Shown here: positions 1 through 64,000 of the stretch, piece after piece
Layout: every line of letters starts with the position of its first letter
Numbering within the stretch: position 1 is the stretch's first letter
Origin: Nereida ignava
GTDB taxonomy: Bacteria; Pseudomonadota; Alphaproteobacteria; Rhodobacterales; Rhodobacteraceae
Length of the DNA stretch: 64,000 nt
NCBI RefSeq assembly: GCF_001049735.1
Contig: NZ_CVPC01000003.1
Coordinates: forward strand, 124,001 to 188,000
Direction: 5' to 3'
Position numbers and translations under genes: made by a program
Notes under the pieces: generated by a model
What the model was told of the DNA's origin: nothing
The model's database searches: none
The model's input: only the letters and a program-made list of their open reading frames with translations

Positions 1-454
1 CCGCTTGTTTTTTGATCTCTGCCATATCATCGCCAAGCACCTCGGTGGCGGGGATCACAGGAACATTAGCGTCAATGGCGACGCGGCGGGCGCTTGCCTT
101 GTCACCCAAAGCGCGCATCGTGTCAGCCTTGGGACCGATGAATGTAATGCCGTTTGCAGCGCATGCATCCACAAACTCGGGGTTTTCAGACAACAACCCA
201 TAGCCCGGGTGGATCGCATCTGCGCCGGCCTCAAGAGCGACGCGGATCATTTCGTCAATGCTCAGATAGGCTGCAACGGGACCAAGGCCCTCGCCGATAC
301 GGTATGCTTCATCCGCCTTGAAACGGTGCAGCCCCAGCTTGTCTTCTTCCGCAAATACCGCGACCGTCTTTTTGCCAAGCTCGTTTGCTGCGCGCATAAT
401 TCGGATCGCGATCTCCCCACGGTTGGCAATAAGAATTTTGTTGAAATCAGCCAT
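1..454 (-). CDS. pyc: Pyruvate carboxylase, N-terminal part (runs off the window)
   Basis: Reads leftward from an ATG at 454; only about the first 151 residues are inside. The opening MADFNKILIANRGEIAIRIM is the biotin carboxylase N-terminal fold, followed by HRFKADEAYRIG, the ADAIHPGYGLLSENPEFV segment and GDKASAR, all typical of the ATP-grasp biotin carboxylase half. The wording (EEDKLGLHRFKADEAYRIGE, then AYLSIDE) matches pyruvate carboxylase of roseobacters better than acetyl- or propionyl-CoA carboxylase. Pyruvate carboxylase makes oxaloacetate from pyruvate, bicarbonate and ATP, refilling the TCA cycle. The biotinyl and carboxyltransferase parts lie outside, so the exact carboxylase type is inferred from the N-terminus alone. 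Confidence 0.85.
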   Translation of the reverse strand, partial: MADFNKILIANRGEIAIRIMRAANELGKKTVAVFAEEDKLGLHRFKADEAYRIGEGLGPVAAYLSIDEMIRVALEAGADAIHPGYGLLSENPEFVDACAANGITFIGPKADTMRALGDKASARRVAIDANVPVIPATEVLGDDMAEIKKQA

Positions 455-627
455 GGGATCATCCTTGTGTAGTCATGTTGCAGTGCAGCAATTTGAGTAT
501 CTTCTATGACGTTTTTGTAAATCCGTAAACATCGTAGAATTGGGTATGTGTCTGAGCAGCGCCTGTGCTGCGAACAATGAGCGAACATGGGTTTTCACCG
601 CAGGGCAACCGCGCTACATAATTACAC

Positions 628-2988
628 ATGAGCGATTTTTCCGAAGATGACGCCTTCGAGGCGGCAAGCATCCCGCTAAGTCAACGTGCCATGCAGGCGC
701 GCCCTGCGCCCTATTTGGACAGCTTGAACCCCGCGCAACGTCAGGCCGTAGAGACCCTTGATGGGCCCGTTTTGATGTTGGCGGGTGCCGGCACCGGTAA
801 AACCAAGGCGCTGACCTGTCGAATCGCACATCTTTTGACAACTGGCCGTGCTCGCCCGAACGAGGTCTTGGCGGTGACGTTCACCAACAAAGCCGCGCGC
901 GAGATGAAGGACCGTGTTGGCGCACTGATGGGCGCAACGGTTGAGGGGATGCCGTGGCTTGGCACGTTCCACGCTATTTGTGTGAAGTTGTTGCGCAGAC
1001 ATGCCGAGCTTGCAGGACTGAAGTCCAACTTCACCATTCTGGACCGCGACGATCAGAACCGCCTGTTAAAGCAACTGATTGTGGCAGATGGCTTGGATGA
1101 AAAACGCTGGCCTGCGCGGGCGCTTGGGACGGTAATTGACGGTTGGAAAAACCGTGCGCTAACGCCTGAGAACGTGCCTGTTGCCGATAGCAGTGCCTTT
1201 GATGGGCGGGGCGTTGAGATTTACGCGCAATACCAAGCGCGTCTAAAAACGCTTAACGCCTGCGATTTTGGCGATCTGTTGTTGCACGTCGTAAGCATTT
1301 TCCAAAACCATTCAGATGTGCTGGCACAGTATCAAAGATGGTTCAAATACATCCTTGTGGACGAATACCAAGATACGAACGTGGCGCAATATATGTGGCT
1401 TCGATTGTTGGCGGCGGGGCACAAAAACATCTGCTGTGTGGGCGACGATGATCAGTCGATCTATGGCTGGCGGGGCGCAGAAGTTGGCAATATTTTGCGC
1501 TTCGAAAAAGACTTTGAGAACGCGCATGTGGTCAAGCTTGAGCAAAACTATCGCTCGACCCATCATATTCTGGGGGCAGCATCTGGTGTCATCGCTGGCA
1601 ACAAAGGGCGTCTTGGAAAGACCCTTTGGACCGAACGTGACGAGGGCGACAAAGTACGCCTTATTGGTCATTGGGACGGTGATGAAGAGGCCCGTTGGAT
1701 TGGTGAAGAAGTTGAGGCCATGCAACGCGGCACGCGCGGGCAGGCCCCAATCAGCCTTGATGATATGGCGATACTTGTACGTGCGTCGCATCAAATGCGG
1801 GGCTTTGAAGATCGCTTTTTGACCATCGGGCTGCCGTACCGCGTGATTGGGGGGCCGCGTTTTTACGAGCGGATGGAGATCCGCGATGCAATGGCGTACT
1901 TCCGCCTTGCGATTAGCCCCACGGACGATCTGGCATTTGAGCGGATTATCAATACGCCCAAGCGCGGCCTTGGCGATAAAGCCCAACAGAAAATCCAAGT
2001 GGCGGCGCGTAGTAATGGTGTGTCGCTTATTGAAGGCGCGCGTTTGCTGGTCGCGGCCAAAGGGATCACGGGCAAAGGGTTCAAGGAACTTGAAAAGTTC
2101 GTAGCGGGATTTGACCGCTGGCACAGTTGGATATCTGAGGCACGCCGCAGCCACATCGAAGTGGCAGAGCTTATCTTAGAAGAGTCTGGCTACATCGAGA
2201 TGTGGCAAAACGACAAAACACCCGAGGGGCCGGGGCGGCTTGAAAACCTTAAGGAACTTGTGAAGGCGCTGGAAGGCTTTGAGAACCTGCAAGGATTTCT
2301 TGAGCACGTCAGCCTGATCATGGACAACGAAAGCGAACAAGACGGCGAGAAAGTCAGCATTATGACTTTGCACGGCGCCAAGGGTTTGGAATTTCCCGCG
2401 GTGTTCTTGCCTGGTTGGGAAGACGGCCTGTTTCCATCACAGCGGTCCATGGATGAAAGCGGTGTGAAGGGTCTCGAGGAAGAGCGGCGCTTGGCCTATG
2501 TAGGCATCACGCGAGCAGAGGCGATTTGCACGATCTCATTTGCTGCTAACCGCCGGCTTTACGGTCAATGGCAATCGGCGATGCCCTCGCGTTTTATTGA
2601 CGAGCTACCTGAGGCACACGTTGATGTGCTGACACCGCCGGGTCTTTATGGTGGTGGTTTTGGTGCCGCAGCCGCACCGCAATCAACACTGCACGAAGAA
2701 GCGGCCTCGGCCAATGTCTACAACTCACCGGGGTGGCGGCGGCTTCAATCACGTGCAGCGCAGCGCGGCATGACCCAACCTGCAGAGGCGAAAAACATCA
2801 CGATCGATGCAACAGCGGTCAGCGCGCATACTGCCGGTGACCGTGTATTCCACACCAAATTTGGCTACGGCACAGTGATGGGTATTGAAGGCGACAAGCT
2901 GGATATCGAGTTTGATAAGGCGGGTGCTAAGAAAGTCGTTGCGCGCTTTATTGTGGCGGCGGACCATGCGGGCGACGTGCCTTTTTGA
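628..2988 (+). CDS. uvrD: UvrD/PcrA-type ATP-dependent DNA helicase
   Basis: 786 residues, full length for a UvrD/PcrA superfamily 1 helicase that unwinds DNA 3' to 5' in nucleotide-excision and mismatch repair. Visible motifs are a Q motif (LNPAQRQAV, about 33-41), Walker A (AGAGTGKT, about 52-59), motif II (DEYQDTN), motif III (DDDQSIYGWRGA), motif IV (QNYRST), motif V (TLHGAKGLEF) and motif VI (YVGITRAE). The C-terminus carries the Tudor-like segment (GDRVFHTKFGYGTVMGIEGD) that contacts RNA polymerase in PcrA/UvrD. It is divergent from the pyc fragment across 173 bp. No Shine-Dalgarno sequence is visible before the ATG, and a -10-like CATAAT sits about 7 nt upstream, so a leaderless mRNA is possible. 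Rep-type helicases lack this C-terminal tail. Confidence 0.95.
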   Translation: MSDFSEDDAFEAASIPLSQRAMQARPAPYLDSLNPAQRQAVETLDGPVLMLAGAGTGKTKALTCRIAHLLTTGRARPNEVLAVTFTNKAAREMKDRVGALMGATVEGMPWLGTFHAICVKLLRRHAELAGLKSNFTILDRDDQNRLLKQLIVADGLDEKRWPARALGTVIDGWKNRALTPENVPVADSSAFDGRGVEIYAQYQARLKTLNACDFGDLLLHVVSIFQNHSDVLAQYQRWFKYILVDEYQDTNVAQYMWLRLLAAGHKNICCVGDDDQSIYGWRGAEVGNILRFEKDFENAHVVKLEQNYRSTHHILGAASGVIAGNKGRLGKTLWTERDEGDKVRLIGHWDGDEEARWIGEEVEAMQRGTRGQAPISLDDMAILVRASHQMRGFEDRFLTIGLPYRVIGGPRFYERMEIRDAMAYFRLAISPTDDLAFERIINTPKRGLGDKAQQKIQVAARSNGVSLIEGARLLVAAKGITGKGFKELEKFVAGFDRWHSWISEARRSHIEVAELILEESGYIEMWQNDKTPEGPGRLENLKELVKALEGFENLQGFLEHVSLIMDNESEQDGEKVSIMTLHGAKGLEFPAVFLPGWEDGLFPSQRSMDESGVKGLEEERRLAYVGITRAEAICTISFAANRRLYGQWQSAMPSRFIDELPEAHVDVLTPPGLYGGGFGAAAAPQSTLHEEAASANVYNSPGWRRLQSRAAQRGMTQPAEAKNITIDATAVSAHTAGDRVFHTKFGYGTVMGIEGDKLDIEFDKAGAKKVVARFIVAADHAGDVPF

Positions 2989-3002
2989 GTGGGTATTGCG
3001 GA

Positions 3003-3599
3003 CTAAACCGGTACACCAGCACGCAAAATAGGCAAGATCGATGCGATCAGCATAAGTGCCATGGTCATGTTGAATGCCCGCAATCTGCGCGGGGCATTGA
3101 GCCAGCGTTTCGTTTTTGAGCCAAGCACGGCCCAGACGGTGACGCATGGCGTGTTGATCAGAGGAATGACGATGATCACCGTGAGGAACCCAAGCCAGTC
3201 AGCTTCTGGTGGTGCGAAAAGTGTCAGTGCGTTGAGATGCATCGCCCATGCTTTGGGGTTTACCCACTGAAAGGCAGCAGCCTGCCATAACGTCATCGGC
3301 TTAGCGGTGCTTGCCACGCCGCTTGGGGGTGCAGCAGTTGCGATTTTATATGCCAAATACGTCATATAAATTGCGGAGCAGATTTTGAGCACCGTATGTG
3401 CCGCAGGCATCACCGCGAAGATTTGTGCAAGCCCAAGACCCAAGCCGCCAATCATTATGACATGACCCAGACTGATGCCAAATATGTGCCTTACGCTGCG
3501 GCGAAGGCCAAAATTGGCCCCCGATGCAAAGAGCATCAGGTTGTTTGGGCCGGGCGTGATTGTGCTGGCGACAGCATAGGTGATCAAAAGCCAAAGCAT
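3003..3599 (-). CDS. LysE/RhtB family exporter (first of tandem pair)
   Basis: 198 residues with five or six hydrophobic segments. The family signature ATPGPNN appears here as TITPGPNNLMLFASGANFG near the N-terminus, and AAAFQWVNPKAW lies mid-protein. The LysE/RhtB family exports amino acids and related small molecules across the inner membrane; the substrate cannot be told from sequence. It begins 9 nt after the stop of a paralogous gene on the same strand, so the two are probably co-transcribed. The two proteins share long stretches (PGPNN..L.ASGANFG.RR, LAYKIA.AAPP, AAAFQWVNPKA), which indicates a local duplication. Confidence 0.88.
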   Translation of the reverse strand: MLWLLITYAVASTITPGPNNLMLFASGANFGLRRSVRHIFGISLGHVIMIGGLGLGLAQIFAVMPAAHTVLKICSAIYMTYLAYKIATAAPPSGVASTAKPMTLWQAAAFQWVNPKAWAMHLNALTLFAPPEADWLGFLTVIIVIPLINTPCVTVWAVLGSKTKRWLNAPRRLRAFNMTMALMLIASILPILRAGVPV

Positions 3600-3608
3600 C
3601 GCTTAAAC

Positions 3609-4214
3609 CTAGAGGGTGAAATCAGCTGTGAGCATCGGATAGAGCGTAGCGATCAAAATGCCTGCCATAGCGTAATTGAAAATCCGCAGGCGTCTTGGTG
3701 TGCTTAGTAGGGATTTGATTTGCACGCCCATATATCCCCAGATGGATACGGCAGGAAAATTTGCGGCCATGAACAGTAAGGCAATTGCGATGGGTCCCCA
3801 GATGCCAAATTCGGGCTGGGCGTATTGTGATTGCGCCGTAATGGCCATGAACAGCGCCTTGGGATTGACCCATTGAAAGGCCGCCGCTTGTAAGAATGTA
3901 AAAGGTTTGCTGTCAGGTTTCGCATCCGCTGGTGGGGCGGCATTTGCGATTTTGTAAGCTAGGTACAAAAGATACGCAGCGCTGAGAAATTTCATCACAA
4001 TGAAACTGGCAGGATATGCGTTGAACAACTGCAAAAGCCCAAGCCCGATCAGCGCCACCTGAAACGAGTGCCCAATCGAAATGCCCAACATATGCGGAAG
4101 CGTTCGCCGAAAACCAAAGTTTGCACCAGACGCCAACAGCATCACGTTGTTGGGGCCGGGGGTGGCGGAGCTGACGAAGGCGAAGGCCAGGAAAGGCAGG
4201 ATGAAACTATACAT
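3609..4214 (-). CDS. LysE/RhtB family exporter (second of tandem pair)
   Basis: 201 residues from the ATG at 4214 (MYSFILPFLAFAF). A GTG three codons upstream is possible, but neither start has a clear Shine-Dalgarno sequence. It carries the family motif SSATPGPNNVMLLASGANFG and the AAAFQWVNPKALFM segment, with about six hydrophobic stretches. It is an inner-membrane exporter of the amino-acid efflux family, substrate unknown, and the upstream member of the two-gene tandem. A strong bidirectional hairpin at 4284-4326 separates it from the DUF1127 gene, so its own promoter should lie in the short gap 4215-4283. Confidence 0.87.
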   Translation of the reverse strand: MYSFILPFLAFAFVSSATPGPNNVMLLASGANFGFRRTLPHMLGISIGHSFQVALIGLGLLQLFNAYPASFIVMKFLSAAYLLYLAYKIANAAPPADAKPDSKPFTFLQAAAFQWVNPKALFMAITAQSQYAQPEFGIWGPIAIALLFMAANFPAVSIWGYMGVQIKSLLSTPRRLRIFNYAMAGILIATLYPMLTADFTL

Positions 4215-4283
4215 TCGCGGCACATTAGCGACGGCGCGTCAGAAGGAAATGGCAAAACCACCGACAAAAAAACAATCAGGCAA

Positions 4284-4326
4284 AAAAATAGCGGCGATAC
4301 CAGGGAGGATGGTATCGCCGCCTTTT
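4284..4326 (-). terminator. Bidirectional rho-independent terminator
   Basis: A perfect 12-bp stem (4291-4302 with 4310-4321, GCGGCGATACCA and its complement) closes a 7-nt loop. On the minus strand it is followed by TATTTTTTT, a good U-tract for ending the DUF1127 transcript. On the plus strand only CTTTT follows, so that direction is weaker. No plus-strand gene ends here. Confidence 0.88.
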
Positions 4327-4377
4327 AACAGAACAACCCCGGGAGGAGGAAAGGGCGTCCTGATCTCGTGTTGGCGC

Positions 4378-4596
4378 TTAGGCGCCGTATGCAGCCTCAA
4401 GGGCGATGCGTTTGATGTCGCAACGGAAAATTCCGAGGTCTGCCAGTTCACGGTTTGAAAGTACCGCAAGCTCGTTGAATGTTGCTTTGTAAGTGCGGCG
4501 CTGAGCGATCGCTGTTTTTACGTCGTCAAATTTTGCGCGCAGGATGTCTGCGAAAGTTGGGCGGAAGATCGATGGTGTGCTAACTGTAAAAGCCAT
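4378..4596 (-). CDS. Small DUF1127 domain protein
   Basis: 72 residues from the ATG at 4596, chosen because AAGGAC lies 6-7 nt upstream on the minus strand; the longer frame to 4740 has no such support. The C-terminal half (FNELAVLSNRELADLGIFRCDIKRIALEAAYG) is the DUF1127 motif, L..L..R.L.DIG..R..I. DUF1127 proteins are small, basic and abundant in alphaproteobacteria; some have been linked to stress, phosphate and RNA metabolism. The role of this one is unknown. It has its own strong terminator (4284-4326) and is divergent from mrp, so it is likely a single-gene transcript. Confidence 0.88.
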   Translation of the reverse strand: MAFTVSTPSIFRPTFADILRAKFDDVKTAIAQRRTYKATFNELAVLSNRELADLGIFRCDIKRIALEAAYGA

Positions 4597-4878
4597 TGCT
4601 TTTGTCCTTGTAAGTTTTGCCGGCGTCTTGTCCGCCGAGCCATGCTTCGAATGTCTTGCACCCAAGATACGGGCCATGCTGCGTCCGCACAACGCACAAT
4701 GCTGCATTGCAGCTATGCGTCTTTTGCAACGCTTCGTCACAGGTCTTTTGCCGCGTACCGTTAGCGCTAGCTGAAAATCGGCTGTAATGGGGCGGTGGAT
4801 GTGGCTTGTGATCTTTGCAGAACGGGTTATTTGCCGAAGGGAATGCGCAATGAGCCGATGCCAAAGGAAGGTCCACTG

Positions 4879-5973
4879 ATGTCCAGTAAAGAAGAAGTCC
4901 TAAAAGCCCTGTCATCTCTTACGCTGCCTGATGGGGGCGATTTGGTGTCGCGCGATATGATCCGCGCGTTAAGTGTTGAGGGCGGCACTGTTCGGTTCGT
5001 AATCGAAGCGCCTGATCCCGAAGCTGCTGCGCGCATGGATGGTGTGCGCCGTGCGGCTGAGGCGGTGGTTGGTAAAGTTGCTGGTATAAGTAGTGTGAGT
5101 GCCGTGCTGACAGCCCACGGGCCATCTAAGCCCGCAGCTAAACCACAAGCTGAACCTTCCGCGCCTCCCAGCCTGAAGATTGGCGGACACCCGACAAAGC
5201 AAGAGGGCGGTCCCAAGCCTGTCTCCGGCGTTGACCGTATCTTGGCGATTGGGTCGGGCAAAGGCGGCGTTGGCAAATCGACAGTGTCGTCAAATCTGGC
5301 GGTCGCTCTGGCCAAGCAAGGACGTAGAGTCGGGCTGCTTGATGCAGACATCTATGGTCCCAGTCAGCCGCGTATGTTGGGTGTTTCAAAACGTCCTGCC
5401 AGCCCAGATGGCAAAACAATCATTCCGCTGCAGGCCCACGGCGTCACAATGATGTCCATCGGTCTGATGCTTGACCCCGACAAAGCGGTTGTGTGGCGGG
5501 GGCCAATGCTAATGGGCGCACTCCAACAAATGTTGGGGCAGGTTGAGTGGGGTAAGCTTGACGTTCTGATCGTTGATCTTCCGCCAGGCACGGGTGATGT
5601 GCAGCTTACGCTTTGCCAGCGCGCGGCAGTGACGGGGGCAATCGTAGTGAGTACCCCGCAAGATGTGGCGCTTTTGGATGCACGACGCGCGCTTGATATG
5701 TTTGATAATTTGCGCACACCGGTTTTGGGTCTGATTGAGAACATGAGCACGTATGTCTGCCCTGAGTGTGGCCATGAGGCGCATCTGTTCGGGCATGGGG
5801 GCGTTGAGGCCGAGGCTGCGAAAATTGGCGCACCTTTCCTTGGGTCGTTACCACTTGATCTGGATACGCGGCTTGCAGGGGATGCTGGTACGCCCATCGC
5901 GGCTGGTGACAGCCCTATGGCGCAGGCTTACGCCCAATTGGCTGAACGCCTTGTCGCAGGCGGTATGGCTTAG
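4879..5973 (+). CDS. mrp: Mrp/ApbC (NBP35-type) Fe-S cluster carrier ATPase
   Basis: 364 residues. The ATG at 4879 is preceded by AAGGAAGG at good spacing; upstream in-frame starts lack one. The N-terminal MIP18-type (DUF59) domain spans about residues 4-75, followed by a Pro/Ala linker to about 120. The P-loop ATPase domain has a deviant Walker A, GKGGVGKS at 127-134, the segment DADIYGPSQPRMLG, DLPPGTGDVQL, and the CPEC pair (YVCPECGHEAHLFG) that holds the bridging [4Fe-4S] cluster in the homodimer. The protein acts in the cytoplasm, delivering Fe-S clusters to apo-enzymes. It stands alone, with its own terminator at 6001-6027. Confidence 0.95.
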   Translation: MSSKEEVLKALSSLTLPDGGDLVSRDMIRALSVEGGTVRFVIEAPDPEAAARMDGVRRAAEAVVGKVAGISSVSAVLTAHGPSKPAAKPQAEPSAPPSLKIGGHPTKQEGGPKPVSGVDRILAIGSGKGGVGKSTVSSNLAVALAKQGRRVGLLDADIYGPSQPRMLGVSKRPASPDGKTIIPLQAHGVTMMSIGLMLDPDKAVVWRGPMLMGALQQMLGQVEWGKLDVLIVDLPPGTGDVQLTLCQRAAVTGAIVVSTPQDVALLDARRALDMFDNLRTPVLGLIENMSTYVCPECGHEAHLFGHGGVEAEAAKIGAPFLGSLPLDLDTRLAGDAGTPIAAGDSPMAQAYAQLAERLVAGGMA

Positions 5974-6000
5974 ACAGACACCTCAATTGTATTGAAGTTT

Positions 6001-6027
6001 AAGGCGCTCCTTCGGGGCGCCTTTTTT
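6001..6027 (+). terminator. Rho-independent terminator of mrp
   Basis: GGCGC(T)CC pairs with GGGCGCC around a UUCG tetraloop with one bulged T, followed by six T residues. It sits 27 nt after the mrp stop codon and isolates mrp from the dcw cluster. Confidence 0.9.
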
Positions 6028-6048
6028 GCTGCATATGATAATGATATG

Positions 6049-6073
6049 TGGGAAATCATGGGAGTGATAGGTA
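6049..6073 (+). promoter_or_regulatory. Candidate distal MraZ box (TGGGA direct repeats)
   Basis: TGGGA at 6049-6053 and TGGGA at 6059-6063 are separated by exactly 5 nt, and a degenerate AGGTA follows in phase at 6069-6073. E. coli MraZ binds TGGGN repeats separated by 5 nt, so the period fits one turn of B-DNA. It lies about 550 bp upstream of mraZ, far from the presumed promoter. Confidence 0.45.
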
Positions 6074-6161
6074 GTTTTCTATCTGTATCTCGTAGATTTT
6101 ATCAAATAACCGCTCAAATTAGGTGGGATAGGTCGGCTTTTTTAGCTGAAGTGATGAAAAT

Positions 6162-6176
6162 TGGGATTTTTTGGTA
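6162..6176 (+). promoter_or_regulatory. Candidate second MraZ box
   Basis: TGGGA at 6162-6166 and TGGTA at 6172-6176 keep the same 10-bp period across a T5 spacer. It is weaker than the other two clusters because one repeat is imperfect. Confidence 0.3.
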
Positions 6177-6322
6177 ATTATTTGAACAATAATGCTACTA
6201 CTACATTTAGTGTTATGGGCCATATGCTTCTACATTATGATGTCATTAAGGCGGTCTAAAGTATAGTTTGCTTCATGATTTACTAAGTTTTTAAGGCGTT
6301 TAGCTCAAAAAAAGTTGTTGCT

Positions 6323-6347
6323 TCCCATAAATTCCCATGTATTCCTA
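6323..6347 (-). promoter_or_regulatory. Candidate MraZ operator at the dcw leader promoter
   Basis: Three in-phase repeats read on the minus strand as TGGGA (6333-6337), TGGGA (6323-6327) and TAGGA (6343-6347), each pair separated by 5 nt. This is the spacing known for E. coli MraZ boxes. The array ends just before the start expected for the UpsM-like transcript, if that RNA is about 200 nt long. A repressor bound here would therefore overlap the promoter. A -35-like TTGTTG or TTGCTT (6315-6323) and a weak -10-like TATTCC (6340-6345) can be proposed but are not strong. Confidence 0.6.
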
Positions 6348-6352
6348 AATCT

Positions 6353-6558
6353 ATCGAAGCGGTGAGCACACATTTAAGGGGCGTCTTAAGAACCCCACCC
6401 GGCGACCGAAAAAGGTTTCATACAGGCCTCACTTCTTCGATCAACGAGATCCGGCGCGTGAGCGAGCAGACATCCCCCCAGGTGGCGCGCGCAGTCGGAC
6501 TTCCCCGCAAAGGGGCACAGGCGGGTTGATCAGTGGCAGCAGATCAGCCCGCCTTTTT
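6353..6558 (+). ncRNA. upsM: UpsM-like sRNA from the mraZ leader
   Basis: In Rhodobacter sphaeroides the dcw cluster is preceded by a long 5' leader from which the abundant sRNA UpsM (about 200 nt as I recall) is produced by termination before mraZ. Here the same position shows a GC-rich, hairpin-rich stretch ending in a very strong intrinsic terminator (6520-6558) 62 nt before the mraZ start. Inner hairpins include GGGG/CCCC at 6378-6396 and CCCC-GCAAA-GGGG at 6503-6515. The 3' end is well defined by the terminator. The 5' end is inferred from the length of the Rhodobacter RNA and is approximate. No reading frame with a start signal fits in it. Confidence 0.7.
6520..6558 (+). terminator. Intrinsic terminator ending the UpsM-like RNA
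   Basis: GGCGGGTTGATC (6520-6531) pairs over 12 positions with GATCAGCCCGCC (6542-6553), one G-U wobble included, followed by TTTTT. It lies inside the dcw leader, so dcw transcription must come from read-through or from a promoter after it. Confidence 0.93.
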
Positions 6559-6604
6559 AATTAAAGGGCCGCGCATTTCAGTGCGTAGGTCGCAAGGTAG
6601 CAAC

Positions 6605-6618
6605 AGGAGCCGGTTCCT
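6605..6618 (+). promoter_or_regulatory. Hairpin over the mraZ ribosome binding site
   Basis: AGGAG (6605-6609) is the likely Shine-Dalgarno sequence of mraZ, 11 nt before the ATG. It can pair with TTCCT (6614-6618) around a CCGG loop, with one G-U pair, which would hide the site. The stem is short, so the effect is uncertain. Confidence 0.4.
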
Positions 6619-6620
6619 CG

Positions 6621-7115
6621 ATGGTCCGTGCGTTCAGAGGCGAATACCACCAGAAGGTGGATGCAAAGGGCAGGGTCTCAATTCCCGCGCCCTTTCGGCG
6701 TGTCTTGGAGGCAGGTGATCCGGCGTGGGAAAATGGCAAGTTGCCAGAGTTTGTTCTAGTTTACGGTGATGATCGGCGTGCCTTTCTTGAGGGGTTCACT
6801 GTGGATGGTATGGCTTCAGTTGATGCTAAAATTCGCAAATTACCCCGTGGTTCCAAAAAGCGTCACGCTTTGTCGCGCCTTTACAGTGGTCGTTCGGTAA
6901 CGCTTAGCGTTGATGAAACGGGGCGGTTCGTTTTGTCCCCCAAGCTGCGCGAAAAGTTGGGTATTACGAACGAGGCCTACTTCATCGCCAACAACGATAC
7001 ATTTGAAATTTGGACGCCTGAGACATTCGAAGCTGAGAATAACCTCGCTTTGGATGACGAGGATTTCGATCCGGATTTGGACCCGTCCGTTTATCTTGAT
7101 GGGGATGAGGAATAA
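6621..7115 (+). CDS. mraZ: MraZ, transcriptional regulator of the dcw cluster
   Basis: 164 residues with two tandem SpoVT/AbrB-like MraZ domains: residues 1-60 open with FRGEYHQKVDAKGRVSIPAPFR, and the second copy holds LSVDETGRFVLSPKLREKLGI. The acidic tail (DDEDFDPDLDPSVYLDGDEE) is lineage-specific. MraZ forms a ring-shaped oligomer that binds TGGGN repeats and represses its own operon in E. coli. Three clusters of such repeats lie upstream here, the nearest near the leader promoter. It is the first gene of the dcw cluster, 3 nt before rsmH. Confidence 0.97.
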   Translation: MVRAFRGEYHQKVDAKGRVSIPAPFRRVLEAGDPAWENGKLPEFVLVYGDDRRAFLEGFTVDGMASVDAKIRKLPRGSKKRHALSRLYSGRSVTLSVDETGRFVLSPKLREKLGITNEAYFIANNDTFEIWTPETFEAENNLALDDEDFDPDLDPSVYLDGDEE

Positions 7116-7118
7116 TCA

Positions 7119-8108
7119 ATGGGCGCCGCTTCTACACCGTCCGCTGATCCGCATATTCCCGTTCTTTTGCGTCCTTTGTTGGAGGCGGTAGCGCCTGTAG
7201 GTGGTGTCTGGCTTGATGGGACGCTCGGGGCCGGTGGCTATACGCGCGGGCTGCTTGAGGCGGGTGCAGAGCAGGTGATTGGCGTTGATCAAGATCCGCT
7301 AGCACTTGAGATGGCAAAATCGTGGGCCGATGATCGTGTGACACTGGTTGCTGGAAATTTCGCCAAACTCGATACTTATGCGGAAAACCTTGACGGCATT
7401 GTTTTGGACCTTGGGGTCAGTTCGATGCAGCTGGACCAAGCCGAGCGCGGCTTTTCGTTCATGAAAGACGGCCCCCTTGATATGCGGATGGCCCAAGATG
7501 GACCTTCGGCGGCTGATCTGATCGCCACATTGTCCGAAGCTGAAATAGCGAATGTTTTGTTTCTATATGGTGAAGAACGCGCCTCTCGCCGGATCGCAAA
7601 GGCAATCGTGAAGGCACGCGCTGCGGCCCCTATTACGACAACTCTTGAGCTTGCCGACCTGATTGCAGGTCAACTGCCGCGCTCAAAACCGGGTCAAAGC
7701 CATCCTGCGACCCGCAGTTTTCAAGCGATCCGCATTGCGGTGAATGGTGAATATGATGCGCTTTATCAGGGCCTTATGGCCTCTGAGCGGGCGTTGAAGC
7801 CCGGTGGTAAGTTGGCGGTGGTCACGTTTCACTCTACTGAGGACCGGATGGTGAAACGCTTTTTGCAAATGCGTGCGGGCACGACAGGTAATGCAAACCG
7901 TTATGCACCGGAGGCTGAACAAGAAACCCCTGCGTTTACTCTGAAATCCCGCAAAGCAATCGGGCCAGATGCGCAGGAGCTTGAGGAAAATCCCCGCTCG
8001 CGCAGTGCAAAGCTACGTGTTGCGATCCGTAGTGATGCGCCGGCTGATGTGGCGGGCGAAACACTGGCGCCGCGCGACATTGGCATGCCGACGTTGGGAA
8101 AGGGCTAA
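7119..8108 (+). CDS. rsmH: 16S rRNA (cytosine-1402-N4)-methyltransferase
   Basis: 329 residues, the RsmH (MraW) family. The protein methylates N4 of C1402 in the ribosomal P site using S-adenosylmethionine. Family marks are [15 protein letters not shown] at the N-terminus, the SAM-binding [43 protein letters not shown], and the C-terminal [16 protein letters not shown] and [15 protein letters not shown]. It follows mraZ by 3 nt and precedes ftsL by 3 nt, the usual order, so translation is likely coupled. Confidence 0.97.
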
Positions 8109-8111
8109 GCG

Positions 8112-8465
8112 ATGCGTACGTTGCTTTATATCAGCGCGGCACTTGCGGTCATGGGGCTGGCTTTTTGGGCCTATCAGGAAAATTATCGAACGAAAGACGC
8201 CCTGGCAGAAGTTCGGGTCCTACAGCGTGATATCGCTGAGGCGCGCGATACACTGGGCATTTTGCGTGGTGAGTGGGCATACCTGAACCGTCCTGAGCGG
8301 CTGCGAGATTTAGCTGAGATCAATTTTGATTTGCTGGGTCTTTTGCCGATGGAGCCGCAGCAATTTGGCCGCGTTGACCAGATCAGTTATCCCTCTGTGA
8401 TTGCGCCGCTTGGATTGATCACGGGCGCCGTTGATACGAACGCGACACTTGGGGATGCACAATGA
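8112..8465 (+). CDS. ftsL: Cell division protein FtsL
   Basis: 117 residues: a short cytoplasmic start, one transmembrane helix (about residues 2-20, LLYISAALAVMGLAFWAY), then a periplasmic coiled-coil segment rich in heptad-like hydrophobics (RVLQRDIAEARDTLGIL, YLNRPERLRDLAEINFDLLGL). The size, topology and place between rsmH and ftsI identify FtsL, which with FtsB and FtsQ recruits and activates FtsWI. FtsL sequences are poorly conserved, so the call leans on position and architecture. The gene overlaps ftsI by 4 bp. No ftsB is in this window, as expected because it lies elsewhere in most genomes. Confidence 0.9.
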   Translation: MRTLLYISAALAVMGLAFWAYQENYRTKDALAEVRVLQRDIAEARDTLGILRGEWAYLNRPERLRDLAEINFDLLGLLPMEPQQFGRVDQISYPSVIAPLGLITGAVDTNATLGDAQ

Positions 8466-10255
8466 TCCGCACGCCACTTCGCCCCCTTGCTCGAATCTTG
8501 AAAGCCCGCGAAAGCGGCGAAAATCCTGATGCGATTGAACGCGATAACAAGCGTAAGCGTCATGAAGAAATGCGCGATCAGTCCCGCCGCCGTGCAGAGG
8601 GCAGTTTGGTGGTGTTGGGGTTGTTCTTTTTGACCGCATTCGGTGCTGTAGGTGGGCGCATGGCGACGTTGTCGGCCTCGGACGTGGCAGAGCCGCGCAG
8701 CTCTGCGATGAATGTGCAAATCCGATCAAACCGTGCTGATATTCTGGACCGCCGTGGTCGTATTTTGGCGACAAATCACGATACCTATTCGCTGTATGCA
8801 CATCCTCATCAGATGATTGATAAGGACGGCACAATTGCAAAATTGCTTGAGATATTTCCTGATCTGAACGAGCAAAAACTGCGCAAGGAACTTGGCGGCA
8901 ATCGCAAGTTTGCGTGGGTTAAAAAACGGCTTAGTCCCGAGCAAAAGCAAGCCGCACATGATATTGGTGACCCAGGGTTGCTGTTCGGGCCGCGTGAGAT
9001 GCGTCTTTACCCCAACGGCGCAATTGCGGCGCATATCTTGGGCGGTACGCGTTTTGGTGAGCAGGGCGTAAGTAGTGCCGAAGTATTGGGCGTAGCGGGT
9101 GTTGAGAAGTTCTTCGATGACCGTTTGCGCGACCCTGCCAAAGCCAATGAGCCGCTTGAGTTGTCGCTTGACCTGACGGTGCAGGCAGCATCCGAAGAAG
9201 TGCTGTTCAACGGTATGAAGATCATGAACGCCAAAGGCGCGTCATCGGTGTTGATGGATGCAAAAACCGGCGAGGTGATCAGCGTCGTTAGCCTACCTGA
9301 TTTTGATCCCAACAACCGCCCGCGTCCTTTGACGGTTGCTGACAAAGACAAAGACCAAAGCGACAGCCCACTTTTCAACCGCGCATTACAGGGTGTGTAC
9401 GAGCTTGGCTCGACTTTTAAGATTTTCACAGCCGCACAAGCTGTTGATCTGGGTATCGCTGATGCTGACACCATCATTGATACAAAAGGTCCGATGCGTG
9501 TTGGAAGGCGTTCTATCGGTGAGTTTGAGAACAAGAACTACGGCAAGCTCAGCGTGTCAGACATCATGGTGAAGTCTTCGAACCGCGGCACCGGACGTTT
9601 GGCGCTTGAGATCGGCGCAGAGCGTCAGCAAGAGTTCCTCAAATCCTTGGGCTTTTTTGAGGCCGCACCCGTGGAAACTGTTGAGCGTGGCACGCCTTTG
9701 CTGCCGCCCAAGTGGACCGAGTTAAGCACCGTGACCATCAGTTACGGCCACGGCTTGTCTACCTCACCCATGCAGCTTGCGGCGGGCTATGCGGCCATCG
9801 CGAATGGTGGCACGGCGGTCACGCCAACCTTGTTGAAACAAGACAGCACAGTGCCGCTTGGCCCCCGCGTTATGTCGCCCGAGGCGGCACGCGAGGCGCA
9901 AAAAATGCTGCGCGCTGTTGTCACTGATGGCACCGCAAGTTTTGGTGATGTACCAGGATATTCAGTTGCCGGTAAAACAGGTACGGCAGATAAGCCAAAA
10001 CCAACGGGTGGATATTATGAGGACCGCGTCATTGCGACCTTTGCGACAATGTTCCCAAGCCATGATCCAAAGTACGTTTTGATTGTGACATTGGATGAAC
10101 CCGAGATCATGGGACTGGGTCGGATGCGTCGCTCGGCGGGATGGACTGCGGTACCGGTGACCGCTGAAATGATCCGGCGTGTGGCTCCGCTTTTAGACCT
10201 GCGCCCAACTGTTGAGCCTGCTAGCCTTGCGCGTGTAACACTGACCTCACAGTAA
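8462..10255 (+). CDS. ftsI: Penicillin-binding protein 3, septal peptidoglycan transpeptidase
   Basis: 597 residues. The N-terminal cytoplasmic tail is basic (RDNKRKRHEEMRDQSRRRAEG), with one membrane anchor at about 43-62. A PBP dimerisation domain follows (NRADILDRRGRILATN), then the transpeptidase domain with catalytic S317-T-F-K320, the S372-S-N374 motif and K505-T-G-T508. It crosslinks septal peptidoglycan and works with FtsW, the glycosyltransferase encoded downstream. The start overlaps ftsL by 4 bp (translational coupling). A 74-nt gap follows before murE. Confidence 0.97.
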   Translation: MIRTPLRPLARILKARESGENPDAIERDNKRKRHEEMRDQSRRRAEGSLVVLGLFFLTAFGAVGGRMATLSASDVAEPRSSAMNVQIRSNRADILDRRGRILATNHDTYSLYAHPHQMIDKDGTIAKLLEIFPDLNEQKLRKELGGNRKFAWVKKRLSPEQKQAAHDIGDPGLLFGPREMRLYPNGAIAAHILGGTRFGEQGVSSAEVLGVAGVEKFFDDRLRDPAKANEPLELSLDLTVQAASEEVLFNGMKIMNAKGASSVLMDAKTGEVISVVSLPDFDPNNRPRPLTVADKDKDQSDSPLFNRALQGVYELGSTFKIFTAAQAVDLGIADADTIIDTKGPMRVGRRSIGEFENKNYGKLSVSDIMVKSSNRGTGRLALEIGAERQQEFLKSLGFFEAAPVETVERGTPLLPPKWTELSTVTISYGHGLSTSPMQLAAGYAAIANGGTAVTPTLLKQDSTVPLGPRVMSPEAAREAQKMLRAVVTDGTASFGDVPGYSVAGKTGTADKPKPTGGYYEDRVIATFATMFPSHDPKYVLIVTLDEPEIMGLGRMRRSAGWTAVPVTAEMIRRVAPLLDLRPTVEPASLARVTLTSQ

Positions 10256-10329
10256 GGCCTTCGCGGGAGCGACGCGTGGCCGTCAGGGCGGGGCATCACC
10301 GGGTGTGTTTCTGAGGAGCATTGGCTGAA

Positions 10330-11799
10330 ATGACGACTAAAACACTTTCGCAACTTGGGCTGACGGCGGCACGGGATGTTGCCATCACAGGGGTGGCTTT
10401 AGATAGCCGCGTCGTGGAAGCTGGCTTTTTGTTTGCGGCTTTTGCTGGTGCACACGTTCACGGGGCCAACTTTATCCAATACGCCCTGCGCCAAGGGGCT
10501 GCGGCAATCTTGACTGACCCTATGGGCGCCGAGATCGCCAAGGAAGAATTGGCCGCCTCTGAGGCGGTGCTGATCATAGCAGATGAGCCACGCCAAACGT
10601 TTGCACGCGCCACCTCCCTTTGGTTCGGCGCCCAGCCCGAGACTATGGTGGCGGTGACGGGCACCAATGGCAAAACATCTGTCGCCACTTTCGTGCGGAT
10701 GATTTGGGAAGAGATGGGCAAGCCTGCGGTCAACCTTGGAACAACCGGCGTTGAGGGGCACTGGACCGCACCGCTAGCGCACACGACCCCAGATCCCATT
10801 ACGCTGCACGCGGCTTTGGCTGAGGCTACGCAGAACGGTGTGACATATGCGGCGATGGAGGCGTCATCGCACGGGCTGGATCAGCACAGGCTGGACGGGT
10901 GCCATATCAAAGTGGCGGGCTTTACGAACTTCACCCAAGATCATTTGGATTATCATGAGACGTTCGAGGCGTATTTCGCCGCCAAGATGGGTCTTTTTGA
11001 GCGCGTTCTGGTCGAAGACGGCACGGCGGTTATCAATATCGACGACGCAATGGGACCGCGCGTTAAGCAGCTTTGCGTCGCACGTGATCTTAAGGTTATC
11101 ACCGTTGGCAAGGCCGAGGACGCGGACCTGCGCATATTGGATCACCGTCTTGATGCCACAGGCCAAACACTGCGGATCGCGTGGCAAGGCAAAGCGCGGA
11201 CGCTGCGCCTGAACGTCATGGGGCAGTTTCAAGCAGAGAACGCCCTTGTTGCGGCTGGCATGGTCATTGCCGCAGCCGGTGCAGCGGATGAAGTATTTGA
11301 CAGTCTTGCGCATCTTAAAACCGTGCGTGGCCGCATGGAGTTGGCCGCAACCCGCCAAAACGGTGCGGCGGTTTTCGTAGATTACGCGCATACGCCGGAT
11401 GCGGTGCGATCGGCTATTGCCTCGCTACGCGGGCACATCATTGGCAAACTGGTTGCTGTCATCGGCGCCGGCGGGGACCGTGATAGCACCAAGCGCCCGT
11501 TGATGGGTGCCGCTGCGGCCGCGACTGCGGATGTGGTGATTGTGACTGATGACAACCCGCGCTCCGAAGACCCTGCAGCGATCCGTGCAGCAGTCATGGA
11601 AGGGTGTCCCGATGCGATTAATGTGGCCGATCGGGCAGAGGCAATTCTGCGCGCAGTCGATATGCTGGAAGAGGGTGACGCCCTTTTGATTGCAGGCAAA
11701 GGTCACGAGACGGGTCAAATCATTGGTGCGGATGTTTTGCCATTTGATGACGTGGAACAGGCCAGCATTTCAGTGGCCGCTTTGGACGGGATGATGTGA
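10330..11799 (+). CDS. murE: UDP-MurNAc-tripeptide synthetase (meso-DAP adding)
   Basis: 489 residues from the ATG at 10330. A TTG at 10321 would add three residues, but the GAGGAG site at 10313-10318 then sits too close. It is a Mur ligase with the ATP-binding loop G111-T-N-G-K115-T-S, the central domain and C-terminal domain. The D408-N-P-R411 motif marks ligases that add meso-diaminopimelate rather than lysine. It acts on UDP-MurNAc-L-Ala-D-Glu in the cytoplasm. Its stop lies 1 nt from the murF start. Confidence 0.97.
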   Translation: MTTKTLSQLGLTAARDVAITGVALDSRVVEAGFLFAAFAGAHVHGANFIQYALRQGAAAILTDPMGAEIAKEELAASEAVLIIADEPRQTFARATSLWFGAQPETMVAVTGTNGKTSVATFVRMIWEEMGKPAVNLGTTGVEGHWTAPLAHTTPDPITLHAALAEATQNGVTYAAMEASSHGLDQHRLDGCHIKVAGFTNFTQDHLDYHETFEAYFAAKMGLFERVLVEDGTAVINIDDAMGPRVKQLCVARDLKVITVGKAEDADLRILDHRLDATGQTLRIAWQGKARTLRLNVMGQFQAENALVAAGMVIAAAGAADEVFDSLAHLKTVRGRMELAATRQNGAAVFVDYAHTPDAVRSAIASLRGHIIGKLVAVIGAGGDRDSTKRPLMGAAAAATADVVIVTDDNPRSEDPAAIRAAVMEGCPDAINVADRAEAILRAVDMLEEGDALLIAGKGHETGQIIGADVLPFDDVEQASISVAALDGMM

Positions 11800-11800
11800 G

Positions 11801-13243
11801 ATGAGCTTATGGACCAGTGCACAAGCGGTTGCAGCCACAGGCGGGGTCGCCCAAGGAAGCTGGGCCGTAGATGGCATTAGCATTGACACGCGCACGATTG
11901 AGGCGGGCGATTTATTCGTTGCGCTGAAAGACGTACGCGACGGGCATGATTTTGTGGCAGCTGCCCTTGAGGCCGGTGCGGGTGCTGCCATGGTATCGCG
12001 CGTACCTGACGCTGTGCCAAGCGATGCCCCACTTTTGATTGTTGATGATGTGTTGGCCGCGCTTGAGCGTTTGGCCGTCGCCGCACGTGCACGGACCAAT
12101 GCCAAAGTTGTTGGTATCACGGGAAGCGTCGGCAAAACCTCCACCAAAGAAATGCTCCGCGATGTGTTGTCTGCCCAAGGGCGTACCCATGCGTCTGTTG
12201 CCAGTTACAACAACCACTGGGGCGTGCCGCTTACATTGGCGCGAATGCCTGCGGATACACAGTTTGCCGTCATTGAAATGGGGATGAACCACCCCGGTGA
12301 GATTGCGCCGCTATCCAAGTTGACCCGCCCTCATGTGGCGATGGTGACAACAGTCGCGCCTGCGCATCTTGAGGCTTTTGAAAATATCGAAGGCATCGCG
12401 CGTGAAAAAGCCTCGATCATTGATGGCTTGCTGGCAGGCGGCGTTGCTGTGTTGAACGCTGATATCGCGACGAGTGAAATTTTACAAAACCATGCGCTCA
12501 AATCAGGCTGCGAAATGCGGCTTTTTGGCGAAATGTCATCTGCTTACCAATTGCGTTCAGCCCGCGTTTTGAATGACCTAACAATTGTGGAAGCCCGCAT
12601 TGAAATAGACACAGGCACAGAAGACATTTTGTTCAAAGTGATGTCCGCAGGCACGCATTTTGCCATGAACGCGCTCGGTGCGTTGGCAGTTGTGGATGCG
12701 CTTGGTGGTGATCTGGGCCGTGCGGCGATTGATATGGCACGCTGGCAGCCGCCTGCGGGACGCGGCATGCGCGAGCGGATTGTGCTTGATGTTGTTGATA
12801 CGGATGCTGTGATCGACCTTATTGATGATGCCTATAACGCCAACCCTGCGTCCCTTGCCGCGGCCTTGGCGGTGCTAAGCAGTGCAGAGCCGCAAGATAA
12901 TCTTGGGCGGGTCAGCTCAGGCAGACGCATCGCAATCTTGGGCGATATGCTTGAGTTAGGCAGCGACGAAATGGCCATCCACGCAAGTGTTGCCCAAGAT
13001 CCAAATTTGGCCGCCGTCAGCAAAGTGCATTGTGTCGGACCGCGCATGAAGGCGCTTTATGATGCGCTTGGGGCACCACAGCGCGGGCGGTGGTACGAAA
13101 CGGCCCAGGAACTTGCTGCCGAAGTGAGCCATATCGTCGATGCCGGTGATGTGGTTTTGGTCAAAGGCTCATTGGGCAGCCGTGTCACGCAGGTCGTTGA
13201 TGCCTTGCGTAAATTGGGTCAAAGCACTACCAGTACCACCTAA
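11801..13243 (+). CDS. murF: UDP-MurNAc-tripeptide:D-Ala-D-Ala ligase
   Basis: 480 residues, Mur ligase fold with ATP loop G108-S-V-G-K112-T-S, the ASYNNHWGVPLTLARM segment typical of MurF, EMGMNHPGEI, and DDAYNANPASLAAAL in the C-terminal part. It adds D-Ala-D-Ala (made by Ddl, encoded downstream) to the tripeptide precursor. It begins 1 nt after the murE stop. The C-terminus ends in a short S/T tail (GQSTTSTT). Confidence 0.97.
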   Translation: MSLWTSAQAVAATGGVAQGSWAVDGISIDTRTIEAGDLFVALKDVRDGHDFVAAALEAGAGAAMVSRVPDAVPSDAPLLIVDDVLAALERLAVAARARTNAKVVGITGSVGKTSTKEMLRDVLSAQGRTHASVASYNNHWGVPLTLARMPADTQFAVIEMGMNHPGEIAPLSKLTRPHVAMVTTVAPAHLEAFENIEGIAREKASIIDGLLAGGVAVLNADIATSEILQNHALKSGCEMRLFGEMSSAYQLRSARVLNDLTIVEARIEIDTGTEDILFKVMSAGTHFAMNALGALAVVDALGGDLGRAAIDMARWQPPAGRGMRERIVLDVVDTDAVIDLIDDAYNANPASLAAALAVLSSAEPQDNLGRVSSGRRIAILGDMLELGSDEMAIHASVAQDPNLAAVSKVHCVGPRMKALYDALGAPQRGRWYETAQELAAEVSHIVDAGDVVLVKGSLGSRVTQVVDALRKLGQSTTSTT

Positions 13244-13273
13244 ATCCTGACGAAGAACGGGGACGACCACAAA

Positions 13274-14356
13274 ATGCTGTATTGGCTGACCGAGCTTTCT
13301 GACGGGGGCGATTTTTTCAACCTGTTTCGCTACATTACTTTTCGCGCAGGTGGGGCGTTTCTAACGGCGCTGATTTTCGGGTTTGTGTTTGGGCCGACCC
13401 TCATCAACGTGTTGCGCCGCAGACAAGGCAAGGGTCAGCCGATCCGTGAAGACGGCCCACAAGGTCACTTTGTTAAGGCGGGCACACCCACGATGGGGGG
13501 CTTGCTTATTCTGTCAGCTGTCCTGTTTTCAACGCTGGTCTGGGCGCGTTGGGATAATCATTTCGTCTGGCTGGTTTTGTTCGTCACGATGACGTTTGGG
13601 GCCATCGGCTTTGCGGATGACTACGCCAAAGTCTCAAAGCAAAATACCGACGGGGTCAGCGGCCGCGTGCGGCTTTTGTTGGGCTTTGTAATTGCGGGTA
13701 TTGCTGGCTTTTGGGCCAGTCAGGTGCATCCGGATCAATTGGCCAATCAACTGGCGCTGCCGATTTTCAAAGATACGCTGATTAACATGGGCTTTTTCTT
13801 TGTACCGTTTGCGATGATTGTCATCGTCGGGTCCGCGAATGCGGTGAACCTGACGGACGGTCTGGACGGTTTGGCGATCATGCCTGTTATGATTGCTGCG
13901 GGTACTTTGGGTGTGATTGCCTACGCGGTGGGCCGCGTGGATTTCACCGAATATCTTGATGTGCATTACGTGCCAGGCACCGGCGAAATTTTGATCTTTA
14001 GTGCGGCGTTATTTGGCGGCGGGCTTGGCTTTCTTTGGTACAATGCCCCTCCTGCGGCGGTGTTCATGGGGGACACAGGTTCGCTTGCACTTGGCGGCGC
14101 GCTCGGCGCGATTGCGGTGGCCACAAAGCACGAGCTGGTTCTTGGTATTGTAGGCGGTCTGTTCGTGGTTGAAGCGCTTTCGGTGATCATTCAGGTGCTT
14201 TATTTCAAGCGAACCGGAAAACGGGTTTTCTTGATGGCGCCTATCCATCACCATTATGAGAAAAAAGGGTGGGCCGAACCACAGATTGTGATCCGGTTCT
14301 GGATTATCTCACTTATTCTCGCGATGATCGGTCTTGCGACACTCAAAGTACGGTAA
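13274..14356 (+). CDS. mraY: Phospho-MurNAc-pentapeptide transferase (lipid I synthase)
   Basis: 360 residues, about ten transmembrane helices. MraY signatures include [20 protein letters not shown], the Mg-binding FADDYAKV (adjacent Asp pair), [13 protein letters not shown] and the C-terminal [14 protein letters not shown]. The enzyme moves phospho-MurNAc-pentapeptide onto undecaprenyl phosphate at the inner membrane, giving lipid I. An ACGGGGA site precedes the ATG. It sits 30 nt after murF and 56 nt before murD. Confidence 0.98.
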
Positions 14357-14412
14357 ACTGTGAGCCGTCGGGCTTGGATATTTATAAACAAAAGAAAAAG
14401 TAGGGTGCGGCG

Positions 14413-15813
14413 ATGATCCCTGTGCAAGGTTTTGAGGGTAAGCGGGTTGCGGTCTTGGGCCTTGGGCGCTCGGGATTGGCTGCGGCGCATGCGTTGGAAG
14501 AAGGCGGGGCGGAGGCGCTTTGCTGGGACGACAGCGAACAAGGGCGTCTGCGTGCCGAGGGGCAGGGGCTGTTGTTGCACGACCTGACCAAACAAGGCGC
14601 GTTTGAGAACGTGTCTGCCCTGATCGTTAGCCCCGGAATTCCGCATCTTTATCCCGCACCACACCCTGTTATTGCGCTGGCGTGGGCCGCTGGCGTGCCC
14701 GTGGATAACGACATCGGGCTGTTTTTCCGCAGTTACGCTACCAACGATTGGAACGCATTTGACCGCACGCCGCAGGTGATCGCTGTCACAGGTAGCAATG
14801 GAAAATCCACAACATCTGCGTTGATCCATCACATTTTGCAGGCAAGCGGCCGGCCTTCGCAGTTGGCTGGCAACATTGGCCGTGGGGTGTTGGACATTGA
14901 GCCCGCGCATGACGGCGAAGTGATTGTGCTTGAGTTGTCGTCTTATCAAACCGAGCTTGCGCGCGCTTTGACGCCTGATGTTGCGGTTTGGACAAATCTA
15001 AGCGCCGATCACCTTGACCGTCATGCAGGAATGGGCGGGTACTTTAACGCCAAGCGCCGACTTTTTGCAGAGGGCGGTCCAGAGCGGGCTGTCATCGGCA
15101 TTGATGAAATTGAAGGGCAGTTTTTGGCCAATCAGACGGCGACAGCTGCGGGCGAGGATCGGGTGATTTCTGTTTCGGTTGAGCGTAAGCTGACGTCAAA
15201 CGGCTGGAGTGTTTTTGCCAAGAAGGGCTTTCTTGCGGAATGGCGCAAGGGTCGCCAAGTCGCCAGCATTGATCTGCGCGGCATTGCGGGTTTGCCGGGT
15301 GCACATAATCATCAAAATGCCTGCTCTGCTTATGCCGCTTGCCGCGCGGTGGGTATCGGCCCGCGCCAGATTGAGGCCGCACTTCATACCTTCGCAGGTT
15401 TGCCCCACCGGTCCCAGACTGTTGCAGAGCACTGTGGAATTCGTTTTGTGAACGATAGCAAGGCGACCAACGTAGATAGTGCCGCCAAAGCACTTCAGGC
15501 ATTCCAAAAAGTGCGCTGGATTTGTGGGGGCTTGCAAAAAGAGGGCGGTCTTAACGCACTTCTGCCGCATCTAGGAAATGTTAAGAAAGCTTACGTCATT
15601 GGGCGCGAGGCAGAGAATTTTGCCCGCCAGCTCAGCTGCGACACGGCCGTGTGCGGCTCAATGCAAGAGGCTGTCTCTCAGGCCTTAGCGGATGCGCAGG
15701 AAGGTGATGTTGTCTTGTTGGCGCCAGCGGCTGCAAGTTTTGACCAATACGACAGCTTTGAGGCCCGCGGAGATGATTTTGTGGATTGCGTCAATCGTGT
15801 GATCGCGGAGTAG
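14413..15813 (+). CDS. murD: UDP-MurNAc-L-alanine:D-glutamate ligase
   Basis: 466 residues. The N-terminal Rossmann-like domain ([18 protein letters not shown]) binds the UDP substrate. The ATP loop is G127-S-N-G-K131-S-T, followed by [22 protein letters not shown] and [17 protein letters not shown] in the C-terminal domain. It adds D-glutamate to UDP-MurNAc-L-Ala. Its 3' end is 11 bp from the convergent flavoprotein gene, which interrupts the otherwise uniform strand of the cluster. Confidence 0.97.
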
Positions 15814-15824
15814 GTGGCGCTGCC

Positions 15825-17003
15825 TTAGCCCGCGATTGCCGTCCCCGCGGCCCATCCAGATGACCATGCCCACTGAAAGTTGTATCCGCCAAGCCATCCC
15901 GTAACGTCGACAACCTCACCGATGAAATAAAGCCCCGGTACGGTGCGGCTTTCCATTGTTTTTGAGTTGAGAGCATCGGTGTTCACGCCGCCAAGGGTCA
16001 CTTCGGCGGTTCTGTATCCTTCGCTACCTGTTGGGCGCATTTCCAATTCGGTCAGAACTGCTTCAAGCTGCGCCAGATCATTGTCGGATTGATCGGCTAA
16101 ATTTCCGCTAAGCCCCGCAATTTCGATGATGTAGTTGGCAAGTTTTGAAGGCAGATGCGCGCCCAATGCTGTATGAACTGCCATACGTCCGGCTTGTTGA
16201 CGCTGGTCTTTGAGCGCCTGCACAATGTCGAGCGCAGGCTCAAGATGCAGAAACAAACTGTCTTTTTCGTGCCAATAGGAACTGGCTTGTAAGATCGATG
16301 GTCCGGAAAGGCCGCGGTGGGTGATCAACAACCCTTCTTCAAAAGCGGCACCATTACAGCTGACCCGCGCATTGAGTGACACGCCTGCCATGGGCTTTAG
16401 GGCCTCCATGATATCTTGCCCGAAGGTAAGGGGAACCAGCCCTGCGCGGGTCGGCAACACATCAATGTCAAACTGTCGCGCGATGCGGTAGCCGAAGTCT
16501 GTAGCACCCATTTTGGGAATTGATTTGCCGCCAGTGGCCACTACCAAATTCGCGGTTGAGACGGATGTAAGCTTGCCTTCGTGCATTAAGGCTACATCAA
16601 AACCGTTTTCGGCCTTGGCGATATGCTCAACAGAGGTGTTGAGGCGAATGTCCGCACCGCGAGCTTCGGTTTTGAGCAGCTTGATGATGTCTTTGGCGGA
16701 GGTGTCGCAAAACAACTGACCCAACGTTTTCTCATGATAGGGAATGCCTGCTGCTGCGACCATCTCGATGAAATCCCACTGGGTGTAGCGTGACAGGGCT
16801 GATTTGCAGAAATGTGGGTTTGCACTCAGAAAATTCTGGGGCTCTGCGTACATATTGGTGAAGTTACACTTGCCCCCGCCCGAAATGCGTATCTTTTCAC
16901 CGGCCGCTTTGGCGTGATCCACAACCATAGTTTTCGGGCCGCTGTGGGCGGCGCACATCAAGCCTGCGGCGCCAGCGCCAATGATGAGTGTATTAATTTG
17001 CAT
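15825..17003 (-). CDS. BaiN/HI0933-like FAD-dependent oxidoreductase
   Basis: 392 residues from the ATG at 17003, where the FAD-binding fold begins (INTLIIGAGAAGLMCAA, a GxGxxG motif). Other family marks are KIRISGGGKCNFTN, FCDTSAKDIIKLL, VVATGGKSIPKMG, and the C-terminal TLGGVNTDALNSKTMES with GLYFIGEVVDVTG. The HI0933/BaiN (YhiN) group are flavoproteins of mostly unknown substrate. Some gut members reduce bile-acid intermediates, which says little about this one. It is the only gene on the opposite strand inside the dcw cluster, between murD and ftsW. Its promoter must lie in the 169-bp gap that also serves ftsW, so ftsW may have its own promoter. Confidence 0.92.
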   Translation of the reverse strand: MQINTLIIGAGAAGLMCAAHSGPKTMVVDHAKAAGEKIRISGGGKCNFTNMYAEPQNFLSANPHFCKSALSRYTQWDFIEMVAAAGIPYHEKTLGQLFCDTSAKDIIKLLKTEARGADIRLNTSVEHIAKAENGFDVALMHEGKLTSVSTANLVVATGGKSIPKMGATDFGYRIARQFDIDVLPTRAGLVPLTFGQDIMEALKPMAGVSLNARVSCNGAAFEEGLLITHRGLSGPSILQASSYWHEKDSLFLHLEPALDIVQALKDQRQQAGRMAVHTALGAHLPSKLANYIIEIAGLSGNLADQSDNDLAQLEAVLTELEMRPTGSEGYRTAEVTLGGVNTDALNSKTMESRTVPGLYFIGEVVDVTGWLGGYNFQWAWSSGWAAGTAIAG

Positions 17004-17172
17004 ATGTGGTGAGTGGCTCAGCTTACGCCCGTTGGCAAGCGGAGTGCCGCTTGGCGTACTCAGAAACCTCAAATTCATGCGTAATTTCCGTAGAATCACA
17101 CGCGGTTTCGTAGTATTGTCCCTTTAGAGACCCCGAAAACGGGGCGATTGAGGCGGTTAGAGTAGGTAAACC

Positions 17173-18339
17173 ATGACAGAAATGGTCTATGGCACGGTCC
17201 CCGTGCGTAGCGGCGATGCTGTGCTTCCACGCTGGTGGCGCACGATCGACAAGTGGACAATGTCGTGCATTCTGATCCTGTTTGGGATCGGCTTGCTGCT
17301 TGGACTTGCGGCGTCCCCTCCGCTTGCTGCCAAAAATGGCTTCGCTCCGTTTCATTACGTAGAGCGTCAGATCATTTTCGGATTTATGGCGATGATCACC
17401 ATGTTTGTCGTGTCGATGATGCAGCCCGATATGGTGCGCCGCTTGGCGGTTCTTGGATTTATGGCTTCATTCGTTGCGCTTGCAGCTCTGCCTGTTTTTG
17501 GAACGGACTTTGGAAAAGGTGCGGTGCGCTGGTATTCGCTTGGGTTTGCGTCTTTGCAGCCGTCCGAGTTTTTGAAGCCCAGTTTTGTTGTGATGGCGGC
17601 GTGGATGATGGCGGCCAGTCAGGAACTTGAGGGGCCTCCGGGTAAATCCATGTCATTTATCTTGTGCGTCATGATCGTTTTGATGTTGGCGCTACAACCT
17701 GATTTTGGTCAGGCGTGCTTGGTGTTGTTCGGCTGGGGCGTGATGTGGTTTGTCGCTGGCGCGCCTGCGGTTTTGTTGATCGGTCTGATGGGGTTGGTCA
17801 TCGCGGGTGGCTTTGTTGCCTATTCCTCAAGCGAGCACTTCGCGCGCCGCATTGACGGCTATTGGTCATCTGAAGTTGATCCCACAACCCAGCTTGGCTA
17901 CGCGACCAACGCTATACGTGAGGGTGGTTTTTTTGGCGTGGGCGTTGGCGAAGGGCAGGTTAAGCAATCACTACCCGATGCCCATACGGACTTCATTATT
18001 GCTGTCGCGGCTGAGGAATATGGCCTCTTTTTAGTGCTGATTATTATCCTTCTTTATACCGCAATCGTGCTGCGCTCGCTGCACCGCCTGACCCGTGAGC
18101 GGGATCCGTTCATTCGTCTGGCAGGTACGGGGTTGGCGTGCACATTCGGTATTCAGGCTTTGGTTAACATGGGTGTCGCGGTGCGGTTGTTGCCGGCAAA
18201 AGGTATGACCCTTCCGTTTGTTAGCTATGGTGGCTCGTCGTTGATCGCTGGTGGCATTGCAGTTGGGATGCTGCTCGCGTTCACACGCAAACGCCCGCAA
18301 GGTGAGATTGGTGATATCCTGTCCCGCCGGGGCGTGTAA
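17173..18339 (+). CDS. ftsW: SEDS-family septal peptidoglycan glycosyltransferase FtsW
   Basis: 388 residues with about ten transmembrane helices after a short cytoplasmic start. SEDS marks include GKGAVRWYSLGFASLQPSE, LQPDFGQACLV, the extracytoplasmic DAHTDFIIAVAAEEYGL and the C-terminal LPAKGMTLPFVSYGGSS. FtsW polymerises lipid II into septal glycan strands together with FtsI. AGGTAA lies before the ATG. It restarts the plus-strand run after the reverse flavoprotein and is followed by murG after 3 nt. Confidence 0.97.
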   Translation: MTEMVYGTVPVRSGDAVLPRWWRTIDKWTMSCILILFGIGLLLGLAASPPLAAKNGFAPFHYVERQIIFGFMAMITMFVVSMMQPDMVRRLAVLGFMASFVALAALPVFGTDFGKGAVRWYSLGFASLQPSEFLKPSFVVMAAWMMAASQELEGPPGKSMSFILCVMIVLMLALQPDFGQACLVLFGWGVMWFVAGAPAVLLIGLMGLVIAGGFVAYSSSEHFARRIDGYWSSEVDPTTQLGYATNAIREGGFFGVGVGEGQVKQSLPDAHTDFIIAVAAEEYGLFLVLIIILLYTAIVLRSLHRLTRERDPFIRLAGTGLACTFGIQALVNMGVAVRLLPAKGMTLPFVSYGGSSLIAGGIAVGMLLAFTRKRPQGEIGDILSRRGV

Positions 18340-18342
18340 GTC

Positions 18343-19440
18343 ATGGCGGGCAAACCCCTCCTGATCATCGCGGCGGGCGGCACGGGCGGGCATATGTTTC
18401 CCGCGCAAGCACTGGCAGAGGCGATGCTTGCACAAGGCTGGCGCGTCGTTCTGAGTACGGACGCCCGCGGTGCGCGCTACGCCGGTGGCTTTCCTTCCGA
18501 TGTGAAAATAGAGCAGGTCAGCAGCGCAACGCTGTCGCGTGGTGGTATTTTGGCAAAAGTGTTGGCGCCGTTTCAGATCATTGCAGGCTGTGTGGGCGCA
18601 ACTTTTGCAATGCTGCGCGACCGTCCTGATGTGGTGGTTGGGTTCGGTGGTTATCCCTCAATTCCCGCTTTGACAGCGGCAACTTTGCTGCGTCGCCCCC
18701 GCATGTTGCACGAGCAAAACGGTGTGTTGGGCCGAGTGAACAAACTGTTTGCGTCCCGTGTAAGTCGCGTTGCATGCGGCACGTGGCCAATGAGCCTTCC
18801 AGATGGCATCGAGGGTGTTCCAACGGGCAACCCTGTGCGTGAAACCGTGCTGACCCGCGCTGCAGCGGGGTATATTCCACCCGGAGATTATCCGATGTCG
18901 ATTGTCGTCATTGGCGGCAGCCAAGGCGCGCGTATTCTGTCTGATGTGGTGCCAGCGGCCATCGCGCGACTGCCGGAAAGTGTCCGCGCGAATGTGCGCG
19001 TCATCCATCAAGCACGTGGAGAGGACGAGGCGCGTGTTACAGAATTTTACGCACAACACGGCATCACTGCGCATGTACAGCCGTTCTTTGATGATATTCC
19101 CACTCTGTTTGCAGAAGCCCAGTTGGTCATCAGCCGTGCAGGCGCAAGTAGTGTGGCGGATATTTCTGTGATTGGCCGGCCATCGATTTTGGTGCCACTT
19201 GGCATTGCGACAGATGATCACCAAACCGCAAATGCGCGCGGGCTTGCAGAAGTTGGTGGGGCTGTGGTGATGGCCGAAGATACTTTTACGGTTGAGGCGG
19301 TCGCAGCGCAGATCTCAGCTATTCTCAGCAACCCGAAAAAAGCAACTGCGATGGCGCAGGCGGCGCTTGGGGCGGGGCGGCCAGATGCGACCCAAGCCTT
19401 GGCTGATCTCACATTAGAACTGGCGCAAAGCCAGCAATAA
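18343..19440 (+). CDS. murG: Lipid II synthase (UDP-GlcNAc transferase)
   Basis: 365 residues, a GT-B glycosyltransferase of family GT28. Marks are the N-terminal [57 protein letters not shown] and the UDP-GlcNAc site [22 protein letters not shown] (19139-19198). It adds GlcNAc to lipid I on the inner face of the membrane. It is coupled closely to ftsW (3 nt) and precedes murC by 30 nt. Confidence 0.98.
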
Positions 19441-19470
19441 GTACAAAAATGAAAGACGGTAGGCACGGAT

Positions 19471-20871
19471 ATGGCAGCAACGAAACTTCCCACGAAATTA
19501 GGCGCGCTTCACTTTGTGGGGATTGGCGGCATTGGCATGTCCGGCATTGCGGAAGTGCTTCTGGATCATGGCTACACTGTGCAAGGCTCGGACCTGAAGG
19601 CATCCAAAATCACGGATCGTTTGGCCGGTTTGGGGGCTAAAATTTTCGTCGGGCAGGCTGCTGAAAACCTTCAGGATGCGGATGTTGTGGTGATCTCTAG
19701 TGCGATCAAGCCTGGTAACGCTGAGTATGATGCAGCACGTGCGAAGGGCCTGCCAATTGTGCGCCGCGCCGAAATGCTTGCGGAATTGATGCGCTTGAAA
19801 TCTAACGTGGCCGTCGCGGGAACCCACGGCAAAACCACGACGACAACCATGGTCAGCGCGTTGTTGGACGCGGGCGGTGTCGACCCGACTGTTATCAACG
19901 GCGGCGTAATTCACGCCTACGGTTCTAACGCACGCGTGGGGCAGGGGGAGTGGATGGTGGTTGAGGCCGACGAAAGCGACGGCACCTTCAATAGGCTCCC
20001 TGCAACGATTGCTGTGGTCACCAATATTGACCCTGAACATATGGAGCACTGGGGCAGTTTTGATAACCTGCGCAAAGGCTTTCTGGACTTCGTTTCCAAT
20101 ATTCCGTTTTACGGCTTGGCGGTGTGTTGCACGGATCATTCCGAGGTACAGTCCTTGGTGGGCAAGATCACGGACCGGCGTGTTGTTACCTATGGTTTTA
20201 ACGCACAGGCTGACGTGCGTGCAGTGAACCTGACGTACCGCAATGGGGCGGCGTATTTCGACGTGGCTTTGCAAGGTGAGGATCAGATGATTGAGGGCTG
20301 TATGTTGCCTATGCCCGGCGATCACAACGTATCCAATGCGCTGGCCGCAGTTGCGGTGGCGCGCCATTTGGGTTTGAAGCGTGAGGAGATCAAATCAGCG
20401 CTTGAGAATTTCCGCGGTGTGAACCGACGTTTTACGCGTATCGGTGAAGTAGGCGGCGTGACCATCATTGACGACTATGCACACCATCCCGTTGAGATTG
20501 CTGCGGCCCTTCGTGCAGCGCGGCAGGCAACAGAAGGCCGCGTAATTGCCGTGCACCAACCGCACCGTTATTCACGCTTGCACGATCTGTTCGATGACTT
20601 TTGCAGCTGTTTTAATGACGCAGATGTTGTGGCAATTTCCGAGGTCTTTGCCGCGGGCGAAGATGTCATCGAAGGGGCTACCCGTGATGATCTGGTGGCG
20701 GGTTTGATCCGGCATGGCCATCGCCACGCCCGTGCGGTTGTGGGTGAGGATGACCTTTTGCGCTTGGTACGCGAACAAGCGGTGGCAGGGGATATGGTCG
20801 TATGCCTTGGTGCCGGTACCATTTCAGCTTGGGCCAATGGCTTGCCCGCAAAAATGGGAGCCGATCAATGA
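19471..20871 (+). CDS. murC: UDP-MurNAc:L-alanine ligase
   Basis: 466 residues. The N-terminal domain holds [17 protein letters not shown], the ATP loop is G117-T-H-G-K121-T-T, then EADESDGTF and the C-terminal [18 protein letters not shown] with [15 protein letters not shown]. It performs the first amino-acid addition to UDP-MurNAc. Its last 4 bp overlap the next small gene (ATGA), implying coupled translation of the membrane protein that follows. Confidence 0.98.
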
Positions 20872-21122
20872 TTGTTAGTGCATCCATCGTGTCATGTTGT
20901 GTTTGGGCCTTACTGGCCAGTGTCACAGCGCTGTTGCCGTTGCGGGTCCAGTATGCGCCCGCAATAATGTTGGCAATCGTTGTGCCATTTCTGCTTATTT
21001 TCGTGGGGTTTGAACATGGTCTTGGTGCAGTCGCACTTGGTCTTGCGGCGTTTGTATCGCTGTTTCGCGTGCCACTTTTGTATGTAGCGCGTCAAATGAT
21101 TGGCGAGCCTGTACGCTCATGA
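20868..21122 (+). CDS. Small membrane protein, DUF2484-like (first copy)
   Basis: 84 residues from the ATG at 20868, which overlaps the murC stop. Three hydrophobic segments are visible (about 3-22, 27-42 and 48-65), with a conserved C-W..LA.....P pattern at the start and [19 protein letters not shown] at the end. I recognise this as the DUF2484 type found between murC and murB in Rhodobacterales. No function is known. Its fixed place among the Mur genes and the 4-bp overlaps on both sides suggest a role in the envelope, but this is inference. Confidence 0.75.
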
Positions 21123-21364
21123 TTGCGACTGTGTTGATCTGCGGTTGGGTGGTTCTCGCGCAAATCCTTCAATCGATCCCGTCCAAAGACAATCATTGGG
21201 GGCGGGCGTATTTCTTGATAGCGGTCGGTATTCCGACCCTCGGCATGGCAACGTATTCGGGTGGCGTTTGGGCGGCTGTGCTGGGCCTTGGTGTTGGTAT
21301 TGCTGTGCTGCGCTGGCCGCTGTATCGCGGTGTGAATTGGCTCAAAGAGAAGGCACTACGATGA
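21119..21364 (+). CDS. Small membrane protein, probable second DUF2484-like copy
   Basis: 81 residues with the same architecture as the preceding gene: C-W..LA.....PS near residue 8, three hydrophobic segments, and [15 protein letters not shown] in place of [15 protein letters not shown]. The two align end to end with low identity, so they look like an old tandem duplication. It has a characteristic polar stretch [10 protein letters not shown] after the first helix. It overlaps its neighbour by 4 bp and murB by 4 bp, making a run of ATGA junctions from murC to murB. Confidence 0.7.
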
Positions 21365-22287
21365 CGGATTGGCCCGATGTGCGCGGACGACTTACCCAAG
21401 GGCGCGCCCTTGCGGACCTGACGTGGTTGCGTGTTGGTGGTCCCGCAGACGTGCTTTTCCAACCTGCTGATGTAGACGATCTTTGTTCGTTTTTAGCGGC
21501 CCTACCTGCTGAGACGCCGGTGTTCCCAATGGGTGTCGGTAGCAATCTGATTGTTCGTGACGGTGGGCTGCGCGCGGCCGTCATTCGAATGGGGCGCGGT
21601 TTTAATGACATAGAAATTAGCGGCACTACCGTGCGGGCAGGGGTTGCAGCACTTGATGCTCATGTGGCGCGTAAAGCAGCCGATGCCGGTCTTGATTTGA
21701 CGTTCTTGCGCACAATCCCTGGTTCAATTGGTGGCGCTGTTCGGATGAATGCGGGATGTTATGGACGGTATACAGCGGATCACTTTATCAAGGCAGAAGC
21801 CGTAACGCGCAGTGGTGAACGGGTTGAGCTTGGTCCTGACGATTTAGCCTTTGGGTATCGAACATCTACGCTGCCCGAAGGCTGGGTGTTGACCCATGCG
21901 GTGTTTGAGGCACCTACGGGCGCTCCGCAAACCTTGCACGACACAATGGCAGTTCAGCTTGCCAAGCGCGATGAAACCCAGCCAACCAAAGACAGAAGCG
22001 CGGGCAGCACTTTTCGCAACCCTGCGGGGTTTAGCTCAACAGGGCGAGCGGATGATGTTCACGACCTCAAGGCGTGGAAGGTGATTGAGGATGCTGGCCT
22101 GCGCGGGTTCACTCTTGGCGGTGCGCAGATGTCCCCAAAACACCCGAATTTTCTCATCAACACTGGGGATGCCACCGCTGATGATCTGGAAAAACTGGGC
22201 GAGCTGGTGCGAAAAAAGGTTTACGAAAACAGTGGCCTGACGCTAGAGTGGGAAATTATGCGAGTGGGTGAACCCGCCGCAAAATAA
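21361..22287 (+). CDS. murB: UDP-N-acetylenolpyruvoylglucosamine reductase
   Basis: 308 residues from the ATG at 21361, overlapping the upstream stop. The FAD-binding domain shows [36 protein letters not shown], and [18 protein letters not shown]. The active-site region has [13 protein letters not shown], with the serine that protonates the intermediate, and [18 protein letters not shown]. It reduces UDP-GlcNAc-enolpyruvate to UDP-MurNAc with NADPH. The layout is type I-like in the central region. The MurA partner is not in this window. Confidence 0.97.
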
Positions 22288-22394
22288 GCACGCAAAAAGC
22301 GGACAATGATAAGAATGGCGGGCAGAGCAGCCCTCGGACATGAAAAGAAGCGTGCAACCATGCGCGCGCAATCCGTTCTGACGAGAGCGGGGAG

Positions 22395-23327
22395 ATGAGG
22401 CAAGCGGTGGGTAAGTCAGGCAGTGACCCCCTTAAAATTGCAGTACTGATGGGCGGGCCAAGCGCAGAGCGTGAGGTCTCTTTGTCGTCCGGTGAGCAAG
22501 TGTGCGCGGCACTCAGCACTCTTGGTCATGATGTTCATCCGATTGATGCTGGCAAAGATCTTGGCGCGCAGCTGTTGGCGCTTGCTCCTGATGTGGCGTT
22601 CAATGCGCTGCACGGACGGTGGGGTGAGGACGGGTGTGTTCAGGGCCTGCTTGAATGGCTTAATATTCCCTATACGCATTCGGGTGTTATGGCATCTGCG
22701 ATCGCGATGGACAAAACCCGCACCAAAGAGATTTATGCCGCGGCCGCGCTGCCTTTTGTACCGAGCGTGATTGCCCGGCGCGAAGATGTGATAGCGTCTC
22801 ACGTGATGCCTGTGCCGTATGTGGTCAAACCCAATAACGAAGGGTCCAGCGTTGGGGTCTATCTGATTGCTGATGGCGCCAATGGTCCTCCGCAGCTGTC
22901 CGACGACATGCCAGATGAGGTGATGGTCGAAGCTTATGCCGAGGGTCGTGAGTTGACGGCCACCGTTATGGGGGACCGTGTTTTTGCTGTGACTGATATT
23001 TTGACCGACGGTTTTTATGACTATGATGCAAAATATGTAGCGGGTGGGTCGCGCCATGTTGTGCCTGCGAATATTCCGGATGACATCACCAAGGCGTGTC
23101 AGGATTACGCATTACGCGCCCATGCCGCGTTGGGCTGTCGTGGTGTTTCGCGGACTGATTTTCGTTGGGACGAGGCGCGTGGAATTGACGGTATTATCCT
23201 GCTTGAAACCAACACGCAGCCGGGGATGACGCCCACATCGCTTAGCCCCGAGCAGGCGCAACACGCAGGGCTTTCATACGCTGAGTTTTGCGAATGGATG
23301 GTGAGGGACGCCTCATGCAACAGATAG
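22395..23327 (+). CDS. ddl: D-alanine:D-alanine ligase
   Basis: 310 residues, ATP-grasp fold. Marks are IAVLMGGPSAEREVSLSSG, ALHGRWGEDGCVQGLLEWL, YTHSGVMASAIAMDKTRTK, KPNNEGSSVGVYL and EINTQPGM-type ending (LLETNTQPGMTPTSL). It supplies D-Ala-D-Ala to MurF. The ATG at 22395 directly abuts a purine-rich GGGGAG; a GTG at 22407 with GAGG 6 nt before it is an equally good start, giving 306 residues. A 107-bp gap separates it from murB. Its end overlaps ftsQ. Confidence 0.95.
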   Translation: MRQAVGKSGSDPLKIAVLMGGPSAEREVSLSSGEQVCAALSTLGHDVHPIDAGKDLGAQLLALAPDVAFNALHGRWGEDGCVQGLLEWLNIPYTHSGVMASAIAMDKTRTKEIYAAAALPFVPSVIARREDVIASHVMPVPYVVKPNNEGSSVGVYLIADGANGPPQLSDDMPDEVMVEAYAEGRELTATVMGDRVFAVTDILTDGFYDYDAKYVAGGSRHVVPANIPDDITKACQDYALRAHAALGCRGVSRTDFRWDEARGIDGIILLETNTQPGMTPTSLSPEQAQHAGLSYAEFCEWMVRDASCNR

Positions 23328-24244
23328 GCAAGCGCCCAATTTTGCGTGCCCGCACGTCCAATACTGCACAGCCTGAGGCGTCAGCGCCGCGCCGTGACCC
23401 CGCGCCATCAAAGTGGGCATATCGTTATCACCGTCTGCGACTGCGCCCCGGTTACCGCAATTTTGTGCGCCTTGGTTTGCCGTTGTGTGTCGCGGCGCTT
23501 GTTGCGGGTATTTATTTTGCTCAGTCAGATAACCGCGCCAAAACAGTTGCTGCGTGGCAGCAGGCCCGTGCACAACTTGAAACCCGACCCGAGTTCATGG
23601 TCAACGTTATGGCAATCGATGGGGCTTCTGATGCGACAGCCGCCGCAATTCGTGAAGTTTTGCCTGTTGATTTGCCTGTCTCCAGTTTTGATCTGGACCT
23701 TGAGGCAATGCGCCAAACAGTTGAAAGCCTTGATGCCGTGAAGACCGCATCTCTTGCGGTTCGTACAGGAAATTTGCTGCAAATAGATGTGTATGAGCGA
23801 GTGCCAGCTGTTGTTTGGCGTCACCACGAGGGGATGGAACTGCGTGATGATGCAGGCCACCGTGTGGCAGCAGTTGAGGACAGAAATGCTTACCCGCATC
23901 TCCCACTGATCGCAGGCATGGGGGCGCAAGACCAAGTAGCCGAAGCGCTGCAAGTGATCGCTGCCGCGGCGCCAATTGCTGATCGTGTTCAAGGTTTGGT
24001 CCGCATGGGCGAGCGCCGTTGGGACGTTGTTCTGCAAACGGGGCAGCGTATAATGCTGCCCGTGGATGCGCCTGTAACGGCGCTTGAGCGTGTGGTGATT
24101 TTGGACCGTGCGCAAGATATTTTGAACCGTGATGTCATGGCCGTTGATATGCGATTGTCATATCGCCCGACTGTACGGCTGGGCGAAGCGGCCCGCGAAG
24201 ATATCCGTAAAATCAATGAAATTGAGTTTGGAGGCCAACGATGA
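23315..24244 (+). CDS. ftsQ: Cell division protein FtsQ
   Basis: 309 residues from the ATG at 23315 inside the ddl 3' end (13-bp overlap), with GAGGG upstream. A basic cytoplasmic tail of about 50 residues precedes one transmembrane helix (about 52-69, LGLPLCVAALVAGIYFA). A POTRA domain follows (about 85-155, VNVMAIDGASDATAAAIREV), then the FtsQ domain. FtsQ recruits FtsB and FtsL to the divisome. The position ddl-ftsQ-ftsA-ftsZ is canonical. Confidence 0.95.
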   Translation: MQQIGKRPILRARTSNTAQPEASAPRRDPAPSKWAYRYHRLRLRPGYRNFVRLGLPLCVAALVAGIYFAQSDNRAKTVAAWQQARAQLETRPEFMVNVMAIDGASDATAAAIREVLPVDLPVSSFDLDLEAMRQTVESLDAVKTASLAVRTGNLLQIDVYERVPAVVWRHHEGMELRDDAGHRVAAVEDRNAYPHLPLIAGMGAQDQVAEALQVIAAAAPIADRVQGLVRMGERRWDVVLQTGQRIMLPVDAPVTALERVVILDRAQDILNRDVMAVDMRLSYRPTVRLGEAAREDIRKINEIEFGGQR

Positions 24245-25572
24245 GCCAGCCCTATGCCATGCAGCGCGCCATGCGAACCGCCCGCAAAGCGGCCCTTCAA
24301 AAAGGTGTCATTGCGGTATTGGACATCGGCACATCAAAGACAGCGTGCTTTGTTTTGCGTTTTGACGGCTCTGAAGGCCTGTCCTCCGAAGGGATCGGGT
24401 CACTGGCAGGACAGTCAAGCTTCCGCGTCATTGGTGTTGCGACAACCCGTTCACGTGGGGTGAGTTTTGGCGAAATCACCACAATGGCTGAGACCGAGCG
24501 CGCCATTCGTACCGCCGTGCAGGCCAGCCAAAAAATGGCTGAAACCCGCGTAGATCATGTGATTGTTTCCTTCAGCGGCGCAAACCCGCGTAGTTACGGC
24601 CTTGATGGTAAAGTTGAACTTGAGACTGGCGTTGTGACAGATGCGGACATTGGCCGCGTTCTGGCGATGTGCGATGAGCCTGATATCGGTGCGGGCCGCG
24701 AGGTTTTGCACGCGCAGCCTGTGAACTTTGCGCTGGATTACCGGTCTGGCCTTGCGGATCCGCGCGGTCAGGCGGGGCAAGAATTGATGACCGATCTGCA
24801 TCTGCTGACAGTTGATGCACCTGTCATTCAAAACATCGTGCAATGCGTGAAGCGCTGCGACCTAGAGCTGGCTGGTCTTGCTTCGGCGGCATATTCCAGT
24901 GGCCTTTCTGCCTTGATCGAGGACGAGCAAGAATTGGGTGCTGCATGTATCGACATGGGCGGCGGCTCCACCAGTATTTCAATATTCATCAAGAAACACA
25001 TGATTTACTCAGATGCGGTGCGTATGGGCGGCGATCACGTTACATCCGATATCGCGATGGGTCTGCGTGTGCCAACACCAACAGCGGAACGGCTTAAGAC
25101 ATATTACGGCGGCGTTCACGCCACGGGTATGGATGACCGTGACATGATCCAACTTGGCGGTGACACTGGTGATTGGGAGCTTGATAGCCGTCAGGCAAGC
25201 CGCGCGGAGTTGATTGGTATCATGCGTCCCCGCGTAGAGGAAATTCTGGAAGAAGCGCGCGCACGACTTGATGCGGCGGGCTTTGAGCATCTGCCAAGCC
25301 AAAAGATTGTGCTGACTGGTGGTGCGAGCCAAATTCCTGGCCTTGACGGGTTGGCCAGTCGCATTTTGGGGCAGCACGTCCGCATGGGGCGTCCGTTGCG
25401 GGTTCAGGGGCTTCCGCAGGCTGTAACAGGGCCTGCTTTTTCGTCTGCTGTCGGGCTAGCGCTTTTTGCGGCGAACCCTCAGGACGAGTGGTGGGACTTT
25501 GATGTACCAACTGAAATGTACCCCGCGCGCAGCCTAAAGCGTGCGTTCCGGTGGTTCAAAGACAACTGGTAA
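24241..25572 (+). CDS. ftsA: Cell division protein FtsA
   Basis: 443 residues, actin-like ATPase that tethers FtsZ to the membrane. Visible are the phosphate-1 loop VLDIGTSKTACFVL, the 1C domain region around VDHVIVSFSGANPRSYG, phosphate-2 ACIDMGGGSTSISIF, and adenosine motif VLTGGASQIPGLDGLAS. The C-terminus (SLKRAFRWFKDNW) is the amphipathic membrane-targeting helix. The N-terminal extension of about 25 residues before the ATPase core is longer than in E. coli. It overlaps ftsQ by 4 bp. Confidence 0.97.
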   Translation: MSQPYAMQRAMRTARKAALQKGVIAVLDIGTSKTACFVLRFDGSEGLSSEGIGSLAGQSSFRVIGVATTRSRGVSFGEITTMAETERAIRTAVQASQKMAETRVDHVIVSFSGANPRSYGLDGKVELETGVVTDADIGRVLAMCDEPDIGAGREVLHAQPVNFALDYRSGLADPRGQAGQELMTDLHLLTVDAPVIQNIVQCVKRCDLELAGLASAAYSSGLSALIEDEQELGAACIDMGGGSTSISIFIKKHMIYSDAVRMGGDHVTSDIAMGLRVPTPTAERLKTYYGGVHATGMDDRDMIQLGGDTGDWELDSRQASRAELIGIMRPRVEEILEEARARLDAAGFEHLPSQKIVLTGGASQIPGLDGLASRILGQHVRMGRPLRVQGLPQAVTGPAFSSAVGLALFAANPQDEWWDFDVPTEMYPARSLKRAFRWFKDNW

Positions 25573-25798
25573 CCCCGAAATCTATTGCTATACCCCCAGA
25601 TGAGGGGCGTTTGAGCGGTTTTTTGCCGTTATTTTGTGCTGAAATCACCGTTTTTCAGGTGACGCGCGCCAATTGTCGCGGTATCATGGTTGCTAATGAA
25701 GGCAGTACGTACCTGTAAAAGCAGGGCGAGCACAATGTTGAAAACGAGCCGCATCCAGAAATTTGGGGGCTGCGGCGAACTCAGGCGGATATATCACT

Positions 25799-27364
25799 AT
25801 GGCACTTAATCTCTCCATGCCCGGACAAGAAGATCTCAAACCCCGCATCACTGTTTTCGGTGTTGGGGGCGCTGGCGGTAACGCTGTTGATAACATGATC
25901 GAAAAAGCCCTTGAGGGTGTAGAGTTCGTGATCGCCAACACAGACGCGCAGGCATTGCAGCAGTCTGGTGCGCCATCGAAAATCCAGCTTGGTGTTAAAG
26001 TGACTGAAGGCCTTGGTGCTGGTGCGCGCGCTTCTGTTGGTGCTGCCGCTGCCGAAGAAAGCATTGAGCAAATCGTTGACCATCTCGCGGGTGCGCACAT
26101 GTGCTTCATCACTGCTGGCATGGGTGGTGGCACAGGTACAGGTGCGGCGCCAATCATCGCGCAAGCGGCGCGTGAGTTGGGTGTTTTGACTGTTGGTGTT
26201 GTTACAAAGCCGTTCCAGTTTGAGGGTGCAAAGCGCATGCGTCAGGCTGAAGAGGGTATTGAAGCACTGCAAAAGATGGTCGACACGCTGATCATCATTC
26301 CTAACCAAAACCTGTTCCGCTTGGCGAATGAAAAAACTACGTTCACCGAAGCCTTCTCGATGGCTGACGATGTCCTTTATCAAGGCGTTAAAGGTGTGAC
26401 TGATTTGATGGTCCGTCCCGGTCTGATTAACCTCGACTTTGCAGATGTTCGCGCTGTGATGGACGAAATGGGTAAGGCAATGATGGGAACAGGCGAGGCG
26501 TCTGGCGAGGATCGTGCGCAGCAGGCTGCAGAGAAAGCCATTGCTAACCCACTTCTCGACGAGATCAGCCTCAACGGCGCGAATGGCGTGCTCATCAACA
26601 TCACTGGCGGTTACGATCTTACACTGTTCGAACTGGATGAAGCGGCGAATGTTATCCGTGACAAAGTTGACGCGGATGCAAACATCATCGTCGGTTCAAC
26701 TTTGGACACAACTCTCGATGGCATCATGCGCGTAAGTGTTGTGGCAACCGGTATCGACGCTGCTACCAGTGTCCACGACATGCCTGCCCCACGCCGCGCC
26801 AGCGCTACACCTGCTGCGCCACAACAAGCCGCTCAGCCGGAGCCAGCTCAGCCTGCACCAGTCGCAGCGCGCGAAGTCACGGCAGAGCCTAGCCTGTTTA
26901 ATGAACTCGACGCAGAGCAGCCTGCTGAGGCTGATGCTGCAGAGAACATTTTTGACGCTTCTTCTGCTGGCGGTGACGTACCTCCTCCCGCGTACCAGCC
27001 AGCACCTGAGGCGCCTGCGGCCGAGCAGTATGTCGCGCCGCAAGCGCCTGCACCTGGACAGCCCTCTGCGGAAGCGCTTGCGCGTTTGAATGCAGCCGTG
27101 TCCAACACCCCGGCACGTGAAGCGCAGCCTGCTCCAACTGCAGCCGCTGCGCCTCAAGCGCCCGAAGCAGCAGAGCGTCCTCGCTTTGGTATCAACAGCC
27201 TTATTGGTCGCATGACTGGTGGGGCAGAGCAGTCTGAGCGTTCTGCTCCGGCGGCGATGCGCCAGCAGCCTCCGGTTCAAGAGGCATATGATGATGAGCA
27301 AAGCACAAATGCCGAGCAGGACCGCATTGAAATTCCTGCGTTCTTGCGCCGTCAAGCAAACTAG
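25799..27364 (+). CDS. ftsZ: Cell division GTPase FtsZ
   Basis: 521 residues from the ATG at 25799. The GTPase core (to about residue 320) has [25 protein letters not shown], the tubulin signature GGGTGTG at 109-115, and the T7 loop [11 protein letters not shown] with the catalytic aspartates. A long linker rich in Pro, Ala, Glu and Gln runs to about 505 and ends in the conserved tail [10 protein letters not shown] that binds FtsA and other partners. This long linker is typical of alphaproteobacteria. A 226-bp gap after ftsA allows an ftsZ promoter. A clear terminator follows at 27387. Confidence 0.98.
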
Positions 27365-27386
27365 GTTTAGCTAAAAAACTTCAATG

Positions 27387-27413
27387 GGCCGCTTCCTTTG
27401 GAGGCGGCCTTTG
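27387..27413 (+). terminator. Rho-independent terminator of the dcw cluster (after ftsZ)
   Basis: GGCCGCTTCC pairs with GGAGGCGGCC over 10 positions, including one G-U pair, around a TTT loop, followed by TTT and a T-rich stretch. It is 22 nt after the ftsZ stop and marks the end of the dcw transcript. Confidence 0.9.
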
Positions 27414-27475
27414 TTATTTGATATTAATGACTTAACGAAAAGTATGGCGAGGTTCCGCCGAGCCGCAGATCGACT

Positions 27476-27500
27476 GTTACAAAACGTTACAAACTGTTAA
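27476..27500 (+). repeat. Three GTTAC-type direct repeats, 10-bp period
   Basis: GTTAC at 27476 and 27486 and GTTAA at 27496 recur every 10 bp. They lie between the ftsZ terminator and lpxC, about 65-90 bp before the likely lpxC start, where a regulator could bind one face of the helix. Confidence 0.5.
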
Positions 27501-27564
27501 TTGTGACTTCGGCAGACTTTTCATAGCAAGGTTGCACAAAAGCATCACCCGTCTGAGGCACATC

Positions 27565-28488
27565 TTGCAAACAACACTGCGTACCCCTGTCACATTTACT
27601 GGCACCGGCCTGCACTCTGGCCGCGCTGTGCGTATGACAGTCGCACCTGCCTCTACGAATTACGGTATCTGGTTTCGCCGCACGGATGTGGCGTCCTCGA
27701 AAGACAATCTGATCCCAGCAACTTGGGACCGCGTAGAGATTTCTCCGCTTTGCACGTTGTTGGTCAATGATGCTGGTGTAACGGTTTCCACGGTTGAGCA
27801 CGTTATGGCGGCATTGACCGGCTGCGGCATTCATAATGCAATGATCGAAATTGATGGTGGCGAAGTGCCCATTCTGGACGGCAGTTCGGTCACTTTTGCA
27901 CAATCTTTCCTGAACGCGGGCGTGCAGACTTTGGGCGCGCCGCTGCAAGCGATCCGAATTTTGAAAGACATTGAAGTTACAGTAGACGGTGCGACTGCAT
28001 CACTCTCCCCTTCAGATGCGCTTGAAATAGATTTCTCAATTGATTTTGCGGACGGCGCGATTGGTCGACAGCGCAAGCATCTCAATCTGCGCAACGGCAC
28101 GTTTGTGCGTGAGTTGTCAGACAGCCGTACGTTCTGCCGTCAGTCAGACGTGGATGCGATGCGCTCAAACGGGTTGGCGTTGGGTGGCACATTGACCAAC
28201 GCGGTTGTTGTTGATGGTGACGCAGTCCTCTCGCCAGGTGGGTTCCGCCACGCGGATGAAGCGGTACGTCACAAAATGCTTGATGCGTTGGGTGATTTGT
28301 CGCTTGCAGGCCACCCTATTTTGGGTCGGTACACCGGCGTACGCGCAGGGCACGCAATGACGAACCGTCTGTTGCGCGCGCTCTTTGCGGACCCAAGCGC
28401 TTTTGAAGTTGTCACATGCACACCTGAAATGGCATCTGGCCTTCCGGGGGCGGGTGTTGAGGTGTTGGATCTGCCGCAAGCCTGCTGA
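27565..28488 (+). CDS. lpxC: UDP-3-O-acyl-N-acetylglucosamine deacetylase
   Basis: 307 residues if read from the TTG at 27565, which has GAGG 6 nt upstream and gives the usual opening LQTTLRTPVTFTGTGLHSG. A TTG at 27532 would add 11 residues but lacks a spaced Shine-Dalgarno site. The zinc ligands are visible in TVEHVMAALTG and in HKMLDALGDLSLAGHPILG, and the catalytic histidine in GHAMTNRLLRAL. LpxC commits UDP-GlcNAc precursors to lipid A. It follows ftsZ after a terminator, so it should have its own promoter. Confidence 0.95.
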   Translation: MQTTLRTPVTFTGTGLHSGRAVRMTVAPASTNYGIWFRRTDVASSKDNLIPATWDRVEISPLCTLLVNDAGVTVSTVEHVMAALTGCGIHNAMIEIDGGEVPILDGSSVTFAQSFLNAGVQTLGAPLQAIRILKDIEVTVDGATASLSPSDALEIDFSIDFADGAIGRQRKHLNLRNGTFVRELSDSRTFCRQSDVDAMRSNGLALGGTLTNAVVVDGDAVLSPGGFRHADEAVRHKMLDALGDLSLAGHPILGRYTGVRAGHAMTNRLLRALFADPSAFEVVTCTPEMASGLPGAGVEVLDLPQAC

Positions 28489-28599
28489 TCAATCGTTTTT
28501 GTTCGTGTTCTGGGCGCGTCACTGCGGATAGCCTCTGGATAAATCTTTGAGCAGTCTTTACACATTTTGTTAAAGGACCGAGAGAGGGATCGACGGGCC

Positions 28600-29496
28600 A
28601 TGCGGGAACGCGCGACGCAGTCACGAGTAAAACGAAAATCGCCCCAGATACAGGGTCGCTACGCCCGTGCTGCGCGTGCGACTGTAGCGGTAGTTGGGCT
28701 TGTTGCTATTGCGGGCTGTGCGGCGCTGTCAAACGAAGGGCGTGATCGCCCGCTGGAATCTTACACCGCTGAAGAAATCTACCAACGTGGTGAATTTGAA
28801 CTTGCCGAGAGCAACCCCGAAGAAGCCGCCCGTTTTTTTGGCGAGGTCGAGCGGCTTTATCCTTATTCTGAATGGGCCAAGCGCGGTCTGATCATGCAGG
28901 CATTCGCGTTTCACAAAGACCGTGATTACCCAAGTTCACGCGCAGCGGCACAACGGTTTATCGATTTTTATCCGGCGGATGAGGATGCGGCATATGCGCA
29001 GTACCTCTTGGCGCTTAGCTTTTACGACCAGATCGATGAGATCGGTCGCGACCAAGGTTTGACGTTTCAGGCGTTGCAGGCATTGCGCACTGTGATCGAG
29101 CGGTATCCTGATACGGAATATGCGCGTTCTTCGATTTTGAAGTTTGATTTGGCTTTTGACCACCTTGCGGCCAAGGAAATGGAAATTGGCCGTTACTACT
29201 TGCGCAAAGGCCACTTTACGGCGGCCATTAACCGCTTTCGCGTGGTTGTCGAAGATTTCCAAACAACTTCGCACACACCAGAAGCGCTGCACCGCTTGGT
29301 CGAAAGCTACGTATCCCTTGGCTTGGCTGATGAAGCAAAAACAGCCGGTGCGATCCTTGGGTATAATTTCCAGTCAACTGACTGGTATCAAGATAGTTTC
29401 AATTTGTTGACGAGTAACGGTCTTGAGGCAGAGGCCAGCGGAGACAGCTGGTTGCGCCAAATTTACCGTCAGGTTCTCAAGGGCGAATGGCTGTAG
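28600..29496 (+). CDS. bamD: Outer membrane assembly lipoprotein BamD
   Basis: 298 residues from the ATG at 28600. A very basic N-terminus of about 28 residues precedes a hydrophobic segment and the lipobox IAGC with the lipidated Cys40. The residue after Cys is Ala, compatible with outer-membrane sorting. The mature part carries TPR-like repeats (YQRGEFELAESNPEEAARFFGEV, LALSFYDQIDE, YARSSILKFDLAFDHLAAKE). BamD is the essential partner of BamA in folding outer-membrane proteins. The order ftsZ-lpxC-bamD-recN is common in alphaproteobacteria. The signal peptide is longer than usual, so a downstream start cannot be excluded. Confidence 0.94.
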   Translation: MRERATQSRVKRKSPQIQGRYARAARATVAVVGLVAIAGCAALSNEGRDRPLESYTAEEIYQRGEFELAESNPEEAARFFGEVERLYPYSEWAKRGLIMQAFAFHKDRDYPSSRAAAQRFIDFYPADEDAAYAQYLLALSFYDQIDEIGRDQGLTFQALQALRTVIERYPDTEYARSSILKFDLAFDHLAAKEMEIGRYYLRKGHFTAAINRFRVVVEDFQTTSHTPEALHRLVESYVSLGLADEAKTAGAILGYNFQSTDWYQDSFNLLTSNGLEAEASGDSWLRQIYRQVLKGEWL

Positions 29497-29503
29497 CACG
29501 AAG

Positions 29504-31165
29504 ATGCTGCGCGGGCTCGACATACGGGACATGCTTATCATTGACCGACTGGAGTTGAACTTCAGCGCGGGGCTTAACGTTTTGACGGGCGAAACCGGTG
29601 CTGGTAAATCCATTCTTCTCGACAGTCTTGGTTTTGTATTGGGCTGGCGTGGACGTGCGGAATTGGTCCGTCAAGGAGCCGACCAAGGTGAAGTGATCGC
29701 GTGGTTTGAGCTGTCACCGGATCATGCGGCGTTTGATGTTTTGCGTGAAGCGGGATGGGACGTTGAGGATGAGCTGATCCTGCGCCGGGTGAATACTCGC
29801 GATGGGCGCAAAACCGCGTGGATCAACGATCGGCGGGCCAGCGGTGAGGTGCTGCGCGCAGTTTCTGAGACTTTGGTTGAATTGCACGGACAACATGATG
29901 ATCGCGGTTTGCTGAATGCGCGCGGCCACCGTGCTTTGCTTGATGAATTTGCGGGCCTTGAGGCTGCGTTGTCGGATGTGGCGACCCATTGGCGAGATGT
30001 TCGTGCCGCAAACCGTGCGCTGGATGCGGCGCGGGCCGAGTTGGCCGCCGTTAAAGACGAAGAAGAATTTTTGCGCCACGCCGTGGCGGAGTTGGATGCG
30101 CTTGCTCCTGAGCCCGGCGAAGAAGCCGCACTCGATACGCGCCGACGTTTGATGCAAGGCGCAGAGAAAATTCGCGATGATATTGCCCGTGCGCACACTG
30201 CCATGGGGCGTGACGGCGCAGAAGCGCAACTGGATGCGGCGATGCGGTGGCTTGATGATGCCGCGAGCGGCGCAGAAGGCGGCCTTGATGAGCCTGTTGC
30301 AGCGCTTTCGCGCGCCATGTCAGAACTCGCTGATGCACAAGCCGGCGTAGACCGTGTGCTTGATAGTCTGGCGTTTAATCCGTCCGAGCTTGAAGACACC
30401 GAAGAGCGGCTTTTTGCGATCCGTGCTCTTGCGCGCAAACATGACGTGTTCTCCGATGATTTGGCCGCGTTTGCAGATGAGTTGCGTATCAAACTGCAGG
30501 CTCTGGACGGTGGGGCGCACAAGATTGCTGATCTTGAGGCAGCATTGGCTGCGGCGCAAAAGACGTATGATCGTGCCGCCGATGCATTGACCGCGCAACG
30601 CCAGCTGGCCGCAGCTAATCTTGATGCTGCAATGTCGGCAGAGCTAGCGCCTTTGAAGATGGAGCGCGCGGTTTTCACCACTGATGTCACGCCTTGTGAT
30701 GCTGGGCCGACCGGCAAAGACGAAGTTGCTTTTCGCGTGGCGACTAACCCTGGCGCGCCCTCAGGCCCGCTTAACAAGATTGCGTCTGGTGGCGAATTGA
30801 GCCGTTTTTTGTTGGCGCTGAAAGTGTGTTTGACGCGGTCTACGACAGGGCTGACCATGATCTTCGACGAGATTGATCGCGGGGTCGGGGGTGCCACAGC
30901 GGATGCCGTTGGCCGCCGATTGGCTGAAGTCGCAAGTGCGGGACAAGTTTTGGTCGTGACACACAGCCCCCAAGTTGCGGCATTGGGCGCGCATCATTGG
31001 CGTGTGGAAAAACGCGTGACTTCAGGAACAGACGGGGACATTACCACGTCGACGGTTGTGCCATTAAACGCGGACGATCGCGTTGATGAGCTAGCCCGGA
31101 TGCTTTCTGGGGACAAAATTACAGACGAGGCGCGTGGCGCGGCCCGCGCTTTGCTGGGGGGCTGA
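29504..31165 (+). CDS. recN: DNA repair protein RecN
   Basis: 553 residues from the ATG at 29504, 8 nt after bamD. It is an SMC-like ATPase with N-terminal Walker A (GETGAGKSILLDSLGFVLG), two long coiled-coil arms rich in Ala, Glu and Arg (about 150-360), and C-terminal SGGELSRFLLALK (signature), IFDEIDRGVGG (Walker B) and VLVVTHSPQVAALG. RecN acts early in double-strand break repair. Its stop overlaps the next gene's ATG by 1 nt. Confidence 0.97.
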   Translation: MLRGLDIRDMLIIDRLELNFSAGLNVLTGETGAGKSILLDSLGFVLGWRGRAELVRQGADQGEVIAWFELSPDHAAFDVLREAGWDVEDELILRRVNTRDGRKTAWINDRRASGEVLRAVSETLVELHGQHDDRGLLNARGHRALLDEFAGLEAALSDVATHWRDVRAANRALDAARAELAAVKDEEEFLRHAVAELDALAPEPGEEAALDTRRRLMQGAEKIRDDIARAHTAMGRDGAEAQLDAAMRWLDDAASGAEGGLDEPVAALSRAMSELADAQAGVDRVLDSLAFNPSELEDTEERLFAIRALARKHDVFSDDLAAFADELRIKLQALDGGAHKIADLEAALAAAQKTYDRAADALTAQRQLAAANLDAAMSAELAPLKMERAVFTTDVTPCDAGPTGKDEVAFRVATNPGAPSGPLNKIASGGELSRFLLALKVCLTRSTTGLTMIFDEIDRGVGGATADAVGRRLAEVASAGQVLVVTHSPQVAALGAHHWRVEKRVTSGTDGDITTSTVVPLNADDRVDELARMLSGDKITDEARGAARALLGG

Positions 31166-32865
31166 TGCTTGGCGGCGGTACATCAGGGCTGTGGCAAAAC
31201 CTGCGTGCGTCACTTCGTCAGGCAGCACACACGCTGCGTGATGTGGTCCGCCTGATCCGCGCGAACGGCCCCAGTCAAATCCAGTTTTGGTTCATCGCAC
31301 TTGGGGTCGGTATTGCTGCGGGTTTTGCCGCTGTTTTCTTTCGTAAAGGCATCACCGTGTTGCAAAGCTGGGTCTACGGCGCGCCAGATATTCAGCGTAT
31401 TCATTCGTTTGCGGCAGACCTGCATTGGATTTGGCTGGTGACGCCGCCCGTGATTGGTGGGCTTATCGTTGGACTTATATTGCATAACTTCACCGAGGAT
31501 GGACGCGTGCGCAGTGTTGCGGACGTTATAGAAGGCGCTGCGATGAACGAGGGACGCGTTGAACGGCGTGCCGGATTGGCATCAGCGGCAGCGTCGCTGA
31601 TTACGCTTTCAACAGGTGGCTCAACAGGCCGTGAGGGACCTGTGGTGCACATGGCTGCAGTTCTTTCGACGTGGGTTAGCAATTGGATTAAGGCAGACGG
31701 AATTACGGGGCGTGATCTGTTAGGGTGTGCGGTGGCCGCTGCTGTATCGGCCAGTTTTAACGCCCCAATTGCAGGTGCGCTTTTTGCGCTTGAGGTGATC
31801 TTACGACACTTCGCCGTCCATGCGTTTGCACCGATCGTGATCGCCTCGGCTGCGGGTACGGTGATCAACCGATTGATGTTTGGCGACGTGACCGAATTCA
31901 CGCTGAGCCAAGCAAACACCCTGTCATTTTATCAAGAATTGCCTGCTTTCTTGATGCTGGGCCTGACATGCGGCTTGGTAGCCGTTGTCATGATGCGGAC
32001 AATTTTTTGGGCGGATGATGTCACGACACGCTGGCAGGCGCGGTTTGCCATACCGCGGTATCTACGCCCTGCGTTTGCCGGTCTTGCTTTGGGCGTTTTG
32101 GCTATCGGCTTTCCGCACATCATTGGCGTGGGTTACGAGACTACTTCAGCGGCGCTTACAGGAAGCCTGCTCTGGCACGAAGCGCTTGTATTTGCAGTGC
32201 TGAAAGTGGTCGCTGTAGCGATCACCATGGCTGGCCGGATGGGGGGTGGGGTGTTTTCGCCGTCTTTGATGGTGGGTGCGCTGACAGGGCTGACATTTGG
32301 ATATGTGGCAACCGCGCTGCTACCTGATGTTTCGGGTGCTACAACGCTTTATGCCTTGGCGGGCATGGGGGCTGTCGCAGCTGCAGTTTTAGGCGCACCG
32401 ATTTCGACGACTTTGATTGTGTTCGAACTTACCGGAGATTGGCAAACTGGACTGGCCGTGATGGTTGCTGTGTCGCTTTCTACGGCTGTGGCCAGTCGGT
32501 TGGTGGATCACTCGTTCTTTTTGTCTCAGCTTGAAAGGCGTAACATCCACCTCGCGGCGGGGCCGCAAGCCTATTTACTGGCACTATTTAACGTGGCGAA
32601 CGTCATGCGCCCCGTGTCCGACGAGAATGCCGCAAGCACAGAACACTGCTGGGAACTGATCGAACAGGGTGTATATGTGGACGGGAACGCGACGCTTGAG
32701 CAGGCAATGCCTTTGTTTGAGGCCTCAAATATCAGCTTTATTCCCGTCGTCACATTGGGTGGTGAAGATGCGCCACCTGAATTGTGGGGCGCGCTTTTTC
32801 AAGTGGATGCCCTACGTGCGTACAACAAGGCGCTGGCCGAAACTGCCGCCGAAGAGCACAGCTAA
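31165..32865 (+). CDS. CLC-family chloride channel or Cl-/H+ antiporter
   Basis: 566 residues. About ten transmembrane helices are followed by a C-terminal cytoplasmic segment. The family motif GSTGREGPVVHMA contains the gating Glu167; a second conserved acidic site lies in ALFALEVIL, at the place of the internal proton glutamate of E. coli ClcA, so antiport is plausible. GRMGGGVFSPSLMVGA is the G.FxP motif that lines the anion path. The final 110 residues resemble a single CBS-type domain. It is joined to recN by a 1-nt overlap (TGATG), suggesting coupled translation despite unrelated roles. Confidence 0.93.
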   Translation: MLGGGTSGLWQNLRASLRQAAHTLRDVVRLIRANGPSQIQFWFIALGVGIAAGFAAVFFRKGITVLQSWVYGAPDIQRIHSFAADLHWIWLVTPPVIGGLIVGLILHNFTEDGRVRSVADVIEGAAMNEGRVERRAGLASAAASLITLSTGGSTGREGPVVHMAAVLSTWVSNWIKADGITGRDLLGCAVAAAVSASFNAPIAGALFALEVILRHFAVHAFAPIVIASAAGTVINRLMFGDVTEFTLSQANTLSFYQELPAFLMLGLTCGLVAVVMMRTIFWADDVTTRWQARFAIPRYLRPAFAGLALGVLAIGFPHIIGVGYETTSAALTGSLLWHEALVFAVLKVVAVAITMAGRMGGGVFSPSLMVGALTGLTFGYVATALLPDVSGATTLYALAGMGAVAAAVLGAPISTTLIVFELTGDWQTGLAVMVAVSLSTAVASRLVDHSFFLSQLERRNIHLAAGPQAYLLALFNVANVMRPVSDENAASTEHCWELIEQGVYVDGNATLEQAMPLFEASNISFIPVVTLGGEDAPPELWGALFQVDALRAYNKALAETAAEEHS

Positions 32866-32868
32866 AGC

Positions 32869-33210
32869 TTAGACGTTCTCGACAGTGACCCGCGATGTGT
32901 CAAAAGCGATGTGCCCTTTGATGCGCATGGCTGCTTCGGTAGGGTTTTCATATGACCAAGCGGCGTCTTCAAGAGCACCGGATTTTGTCTGAATGGTGTA
33001 GTGGCTCGCAGCGCCTTTGGCGGGGCAGGTGGTCACTGTCTCTGACGCATCCAAAAAGGCCATCGCCACGTCTGTAACGGGAAAGTACATCACTTCTGCC
33101 AAATCACCTTCGCTCAGGATCAGCGCGTCGCGGGTTTCGCCGATGACGGCACCAGCCACACGGACGACTGTCGTTGTATCTGCACGGCGAACGTTAATGG
33201 TGTTGGTCAT
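32869..33210 (-). CDS. DUF427 domain protein
   Basis: 113 residues from the ATG at 33210 with AAGGATC upstream on the minus strand. The sequence fits the DUF427 fold: VRVAGAVIGETRDALILSEG, VMYFPVTDV, CPAKGAASHYTI, and AAWSYENPTEAAMRIKGHIAFD. The function of DUF427 proteins is not established. The gene starts 12 nt after the stop of the M24 peptidase and shares its strand, so it may be the last gene of the cobS-cobT-peptidase transcript. It is convergent with the CLC gene, 3 bp away. Confidence 0.88.
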   Translation of the reverse strand: MTNTINVRRADTTTVVRVAGAVIGETRDALILSEGDLAEVMYFPVTDVAMAFLDASETVTTCPAKGAASHYTIQTKSGALEDAAWSYENPTEAAMRIKGHIAFDTSRVTVENV

Positions 33211-33221
33211 ATGTGATCCTT

Positions 33222-34988
33222 TCAAAGAGGCGCCGTGGCCAGTTCAAGCCATGCCGCCGCTGATTTTGACAGTTTACCTGATAACTTACGACTAATGTCC
33301 GCGTGATATGCGTTGAGCCACGCGCGTTCATCAGCGCTCAGAGTGTCTGTATCTATCAATCGGCGATCAATTGGAACCCATGTCAGTGTTTCAAAACACA
33401 TCATTGGCGTTCGGGTCTGTTCTGCATCACGTACAATCACCAAATTTTCGATACGGATGCCAAATTTTCCCTCAACGTAGTAGCCGGGCTCATTCGACAA
33501 AATCATGCCTGCTTGCAAAGGCTCATGCGAGGCGCGGCTAATCCGCTGCGGGCCCTCATGGACACACAGGTAGACGCCGACGCCGTGGCCAGTACCATGA
33601 CCGAAATCCAGACCCTCTGACCACAAAAACTGCCGCGCGAGGGGGTCAAGATCACGGCCTGCGGCCCCTTTCGGAAATTTAACCCGCGACACAGCAATCA
33701 TACCGCGTAAAACCGCCGTAAAGCATTTGGTCATTTCGGCAGTCGGTGTGCCAAGCGCAACGGTGCGGGTGATATCGGTTGTTCCGTCGATATATTGCCC
33801 ACCGCTGTCGATCAGCAGCATTGAGTTTGCATCAAGCTTGCGGTTGGTTTGTTCAGTCACGCGATAATGAACAATCGCGCCATTTGGCCCTGAGCCACAG
33901 ATGGTTTCAAAACTGATGTCGCGCAGCGCGCCGGTTGCTTCGCGAAAGCTTTCGAGTTTTGTGACAACGTCAATTTCACTAAGCGTGCTGTGATCTGCGG
34001 CGTCCAGCCATGCCAAAAACTCAACCATGGCAGCGGCGTCACGGATATGTGCGGACTTGGTACCGTTTAGTTCCGCCTCGTTCTTGCATGCTTTCGGCAA
34101 GATGCATGGATCACGGGCCAGCACAGGCTGGGCAAGCTGCGACACCACGGCGACAGGAATGCTTGATTTATCAACAAGCACATCACCTTGTAAGGCTTGT
34201 AGGGCTGGCTCAAATTTGGCCCACTCTCGCAAAGTCAGCCCTTCTTGAGGCTTAAGTTTTGCAAATTTTTGGGTATCGCTGAAAAGTTCAACAGCACCGG
34301 TGGCATGCAAAATCGCAAAGGCTTGGACAATGGGGTTGCGGGGAATGTCGCTACCACGAATGTTCAAAAGCCAACAAATGCTATCAGGGAGCGTTAGTAC
34401 CGCAGCGCTGTGACCCGCTTTTGACAACTCAGCCGCCAAAGTACGACATTTTTCACGGGATGTTTTGCCGGCAAGATCTTCGGGGTAGGCGATAGCTTGA
34501 CCCTGTGGTCTGTCAGGTTGGCCCGCCCAGATATTGTCGATCAGGTTCTCAGTTGCGCGCAACGCAATGCCCGACCCGTCCAATGCTTTTGTCAGCGCTT
34601 CAATCTCGCCGGCGGTGTGCAGCCAAGGATCATAGGCAACCGCGTTGCCGCTCTTGAGCGTGTTGCGCAGCCATTCGTGGCGGGGCGTTTCGGTGCTCAG
34701 GATCACCTCAAAGTCATCGGCGCATTGGGTGCGCGCTTGTAACGTGTAGCGTCCATCAACCAACATCGTGGCGGAGGTCGCTGTCACAAGACATTCACCC
34801 GCAGAGCCTGTGAAACTTGTCAGCCAGCTAAGCCGTGCGTCGTGATCATTTACGTATTCGCCCTGATGGGCGTCGGCGCGGGGCACAAGGAAAGCGTCCA
34901 CCTTTGCGCGCTGCATTTCACTCCGGAGTGCGGCCAATCGTGGCGGTCCGTCTTTGGGGCGTGTGCGCGTTACAAAGGCTTGATGCAT
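33222..34988 (-). CDS. M24-family Xaa-Pro aminopeptidase (aminopeptidase P type)
   Basis: 588 residues. The long form of aminopeptidase P has two creatinase-like N-terminal domains (FLVPRADAHQGEYVNDHDARLSWLTSF at the start) and a pita-bread catalytic domain. Metal ligands are in LLIDSGGQYIDGTTDITRT (two Asp), GHGTGHGVGVYLCVHEGPQ (His) and LSNEPGYYVEGKFGIRIEN (two Glu). It removes N-terminal residues before proline in the cytoplasm and should need Mn or Co. Its ATG overlaps the cobT stop by 1 nt (TAATG), so it is co-translated with the cobaltochelatase subunit; a functional link is not obvious. Confidence 0.95.
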   Translation of the reverse strand: MHQAFVTRTRPKDGPPRLAALRSEMQRAKVDAFLVPRADAHQGEYVNDHDARLSWLTSFTGSAGECLVTATSATMLVDGRYTLQARTQCADDFEVILSTETPRHEWLRNTLKSGNAVAYDPWLHTAGEIEALTKALDGSGIALRATENLIDNIWAGQPDRPQGQAIAYPEDLAGKTSREKCRTLAAELSKAGHSAAVLTLPDSICWLLNIRGSDIPRNPIVQAFAILHATGAVELFSDTQKFAKLKPQEGLTLREWAKFEPALQALQGDVLVDKSSIPVAVVSQLAQPVLARDPCILPKACKNEAELNGTKSAHIRDAAAMVEFLAWLDAADHSTLSEIDVVTKLESFREATGALRDISFETICGSGPNGAIVHYRVTEQTNRKLDANSMLLIDSGGQYIDGTTDITRTVALGTPTAEMTKCFTAVLRGMIAVSRVKFPKGAAGRDLDPLARQFLWSEGLDFGHGTGHGVGVYLCVHEGPQRISRASHEPLQAGMILSNEPGYYVEGKFGIRIENLVIVRDAEQTRTPMMCFETLTWVPIDRRLIDTDTLSADERAWLNAYHADISRKLSGKLSKSAAAWLELATAPL

Positions 34989-36868
34989 TATCCGGCTTTC
35001 CTCATTCCCAGTACTTTGGCGCGGGCGCGTGGGTCCGTGTCAAACAGCGAAGCCAGTTGTTCGGTCATCGCGCCAGCAAGTTGTTCAACGTCTGTGATTG
35101 TGACCGCGCGATCGTAATAGCGGGTCACATCGTGCCCAATACCAATCGCAACCAGTTCAACTGCCTTGCGCTTTTCAACCATAGCAATCACGTCGCGTAA
35201 GTGTTTCTCAAGATAGTTGGCAGGGTTGACGGACAAGGTCGCATCATCAACGGGTGCGCCGTCTGAAATCACCATCAACACTTTGCGCGCTTCTGGTCGC
35301 GAGATCATGCGCCGATGCGCCCACTCAAGCGCCTCGCCATCAATGTTCTCTTTCAGCAAGCCTTCTTTCATCATAAGGCCAAGGTTTGGTCGCGCGCGGC
35401 GCCAAGGTGAATCAGCCGATTTATAAATGATGTGACGCAAATCGTTTAGGCGGCCTGGCTGCTGTGGACGCCCATCCGCGAGCCAGTTTTCGCGGCAAAG
35501 CCCGCCTTTCCACGCCCGCGTCGTGAACCCCAGAATTTCTACTTTCACCTGACAACGCTCAAGAGTTCGCGCCATGACATCCGCACAAATTGCTGCAATT
35601 GAGATGGGCCGCCCGCGCATGGAGCCGGAATTGTCGAGTAGCAGTGTCACGACCGTGTCACGGAACTCGGTGTCTTTTTCAACTTTGAATGAAAGCGGTG
35701 TGGTCGGGTTCGCAATCACGCGTGCCAAGCGGCCTGCGTCCAAGGTGCCTTCTTCAAGATCAAATTCCCAGCTTCGGTTTTGCTGTGCTTGAAGGCGGCG
35801 CTGAAGCTTGTTCGCAAGGCGCGAAACCGCGCCCTTCAAAGGGTCAAGCTGCTGGTCAAGATAAGCGCGCAATCTTTCCAACTCGGCAGGTTCGGCAAGA
35901 TCTTCGGCGCGGATTTCTTCGTCGTGCTCTGTCGACCAAGCCTCGTAAAGGGGATCTGCATCAGAGATGGGCTGCGGCGCCGGTGGCTCAGTAGGGGCCT
36001 CGCCTTCGGGCATTTCGGTCTCTTCGCCCATGTCTTGGTCAGCAGCATCATCAAGCTGAACTGATGACTGCGCAGCATCCTGTTGCTGTTCTTGGCTTTG
36101 CTCAGGGTTGGCCTCGGCCTCCTCCTCACCAGTGTCATCATCCGAGCCAGTGCTATCAGGCTCTTGGGGGTCTTCAGATGCGCCGTCGCTGTCGTCTGCT
36201 TCATCATCTTCAAAGTCGTCGGGGTCATCACCAAGCTGATCGCCGTAGCCCAAGTCTTCAATAATTTGACGTGCAAACTTCGAGAAACTTTGCTGGTCTT
36301 GCAGCATGTCTGACAGGTTTTCGAGGGTGCCACCTGCGCGGTCCTCGATAAAGCCCCGCCAAAGCTCCATCACATTTTGTGCACCCGCAGGAAGTGGGCG
36401 ACCCGTTGCGAGATGACGGATCAGGTAGCCCGCGGCAACCGCGAGAGGCGCTTCTGCGGGTTCTTTGATTTGGTCATAGCCTTTGCGCAGCGCGTCATTA
36501 GTAATTTTCACATCGATATTCGAAGCTGTGCCCGGCATGTATTCAGCGCCAACAGCTTCAATCCGAGCCGTTTCCATAGCCTCGTAAATATCGCGGGCCA
36601 TCTGTCCATCTGGAACGTAGCGGTTGTGCGTTGATGGATCGTGAAACTTATGGCGAAGTGCCAAAGCATCCGCAGTGCCACGCGCAAGCAGCACCTCATC
36701 GCGGGTCATGCGGCGGCTGATCTGGGGCAGACGGATCGTTTCGTTTGTTGCTCCGGGTGGGTCGACTGAAAAACTGACGGACAACTCTGGGTCGTTGGCC
36801 ATTACTTTTGTGGCCTCGGCGAGTGCCTTTTTGAACGGATCCGCGGGGTTGTCGTTGTTTTTCGTCAT
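34988..36868 (-). CDS. cobT: Aerobic cobaltochelatase subunit CobT
   Basis: 626 residues from the ATG at 36868 ([16 protein letters not shown]). The N-terminal CobT domain is followed by a very acidic stretch at about 215-320 (runs of D, E, S and Q) and a C-terminal von Willebrand A domain with the MIDAS motif DNSGSMRG. CobT and CobS (next gene upstream) form the AAA-plus-type partner of CobN, which inserts cobalt into hydrogenobyrinic acid a,c-diamide in aerobic B12 synthesis. No cobN is present in the window. A 112-bp gap with a hairpin separates it from cobS. Confidence 0.96.
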
Positions 36869-36935
36869 GATCAGCAACCTAGTGCGATTGGCGTAGGGCA
36901 CAATCGAAATATTGAGCAACAGTTGGGGTTTTGGT

Positions 36936-36954
36936 GGCGTCCCATTGGGACGCC
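36936..36954 (-). other. Hairpin between cobS and cobT
   Basis: A perfect 8-bp inverted repeat GGCGTCCC/GGGACGCC around a 3-nt loop lies in the 112-bp gap. No T-run follows on the minus strand, so it is not a standard terminator. It could mark an mRNA processing or stability site that sets the CobS to CobT ratio. Confidence 0.4.
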
Positions 36955-36980
36955 TGTTGGCTTATCGTCAGCCCTTTGCC

Positions 36981-37967
36981 TCAGCCCACACTGGCGTTTG
37001 CAGCACTTTCAGGGAGCTCTTCGTCAAAGCAGCGTTGGTAGAATTCTGCGACTGTCTGACGTTCGAGCTCGTCACATTTGTTTAAAAACGAAAGTCTGAA
37101 AGCATAGCCAACGTTACCAAATATCTCAGCGTTTTGCGCCCAAGCAATGACGGTGCGCGGGGACATAACCGTTGAGAGGTCACCGTTCATAAACGCCGTA
37201 CGCGAAAGGTCGGCGACCTGCACCATTTGTTGAAGTGTTTTGCGCCCGTGATCCGTGTCGTAGTAAGGCGATTTAGCAAGAACAATCGCGGCTTCTTTCT
37301 CAACAGATAGGTAGTTCAACGTTGAGACAAGTGACCAACGGTCCATTTGACCTTGGTTGATTTGCTGCGTGCCGTGATAAAGTCCTGTTGTATCGCCCAA
37401 ACCGACGGTGTTGGCTGTTGCGAAGATACGGAAATAAGGGTGCGGTGTGATCACTTTGTTTTGGTCGAGCAGTGTAAGTTTGCCGTCTACCTCTAACACC
37501 CGTTGGATCACAAACATCACATCTGCACGACCGGCGTCATATTCATCAAAAACAATTGCGGTTGGCGTGCGAAGGGCCCAAGGCAGAATGCCCTCTTGGA
37601 AATCAGTGACCTGCTTGCCGTCACGCAGCTTAATTGCGTCTTTACCAATAAGATCAATTCGGCTGATGTGGCTGTCGAGGTTCACCCGCACGGAGGGCCA
37701 ATTCAGGCGCGCCGCAACTTGCTCGATATGGGTCGATTTGCCGGTGCCATGATAGCCCTGAATCATCACGCGGCGGTTATGTTCGAACCCCGCGAGGATC
37801 GCCAAAGTTGTATCGTGATCAAACTTGTACGTAGGGTCCAACTCCGGCACGCGGTCAGAGGCTTCTTCAAACCCATGAACCACCATATCCACGTCGATAC
37901 CAAATGTTTCACGAACCGAAATTGGTTTGGTGGGCTTTGCTTCAATATCGATCATTCCGTCAGCCAT
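36981..37967 (-). CDS. cobS: Aerobic cobaltochelatase subunit CobS (AAA+ ATPase)
   Basis: 328 residues, a MoxR-like AAA+ ATPase. Walker A is GYHGTGKST at 71-79, Walker B is [11 protein letters not shown], and the arginine-rich lid region follows ([22 protein letters not shown]). CobS forms a hexameric ring with CobT and drives cobalt insertion by CobN. It lies directly upstream of cobT on the same strand, as in other alphaproteobacteria. It starts 95 nt downstream of the chemoreceptor gene. Confidence 0.96.
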
Positions 37968-38061
37968 TTGAAAGGGTCCTACCTACGTCTTGTCATGTTG
38001 TTGCGTCGTTGGGTGCAACATAATCCAAGTCTCGGCAAGGGCTAGGGCTAAAATACTCCCG

Positions 38062-40410
38062 TTAGGCGGCGCCCACATCCGCATAGGCAGATGTGCCTCC
38101 TCCGTTTGCGCTTGTGTCGCTGTGTTGGAAGACAGAAATCGCGCCTTGGATATTGGCCACTTGCGATTTTAGGTTCTGCGCAGTTTCGCGCCCCGTGAGT
38201 GCAATATTCGCGTTATGCTGCGTCAGCTTGTCCAATGCTTCAAGGGCAGTCGAAATTTCCGTAAGACCATCCACTTGCACTTCACTACCTTCACGCAAAT
38301 CGCCAAGATTTGCGGACATCTTCTGAACTTGGGCCAGAATGTTTGTCAGCGCGTCTCCCGTGTTGCCCACTAAGGCGGCACCTTTTGTTACATCGCTGAC
38401 GTTTGTTTCGATCAACGTTCTGATATCGCTAGACGCATTGGCCGAGCGCTGTGCCAGCGCACGCACTTCTGTTGCGACTACTGAGAAACCTTTGCCCGCT
38501 TCGCCGGCGCGGGCGGCCTCAACCGACGCATTGAGTGCAAGAAGGTTTGTTTGAAAAGCGATTTCATCGATCACGCCGACAATTTTACTGATTTCACCAG
38601 ATGCGGTCTCGATGTCTTTCATTGCATCCACAGCTTTTGAAACGACGTTACTGGCGTTTTCGGCCTCCATAGAGGTGGTATCTGCAAATCGGCTGATGTC
38701 ACCAAGTGTTTTTGTGGATTGGTCAACGCGGTCTTTGATCTGCAGCATGGCAGCTGTGGTCTCTTCTAGAGCACTTGCCTGTTGTTCAGCGCGTTTGGCC
38801 ATGTCGTTTGAACTAAGTGTCATATCGGCAGACTGGTGGTCAAGCTGTGAGCAGTCTGTTTGAATGGTGCTCACCAATTGGGCGAGTGATTGTACCGTTT
38901 CGTTTACGGTTTCTTGCAGCCTTGCAAAAGCACCGTGGAAAGTACCCTCCATACGCGCCCCTACGTCACCTGATGCCAAACGCTCCATCACAAGGCCCGT
39001 AGTTTGTAGCCCGTCTTCAACTTGAGCGACCAGCGCATTGATGGAGGCGGCTACGTTCTGCAAATCACGGTCTTCAAATTTTGATACGATCCGTTTTGTG
39101 AAGTCGCCGTCTGACGCAGCATCCACCACGTTTGCGATGTCGGCGCGCAACCTGACCATTTCAGCATTTTCAACGGCTATTCGTTTTGCCTCTTTTTCTT
39201 GCTGCTCACGTTCTTTTTTGAGCTGCGCTTCACGTTGCTGGGCATTTGCTTGCTCAAGCTCGATCCGTTTGTTGGCTTCTTTTGCATTCTGGCGTGTCAG
39301 CTCTTTGGCGCGCGCCCCTTCTTTACGCAGAACATCCAATGCACGTGCGATCTGGCCAAGCTCATTTTTGCGGTCTAACCCGCTGACCTCTAGGTCGAAA
39401 TCACCGTCTGCTACGGCCATCATTTCTGAAATTGAGCTTGAGATGTCGCGGCGCAAATTGGCTACGAAAGCTGCGGAAGATATCAACCCGAACAGAAGTA
39501 CCGCGCCCGATGCGATGGCGAACGTAAGGACTGAACTGTCCTTTTCTGCAGCAAGCTCAGCTCGGTTGGTTGTATCAGCTTTTGCGGTTTGTTGTACAAG
39601 TTGTGCAAGTATGCTGCGCGCGGTGATGTTGTGACTATCGATTGTCGCGTAAAGACTGCGTCGCTCCGTGCGAGACGGGGTCAGCTGATCAATCACTGTG
39701 ACATAGCCGCTGAGCAGCTTTTCGACTTCAATTGCGAAGACCTGATAAGGCTTATTTTGCGTCCGTTGGATAATTTGAGAGACATTATCAGCAGAAGTCG
39801 CGAGCAATGCGCGGGCATCTTCAAGCAGTTCGGGATTACCGGTCGCCAGAAAGTCACGCACGAAGGTTTGCGCTGTCATGGCATCAATGAGTGCCAAGTT
39901 ACCACGGTATGCGGAAAAGCTGTCACCAATTGCGTAAGCCGCCTCAATAACGGCCTTCGTTTGCTTGATTTGTTCGTCCCCAATGTCGCGTAGTGACGTG
40001 TTGGCTTCTCTGAATTTTGTTTGCGCTTGTTTCAGTGCCACAACATCAGTGTCGAACGCGTTTAATGTGGTGTTGAGTTCAGCCAGCTTACCCGTAATGT
40101 TTGATGCTGAGCCGAGTGTTTGTTGTAGGATCTCCACTTCGGTCTGAGTGGTGTCAAGTTGGGCAACCAGTTGCTCTAGCGTGTCTATGGAAGGCGAGGC
40201 GTTGTATGTGCGTAGGGACGCGTCAACGGCGGTATATTTGAAACTAAGCGCATCAACCCGTGACAATTGGTCAGTTAACTTGAAATAGCGGTCCTGCTCG
40301 GCCCCCTGATGCTCTGTCTTGAAAATACCAAAACTAAAGACTGCGAATGCCAAGATTTGTAGGACAATCATGCCCCCCATAATTTGACGTCCTAAAGACC
40401 AATGCCGCAT
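38062..40410 (-). CDS. Methyl-accepting chemotaxis protein
   Basis: 782 residues from the ATG at 40410; a GTG at 40422 would add four residues. A transmembrane helix at about 10-30 and another near 285-310 bracket a helical periplasmic sensor region rich in Gln, Thr and Leu. A HAMP domain follows, then a Lys/Glu-rich coiled coil (KKEREQQEKEAKRIAVE), a second HAMP-like stretch and the cytoplasmic signalling hairpin with the tip FQTNLLALNASVEAARAGE. The C-terminus lacks a CheR/CheB-tethering pentapeptide. The ligand is unknown. No che genes are nearby, so it is an orphan receptor here. A hairpin overlaps the start region. Confidence 0.93.
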   Translation of the reverse strand: MRHWSLGRQIMGGMIVLQILAFAVFSFGIFKTEHQGAEQDRYFKLTDQLSRVDALSFKYTAVDASLRTYNASPSIDTLEQLVAQLDTTQTEVEILQQTLGSASNITGKLAELNTTLNAFDTDVVALKQAQTKFREANTSLRDIGDEQIKQTKAVIEAAYAIGDSFSAYRGNLALIDAMTAQTFVRDFLATGNPELLEDARALLATSADNVSQIIQRTQNKPYQVFAIEVEKLLSGYVTVIDQLTPSRTERRSLYATIDSHNITARSILAQLVQQTAKADTTNRAELAAEKDSSVLTFAIASGAVLLFGLISSAAFVANLRRDISSSISEMMAVADGDFDLEVSGLDRKNELGQIARALDVLRKEGARAKELTRQNAKEANKRIELEQANAQQREAQLKKEREQQEKEAKRIAVENAEMVRLRADIANVVDAASDGDFTKRIVSKFEDRDLQNVAASINALVAQVEDGLQTTGLVMERLASGDVGARMEGTFHGAFARLQETVNETVQSLAQLVSTIQTDCSQLDHQSADMTLSSNDMAKRAEQQASALEETTAAMLQIKDRVDQSTKTLGDISRFADTTSMEAENASNVVSKAVDAMKDIETASGEISKIVGVIDEIAFQTNLLALNASVEAARAGEAGKGFSVVATEVRALAQRSANASSDIRTLIETNVSDVTKGAALVGNTGDALTNILAQVQKMSANLGDLREGSEVQVDGLTEISTALEALDKLTQHNANIALTGRETAQNLKSQVANIQGAISVFQHSDTSANGGGTSAYADVGAA

Positions 40411-40416
40411 ATCGAA

Positions 40417-40441
40417 CCCCACGCGTTTGTGTTACGTGGGG
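40417..40441 (-). promoter_or_regulatory. Hairpin over the chemoreceptor ribosome binding site
   Basis: On the minus strand CCCCACG (40441-40435) pairs perfectly with CGTGGGG (40423-40417) around an 11-nt loop. The second arm contains the only Shine-Dalgarno-like run (GTGGGG), about 6 nt before the ATG at 40410, so folding would hide it. Confidence 0.45.
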
Positions 40442-40500
40442 ACCCCTAGCAGAGACGTGCTTTCGAAAAGGTTACCAGAGTAGAAGTTAGCTGCGCAGAT

Positions 40501-41130
40501 TTACTTAAAATTGCGGCTATCTTTGATCTGATCCCACGCCCAGACAACCTCTTGTAGCTTGTCTTCGTCTGAACGGTCGCCGCCGTTCATGTCGGGGTGT
40601 AAGATTTTGATAAGTGCTTTGTAAGACTTACGAATTTCCGTCTTGGTCCAGTGGTCCTTGGCTTCCAAAATCTCGATGGCCCGGCGCTCGGTTGGGGGCA
40701 GGCGGCGCGTTGTTGTCCCGGATGTTCGGCCAAGGTTTTGCGTGGCGTTCGCGCCCAAAACTTGGTGCGGGTCATCGACCCCAAGACGCGCCCATGCGCG
40801 CTGTTCATCAGGTGTGCGGAAAGGTTTTGTTTCGCGGTCCCAAACCCGATCTTTGTCCATTTGCTCGGCAAAGCTTTCTTCGGATGTGCCGTCGAAGAAG
40901 TTCCACTTCAGATTGTATTCGCGCACGTGATCTTTACAGAACCAGAAGTAGTCGTCCAAAATATCGGGGCTTTTGGGGGCGCGATATTGGCCACGTTCTT
41001 CACAGCCCGGTCGATCGCATACGCGGGTAGATGTTTCCGATGCACCAGACATTCCGCGGCGTCCGCGCGGGTTCTTTTTCTTTGCAGAAGACACAGACAT
41101 ATCAAAGCCAAATGGATCGTCTTTTTTCAT
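40501..41130 (-). CDS. J-domain protein with an N-terminal cysteine-rich region
   Basis: 209 residues from the ATG at 41130, which has GAAGG 9 nt upstream; the ATG at 41139 has that same site directly abutting it. The J domain is at the C-terminus (about 150-205): EILEAKDHWTKTEIRKSYK, the HPD motif in ILHPDMNGGD, then DEDKLQEVVWAWDQIK. The N-terminal part has a possible zinc site, C-x4-C in CDRPGC and later C-x2-H in FCKDH. There are no G/F or C-terminal substrate domains, so it would act as a specialised co-chaperone of DnaK. Its client is unknown. It is divergent from bolA across 87 bp. Confidence 0.88.
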   Translation of the reverse strand: MKKDDPFGFDMSVSSAKKKNPRGRRGMSGASETSTRVCDRPGCEERGQYRAPKSPDILDDYFWFCKDHVREYNLKWNFFDGTSEESFAEQMDKDRVWDRETKPFRTPDEQRAWARLGVDDPHQVLGANATQNLGRTSGTTTRRLPPTERRAIEILEAKDHWTKTEIRKSYKALIKILHPDMNGGDRSDEDKLQEVVWAWDQIKDSRNFK

Positions 41131-41217
41131 CTTCAACATCCTTCAGAAAGTGGTGTTCGACTCGGAGAGACAAGAATAGTGTTTTGACAGCGAGGCGAAA
41201 GGGGTGAAATCAAGAAT

Positions 41218-41478
41218 ATGACGAATAGAATGACACGCAAAGAACGGATCGAGGTGGCTCTTCAGGCTTTGTCCCCAGAGCAGTTGATAGTGGAGGATCA
41301 ATCAGAGGCACATCGCGGTCATTCGGGCTATCAAGACGGCGGCGAAAGCCACTTTCATGTGATCATCAAAAGCGCTGCATTGACCGGTAGCCGGATTGCA
41401 AAACACCGCGCGATCCACGCTGCTGTTGGCGCTGATTTGATGGCTGAAATTCACGCATTCTCGATTGATATCAAGTAG
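41218..41478 (+). CDS. bolA: BolA family protein
   Basis: 86 residues. Family marks are the conserved SEAHRGHSGYQDGGESHFHVIIKSAAL (His residues that can ligate an Fe-S cluster with a monothiol glutaredoxin), and the C-terminal RIAKHRAIHAAVGADLMAEIHAFSI helix-turn region. BolA proteins help iron-sulfur cluster trafficking and regulation together with a glutaredoxin (GrxD-like), which is not in the window. Its stop codon directly abuts the stop codon of the convergent DUF4177 gene. An in-frame ATG at 41230 is an alternative start. Confidence 0.93.
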   Translation: MTNRMTRKERIEVALQALSPEQLIVEDQSEAHRGHSGYQDGGESHFHVIIKSAALTGSRIAKHRAIHAAVGADLMAEIHAFSIDIK

Positions 41479-41808
41479 TCAGGGCGTTTCGCTGTCGTGG
41501 GTATCAGCCTCGAAAATATTGTCGTCAGGTTCTGATTTGCGTGGCACTGCCAGTGATTGTTCGTGTGGTGCGTCGTCCACGGGACGCCTGAACACAAGCA
41601 TGTTGTGGTAGACGGTCACACGCCCAGTCAATCCGCTGCGTTCTTGCAGGGGCAGGGTGTCAGAGCGTTGATACTCCCACCCGCTGAGCGCCAGATCATT
41701 GATCATTTCCTGAACGGCAAACGCAAGCCGTCCCGCGCCACCTTTGCTGCCACGGTTGCGCTTTCCCTTTGTCGGAGCAGGCAGAACTTTATACTCAAAT
41801 TGAGGCAT
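41479..41808 (-). CDS. DUF4177 domain protein
   Basis: 109 residues from the ATG at 41808, preceded by GGGAGAG; the longer reading starts at a TTG without a site. The N-terminal half is the DUF4177 fold (MPQFEYKVLPAP, INDLALSGWEYQRSDTLP), followed by an acidic tail (EPDDNIFEADTHDSE). It is small, soluble and of unknown function. It lies directly downstream of gatB's start region only in reverse order: gatB is downstream on the same strand opposite, so co-transcription would run gatB last. Confidence 0.78.
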   Translation of the reverse strand: MPQFEYKVLPAPTKGKRNRGSKGGAGRLAFAVQEMINDLALSGWEYQRSDTLPLQERSGLTGRVTVYHNMLVFRRPVDDAPHEQSLAVPRKSEPDDNIFEADTHDSETP

Positions 41809-41839
41809 GGCGCGCGTCTCTCCCAAACACAGTAACCGT

Positions 41840-43351
41840 TTAACCTTGTAGTTTGCGGGCGACCAATTCGTTCACAGCTTTCGGGTTTGCTTTACCGCCG
41901 GTTGCCTTCATGACTTGGCCAACGAACCAGCCTGCAAGTTTGGGGTTTTCCTTGGCTTTGGCGACTTGGTCAGGGTTAGCTGCGATGATTTCGTCAACGG
42001 CTTTTTCGATGGCACCCAAATCAGTAACCTGTTTCATGCCCCGTTCTTCAACAATCACGGCAGGGTCGCCACCGTCTGTGTAGACGATTTCGAACAAGTC
42101 TTTCGCGATCTTGCCGCTAATGTCACCCTTGCTAATTAGAGCAATCACGCCGCCCAGTTGTTCAGGGCTGACAGGACTTTCGGTGATGTCTTTGTCGTCT
42201 TTTTTCAGGCGCCCAAACAGTTCGTTGATCACCCAGTTCGCCGCCAGCTTTCCGTCTTGGCCATCGGCAGTTTTTTCAAAAAATGCTGCATTTTCTGTAT
42301 CGGCAGTCAACACGGACGCATCATAATCGGATAGTCCGAAATCACTGATAAACCGTGCTTTTTTTGCATCTGGTAGCTCGGGTAAATTTGCGGCCAGGTC
42401 GTCAACCCATGATTGCTCAATCTCGAGGGGGAGCAAGTCTGGATCAGGGAAATACCGGTAATCGTGCGCCTCTTCTTTAGAACGCATCGAGCGTGTTTCG
42501 CCTTTGTCTGGATCATAAAGACGAGTTTCTTGCGTCACACTACCACCGTCTTCGACGATTGCGATTTGGCGGCGTGCTTCATATTCGATCGCTTGCTGAA
42601 TAAAGCGCAGCGAGTTCATATTCTTGATCTCACAACGGGTGCCAAGATGGTTAAAATCTTGGGTTTCCATGTATTTCTCGTACGCGCCTGGACGACATAC
42701 AGAAACGTTCACATCCGCACGCAGGTTGCCGTTTTGCATGTTGCCGTCACATGTGCCGAGGTAACGCATAATCTGGCGCAGCTTACTGACGTATGCGGCG
42801 GCTTCTTCCGGGCCGCGAATATCGGGGCGGCTGACGATCTCCATCAGGGCCACACCTGTACGGTTAAGATCCACGAAGCTCATATTTGGGTCCATGTCGT
42901 GGATCGATTTTCCGGCGTCTTGCTCAAGGTGGATACGCTCGATGCGCACAACCCGCGCAGTTCCATCACCAAGCTCGACCAGAACCTCACCTTCGCCCAC
43001 AATGGGGTGGTAGAGTTGAGAAATTTGATAGCCTTGCGGCAGATCAGGGTAGAAATAGTTTTTCCGATCAAAAGCCGAGTAAAGATTGATATCTGCGCGC
43101 AAACCAAGGCCGGTACGGACAGCTTGGGCGATACATTCTTCGTTAATGACAGGCAACATACCCGGCATGCCCGCATCAACGAATGCAACGTTGGCATTTG
43201 GCTCTGCGCCGAACTGTGTTGAGCTTGCAGAGAAAAGCTTTGCTTTTGTCGCGACCTGAGCATGGACTTCTAGCCCAATCACCAGTTCCCAGTCATGTTT
43301 CGCGCCTGCGATCACTTTGGGTTTGGGGGCAGTGTGGCTCAGATCCAACAT
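41840..43351 (-). CDS. gatB: Aspartyl/glutamyl-tRNA amidotransferase subunit B
   Basis: 503 residues from the ATG at 43351, with AAGAGGAT upstream. Marks are [80 protein letters not shown] and [19 protein letters not shown], and a C-terminal YqeY-like tail ([29 protein letters not shown], 41856-41942). It activates Glu-tRNA(Gln) or Asp-tRNA(Asn), and GatA and GatC (elsewhere) supply ammonia. It sits upstream of the DUF4177 gene on the minus strand. Confidence 0.97.
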
Positions 43352-43504
43352 AGACGTATCCTCTTGGTTTTCGACGTCGCTTCTAACGGTGCCCGTAAGC
43401 AGGAGCAAGTGAGCACGGCCCAGTCAGCGATGGGTTTGTGTATTATTTCCAGCATACGGCCGAGGTCCATTGGTACGGAACCGCGGCAGCCGCCTTAAGA
43501 TTTG

Positions 43505-46114
43505 CTATCCAAGTATCCGCGTTATCATTTCTGTCGTGTCACTGCTTAGGTTGGGCGTTGACAGGATGCGCTTCATTTCAACGCGCATTTTCTCGCCGCG
43601 GGCGCTGTCCCACATGGCCCATGTTTCAAACGCTGAAGTCATCCGTGCCGTGGTCTGTGGGTTGATTCCATCCAGCGTAATGAGCCAATCGGCCAATAGC
43701 GCATACCCGCTGCCACCCGCCGTATGAAACCCTGCAGTATTGGCGGCAAGGGCGCCGAGTGTCGCGCGGAACCTGTTGGGGTTCTTGACGTTGAACGCTT
43801 CGTGTTCAGTGAGAAACTTAGCGACTTTGCTGGCGTCAGCGGGTGCTGCTTGGCCGATCTGAATGCCGAACCATTTGTCGATGACCAGCCGCTCGTGGGC
43901 CCATTGTTGATAAAAGGCCTCAAGGGATTTGGTAGCATGTTCGGTACCAATAAGGCAGCCCAGTGCAGTGAGTTGGCTCGTCATGTTGTCGGCGTTCGCG
44001 TGCTGTTTTGCAGCCTCGGCACCGCCATCAAGACGCGTGATCAGCCCCAAGATACGACCACAAAGCGCACGCTTGCCTGATTGCTCCGCATCGGGGCGGT
44101 AAGATTGGGTGACTTGGTGCTGCGCAAAGAGCCTTTGCAAGCTGTCTTGGGCGGCCTCCGCAAATTGCTGGCTCAAAGTTTCGCGCGCATCATAAATTGC
44201 TTGTGGGTCTGGTGTGTGCCCTTGGGATTTGAGGTGCGTGGCGATGTCCATCGTAGAGGGTAACGCGCTGGCAAGTGCGCGAAACGCGGGCGCGCGGTCT
44301 TCGCTGCGCAGGCTCAAGCACCACGCATCTACGTAAGCATCGGACGGGGTTTTGATGCCGCGCGCCATGTCACCAAGAGTATTCAACGCCAAGGTCCGGC
44401 CTGCTTCCCACGCGCTGAATGTATCGCTGTCATGGGCCATCAGACGAAGCAGGTCATTCTCGCTTTGATCTGCGTGCAAAATGATTGGCGCGGCAAAACC
44501 ACGGTTGAGCGAAAGGGTGGGGGCGTCGGACGCGTCGCTGTTTTGTTGGTCGCTGGCGGATGCGTTGGTGTCCCGCCAAGCCGGTGTGGTGGTGCGGGTA
44601 TCGATCGTCCAGCTTTGTGTGGTATCGTTCAGCATCAAGACACTGGTAGGCGTCAGGTCGCGACCATCTGCATCAATCAACCCGACTGCTAAGGGGATAG
44701 GAAGGGCTTCTTTGTGCTGTTGCTGCGCAGAAGGGGGCGTTTCTTGGCGCGCCGTAAGCGTCAATTCACTGCCCTGCCATGCTTGTTCTATGGTCACATG
44801 CGGCGTGCCCGATTGGTGCCACCAGCGAGAGAAGCCCGCCAAACGCGGATCATCATCGCCAAAGCAGGCAAAGAAATCCTCAATCGTGACGGCCTGCCCG
44901 TCGTGCCGGTCGAAATACTCGGTCAGGCCTTTGTAATAGTCCTCTTCACCCAAGATCGTCATCAACATGCGGATGATCTCGGCGCCTTTTTCGTAGATTG
45001 TGGCGGTGTAGAAATTGTTGATCTCTACAAAACTATCAGGGCGGACTGCGTGGGACAGCGGGCCAGCATCTTCGCGAAACTGCCTGCCGCGCAGGGCGTT
45101 TACGTCATTGATGCGCGCGACAGCGGGATCACGGGTGTCTGCAGTGAATTGCTGGTCCCTAAATACAGTAAGCCCTTCTTTGAGACATAGCTGGAACCAG
45201 TCGCGACAGGTGATCCGGTTGCCAGTCCAATTGTGGAAATATTCATGGGCGATGATTGCCTCGATACGCTCAAAGTTGGCATCGGTGGCGGTTTCGGGGC
45301 TGGCCAAGACCGCGGAGGAATTGAAGATGTTCAGCCCCTTATTTTCCATCGCGCCCATGTTGAAGTCATCGACGGCAACGATGTTGAATATGTCCAGGTC
45401 ATAGGCGCGTCCGTAAACACGTTCATCCCACACCATCGAGGCTTTAAGCGCCTCCATCCCAAATGCGCATTTGTCGATGTCATCTGCACGCACATAAATA
45501 TTGAGCGCCACATCGCGGCCCTCAGATGTTGTAAAGCTGTCTGAATGCGCGACCAGATCACCGGCAACAAGCGCGAACAAATACGCGGGCTTTGGCCAAG
45601 GATCGTGCCACTCGGCCCAACCGTCACCACTGTCTGTTGGGTTACCGTTTGATAACAGAACGGGAAGGTCAGACATGATGCGGACGGTGAAGACTGACAT
45701 AACGTCGGGCCGGTCCGGGTAATACGTGATACGGCGAAAGCCTTCGGCCTCACATTGGGTGCAGAACATTCCGTTGGACAAATAAAGCCCTTCAAGCGCG
45801 GTGTTAGACTGTGGATCAATCTCCACTTCCGCTTCCCAGATGAACGGTGCGTCAGGCACATCCGCAGTAAGGCCATCGGGTGTAAGGCTCACATCGACAG
45901 GCTGTCCGTCAATGCGCGCCGATATCAGTTTCATGTGCTCGCCGTGCAAATAGAAAGCGCGGTCCGCACTTTCTGGGTTAGGGCGAAATGCTATTTTTGA
46001 GGTCACCCGTGTTGCCGTTGGGTGCAGCTGGAACGTCAGATGTACGCTGTCCACATGATACGCGGGAACTGTATAATCGGCCAAGTAAATGGTTTGGGGG
46101 CTTGCATCTTTCAT
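43505..46114 (-). CDS. pepN: Aminopeptidase N (M1 family)
   Basis: 869 residues, the usual bacterial PepN length. GAMEN (254-258) binds the substrate N-terminus. The zinc motif HEYFH is at 290-294 with the third ligand Glu313 in LKEGLTVF. The C-terminal half matches the bacterial type (YFDRHDGQAVTIEDFFACFG, FSRWWHQSGTPHV). It hydrolyses short peptides in the cytoplasm. It is followed after 153 bp by gatB and is divergent from the photolyase gene across 99 bp. Confidence 0.97.
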   Translation of the reverse strand: MKDASPQTIYLADYTVPAYHVDSVHLTFQLHPTATRVTSKIAFRPNPESADRAFYLHGEHMKLISARIDGQPVDVSLTPDGLTADVPDAPFIWEAEVEIDPQSNTALEGLYLSNGMFCTQCEAEGFRRITYYPDRPDVMSVFTVRIMSDLPVLLSNGNPTDSGDGWAEWHDPWPKPAYLFALVAGDLVAHSDSFTTSEGRDVALNIYVRADDIDKCAFGMEALKASMVWDERVYGRAYDLDIFNIVAVDDFNMGAMENKGLNIFNSSAVLASPETATDANFERIEAIIAHEYFHNWTGNRITCRDWFQLCLKEGLTVFRDQQFTADTRDPAVARINDVNALRGRQFREDAGPLSHAVRPDSFVEINNFYTATIYEKGAEIIRMLMTILGEEDYYKGLTEYFDRHDGQAVTIEDFFACFGDDDPRLAGFSRWWHQSGTPHVTIEQAWQGSELTLTARQETPPSAQQQHKEALPIPLAVGLIDADGRDLTPTSVLMLNDTTQSWTIDTRTTTPAWRDTNASASDQQNSDASDAPTLSLNRGFAAPIILHADQSENDLLRLMAHDSDTFSAWEAGRTLALNTLGDMARGIKTPSDAYVDAWCLSLRSEDRAPAFRALASALPSTMDIATHLKSQGHTPDPQAIYDARETLSQQFAEAAQDSLQRLFAQHQVTQSYRPDAEQSGKRALCGRILGLITRLDGGAEAAKQHANADNMTSQLTALGCLIGTEHATKSLEAFYQQWAHERLVIDKWFGIQIGQAAPADASKVAKFLTEHEAFNVKNPNRFRATLGALAANTAGFHTAGGSGYALLADWLITLDGINPQTTARMTSAFETWAMWDSARGEKMRVEMKRILSTPNLSSDTTEMITRILG

Positions 46115-46213
46115 GGGGTATCCTTGCGCACAAATGTGTCAGCTACGTTGCGTCCAAACGTAGGCTGAGGCATGATGCGGAGCAAGTCGATCCGACGCAT
46201 TTGATAGACATTC

Positions 46214-47773
46214 ATGCTTGTCCATGTGTTCGCCCGCCTTACATCCCACCGCGTGGACCAGACGATAAATATTTTGTGGCTTAAGCGTGATCTGCGCGTT
46301 GCCGACAATCCCGCACTCGCCAAGGCGGTGCAGGGTGATCATTCTGTTGTGCCGCTCTACATTGTAGAGCCGGAATATTGGCAGCTGCCTGATACTTCGG
46401 CACGGCAATATGCATTTTTGCGAGAAACCCTACACGATCTTGCCAAAACACTAGCCGGGCTTGGCGCGCCTTTGGTTGTACGCGTTTCAGATGCCGTTCA
46501 GGCTCTCGATGAGTTGTCAAAGACATACCAGATCAACCAGATTTTCAGCACAGAAGAAACGGGTAACGCATGGACGTTTCGACGGGACCAGCGGGTAGCT
46601 GCGTGGGCTAAACATACAGGTATTACGTGGACGCAGGTGCCGCAATTTGGTGTAGTACGTGGCCTGCGCTCTCGGGATGGGTGGGCGGCCAGTCGAGAGA
46701 AATCTGTTCGGCTGACTCAGATTGATCCCCCCGTTGCCATGCGGCCTCATGGTGTGGAAAGCCAGCGCATGCCAAGCCTTGTGGAGCTTTCGTTGATTGA
46801 CGATTGTCCGAACCGGCAGGCCGGTGGGCGCGGTTCAGCGTTGTCGCTACTCGGTGGGTTTCTGACAGAGCGCGGCCAGTCTTACCGCGCTGCAATGTCA
46901 TCACCGCTTGAAGGGGAGTGGGCCTGTTCACGGATGTCGCCGCATCTTGCGCTGGGCGCGCTTTCGGTCCGTGAGGCGGCCCATGCAGTGCAGGCGCGGA
47001 GCCGTGAAGTAACAGGTACTCGGTCAGGGTGGAGTGGTTCATTGCGCAGCTTTCAAAGCCGCTTGGCATGGCGCGATCATTTTATGCAAAAGCTTGAAGA
47101 TGCACCGCGGCTTGAGTATCAGGCTATGCATTCGGCCTACGAAAACCTTAGGCCAAAACATCCCAACGCTGAACGACTTCATGCGTGGAAAACCGGACAA
47201 ACGGGCATTCCATTTGTAGACGCTTGCATGCGGTACTTGATCCACACCGGTTGGCTGAATTTTCGGATGCGGTCGATGTTGATGTCTGTCGCAAGTTATC
47301 ACCTTTGGCTTGACTGGCGCAGCACGGGCCCGCACTTGGCGCAGGTGTTCACAGATTATGAGCCGGGCATTCATTGGAGTCAGGTCCAGATGCAATCCGG
47401 CACAACCGGTATCAATACGGTGCGGATGTATAATCCGGTAAAACAGGGGATTGATCAGGATCCGAACGGAATATTTACACGCCGCTGGTGCCCTGAATTG
47501 GCACAGGTACCTGATCGCTTTTTGCAAGAACCTTGGCGTTGGGACGGTGCGGGCACAGTTGTTGGCACTTTATACCCTGAGCCCATAGTCGATTTGCCGC
47601 AAGCGGCGCGTTTTGCACGCGATCAAGTCTGGTCAGTCCGTAAGGGCGCGGCCTTTCACAATGAGGCAAAAACGATCGTCAAAAAGCACGCCAGCCGGAA
47701 ATCAGATCGGGGCTTTCAGCGCGACAAAGCCCCCAAAGACCCGGACACACGCCAAATGAGCTTTGATATTTGA
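46214..47773 (+). CDS. Cryptochrome/photolyase family flavoprotein
   Basis: 519 residues from the ATG at 46214; a GTG at 46253 would fit the usual domain start ([19 protein letters not shown]), and neither has a clear Shine-Dalgarno site. The N-terminal alpha/beta domain runs to about 150. The C-terminal FAD domain has [58 protein letters not shown] and the flavin-proximal [13 protein letters not shown]. The protein may repair UV-induced pyrimidine dimers in blue light or act as a sensor. It differs from classical CPD photolyases in some FAD-region residues, and it belongs with a group often found beside a DUF2256 gene, as here. Confidence 0.88.
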
Positions 47774-47774
47774 T

Positions 47775-47939
47775 ATGCCAAAAATGCGAAAGAAATCTGA
47801 CCTCCCCTCAAAACCATGTGCACAGTGTGGTTTGCCGTTTAACTGGCGAAAAAAGTGGGAAAAAGTGTGGGATGAGGTCCGTTTTTGCTCAGACCGTTGT
47901 CGCCGCGATGCTAAGTCAAAACCACGTTCAGTGAAGTAA
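47775..47939 (+). CDS. DUF2256 zinc-ribbon-like mini-protein
   Basis: 54 residues ([20 protein letters not shown] at the start), starting 1 nt after the photolyase stop. A C-x2-C pair (CAQC) and a C-x3-C pair in FCSDRC, with the tryptophan-rich [17 protein letters not shown] between, are the DUF2256 signature. It should bind one zinc ion. It is strongly basic (many Lys and Arg), so nucleic-acid binding is plausible. DUF2256 genes recur next to or fused with photolyase/cryptochrome genes, which suggests a partner role, but no function is proven. Confidence 0.85.
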
Positions 47940-48040
47940 AACTTAATCGACAGTCAATATTTCTCGTTTGCGAAGGGGCCATCAATCCATCAGGGTCTGG
48001 CCAACCCGAAATTCTAATGACTTGTCTGGGAGGGCACCTC

Positions 48041-50200
48041 ATGACCGACACAAACCAAAACCGCGTGCAACGTGCAGGGCTGGATGTTGACGAAACACTG
48101 GCCACATTTCTTGAAACATCTGCTCTTCCGGGTACTGGCGTTGATTCCGATACATTCTGGGACGGTCTCGCAGGCCTGATCGCCGATATGGGCCCAAAGA
48201 ACACTGCGTTTCTGGCCAAGCGCGCAGACATCCAAGCGAAGCTGGACGCCTACCATATTGAGCGCCGCGGCACCGATCATGATGCGCAAGCCTATCAGGA
48301 CTTTTTGACAGAGATTGGCTATCTTGTCCCCGAGGGGGATGATTTTGCGATTGAAACTGCGAATGTGGACCCTGAAATTGCAAGCATCGCAGGGCCCCAA
48401 TTAGTTGTGCCGATCAACAACGCACGCTTTGCGTTAAATGCTGCAAACGCGCGGTGGGGCAGTTTGTATGATGCGTTCTATGGCACGGATGCCTTGGGCG
48501 ATCTGCCTGCAGCGGGCGGCTATGATGAGGCGCGCGGATTGCGCGTTGTGGCAAAAGCCAAGGCACATCTTGATGCTGCAGTGCCTCTTGCTACGGGCTC
48601 ATGGGCCGATGTGACTGGCTTGACTGTTGAGGGTGGCGCGTTGAGCTGTGCGACCGCAGGTGGCACAGTGGCCCTTGCAGACCCCGCGCAATTTGTCGGC
48701 CATAAGGACGGCTCACGCTCTGAAATTCTGCTTGTGAAGAACGGCATGCATATTCGCATCGTGGTCGATGCGGAGCATCAGATCGGCAAGACGGATCCTG
48801 CAAACATTGCCGATGTCATTTTGGAATCTGCACTGTCGACCATCATGGATTGTGAAGATTCCGTGGCGGCCGTGGACGGTGTGGACAAGGCGCTGGTTTA
48901 CAAAAACTGGCTCGGCTTGATGAAGGGCGATCTGCGCGAAACTGTTAGCAAGGGTGGTAAATCTTTCGACCGCGTATTGGCCGATGATCTGGAGTTCACA
49001 GCAAAAGACGGCACTGCGCTTACCCTGAAGGGGCGTGCATTGATGTTGGTGCGCAACGTTGGCCACTTGATGACCACGCCCGCGGTACGGGATGCGAACG
49101 GCAATGAGATTGGCGAAGGTTTGCTTGATGCGATGTGCACCACGTTGATCGCGATGCATGATCTAAAGCGTGACGGCGGTAACTCGCTGCACGGGTCGGT
49201 TTATGTTGTGAAACCCAAAATGCACGGACCAGACGAAGTTGCTTTTGCAGACGAAATTTTCACCCGGGTTGAAAGCATCTTGGGGCTGCCGCAGAATACG
49301 GTGAAGCTTGGCATCATGGATGAAGAGCGCCGCACGTCTGTGAACCTTAAAGAATGTATCCGTGCCGCAAAATCACGGGTGGCGTTTATCAACACAGGCT
49401 TCTTGGACCGTACGGGTGATGAAATTCATACCTCAATGGAAGCAGGCCCGTTCATGATGAAGGGCGATATGAAAGCTACCCCGTGGATCGCGTCTTATGA
49501 AGATCGCAACGTGGATATCGGTTTGGCCTGTGGCCTGCAGGGCAAAGCGCAGATCGGCAAAGGTATGTGGGCGATGCCCGATCGCATGGCAGACATGATG
49601 GACGCCAAGATCGGTCACCCGAAATCCGGTGCAAACTGTGCATGGGTTCCATCCCCAACGGCTGCAACGTTGCACGCGACGCACTACCACCACGTGGATG
49701 TTTTTGCGGTCCAAGATGATCTGAAAGCTGGCGGTGCACGCGGGACACTGGCTGACCTGCTGACCATTCCAGTGGCTGATAGTACCCAGTGGAGCGCAGA
49801 GCAAATCCAGCAGGAGATTGAAAACAACGCTCAAGGTATCTTGGGATATGTTGTGCGGTGGGTCGATCAAGGCGTTGGGTGTTCAAAAGTGCCAGACATC
49901 AATGATGTGGGTCTGATGGAAGACCGTGCAACATGCCGTATTTCCAGCCAAGCTCTTGCAAACTGGTTGCATCACGGTGTGGTAAGCCGTGACCGCGTCA
50001 TGGATGCGCTGCGCAAAATGGCGGCTGTGGTTGACGGACAAAACGCAAACGATGCGTCCTATATCCCGATGGCTCCCGATTTTGATGGTGTTGCTTTCAA
50101 CGCAGCATGCGAGCTGGTATTTGAAGGAACGAAACAGCCATCCGGCTACACAGAGCCGGTTCTTCACGCGCGCCGTCTCGACCTTAAAGCAACTCAATAA
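48041..50200 (+). CDS. glcB: Malate synthase G
   Basis: 719 residues from the ATG at 48041 with GGGAGGG upstream. It is the large monomeric form. Marks are the N-terminal [39 protein letters not shown], and the TIM-barrel core ([60 protein letters not shown]) with the catalytic acid segment. It condenses glyoxylate with acetyl-CoA to malate. glcG follows after 18 nt, making a glycolate or glyoxylate use pair. No glcDEF is in the window. Confidence 0.97.
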
Positions 50201-50218
50201 AGAATAGGAGCCTGACAA

Positions 50219-50647
50219 ATGGCTGAGATTTCAATTCGCAAAGCACGTCAAATCATCAAAGGCACTTTTGCCAAGGGCCGCGAGATGGAGCTGAAGCCGC
50301 TTTCTGTCATCGTTCTGGATGCTGGCGGTCACGTCAAAGCATTCGAGCGTGAAGATGGTGCGGCACCAGGTCGTTTTGCCATCGCGCAGGGCAAAGCCTA
50401 CGGCGCCGTCATGCTTGGCATGGCAGGCACAGCACAGATGGCGCGTGCAGAGCAGCAGGCGTATTTCATGGCTGCGGTTAACGGTGTTTATGGAGGTCAG
50501 GTTGTTCCTGTTCCCGGTGGCGTTTTGGTGCGCGACAAAAAAGGCGCAGTTATTGGTGCTGTTGGTGTCACAGGCGACACATCTGACAATGATGCAGAGG
50601 CCGCATTGGCGGGCCTCGCGCTGGCGCAGCTTGAAGGCGAAATCTAA
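50219..50647 (+). CDS. glcG: GlcG/HbpS-type protein
   Basis: 142 residues of the GlcG/HbpS fold (PF03928): KPLSVIVLDAGGHVKAFEREDGA, RFAIAQGKAYGAVMLGM, PVPGGVLVRDKKGAVIGAVGVTGDTSDNDAEAA. Members can bind heme or small organic ligands; the E. coli glcG gene sits in the glycolate operon without a clear role. The gene follows glcB by 18 nt, so they are likely co-transcribed. No signal peptide is visible, so it is presumably cytoplasmic. Confidence 0.9.
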   Translation: MAEISIRKARQIIKGTFAKGREMELKPLSVIVLDAGGHVKAFEREDGAAPGRFAIAQGKAYGAVMLGMAGTAQMARAEQQAYFMAAVNGVYGGQVVPVPGGVLVRDKKGAVIGAVGVTGDTSDNDAEAALAGLALAQLEGEI

Positions 50648-50784
50648 GGCACATCTTAGGGGCCAAGCCCCCAGATGATCTAAAAATGAAATGAGCGTGC
50701 AGGCAGAGGTGCTTGTGCGCTCATTCTCTTTCGCTTTGCGGTTTTGTCTCTAAAGTAAACGCACGCATCAACGAGAGGGATTCT

Positions 50785-51534
50785 ATGCAACGTCCAGTGA
50801 TTGGGGTTATCGGTAACTCTTATCTGATCAATGATCAGTATCCTGCCCATGCGGCGGGCACGATGAATTGCGAAGCTGTTGCTCGTGTATCCGGTGGCTT
50901 GCCCTTGATTGTCCCATCTGATCCGGATCACGTCACTGTCGATGACCTGATGGCGACCTGTGACGGCTTTGTGTTCACCGGTGGGCGGCCCAATGTGCAC
51001 CCCGAAGAATACGGCGAGGCGGAAACACCTGCCCATGGCACTTTTGATAGATGTCGTGACCGGATTGCCCTGCCGCTTATTCGGGCCTGTGTTGACGCGG
51101 GCCTGCCGATCTTGGGGATTTGTCGTGGGTTTCAGGAAGTAAACGTCGCTATGGGCGGCACGCTTCATCCTGAGATCCGCGATCTGGAGGGGCGCGATAA
51201 CCACCGAATGCCTGACGGTTCTCTTGAAGAGAAATTTGCGATGCGCCACGAAGTGACGTTCACGGAAGGTGGTCCGTTTGCAAAGCTGATGGGTCGGGCC
51301 AAGGTTATGACTAATTCGTTGCACGGGCAGGGGATCAAAACCGCGGGTGACAGGATTGTCGTTGATGGTTGGGCGCCTGATGGAACGCCAGAGGCCACTT
51401 ATATCAAAGATGCCAAGGGCTTTACGTTGTCAGTGCAGTGGCATCCGGAATATCAGGCGGACAAAGACGCAGTTTCGCGGCCTTTGTTTGCAGCGTTTGG
51501 GGATGCGGCACGCGCATACCGCGCAGAGCGTTAG
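50785..51534 (+). CDS. Class I glutamine amidotransferase-like hydrolase (peptidase C26)
   Basis: 249 residues from the ATG at 50785 with GAGAGGGA upstream. The catalytic cysteine is in LGICRGFQEVNVAMGGTL and the histidine/glutamate pair in VQWHPEYQ, the PuuD-type gamma-glutamyl-gamma-aminobutyrate hydrolase arrangement. It may cleave gamma-glutamyl intermediates in putrescine use, but no puu or glutamine synthetase-like genes are close, so the substrate is open. It follows glcG by 137 bp and converges with the GNAT gene. Confidence 0.9.
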   Translation: MQRPVIGVIGNSYLINDQYPAHAAGTMNCEAVARVSGGLPLIVPSDPDHVTVDDLMATCDGFVFTGGRPNVHPEEYGEAETPAHGTFDRCRDRIALPLIRACVDAGLPILGICRGFQEVNVAMGGTLHPEIRDLEGRDNHRMPDGSLEEKFAMRHEVTFTEGGPFAKLMGRAKVMTNSLHGQGIKTAGDRIVVDGWAPDGTPEATYIKDAKGFTLSVQWHPEYQADKDAVSRPLFAAFGDAARAYRAER

Positions 51535-51537
51535 GAA

Positions 51538-51987
51538 TTAACGGCTTAACTCCATCACAAAATTGGTCATCCACACCCCACGCTTTTCGAGCCGTTGCGG
51601 GGTAATTTCGCGCCAGCCGTGGTGTAAAAAGAATGGCCGAGATAGGTGGCTGGCCTCTGTATAAAGGGGGCCTTTTGTTTGCAGTAAGGCGCTTTGGTAA
51701 AGCGCTGTGGCCACACCTTGGCGGTGATGGTCGGGCGCTACAAAGAGCAAATCCAGATAGCCGTCCTGTAATACCGTGATGAAACCAACGATCTGGTCCG
51801 TGATTGCCATTAGTGCGCACGGGGCTTGAAGGGCGTTTGCGAACCCCACAGGCATTTCTTTGAAGGGCGCCCAAGCGTGTCGTTGAGGCGCAGAATAAGC
51901 AGGCCGCGCGCCTTCGTGAATGGCGCGGTAAAACACGTCGTAACACCCTGTGGCGTCCGCATCTTCGATATTTTTGATCTTAATCAC
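51538..51987 (-). CDS. GNAT-family N-acetyltransferase
   Basis: 149 residues from a GTG start at 51987. The acetyl-CoA motif is visible in YLDLLFVAPDHHRQGVATALYQSAL, and the fold continues with FFLHHGWREI. It transfers an acetyl group to an amine; the substrate is unknown. It is a single gene between the amidotransferase and the pntA promoter region. Confidence 0.9.
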   Translation of the reverse strand: MIKIKNIEDADATGCYDVFYRAIHEGARPAYSAPQRHAWAPFKEMPVGFANALQAPCALMAITDQIVGFITVLQDGYLDLLFVAPDHHRQGVATALYQSALLQTKGPLYTEASHLSRPFFLHHGWREITPQRLEKRGVWMTNFVMELSR

Positions 51988-52070
51988 GGTGTCTTTCAGA
52001 AAGATTTTAGTAGGCTAAATCGTACGGACATGGGTTCTTAGAGGTATAACAAATAGGCGCTAGTGCACTA

Positions 52071-52141
52071 ATTTGGCACACCGCAGCACTGTTAGCGCGC
52101 ACATCTCTTGCGCAATATTATTTCAATGGGTAGTGCCAAAT
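52071..52141. promoter_or_regulatory. Inverted repeats upstream of pntA
   Basis: ATTTGGCAC (52071-52079) and GTGCCAAAT (52133-52141) form a perfect 9-bp inverted repeat 53 bp apart, and TAGTGCACTA (52061-52070) is a perfect 10-bp palindrome just before it. All lie 55-135 bp before the pntA start and would suit a regulator binding one or both sites. Confidence 0.4.
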
Positions 52142-52195
52142 GGACCCAGCGTATTAGGTTAGGGTCATAAATCTTACTGAAGGGAAACGCACCAG

Positions 52196-53770
52196 ATGAT
52201 AATTGGCGCACCAAAAGAAACTTTTGAGGGCGAAGCCCGGGTCGCAATGACGCCCGATAGCGCGCTCCAGTTGCAGAAACTTGGGCATTCGTGCGTGATC
52301 GAAACGGGGGCCGGCGCAGCTGCGGGGTTCTCTGACGACGCGTATGCGACGGCAGGTGTCGAGGTGGTGAAAACCGCAGCGGCGCTGTGGAAAGCTGCCG
52401 ACGTGATCGTCAAGGTACGACCGCCCTCGGATACAGAAGCCAAACGATTGAGCGCGGACAAAACGCTGATCTCGTTCTTCTATCCGGCAGCAAACGAAAA
52501 GCTGATGAAAAGCCTGGCCAAGAAAGGCTCAAGCGTCATCGCCATGGATATGGTGCCCCGCATCAGCCGTGCGCAGAAAATGGACGCGCTCAGCTCAATG
52601 GCCAACATCGCAGGCTACCGCGCGGTTATTGAAGCGGGTAATAACTTTGGCCGCTTTTTCACAGGTCAGGTCACGGCTGCCGGTAAAGTGCCGCCCGCAA
52701 AAGTCTTGGTTGTGGGCGCAGGTGTTGCAGGTTTGGCTGCAATCGGGACGTCCACATCGCTTGGCGCGATCACTTACGCGTTTGACGTACGCCCCGAAGT
52801 GGCAGAGCAGATCGAGAGCATGGGCGCCGAGTTTGTCTTCCTTGAGTTCGACGACAGCGAATTGCCCGATGGTGCAGAAACAGGTGGCTACGCGCCGCCC
52901 TCATCGCCCGAGTTCCAAGCAAAGCAGCTTGAAAAATTCCGCGAGATCGCTCCTGATATCGATATCGTTATTACGACTGCTTTGATCCCCAACCGTGCGG
53001 CGCCACTTTTGTGGACCAAAGACATGGTTGAGATGATGAAGCCCGGGTCTGTCATTATTGACTTGGCGGCAGAGAAGGGCGGCAACTGTGAGTTGACCGT
53101 CATGGACGAGAAGATCGTCTCGGATAACGGCGTAACCATCATTGGCTATACGGATTTCCCAAGTCAAATGGCTGCTCAATCTTCCACGCTTTATTCAACG
53201 AACATCCGTCACATGCTGGCTGATCTCACCCCTGAAAAAGACGGTGTGATTGTTCACGATATGGACGACGATGTGATCCGCGGCGCAACTGTTGCTCACG
53301 CAAGTGAGGTCACGTTCCCGCCGCCCCCACCAAAAGTGGCCGCGATTGCGGTTCAAAAGAAGGAGCCGATCAAAGAGCTGACTGCGGACGAAAAACGTGC
53401 GCTTGAGACCGCAGCGTTCAAAAAGCAAACCAAAACCCAAGTCGGTCTTTTGGCTGCCGGTGGTGCTTTGTTGTTGGCGATTGGTCTTGTCGCACCAGCC
53501 AGCTTTATGCAGCACTTCATTGTGTTTGTGCTTTCGGTCTTTGTTGGTTTCCAAGTGATTTGGAATGTATCGCATTCGCTTCACACGCCGCTAATGGCGG
53601 TGACCAATGCGATTTCGTCCATCATCATCTTGGGCGCTTTGACGCAAATCGGATCGACGTCTGGCATCGTTGTGGTGCTTGGTGCGCTGGCGGTCTTTAT
53701 GACTGGCATTAATATCTTTGGCGGGTTCCTCGTCACACGGCGCATGCTTGCCATGTTCCAGAAATCTTAA
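52196..53770 (+). CDS. pntA: Proton-translocating NAD(P) transhydrogenase, alpha subunit
   Basis: 524 residues. The NAD(H)-binding domain I (about 1-400) has [54 protein letters not shown] and [20 protein letters not shown]. The four-helix membrane part follows at about 415-515 ([17 protein letters not shown]). It has the fused alpha subunit arrangement of E. coli rather than the split type. With PntB it couples hydride transfer from NADH to NADP with proton inflow, giving NADPH. An ATG at 52196 follows GAAGGG. PntB starts 13 nt later. Confidence 0.97.
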
Positions 53771-53783
53771 GAGGGTTAGAGAC

Positions 53784-55217
53784 ATGGAATATGGTTTCAC
53801 AACAGCGGCATACGTCGTCGCGGCCGTTTTGTTCATCCTCAGCCTTGGGGGACTATCGGGTCAAGAAAGCGCCAAGCGCGCGGTATGGTATGGCATTGTC
53901 GGGATGGCGCTTGCGGTCTTTGCAACGCTCATCGGGCCGGGTTCAGGCTACTGGGCGCTGTCGATCATTTTGATCGCAGCAGGTGGCGCGATTGGCTATC
54001 AACTCGCAACCAAAGTGCAAATGACACAGATGCCCGAATTGGTTGCTGCGATGCACAGCCTTGTCGGTCTGGCTGCGGTATTCGTGGGCTTTAACGCCGA
54101 TATTGAGCTGACCCGCGTTTTGGCAATGGATGACACCGCCAAAAAAGGCCTTGAGGGTTTTGCGGCGCTTCTGGCCAAAAAATCATCTGTCGAAGTCTCA
54201 ATCTTACGTGTTGAGTTGGTCTTAGGCATCTTCATTGGTGCAGTGACATTCACAGGCTCGGTCATTGCTTACGGAAAGCTTGCGGGACGGGTGGATACAT
54301 CCGCGACCAAATTGCCCGGTGGTCACATGCTGAATGCGGGTGCTGCGGCGCTGTCTGTACTTTTCGCGATCATGTATTTCAACGGTGGCGGCATGTTCAT
54401 GTTGGTGCTGGTGACGTTGCTGGCGCTCTTCATCGGCTATCACCTGATCATGGGCATTGGCGGCGCTGACATGCCGGTCGTTGTTTCAATGCTCAACTCC
54501 TATTCAGGTTGGGCAGCTGCGGCGATTGGTTTCTCACTTGGCAATGACCTTCTGATTGTTGTGGGTGCGCTTGTTGGCTCGTCCGGTGCGATCTTGTCCT
54601 ACATCATGTGCAAAGCGATGAACCGTAGCTTTATCTCGGTCATCTTGGGCGGCTTTGGTGGCCCAGCAGGTGAGCAGATGGCAGTCGAAGGTGAGCAAAT
54701 TGCCATTGAGGCCGACGGTGTAGCGGCTGCGTTGAACGACGCAGACAGCATTGTGATCATCCCTGGCTACGGTATGGCGGTTGCGCAGGCCCAACAAACG
54801 GTCAGCGAGTTGGTGCGTAAGTTGCGCGCCAAAGGCAAAAACGTTCGCTTTGCGATCCACCCTGTGGCGGGCCGTTTGCCGGGTCACATGAATGTGCTCT
54901 TGGCTGAAGCCAAAGTGCCTTACGACATCGTTTTGGAAATGGATGAAATCAATGATGATTTCCCCGAAACAGATGTTGCGATCGTGATCGGCTCAAACGA
55001 TATCGTCAATCCGGCGGCGCAAGATGACCCCAACAGCCCAATCGCTGGCATGCCAGTGCTGGAATGTTGGAAAGCCAAACAAGTGTTTGTCAGCAAGCGC
55101 GGGCAGGGCACTGGTTACTCGGGTATCGAAAATCCGCTCTTCTTCAAAGAAAATACACGGATGTTCTACGGTGACGCCAAGCAATCCTTGGATAAACTGT
55201 TGCCGATGATCGACTGA
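53784..55217 (+). CDS. pntB: Proton-translocating NAD(P) transhydrogenase, beta subunit
   Basis: 477 residues from the ATG at 53784, preceded by GAGGG. About nine transmembrane helices occupy residues 1-260. Domain III binds NADP(H): [62 protein letters not shown]. It completes the transhydrogenase with PntA. A strong terminator follows at 55241. Confidence 0.98.
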
Positions 55218-55240
55218 TCTTTGAATGATTTGAAATGACA

Positions 55241-55276
55241 AAAGCCGCGTTCCGCCATTCGGAGCGCGGCTTTTTC
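55241..55276 (+). terminator. Rho-independent terminator of pntAB
   Basis: AAAGCCGCGTTCCG pairs with CGGAGCGCGGCTTT (one mismatch) around a short CCATT loop and is followed by TTTTT. It lies 24 nt after the pntB stop. Confidence 0.93.
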
Positions 55277-55421
55277 TTTGCCCACGAGAGGCCGCAAAAC
55301 TTTCCGATAGGCCAAAGTGCATACATTCGTAGACTGATTTTGTTGAAAATAAAGGGGTTTTTCTGTTTGCGAACCGGCGCAACCCTCCTACGTTGAACGT
55401 CAACTAATTAGGACATACCCA

Positions 55422-56702
55422 ATGGCCCCAATCACCGACCACCAATTGCGCTATGATTTGGCCAATGAACTTCACGCGCGCCCTTTTCCATCGCTTGATG
55501 CGCCGTGCACGGCTGTGTTTCTGGCGATCAAGCAGCCAGCCAATGCTGTTGCGCGGGACCGAAGTGCCGACAGGGCCCATCTTGTGGACTTGCTTGATCG
55601 GTTCGGTGCAGCACACCCTCCCCCCGATGCGACGCATTTTTACGGCCAGATTGGTCGCTTCACGCTAAAGTGGGAACAGCATACGGAATTTGTGACTTAC
55701 ACGGTTTTTGAGGAAAGTGACCGCGGCAATGCGTTCGATCCTGTTGCGTTTGATGTGTTTCCTAATGATTGGCTGGATGCCGCCCCCGGTGTGCGGCTGA
55801 CTTCGGCCCTTTTTCACATAGCACCTCGTCCTGATGATGATGTTGTAGTCAAAAACCTGCAGGATTGGTTTGTTCCCGAAAGCCTTGCGGTTAGCCGCGT
55901 GCTTGATGACGCGGCAATTATTGCGGGTGATTTCCGGATCGATCCTGCGGGACACATGCGGTTCGCGATATTTGCGGATGATGACACAGGCAGCCGTAGG
56001 ATTGGCCGTGTCGTGCAACGCCTGTGCGAGATTGAGATGTATAAGTCGGCTTCCATGCTGGGGTTGGCGCGGGTCAAACAGTTGGGCGCACGTATGGGCG
56101 CTTTGGAGGCGGACCTGTCTTCGATGGTGGGTGCGATGACCGATGCGAATGTGGACGCGGACACCACATTGCAGCAGCTTTTGACGATTTCAGCAGAGCT
56201 GGAAAACATGATCGCTAAGTCAACATTTCGTTTCGGTGCAACCGGCGCTTACGAGGCAATCGTAAACCAACGCATCGATGTTCTACGTGAAGAACGTTTT
56301 AGCGGCCGCCAAACATTTGCGGAGTTTATGATGCGCCGCTTTGACCCTGCGATGCGCACGGTCAAATCCACCGAGGCGCGTCTACAAGCCATGGCGGGCC
56401 GTGCGGTGCGCGCAGCTGAATTGTTGCGCACACGGGTTGACGTGGAACGCAGCGCGCAGAACCAGACGCTTTTGGCCAGCATGGACAAGCGTGCCGACTT
56501 GCAGCTGCGTCTACAAAAAACCGTTGAAGGCCTATCTGTGGTGGCCATTAGCTACTACGCGGTCAACCTTGCACTCTATGTGTTGGGACCTGCGGGAAAA
56601 TCGTTGGACCTGTCAAAAGTCACACTGGCTGCGGTAACAACGCCAGTCGTTATCTTGTTGGTGTGGTGGCTTGTCCGCCGTATCCGCCAATCGATGGACT
56701 GA
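55422..56702 (+). CDS. DUF3422 membrane-anchored protein
   Basis: 426 residues. The N-terminal soluble part begins HQLRYDLANELHARPFPS, with FTLKWEQHTEFVTYTVFE, and a coiled-coil-rich middle (about 190-340). Two hydrophobic segments near the C-terminus (VVAISYYAVNLALYVLG and LAAVTTPVVILLVWWLV) anchor it by a tail hairpin. DUF3422 is widespread in alphaproteobacteria, and no function is known. Alone after the pntAB terminator, it should have its own promoter in 55277-55421. Confidence 0.9.
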   Translation: MAPITDHQLRYDLANELHARPFPSLDAPCTAVFLAIKQPANAVARDRSADRAHLVDLLDRFGAAHPPPDATHFYGQIGRFTLKWEQHTEFVTYTVFEESDRGNAFDPVAFDVFPNDWLDAAPGVRLTSALFHIAPRPDDDVVVKNLQDWFVPESLAVSRVLDDAAIIAGDFRIDPAGHMRFAIFADDDTGSRRIGRVVQRLCEIEMYKSASMLGLARVKQLGARMGALEADLSSMVGAMTDANVDADTTLQQLLTISAELENMIAKSTFRFGATGAYEAIVNQRIDVLREERFSGRQTFAEFMMRRFDPAMRTVKSTEARLQAMAGRAVRAAELLRTRVDVERSAQNQTLLASMDKRADLQLRLQKTVEGLSVVAISYYAVNLALYVLGPAGKSLDLSKVTLAAVTTPVVILLVWWLVRRIRQSMD

Positions 56703-56788
56703 ACTGGCAGGTGCCACCATCTGGACTATCTGACGTGCGCCTGATTATGTTTCAGTGCGCACTTTCATTATTGATCGAGATTTAGCCG

Positions 56789-57952
56789 ATGCCCATCAAA
56801 AACCGTTTTGCCGAAATGCTGCCCGAGATCACTGAGTGGCGCCATGATTTTCATGCCCACCCCGAGTTGTTGTTCGACACCCATCGAACAAGCGGCATTG
56901 TGGCCGAGAAACTACGTGCGTTTGGCTGTGATGAAGTTGTCGAAGGTTTGGGTCGTACCGGTGTTGTTGGTGTGATCAAGGGTAAGATTGATACAGATGG
57001 TCGTGTTGTGGGCCTGCGCGCAGATATGGACGCGCTTCCGATTTTTGAGGCGACTGGCCTTGCGTATGCCAGCAAAGCCGAGGGCAAGATGCACGCTTGT
57101 GGTCACGATGGCCATACGTCGATGCTGCTTGGTGCGGCGAAATATCTGACTGAAACACGGGCCTTCAATGGCACTGTGGTTGTGATCTTTCAGCCAGCCG
57201 AAGAAGGTGGCGGTGGCGGCCGTGAAATGGTGAATGACGGCTTGATGGAACGCTTTGGCATTCAAGAGGTCTACGGAATGCACAATTGGCCCGGTGTGCC
57301 CGTTGGTACATTTGCAATCCGTTCTGGGCCGTTTTTTGCAGCTGCGGATAATTGGACGATCACCGTCAAGGGACATGGTGGGCACGCGGCCAAACCTCAT
57401 GAAACGGTCGATCCCACAGTGACGGCCAGCCATATGGTGATAGCGCTTCAAAGCATAGCCAGCCGAAATGTCGATCCGACCAAACAAGTAGTGGTATCGG
57501 TGACCAGCTTTGAAACCGAAAGCAAAGCCCATAACGTCATTCCGTCAACAGTGACCTTAAAAGGGACTGTCCGTACGCTTGATGAGGACGTCCGAGATTT
57601 AGCTGAGCGCCGTTTGAGTGAGATTGCCAATGGTACCGCCGAGATGATGGGCGCCACGGCCGAGGTCGACTACCTGCGTAATTATCCAGTGATGGTAAAC
57701 GCTGATGCTGAAACAGAATATGCCGCTGCTGCTGCGCGCGCCGTAAGCGGTGCGTGTGATGAAGCGCCGCTTATTATGGGGGGCGAGGATTTTGCGTTTT
57801 TGTCCAATGCCCGCCCCGGTGCGTATATTTTGGTTGGCAACGGTGACACCGCGCCTGTGCACCACCCGGAATACAACTTTACTGATGACGCTATCCCTGC
57901 GGGCTGTTCATGGTGGGTAGAAATGGCCCAAAGCCGCATGCCACTTGGCTAG
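56789..57952 (+). CDS. M20-family amidohydrolase (hippurate/N-acyl amino acid hydrolase type)
   Basis: 387 residues. The metal-site motifs are HAHPELLFDTHRTS, GLRADMDALPI, KMHACGHDGHTSMLLGAAKYL (Cys-Gly-His), FQPAEEGGGGGREMV, and the C-terminal GGEDFAFL. The lid domain has DNWTITVKGHGGHAAKPHETVDP. The family hydrolyses N-acylated amino acids (acetyl, benzoyl) to acid and amino acid; the substrate here is unknown. It starts 87 bp after the DUF3422 gene and converges with moaA. Confidence 0.94.
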   Translation: MPIKNRFAEMLPEITEWRHDFHAHPELLFDTHRTSGIVAEKLRAFGCDEVVEGLGRTGVVGVIKGKIDTDGRVVGLRADMDALPIFEATGLAYASKAEGKMHACGHDGHTSMLLGAAKYLTETRAFNGTVVVIFQPAEEGGGGGREMVNDGLMERFGIQEVYGMHNWPGVPVGTFAIRSGPFFAAADNWTITVKGHGGHAAKPHETVDPTVTASHMVIALQSIASRNVDPTKQVVVSVTSFETESKAHNVIPSTVTLKGTVRTLDEDVRDLAERRLSEIANGTAEMMGATAEVDYLRNYPVMVNADAETEYAAAAARAVSGACDEAPLIMGGEDFAFLSNARPGAYILVGNGDTAPVHHPEYNFTDDAIPAGCSWWVEMAQSRMPLG

Positions 57953-57955
57953 ACC

Positions 57956-58960
57956 CTAGCCACCGGTATGTGACATGTGCCGCGCCACTTGGCCTTCGAC
58001 GTTCTGTCTTGAGTAATCAAAGTCGTGGCCTTTTGGCTTTAGGCCGATTGCCGCGCGAATGGCGTCATCCAACTGTTCATTGCCTTCACTAGCACGCAGC
58101 GGTGCGCGAAGATCTGATTTTCCGTCTTGGCCCAAGCATGTGTAAATCTCGCCTGTGCATGTGATCCGCACACGGTTGCAGCTTTCACAAAAGTTATGGG
58201 AAAGTGGGGTGATGAGGCCGATTTTTTGACCTGTTTCCTCAACCCGCACATAGCGCGCAGGACCACCTGTTCTGTCGCTGAGGTCCGTTAGGGTGTATTG
58301 GGTTTCAAGCGTTTTGCGCAGCTCTTTTAAGGACCAATATTGTCCGATGCGGTTCTCATTACCGATATCGCCCATTGGCATGACTTCGATCCACGTCAGG
58401 TCCATGTCGCGTTGCGCACAGAACTCAGCCAGCGTGAACAATTCATCCTCGTTGAACCCTTTCAGGGCAACGGCGTTCAGCTTGACCCGCAAGCCTGCTG
58501 CCTGTGCGGCATCCAATCCACGTAAAACTTGGGGTAGCCGGCCCCAGCGGGTTACTTCGGCAAACTTTGCTTCATCAAGCGTGTCGAGGCTTACGTTAAT
58601 GCGACGCACACCTGCGGTGTAAAGCGCACCTGCATATTTCTCTAACTGGCTACCGTTGGTGGTCAGGGTCAGTTCATCCAATGTGCCGTTTTCAAGGTGT
58701 CGGCCCATGGCTTTGAAAAATGTCATGATTTCGCGGCGCACAAGGGGCTCACCACCTGTGATCCTCAGCTTACGAACGCCCATCGCGATGAAGCGGCTGC
58801 ACAAACGATCAAGCTCTTCGAGGGTCAACAGATCACGTTTGGGTAAAAACGTCATGTTTTCAGACATGCAATACACACAGCGGAAATCGCAGCGGTCAGT
58901 AACAGACAGGCGCAAGTAGGTGATCGCGCGCGCAAAAGGGTCAATAAGAGGCATGTTCAT
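57956..58960 (-). CDS. moaA: GTP 3',8-cyclase (molybdenum cofactor synthesis)
   Basis: 334 residues, from either of two in-frame ATGs (58960 or 58954); neither has a strong Shine-Dalgarno site. The radical-SAM cluster is C24-x3-C28-x2-C31 in [11 protein letters not shown] second cluster site sits near the C-terminus in [17 protein letters not shown]. The protein ends in the MoaA-type Gly-Gly (HTGG). It turns GTP into 3',8-cyclo-7,8-dihydro-GTP, the first step of the pathway. No other moa gene is in the window. Confidence 0.97.
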
Positions 58961-59065
58961 GGGGCGAATGTAGGCAGCACGCTGATGCGCCACAAGTTCA
59001 AAACCGGCGTTTTCCAGTCGATAAAACCGGTTGTTCGGTCTTCTGTCACCACCTAAGCTTGGGTC

Positions 59066-59539
59066 ATGAGATGTTTTGTTATTGGTTTGAGTTTGCTGGC
59101 CCTGCTTGGTGGGTGTGATGTGTCTAATCTGGCCTCATCCAATCCCGCCATTCAAGGAGCGGAGGCAGTGCAGGGTGACGATACTAGCGATGCTGATGCG
59201 CCGACGGTCCCCAAGACAGCACGTACCGCTGAAGCTTTTGATATCACAACGCCAGCGGAACGTGCGGCTGCGGTGCAGACAAACCCTCAGGCATCGACAT
59301 TTCTAGGCGAGACCATCGCAAGTCTTGGCAATCCTGCTGATACCGGCATTTGGCTTTTAACCCCTCTGGTAGACACAGTTCAGGCGGGCAGGGTGCAATA
59401 TGGAGATAGCTCGGTAGTGCTGGAACTGCGCCCGATCAGGGGAGAACCAACAGGGGCGTCGCAACTATCCCTTTCCGCGATGCGGCTGTTGCAAGCCCCG
59501 CTAACTGACCTGGTTCGTGTCAATGTTTTTGCAGGCTAG
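59066..59539 (+). CDS. Small roseobacter-type lipoprotein of unknown function
   Basis: 157 residues. A signal peptide ends in the lipobox LGGC with lipidated Cys17. Asp at the next position could retain it in the inner membrane by the E. coli rule. A low-complexity stretch rich in Ala, Asp, Ser and Thr (about 20-60) leads to a conserved core: [37 protein letters not shown], and [17 protein letters not shown] recall homologues in Rhodobacterales, some apparently mislabelled D-galactarate dehydratase. No enzyme motif supports that name. It converges with the AlkD-like gene, 7 bp away. Confidence 0.72.
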
Positions 59540-59546
59540 CAGCCCG

Positions 59547-60257
59547 TTACCCGTTGAATAGCCGTGCGTAATCTTGAGACGCAAGTTTGCGGGCGGCTTC
59601 TTTTTGCGCAAACGGTTTTAGCTTTTGACCATGTTGGCTAAGGAAATCATGCACGCGGGGGCTGTCATGCTTTGACAACTCGCGAAGCCACCATGCGATT
59701 GCTTTTTGAATAAACGGCTCGTGATCCGACGCCAATTCAGCGGCCCAGCCCAATACTTGGTCACGCACCGCCAATTCAGCCTCTTTAGGAGTGTTTTGCT
59801 TGGTCCAAGGTAGTGTCATGACTAACGCAGCACGGCGGGTCCAGATGTGCTCTGATGTGACCCATGGAACAAGGTCCTCTACGCGTTCAGGGTTCCATAC
59901 CAGACGTTTTTGTCCTGCGATTGAGACGGCGTCGGTGATTGCCCAACAGTCAAATTCTGGAACCCACGACTTGATTAAAGCCCATGCTTCGGTGTCGTCC
60001 GGACGGATACGGGCTTGGGTCAAAAGTTTTGCCGCAGCGATGCGCCCTTCGAATGAGTTGCTGTCCCAAAGTGCGGCACATACTGCGAGCCGCTCGTCCA
60101 GCGAACAGGCCGCACGCCATTCCTTGCACAGCGTTTCGATAACCGGTGCGGGAACCCCCAGATAAGGACGCGCAACCTTGGGATAGCCCCGCATTTTAAG
60201 GGCTTCAGCTTCGTCACTATGAGCGTTTAAGGCCTCAATGGCGGATTGGGGTGTCAT
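59547..60257 (-). CDS. AlkD-like DNA alkylation repair protein
   Basis: 236 residues made of HEAT-like helical repeats (LCKEWRAACSLDERLAVCAALWDSN, WALIKSWVPEFDCWAITDAVS, VRDQVLGWAAELASDHEPFIQKAIAWWLRELSKHD). AlkD glycosylases excise positively charged alkylated bases without flipping them. The conserved Trp and Asp residues seen in AlkD can be placed only by family alignment. It starts 3 nt upstream of glmS, same strand, so glmS may read through into it. Confidence 0.88.
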   Translation of the reverse strand: MTPQSAIEALNAHSDEAEALKMRGYPKVARPYLGVPAPVIETLCKEWRAACSLDERLAVCAALWDSNSFEGRIAAAKLLTQARIRPDDTEAWALIKSWVPEFDCWAITDAVSIAGQKRLVWNPERVEDLVPWVTSEHIWTRRAALVMTLPWTKQNTPKEAELAVRDQVLGWAAELASDHEPFIQKAIAWWLRELSKHDSPRVHDFLSQHGQKLKPFAQKEAARKLASQDYARLFNG

Positions 60258-60259
60258 GT

Positions 60260-62074
60260 TTATTCCACTGTCACAGATTTAGCGAGGTTGCGGGGTTGGT
60301 CCACGTCGGTCCCCTTGGCGATGGCCGTGTGATACGCAATTTGTTGGGCTGGTATCGCATAGAGTAGCGGGGCCAGTGCGTCGTCTACTTCGGGTAGGAT
60401 CAGCGTTTCCCAAACCCCTTCGCCCGCTTGCTGTGCGCCTGCGCTATCTGTGATCAACAACACTTTGCCGCCTCGGGCCATGACTTCTTGCATGTTGCTG
60501 ATGGTTTTGTCGAAAAGCGCATCACTTGGGGCGAACACGATCACGGGCGTCTTTTTATCCACCAACGCGATGGGGCCATGTTTTAGTTCACCCGATGCAT
60601 AACCTTCGGCGTGTATATAGCTGATTTCTTTGAGTTTTAGTGCGCCTTCAAGGGCCAATGGGAACATTGCGCCACGACCCAAAAATAGAATATCTGTGGC
60701 CGATGCCAGTTTGCGGCTGACGGCTTTTACCGCGCTACTGCCAGCCAAGGCCACATTCATCAGGCCCGGCATGGTGTGTAGCTGATCCAGCCGCTCTGCC
60801 AGCTGTTCTGCGGTCAGGTGGCCGCGTTGGTGGGCAGCATGCAGCGCCATTATCAACAAAACCGTCAGTTGACAGGTGAAGCCTTTGGTTGAGGCAACGC
60901 TGATCTCGGTGCCCGCAAGAATAGGCAGGCTGATGTCTGCTTCACGGCTGATGCTGGATTCCGCAACATTGACCACGGACACGATCTGATCGGCGTTTTC
61001 TTTGGCGTAGCGCAGCGCGGCCAATGTGTCGGCGGTCTCGCCAGACTGGCTTACAAAAAGCGCAACTGTGCCGCGTGTCATCGGGGGCTCGCGGTATCTG
61101 AACTCAGACGCGACATCCACTTCAACGGGCAGACGGGCGATCTGTTCAAACCAGTATTTCGCAGTGAGGCACGCAAGGTAAGCCGTACCACAGGCCACCA
61201 TTGTAAGCCGCTCAATTTTGGTGAAATCCAGCTCTGTCGGCAGTTGTATCGCGCCGCCGCGGACGTAATGGTTCAACGCATTGCCAACCACTGATGGTTG
61301 CTCTGCGATTTCTTTGGACATGAAGTGTTTGTGCCCACCTTTTTCGACCTGTGCGGTATCGATTTGAATGGTGCGCTTTTCGCGATTGGCCAGCGCGTTG
61401 TTGACGTCGCGAATTTCAAGGCTCGTGCGGGTCAAGACGGCCCAATCACCTTCCTCAAGGTACGTGATCTGATCGGTCATGGGCGCCAGAGCAATTGCAT
61501 CAGACCCAACAAACATCTCGCCGTTGCCGTGCCCAATCGCGAGGGGGGAGCCCTTGCGGGCCACAACAATTAGGTCTTCCTCACCTTCGAATAAAAAACA
61601 AAGCGCGAAAGCGCCGTGCAGTTTGTCGATCGTTGCTTTCGCGGCCTCAACGGGCGCCATTCCTTGGTCGATGTGCAGTTGCGCGAGCAGGGCGATGGTT
61701 TCTGTATCGGTGTCAGTCACAAAGCCGATGCCGTTCTGGGCCAGCTCGGCGCGTAGTTCAGCAAAATTCTCAACGATACCGTTGTGAACAACCGCAACCC
61801 GCCCGGTCATATGCGGGTGGGCGTTTTTCACTGACGGTGCGCCGTGGGTCGCCCAACGGGTGTGGCCAATGCCGGATTTGCCAGCCAGCGGTTCATGCAC
61901 CAGCAAATCTGCGAGGTTAACCAGTTTGCCAACCGCGCGCCGCCGATCAAGGATGCCGCCATTTACCGTTGCAATGCCCGCGCTGTCATAGCCACGATAT
62001 TCCAAGCGTCGCAGGGCATCGACGAGGATAGGTGCGGCTTCGTGATTGCCAAGGATTCCAATAATACCACACAT
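60260..62074 (-). CDS. glmS: Glucosamine-6-phosphate synthase (glutamine-hydrolysing)
   Basis: 604 residues. The N-terminal glutaminase has the nucleophilic Cys2 in MCGIIGILG and LRRLEYRGYDSAGIA. Two SIS isomerase domains follow, with GTAYLACLTAKYWFE, VALFVSQSGETADTLAALRY and FLGRGAMFPLALEGALKLKE; the C-terminus is TDVDQPRNLAKSVTVE. It makes GlcN-6-P from fructose-6-P, feeding peptidoglycan and LPS. It follows glmU by 2 nt on the same strand. Confidence 0.98.
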   Translation of the reverse strand: MCGIIGILGNHEAAPILVDALRRLEYRGYDSAGIATVNGGILDRRRAVGKLVNLADLLVHEPLAGKSGIGHTRWATHGAPSVKNAHPHMTGRVAVVHNGIVENFAELRAELAQNGIGFVTDTDTETIALLAQLHIDQGMAPVEAAKATIDKLHGAFALCFLFEGEEDLIVVARKGSPLAIGHGNGEMFVGSDAIALAPMTDQITYLEEGDWAVLTRTSLEIRDVNNALANREKRTIQIDTAQVEKGGHKHFMSKEIAEQPSVVGNALNHYVRGGAIQLPTELDFTKIERLTMVACGTAYLACLTAKYWFEQIARLPVEVDVASEFRYREPPMTRGTVALFVSQSGETADTLAALRYAKENADQIVSVVNVAESSISREADISLPILAGTEISVASTKGFTCQLTVLLIMALHAAHQRGHLTAEQLAERLDQLHTMPGLMNVALAGSSAVKAVSRKLASATDILFLGRGAMFPLALEGALKLKEISYIHAEGYASGELKHGPIALVDKKTPVIVFAPSDALFDKTISNMQEVMARGGKVLLITDSAGAQQAGEGVWETLILPEVDDALAPLLYAIPAQQIAYHTAIAKGTDVDQPRNLAKSVTVE

Positions 62075-62076
62075 CG

Positions 62077-63429
62077 TTATTTGCCCTCGCTTCGTTTGGC
62101 TTTGGCGGCGCGGAGTTTATCCATCAAACGCTTGCCTAGGCCTGTCTTGTTGTCTTGTTTGACCCGTGCAATCGCCAGATCAGCGTCTGGTACGTCTTGG
62201 GTGATGACAGAGCCACTTGCGGTCATTGCATCCGCGCCAACACGCACGGGGGCCACAAGCATCGTGTTCGATCCGATGAAAGCCCGCGCGCCAATGTCGG
62301 TGTGGTGTTTGAATACGCCGTCATAGTTACAGGTAATCGTGCCTGCGCCCAAGTTTGCTGCAGCGCCGATGGACGCATCGCCCACATATGATAAATGGTT
62401 CACCTTCGCGCCGGTCTCGAGAACTGCGTTTTTGATCTCAACGAAATTACCTACTTTGACGTCTTCGCCCAACTCTGCCCCCGGTCTTAGGCGGGCATAA
62501 GGTCCGACCACAGCGCCGGAGCTGATGTGGCAGCCCTCAAGGTGTGAAAAGGCGCGAATACGCGCACCGCTTTCTACCGACACGCCGTTGCCGAAAACGA
62601 CGTTCGGCTCAATTACCGTGTCGCGCCCGATGAAGGTATCATGTGCGAAAATCACAGTATCAGGTGCTTGAAGGGTGACACCGTTGTCAAAAGCCTCAAG
62701 ACGTTTGAAGTTCTGAAAGATGGCCTCTGCACGGGCCAATTCAGCGCGCGAATTGACGCCCATGGTTTCTTCTTCATCACAGATCACGATACCTGCGCTG
62801 CGCCCTGATTGGCGGGCAATGCTAACGATGTCTGTGAGGTAATACTCGCCGCTGGCATTATCATTTCCAACTGCTTCAATCAGCTCAAACAGTACTTTTG
62901 CATCAGCGCAGACCACCCCCGAATTGCATAGGCTGATCCGACGCTCTTGCGGGCTTGCGTCCTTGAACTCAACGATCCGCTCAAGGCTGTCGCCGTCCAT
63001 GACAAGGCGGCCGTATGTGGCAGGGTCCTCGGCATCAAAACCCAAAACAACCACGTCCGAGGTTGCGCGTGCGTCAATCATTGCCTCAAGGGTTTGCGCT
63101 GAAATGAACGGTGTATCTCCGTACAAAACGATTGCATTGCCTTCAAACGAGCCCAGAATATCTTTGGCTTGCGCCACGGCGTGTGCGGTGCCCAGTTGCT
63201 CTTTTTGCAGCACCACTTGGGTCATCGGGTTCCAGTCCAGCGCACCTGCTTCAACCACATCTGCTCCGTGTCCCGCTACGACAACGATGCGCGATGGTTC
63301 AAGTTCTTCGCCAGCCTTTATCGCGTGTACCAACATGGGAGCACCGCCAATTTCATGCATCACTTTGGGCAAATTCGATTGCATGCGGGTGCCTTTTCCG
63401 GCGCCAAGAATTATTAGTGCTACTGCCAT
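62077..63429 (-). CDS. glmU: Bifunctional GlmU: GlcN-1-P acetyltransferase and UDP-GlcNAc pyrophosphorylase
   Basis: 450 residues. The N-terminal nucleotidyltransferase opens with LILGAGKGTRMQSNLPKVMH and has VLYGDTPFIS. The left-handed beta-helix acetyltransferase domain covers about 245-430 with hexapeptide repeats (GRDTVIEPNVVFGNGV, ISSGAVVGPYARLRPGA). It makes UDP-GlcNAc, the shared precursor for MurA, MurG and LpxA. The order is glmU then glmS then the AlkD-like gene, with tight spacing. Confidence 0.98.
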   Translation of the reverse strand: MAVALIILGAGKGTRMQSNLPKVMHEIGGAPMLVHAIKAGEELEPSRIVVVAGHGADVVEAGALDWNPMTQVVLQKEQLGTAHAVAQAKDILGSFEGNAIVLYGDTPFISAQTLEAMIDARATSDVVVLGFDAEDPATYGRLVMDGDSLERIVEFKDASPQERRISLCNSGVVCADAKVLFELIEAVGNDNASGEYYLTDIVSIARQSGRSAGIVICDEEETMGVNSRAELARAEAIFQNFKRLEAFDNGVTLQAPDTVIFAHDTFIGRDTVIEPNVVFGNGVSVESGARIRAFSHLEGCHISSGAVVGPYARLRPGAELGEDVKVGNFVEIKNAVLETGAKVNHLSYVGDASIGAAANLGAGTITCNYDGVFKHHTDIGARAFIGSNTMLVAPVRVGADAMTASGSVITQDVPDADLAIARVKQDNKTGLGKRLMDKLRAAKAKRSEGK

Positions 63430-63561
63430 GTTTCTTTTCTACTCTAGCCAACGCCTTTGGCTCGTTTTATCCGTTCAAGGGTGGGGCGCAAGGGGGCGGC
63501 CCGTCACATGACGCTTCAAGACCGTAACACACCCCACGCTCAGCTTTGAAAGGCGCCCGTG

Positions 63562-64000
63562 ATGCAAACAGTAATTTTCGATTTGGACGGAACATTAGCG
63601 GACACCAGTGGGGATCTGATCGCGGCGGCCAATGCCTGCTTTGTGGATCTGGGGTGGGGCGGTTTGTTGGATCCTGTCCGTGACGCGGGCACAGCGTTGC
63701 GGGGCGGTCGCGCGATGCTGACGTTAGGGTTTGAGCGAAAGGGCGCCGAAGGACAGGCCGCAGCTGCAGATATGGACGCGCATTACCAAAAGCTGTTGGC
63801 CCATTACGGCACAAATATTGATACCCATACCACGCTTTATCCCCATGCGATGGAGGCTATCGGAAACCTGAAGGCGGAAGGCTACCGCGTGGGTATCTGC
63901 ACGAACAAACCCGAAGGCCTCGCGCGTTTGTTGTTGACGCGTCTTGGTGTGCTGAAAGAGTTTCATTCGCTGATCGGTGCAGACACGCTGCCTACGCGCA
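63562..64000 (+). CDS. gph: HAD-family phosphatase, phosphoglycolate phosphatase type (3' end cut off)
   Basis: About 146 residues are inside; the gene continues past the edge. The ATG at 63562 has AAAGG upstream. HAD motif I is visible (IFDLDGTLADTSGDL, Asp7 and Asp9), and motif II (VGICTNKPEG) comes later. The substrate is inferred: members here are usually Gph, dephosphorylating 2-phosphoglycolate, but other HAD phosphatases share these motifs. It diverges from glmU across 132 bp. Confidence 0.87.
   Translation, partial: MQTVIFDLDGTLADTSGDLIAAANACFVDLGWGGLLDPVRDAGTALRGGRAMLTLGFERKGAEGQAAAADMDAHYQKLLAHYGTNIDTHTTLYPHAMEAIGNLKAEGYRVGICTNKPEGLARLLLTRLGVLKEFHSLIGADTLPTR

Follow-up and report, generated by a model that had tools for sequence, protein, structure and literature searches.

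Phased arrays of TGGGA repeats upstream of mraZ in Nereida ignava and its relatives, and a possible DNA loop formed by MraZ

MraZ is among the most conserved bacterial regulators. The DNA analysed here, a stretch of 64,000 nucleotides from Nereida ignava (the window), raises the question of why the block between mrp and mraZ (mraW is the next gene) carries three arrays of TGGGA direct repeats, one at the mraZ promoter (C3) and two others (C2 and C1) 161 and 274 bp further upstream. The original prediction suggested that a ring-shaped MraZ oligomer could loop the DNA between such arrays. Judging from the comparison with relatives described below, we consider it probable that C1, C2, and C3 are three operators of MraZ and that MraZ regulates its own operon through a stereospecific DNA loop.

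Arrays, promoter, and leader in the window

The three arrays are predicted as follows:
6049..6073, plus strand: predicted MraZ array C1 (distal), TGGGA-N5-TGGGA followed by a degenerate AGGTA; it adjoins the mrp terminator
6162..6176, plus strand: predicted MraZ array C2 (middle), TGGGA-N5-TGGTA, 113 bp past C1
6323..6347, minus strand: predicted MraZ array C3 (promoter-proximal, reversed), TGGGA-N5-TGGGA-N5-TAGGA, 161 bp past C2

Direct reading of the sequence and pattern scans found every cluster coordinate of the original prediction to be correct. The boxes of C1 are TGGGA at 6049 and 6059 and AGGTA at 6069 [PWM score 24.8 vs. a 99% background of 6.0], and those of C2 are TGGGA at 6162 and TGGTA at 6172, the latter making this array degenerate in the window (score 12.1); C3 scores 26.9. 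Within each array the boxes lie on an exact 10-bp grid, which is the TGGGN repeat with 5-nt spacing by which an MraZ operator may be recognized.

Taken alone, the window could be read as holding chance repeats, since the pair pattern with at most one mismatch is not significant there: 7 matches were found against a shuffle mean of 3.5, and 8 of 100 shuffles reached 7. We give this explanation practically no credence and rejected it, because the arrays are rare genome-wide and are conserved in relatives. The exact TGGGAN5TGGGA occurs 3 times in the 2.88-Mb genome, two of these being C1 and C3, and TGGGAN5TGGKA occurs 5 times, three of which are C1, C2, and C3.

The neighboring features are the following:
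6001..6027, plus strand: intrinsic terminator of mrp, the upstream gene (stem 6001-6023)
6318..6346, plus strand: apparent core promoter of the mraZ leader, with -35 TTGCTT at 6318-6323, a 17-bp spacer, and a -10-like ATTCCT at 6341-6346
6353..6620, plus strand: long UpsM-like mraZ leader with a terminator-like hairpin at about 6520-6559; its start site is a predicted one
6621..7115, plus strand: mraZ, 164 aa (Pfam MraZ PF02381, E = 3.9e-15)

C3 overlays the apparent core promoter, with its boxes over the -35, the 17-bp spacer, and the -10. The original prediction had placed this array at a presumed leader promoter, and across the family C3 does lie over a conserved -35/-10-like sequence, the C3-anchored logo reading TTGatTcCCATGAATTCCCATGgcATcCcT (n = 147); we infer the assignment of the -35 and -10 elements. 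A simple promoter and terminator scan of the window listed neither the C3 promoter nor the hairpin near 6520-6559. The 268 nt before mraZ fold with -101.2 kcal/mol (z -2.9), and the segment 5900-7200 had no match in Rfam at E up to 1. A long leader and a terminator-like hairpin lie between the predicted promoter and mraZ, as in an UpsM-type leader. In R. sphaeroides, the mraZ promoter was reported to start 268 nt before the gene, giving a 268-nt leader (the sRNA UpsM) with a terminator (PMC5089854), and the start expected from the C3 promoter falls at about the same place.

The same genome encodes an MraZ whose fold appears to be intact in a structure model (mean pLDDT 83.6). The model matches the M. 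genitalium entries 9r4j and 9sz7 with Z scores of 16.5 and 16.2 (rmsd 3.5 over 138 residues and 3.2 over 136); both entries were released in 2026 and hold, according to their titles, M. genitalium MraZ with its promoter and with a 4-box promoter. The mrp product matches Pfam ParA/NUBPL.

Conservation of the arrays and helical phasing of their distances

For the comparison across the family, 164 mraZ upstream regions were gathered (112 fetched, 41 from MraZ-search loci, and 11 named Rhodobacteraceae loci), of which one (L111) was dropped for having <700 bp upstream; another (L021), with only 199 bp upstream, had been excluded beforehand. The remaining 163 regions represent 152 family genomes, nearly all of different genera, and the 11 named loci, which indicate that the family is Rhodobacteraceae. 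MraZ was found in 236/236 family genomes, and the regions cover 151 of these 236, plus G034, plus the named loci; as gene places were available for part of the genomes, the most diverged MraZ proteins are under-represented in this sample. Two genomes (G000 and G001) share one genus, and the named loci may share genera with other genomes, while no two regions are identical. Positions relative to the mraZ start may err by a few codons for the 112 fetched regions, which leaves the distances between arrays unaffected.

When pairs of the form TGGGH-Nk-TGGGH (k = 0-25) were counted in the 163 regions, the spacing k = 5 dominated, with 141 pairs on the plus and 57 on the minus strand; the next most frequent spacers gave 36 on the plus (k = 14) and 32 on the minus strand (k = 25), and the latter count is probably due to the third box of C3. 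The k = 5 pairs form three peaks upstream of mraZ, corresponding to C1 (plus strand, about -700 to -560), C2 (plus strand, about -520 to -420), and C3 (minus strand, about -360 to -260), with single strays elsewhere. Arrays were called with a position matrix that had been built from the pairs in this set of regions, at a 99% threshold set from 815 background windows. By these calls C1 is present in 115/163 regions, C2 in 123/163, and C3 in 147/163, and all three are present in 95/163, with their 10-bp period, order, and orientation retained across many genera. Loss of this period in close relatives, which had been named beforehand as the outcome that would speak against the original prediction, is not what the relatives show. 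The three arrays are not universal: C2 and C3 were called together in 23 regions, C1 and C3 in 18, C1 and C2 in 2, C3 only in 11, C2 only in 3, and none in 11. The pattern TGGGAAWTCATGGGA is common to the logos of all three arrays, and as an exact string it occurs 4 times in 41 whole genomes, always no more than about 600 bp upstream of an mraZ match.

Outside the family, we looked at 35 genomes of the same class whose MraZ loci were returned among the best MraZ matches. A minus-strand array close upstream of mraZ was present in 34/35 of them (none in L202), and a distal plus-strand pair in 1/35 (L199); C3 is therefore likely to be the ancestral operator, and C1 and C2 look like an addition made in the family. 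The reading in the original prediction is amended in this respect, as C3 would be an ordinary ancestral operator inside the promoter. The exception, L199, is an alphaproteobacterium of another family whose plus-strand pairs lie 268-308 bp further upstream than its minus-strand pairs, and an independent origin of these distal pairs is possible. Separately, three genomes (G181, G112, and G034; loci L159, L160, and L032) carry TGGAA or TGGTA/TGGTT next to TGGGA among the minus-strand boxes close to mraZ and showed no distal arrays upstream of it; the specificity of MraZ may have shifted in them.

The arrays might belong to a TGGGA-binding protein other than MraZ, which is the predicted binder in this family. 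We regard this as very improbable. A C3-like array stands close upstream of mraZ in nearly all of the outgroup, as just described, and E. coli MraZ reportedly binds TGGG repeats separated by 5 nt, i.e., TGGGN5 repeats. Furthermore, B. cenocepacia MraZ was reported to bind a repeat-bearing fragment, with four 7-nt repeats and 3-nt spacers (PMC7761207).

The distances between the arrays differ between genera, mostly by whole helical turns. For C1-C2, 81 of the 97 distances fall at 112-115, 122-127, 133-138, 143-148, 155-160, or 166-168 bp, no genome falls at 116-121, 128-132, 139-142, 149-154, or 161-165 bp, and the remaining 16 are 69, 98, 101, and 171-223 bp. For C2-C3, 109/118 fall at 138-141, 148-151, 159-161, 168-173, or 180-181 bp and 9 elsewhere, one class dominating (76/118 at 168-173 bp). 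The window, with 113 and 161 bp, is on a peak in both cases. Vector strength was R = 0.68 at a period of 10.85 bp for C1-C2 (n = 97), 0.72 at 10.5 bp for C2-C3 (n = 118), and 0.50 at 10.75 bp for C1-C3 (n = 113), vs. maxima of 0.34, 0.29, and 0.31, respectively, in partner-permuted nulls. As controls, the distances from the arrays to the mraZ start were unphased (R 0.10-0.16), and R was 0.19 for the distance from the mrp stop to C1 (n = 59). Within 2.5 bp of a peak, the peaks being fitted on the same data, lie 87/97 C1-C2 and 111/118 C2-C3 distances vs. 46 and 48% expected. The phasing was robust to four thresholds, to dropping the named loci, and to the use of strict pairs (n = 18 each; R 0.83 and 0.68). 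The 95% confidence interval of the period is 10.68-11.02 bp for C1-C2 and 10.13-11.16 bp for C2-C3, the latter period being weakly determined because a single class dominates.

Two trivial sources of this phasing were considered. Register slip of 10 bp inside an array was rejected on two counts: the phase is unchanged in regions that have only one pair per array (R 0.66 for C1-C2, n = 73; 0.72 for C2-C3, n = 105; 0.50 for C1-C3, n = 84), and the C1-C2 step is 10.85 rather than 10 bp. Shared ancestry of the intervals is unlikely, as intervals of equal length have a median identity near background (30% for C1-C2 and 32% for C2-C3; maxima 0.43 and 0.61, a few C2-C3 intervals being alike) and the number of turns has changed repeatedly. 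On a quick tree of the mrp C-terminus, a single protein with 71 rows and hence rough change counts, the number of turns between C1 and C2 changes at least 28 times across 43 tips, 40 of them in phase, and that between C2 and C3 at least 13 times across 49 tips, all 49 in phase.

The spacing of the arrays is conserved modulo about 10.5-10.9 bp, and the sequence between them is not, which is what a loop predicts and what is expected of looping operators. This part of the looping suggestion in the original prediction stood up, whereas occupation of the distal arrays by MraZ and closure of a loop are what we infer from it. We conclude that selection acts on the angle between the arrays, which is the mark of protein contacts made across a loop or wrap. 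The absolute angle is not fixed by these data, since misjudging the helical repeat by 0.1 bp would, over 12 turns, move it by about a tenth of a turn.

Alternatively, the distal arrays may bind MraZ with no loop, serving as independent operators for other promoters or storing (titrating) MraZ. Conservation would be expected of the arrays on this account too, and C2 stands without C1 and C3 in the 3/163 regions mentioned above. However, the family logos show no conserved -35/-10-like pattern at C1 or C2, unlike C3, and a common helical phase is not required of independent sites. We therefore find this alternative unlikely and favor the loop.

NrdR-like, methylation-type, and other sites in the block

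Sites of other regulators likely share the block with the arrays in most relatives, which is a second amendment to the original prediction. Between C2 and C3 of the window we noted two of them:
6199..6212, plus strand: NrdR-box-like palindrome 1, 12/14 to CACWAYWWRTWGTG, 37 bp past the start of C2
6231..6244, plus strand: NrdR-box-like palindrome 2, weaker (10/14), 32 bp past box 1

The palindrome found between C2 and C3 in the family resembles CACWAYATRTWGTG and fits the NrdR box. A palindrome of this kind scores >10 in 115/118 C2-C3 intervals vs. 3/118 reversed controls, the matrix having been trained on these intervals themselves. With a fixed consensus (≥11/14), it was found in 105/118 C2-C3 intervals vs. 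4/163 leaders, 9/163 mrp stretches, and 3/96 C1-C2 intervals. A second box follows at 28-34 bp in 55/105 vs. 3/105 at 35-41 bp, 3 at 21-27 bp, and 8 at 42-48 bp. In the 73 intervals of 169-173 bp, the preferred palindrome starts are -134, -103, -70, and -39 from C3, and a further peak at -17 overlaps the -35 region, so that up to four preferred NrdR-like positions, about 31-33 bp apart, lie between two MraZ arrays. NrdR was reported to bind paired boxes with 14-17 or 24-27 bp spacers (PMC12051234), and the paired boxes between C2 and C3 would suit the 14-17 bp class. An NrdR gene is encoded in the genome.

Exact copies of CACWAYATRTWGTG were found at 16 distinct sites in 12 of the 37 genomes searched. 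Eight of the 16 could be identified, from gene fragments with scores below the full-length cut-offs: 6 are upstream of nrdJ (L213, in the genome of the window, and L210, L211, L214, L216, and L217), and 2 are upstream of a CcrM-like gene (L220 and L221, at 1501; the genome of the window and a genus neighbor). The latter hint that NrdR may control the cell-cycle methyltransferase CcrM. None of the 16 exact sites in these 37 genomes is at mraZ, where the best box of the window is 12/14, and the mraZ boxes are thus weaker than the nrdJ boxes.

The C1-C2 interval has a different content. GAWTC (CcrM type) occurs in 86/97 C1-C2 intervals (e.g., L040, L055, and L059) vs. 35/118 C2-C3 intervals and 10/163 leaders, and YGAKTCG, the GcrA-type motif, in 68/97 C1-C2 intervals vs. 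5/118 and 0/163. The GAWTC sites are phased with C1 (R 0.51) and with C2 (R 0.53; n = 154) vs. null maxima of 0.27 and 0.29, and remain so when only the first site of each interval is used (R 0.41 and 0.47, n = 86); their distance to the mraZ start is unphased (R 0.08). GANTC is absent from the mrp-mraZ block of the window, including the C1-C2 interval at 6064-6161. GAACN7GAAC, presumably a LexA-type box, is present in 15/97 C1-C2 intervals vs. 0-1/97 for spacers of 5, 6, 8, and 9, and is absent from the window. The CtrA-type TTAAN7TTAA was tried as a candidate and discarded, with 1 palindromic site (2 counts over both strands) in the C2-C3 intervals. CenR has been reported to give a ChIP signal upstream of mraZ without the CenR motif, TGAN8TGA (PMC9275681).

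These sites bear on an explanation that overlaps with looping by MraZ, namely that the phase is kept by one wrapped nucleoprotein complex made mainly of other proteins, with MraZ as one tenant; its builders could be NrdR between C2 and C3, proteins at the GcrA/CcrM sites between C1 and C2, or a nucleoid protein. The frequency of the NrdR-like motif between C2 and C3, its preferred steps, and the phasing of GAWTC with both C1 and C2 are in its favor, and the NrdR-like boxes, about 31 bp apart, could account for part of the phasing of C2 with C3. On the other hand, the window keeps the phase with no GANTC between mrp and mraZ, and IHF-type sites are rare (4 in the C2-C3 intervals and 0 in the C1-C2 intervals), for which reason IHF bending was rejected. 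We hold such a wrap, as the main keeper of the phase, to be rather doubtful, though less so than independent distal operators, and go on with the loop closed by MraZ.

A looped control region and its relation to known systems

In the model that we propose, MraZ bound to C3 would block RNA polymerase at the promoter of mraZ and the dcw leader, which is ordinary autorepression. C1 and C2, in the opposite orientation to C3, would keep a constant helix face both toward one another and toward C3. One ring-shaped MraZ oligomer, or a pair, could then bridge the arrays, and the DNA between them would form one or two loops of about 110-170 bp. An octameric ring was reported for MraZ of Mollicutes (PMC7761207; PMC5282649). 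The loop would lift the local concentration of MraZ at the promoter and make repression steeper, and it may be tuned by the GANTC/GcrA-type sites and NrdR-like boxes present in most relatives. Repression would not be the sole input, as NtrX activates the mraZ operon in R. sphaeroides, where it was reported to bind upstream and where transcripts fall in an ntrYX mutant (PMC7240162).

A broader picture can be drawn tentatively, with considerably less confidence than the loop itself. The 300-330 bp before the division operon may in most of the family be a looped control complex, in which MraZ rings clamp the three phased arrays, CcrM-methylated GANTC sites (GcrA-type YGAKTCG) on one face between C1 and C2 signal that the replication fork has passed, and NrdR boxes between C2 and C3, up to four of them, report the dATP state; opening of the loop would then tie UpsM RNA and dcw expression to DNA replication. 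It is weakened slightly by the finding that none of the 16 exact NrdR-type sites in the 37 genomes is at mraZ. If the picture is true, NrdR would coordinate replication and division in this family through its boxes at nrdJ, ccrM, and mraZ, and the NrdR-like and GANTC sites in the block would offer a concrete route linking nucleotide supply and replication to division.

In the open-licence literature, whose silence is not proof of absence, we found no paper on distal MraZ arrays, on their phasing or looping, or on NrdR at mraZ. What appears to be new is that the inter-array distances vary between genera mostly by whole helical turns.

The E. coli mraZ promoter carries direct repeats on a 10-bp period. 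The same period was reported for the mraZ promoters of B. cenocepacia and Mollicutes (PMC7761207; PMC5282649; PMC8475190). Here too, the mraZ promoter has direct repeats with this period. Where those reports describe a single promoter array, however, this region holds three arrays across 300 bp in helical phase, and two of the three are distal and opposite in orientation to the promoter array. The mraZ promoter and the 268-nt leader with its terminator resemble those of R. sphaeroides UpsM (PMC5089854); the words "repeats," "binding site," and "TGGG" are absent from the main text of that study, in which the arrays seem not to be described. The NrdR-like sites resemble the box pairs of ribonucleotide reductase genes in their palindrome and in a box-to-box distance of about 31 bp (PMC12051234), while they differ in lying upstream of mraZ between two MraZ arrays and in being weaker than the nrdJ copies.

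About 100 genera form a natural series across which the operator distance has drifted mostly by whole turns, and this is strong comparative evidence for looping by MraZ. In the lac, gal, and ara systems, looped multi-operator repression depends on distal operators phased with the promoter operator and on an oligomeric regulator. The mraZ region is like them in that distal operators stand in helical phase with a promoter operator, under a predicted oligomeric regulator; it is unlike them in that its operators would be direct-repeat arrays of MraZ, and in that looping is suggested here by the comparison of genomes.
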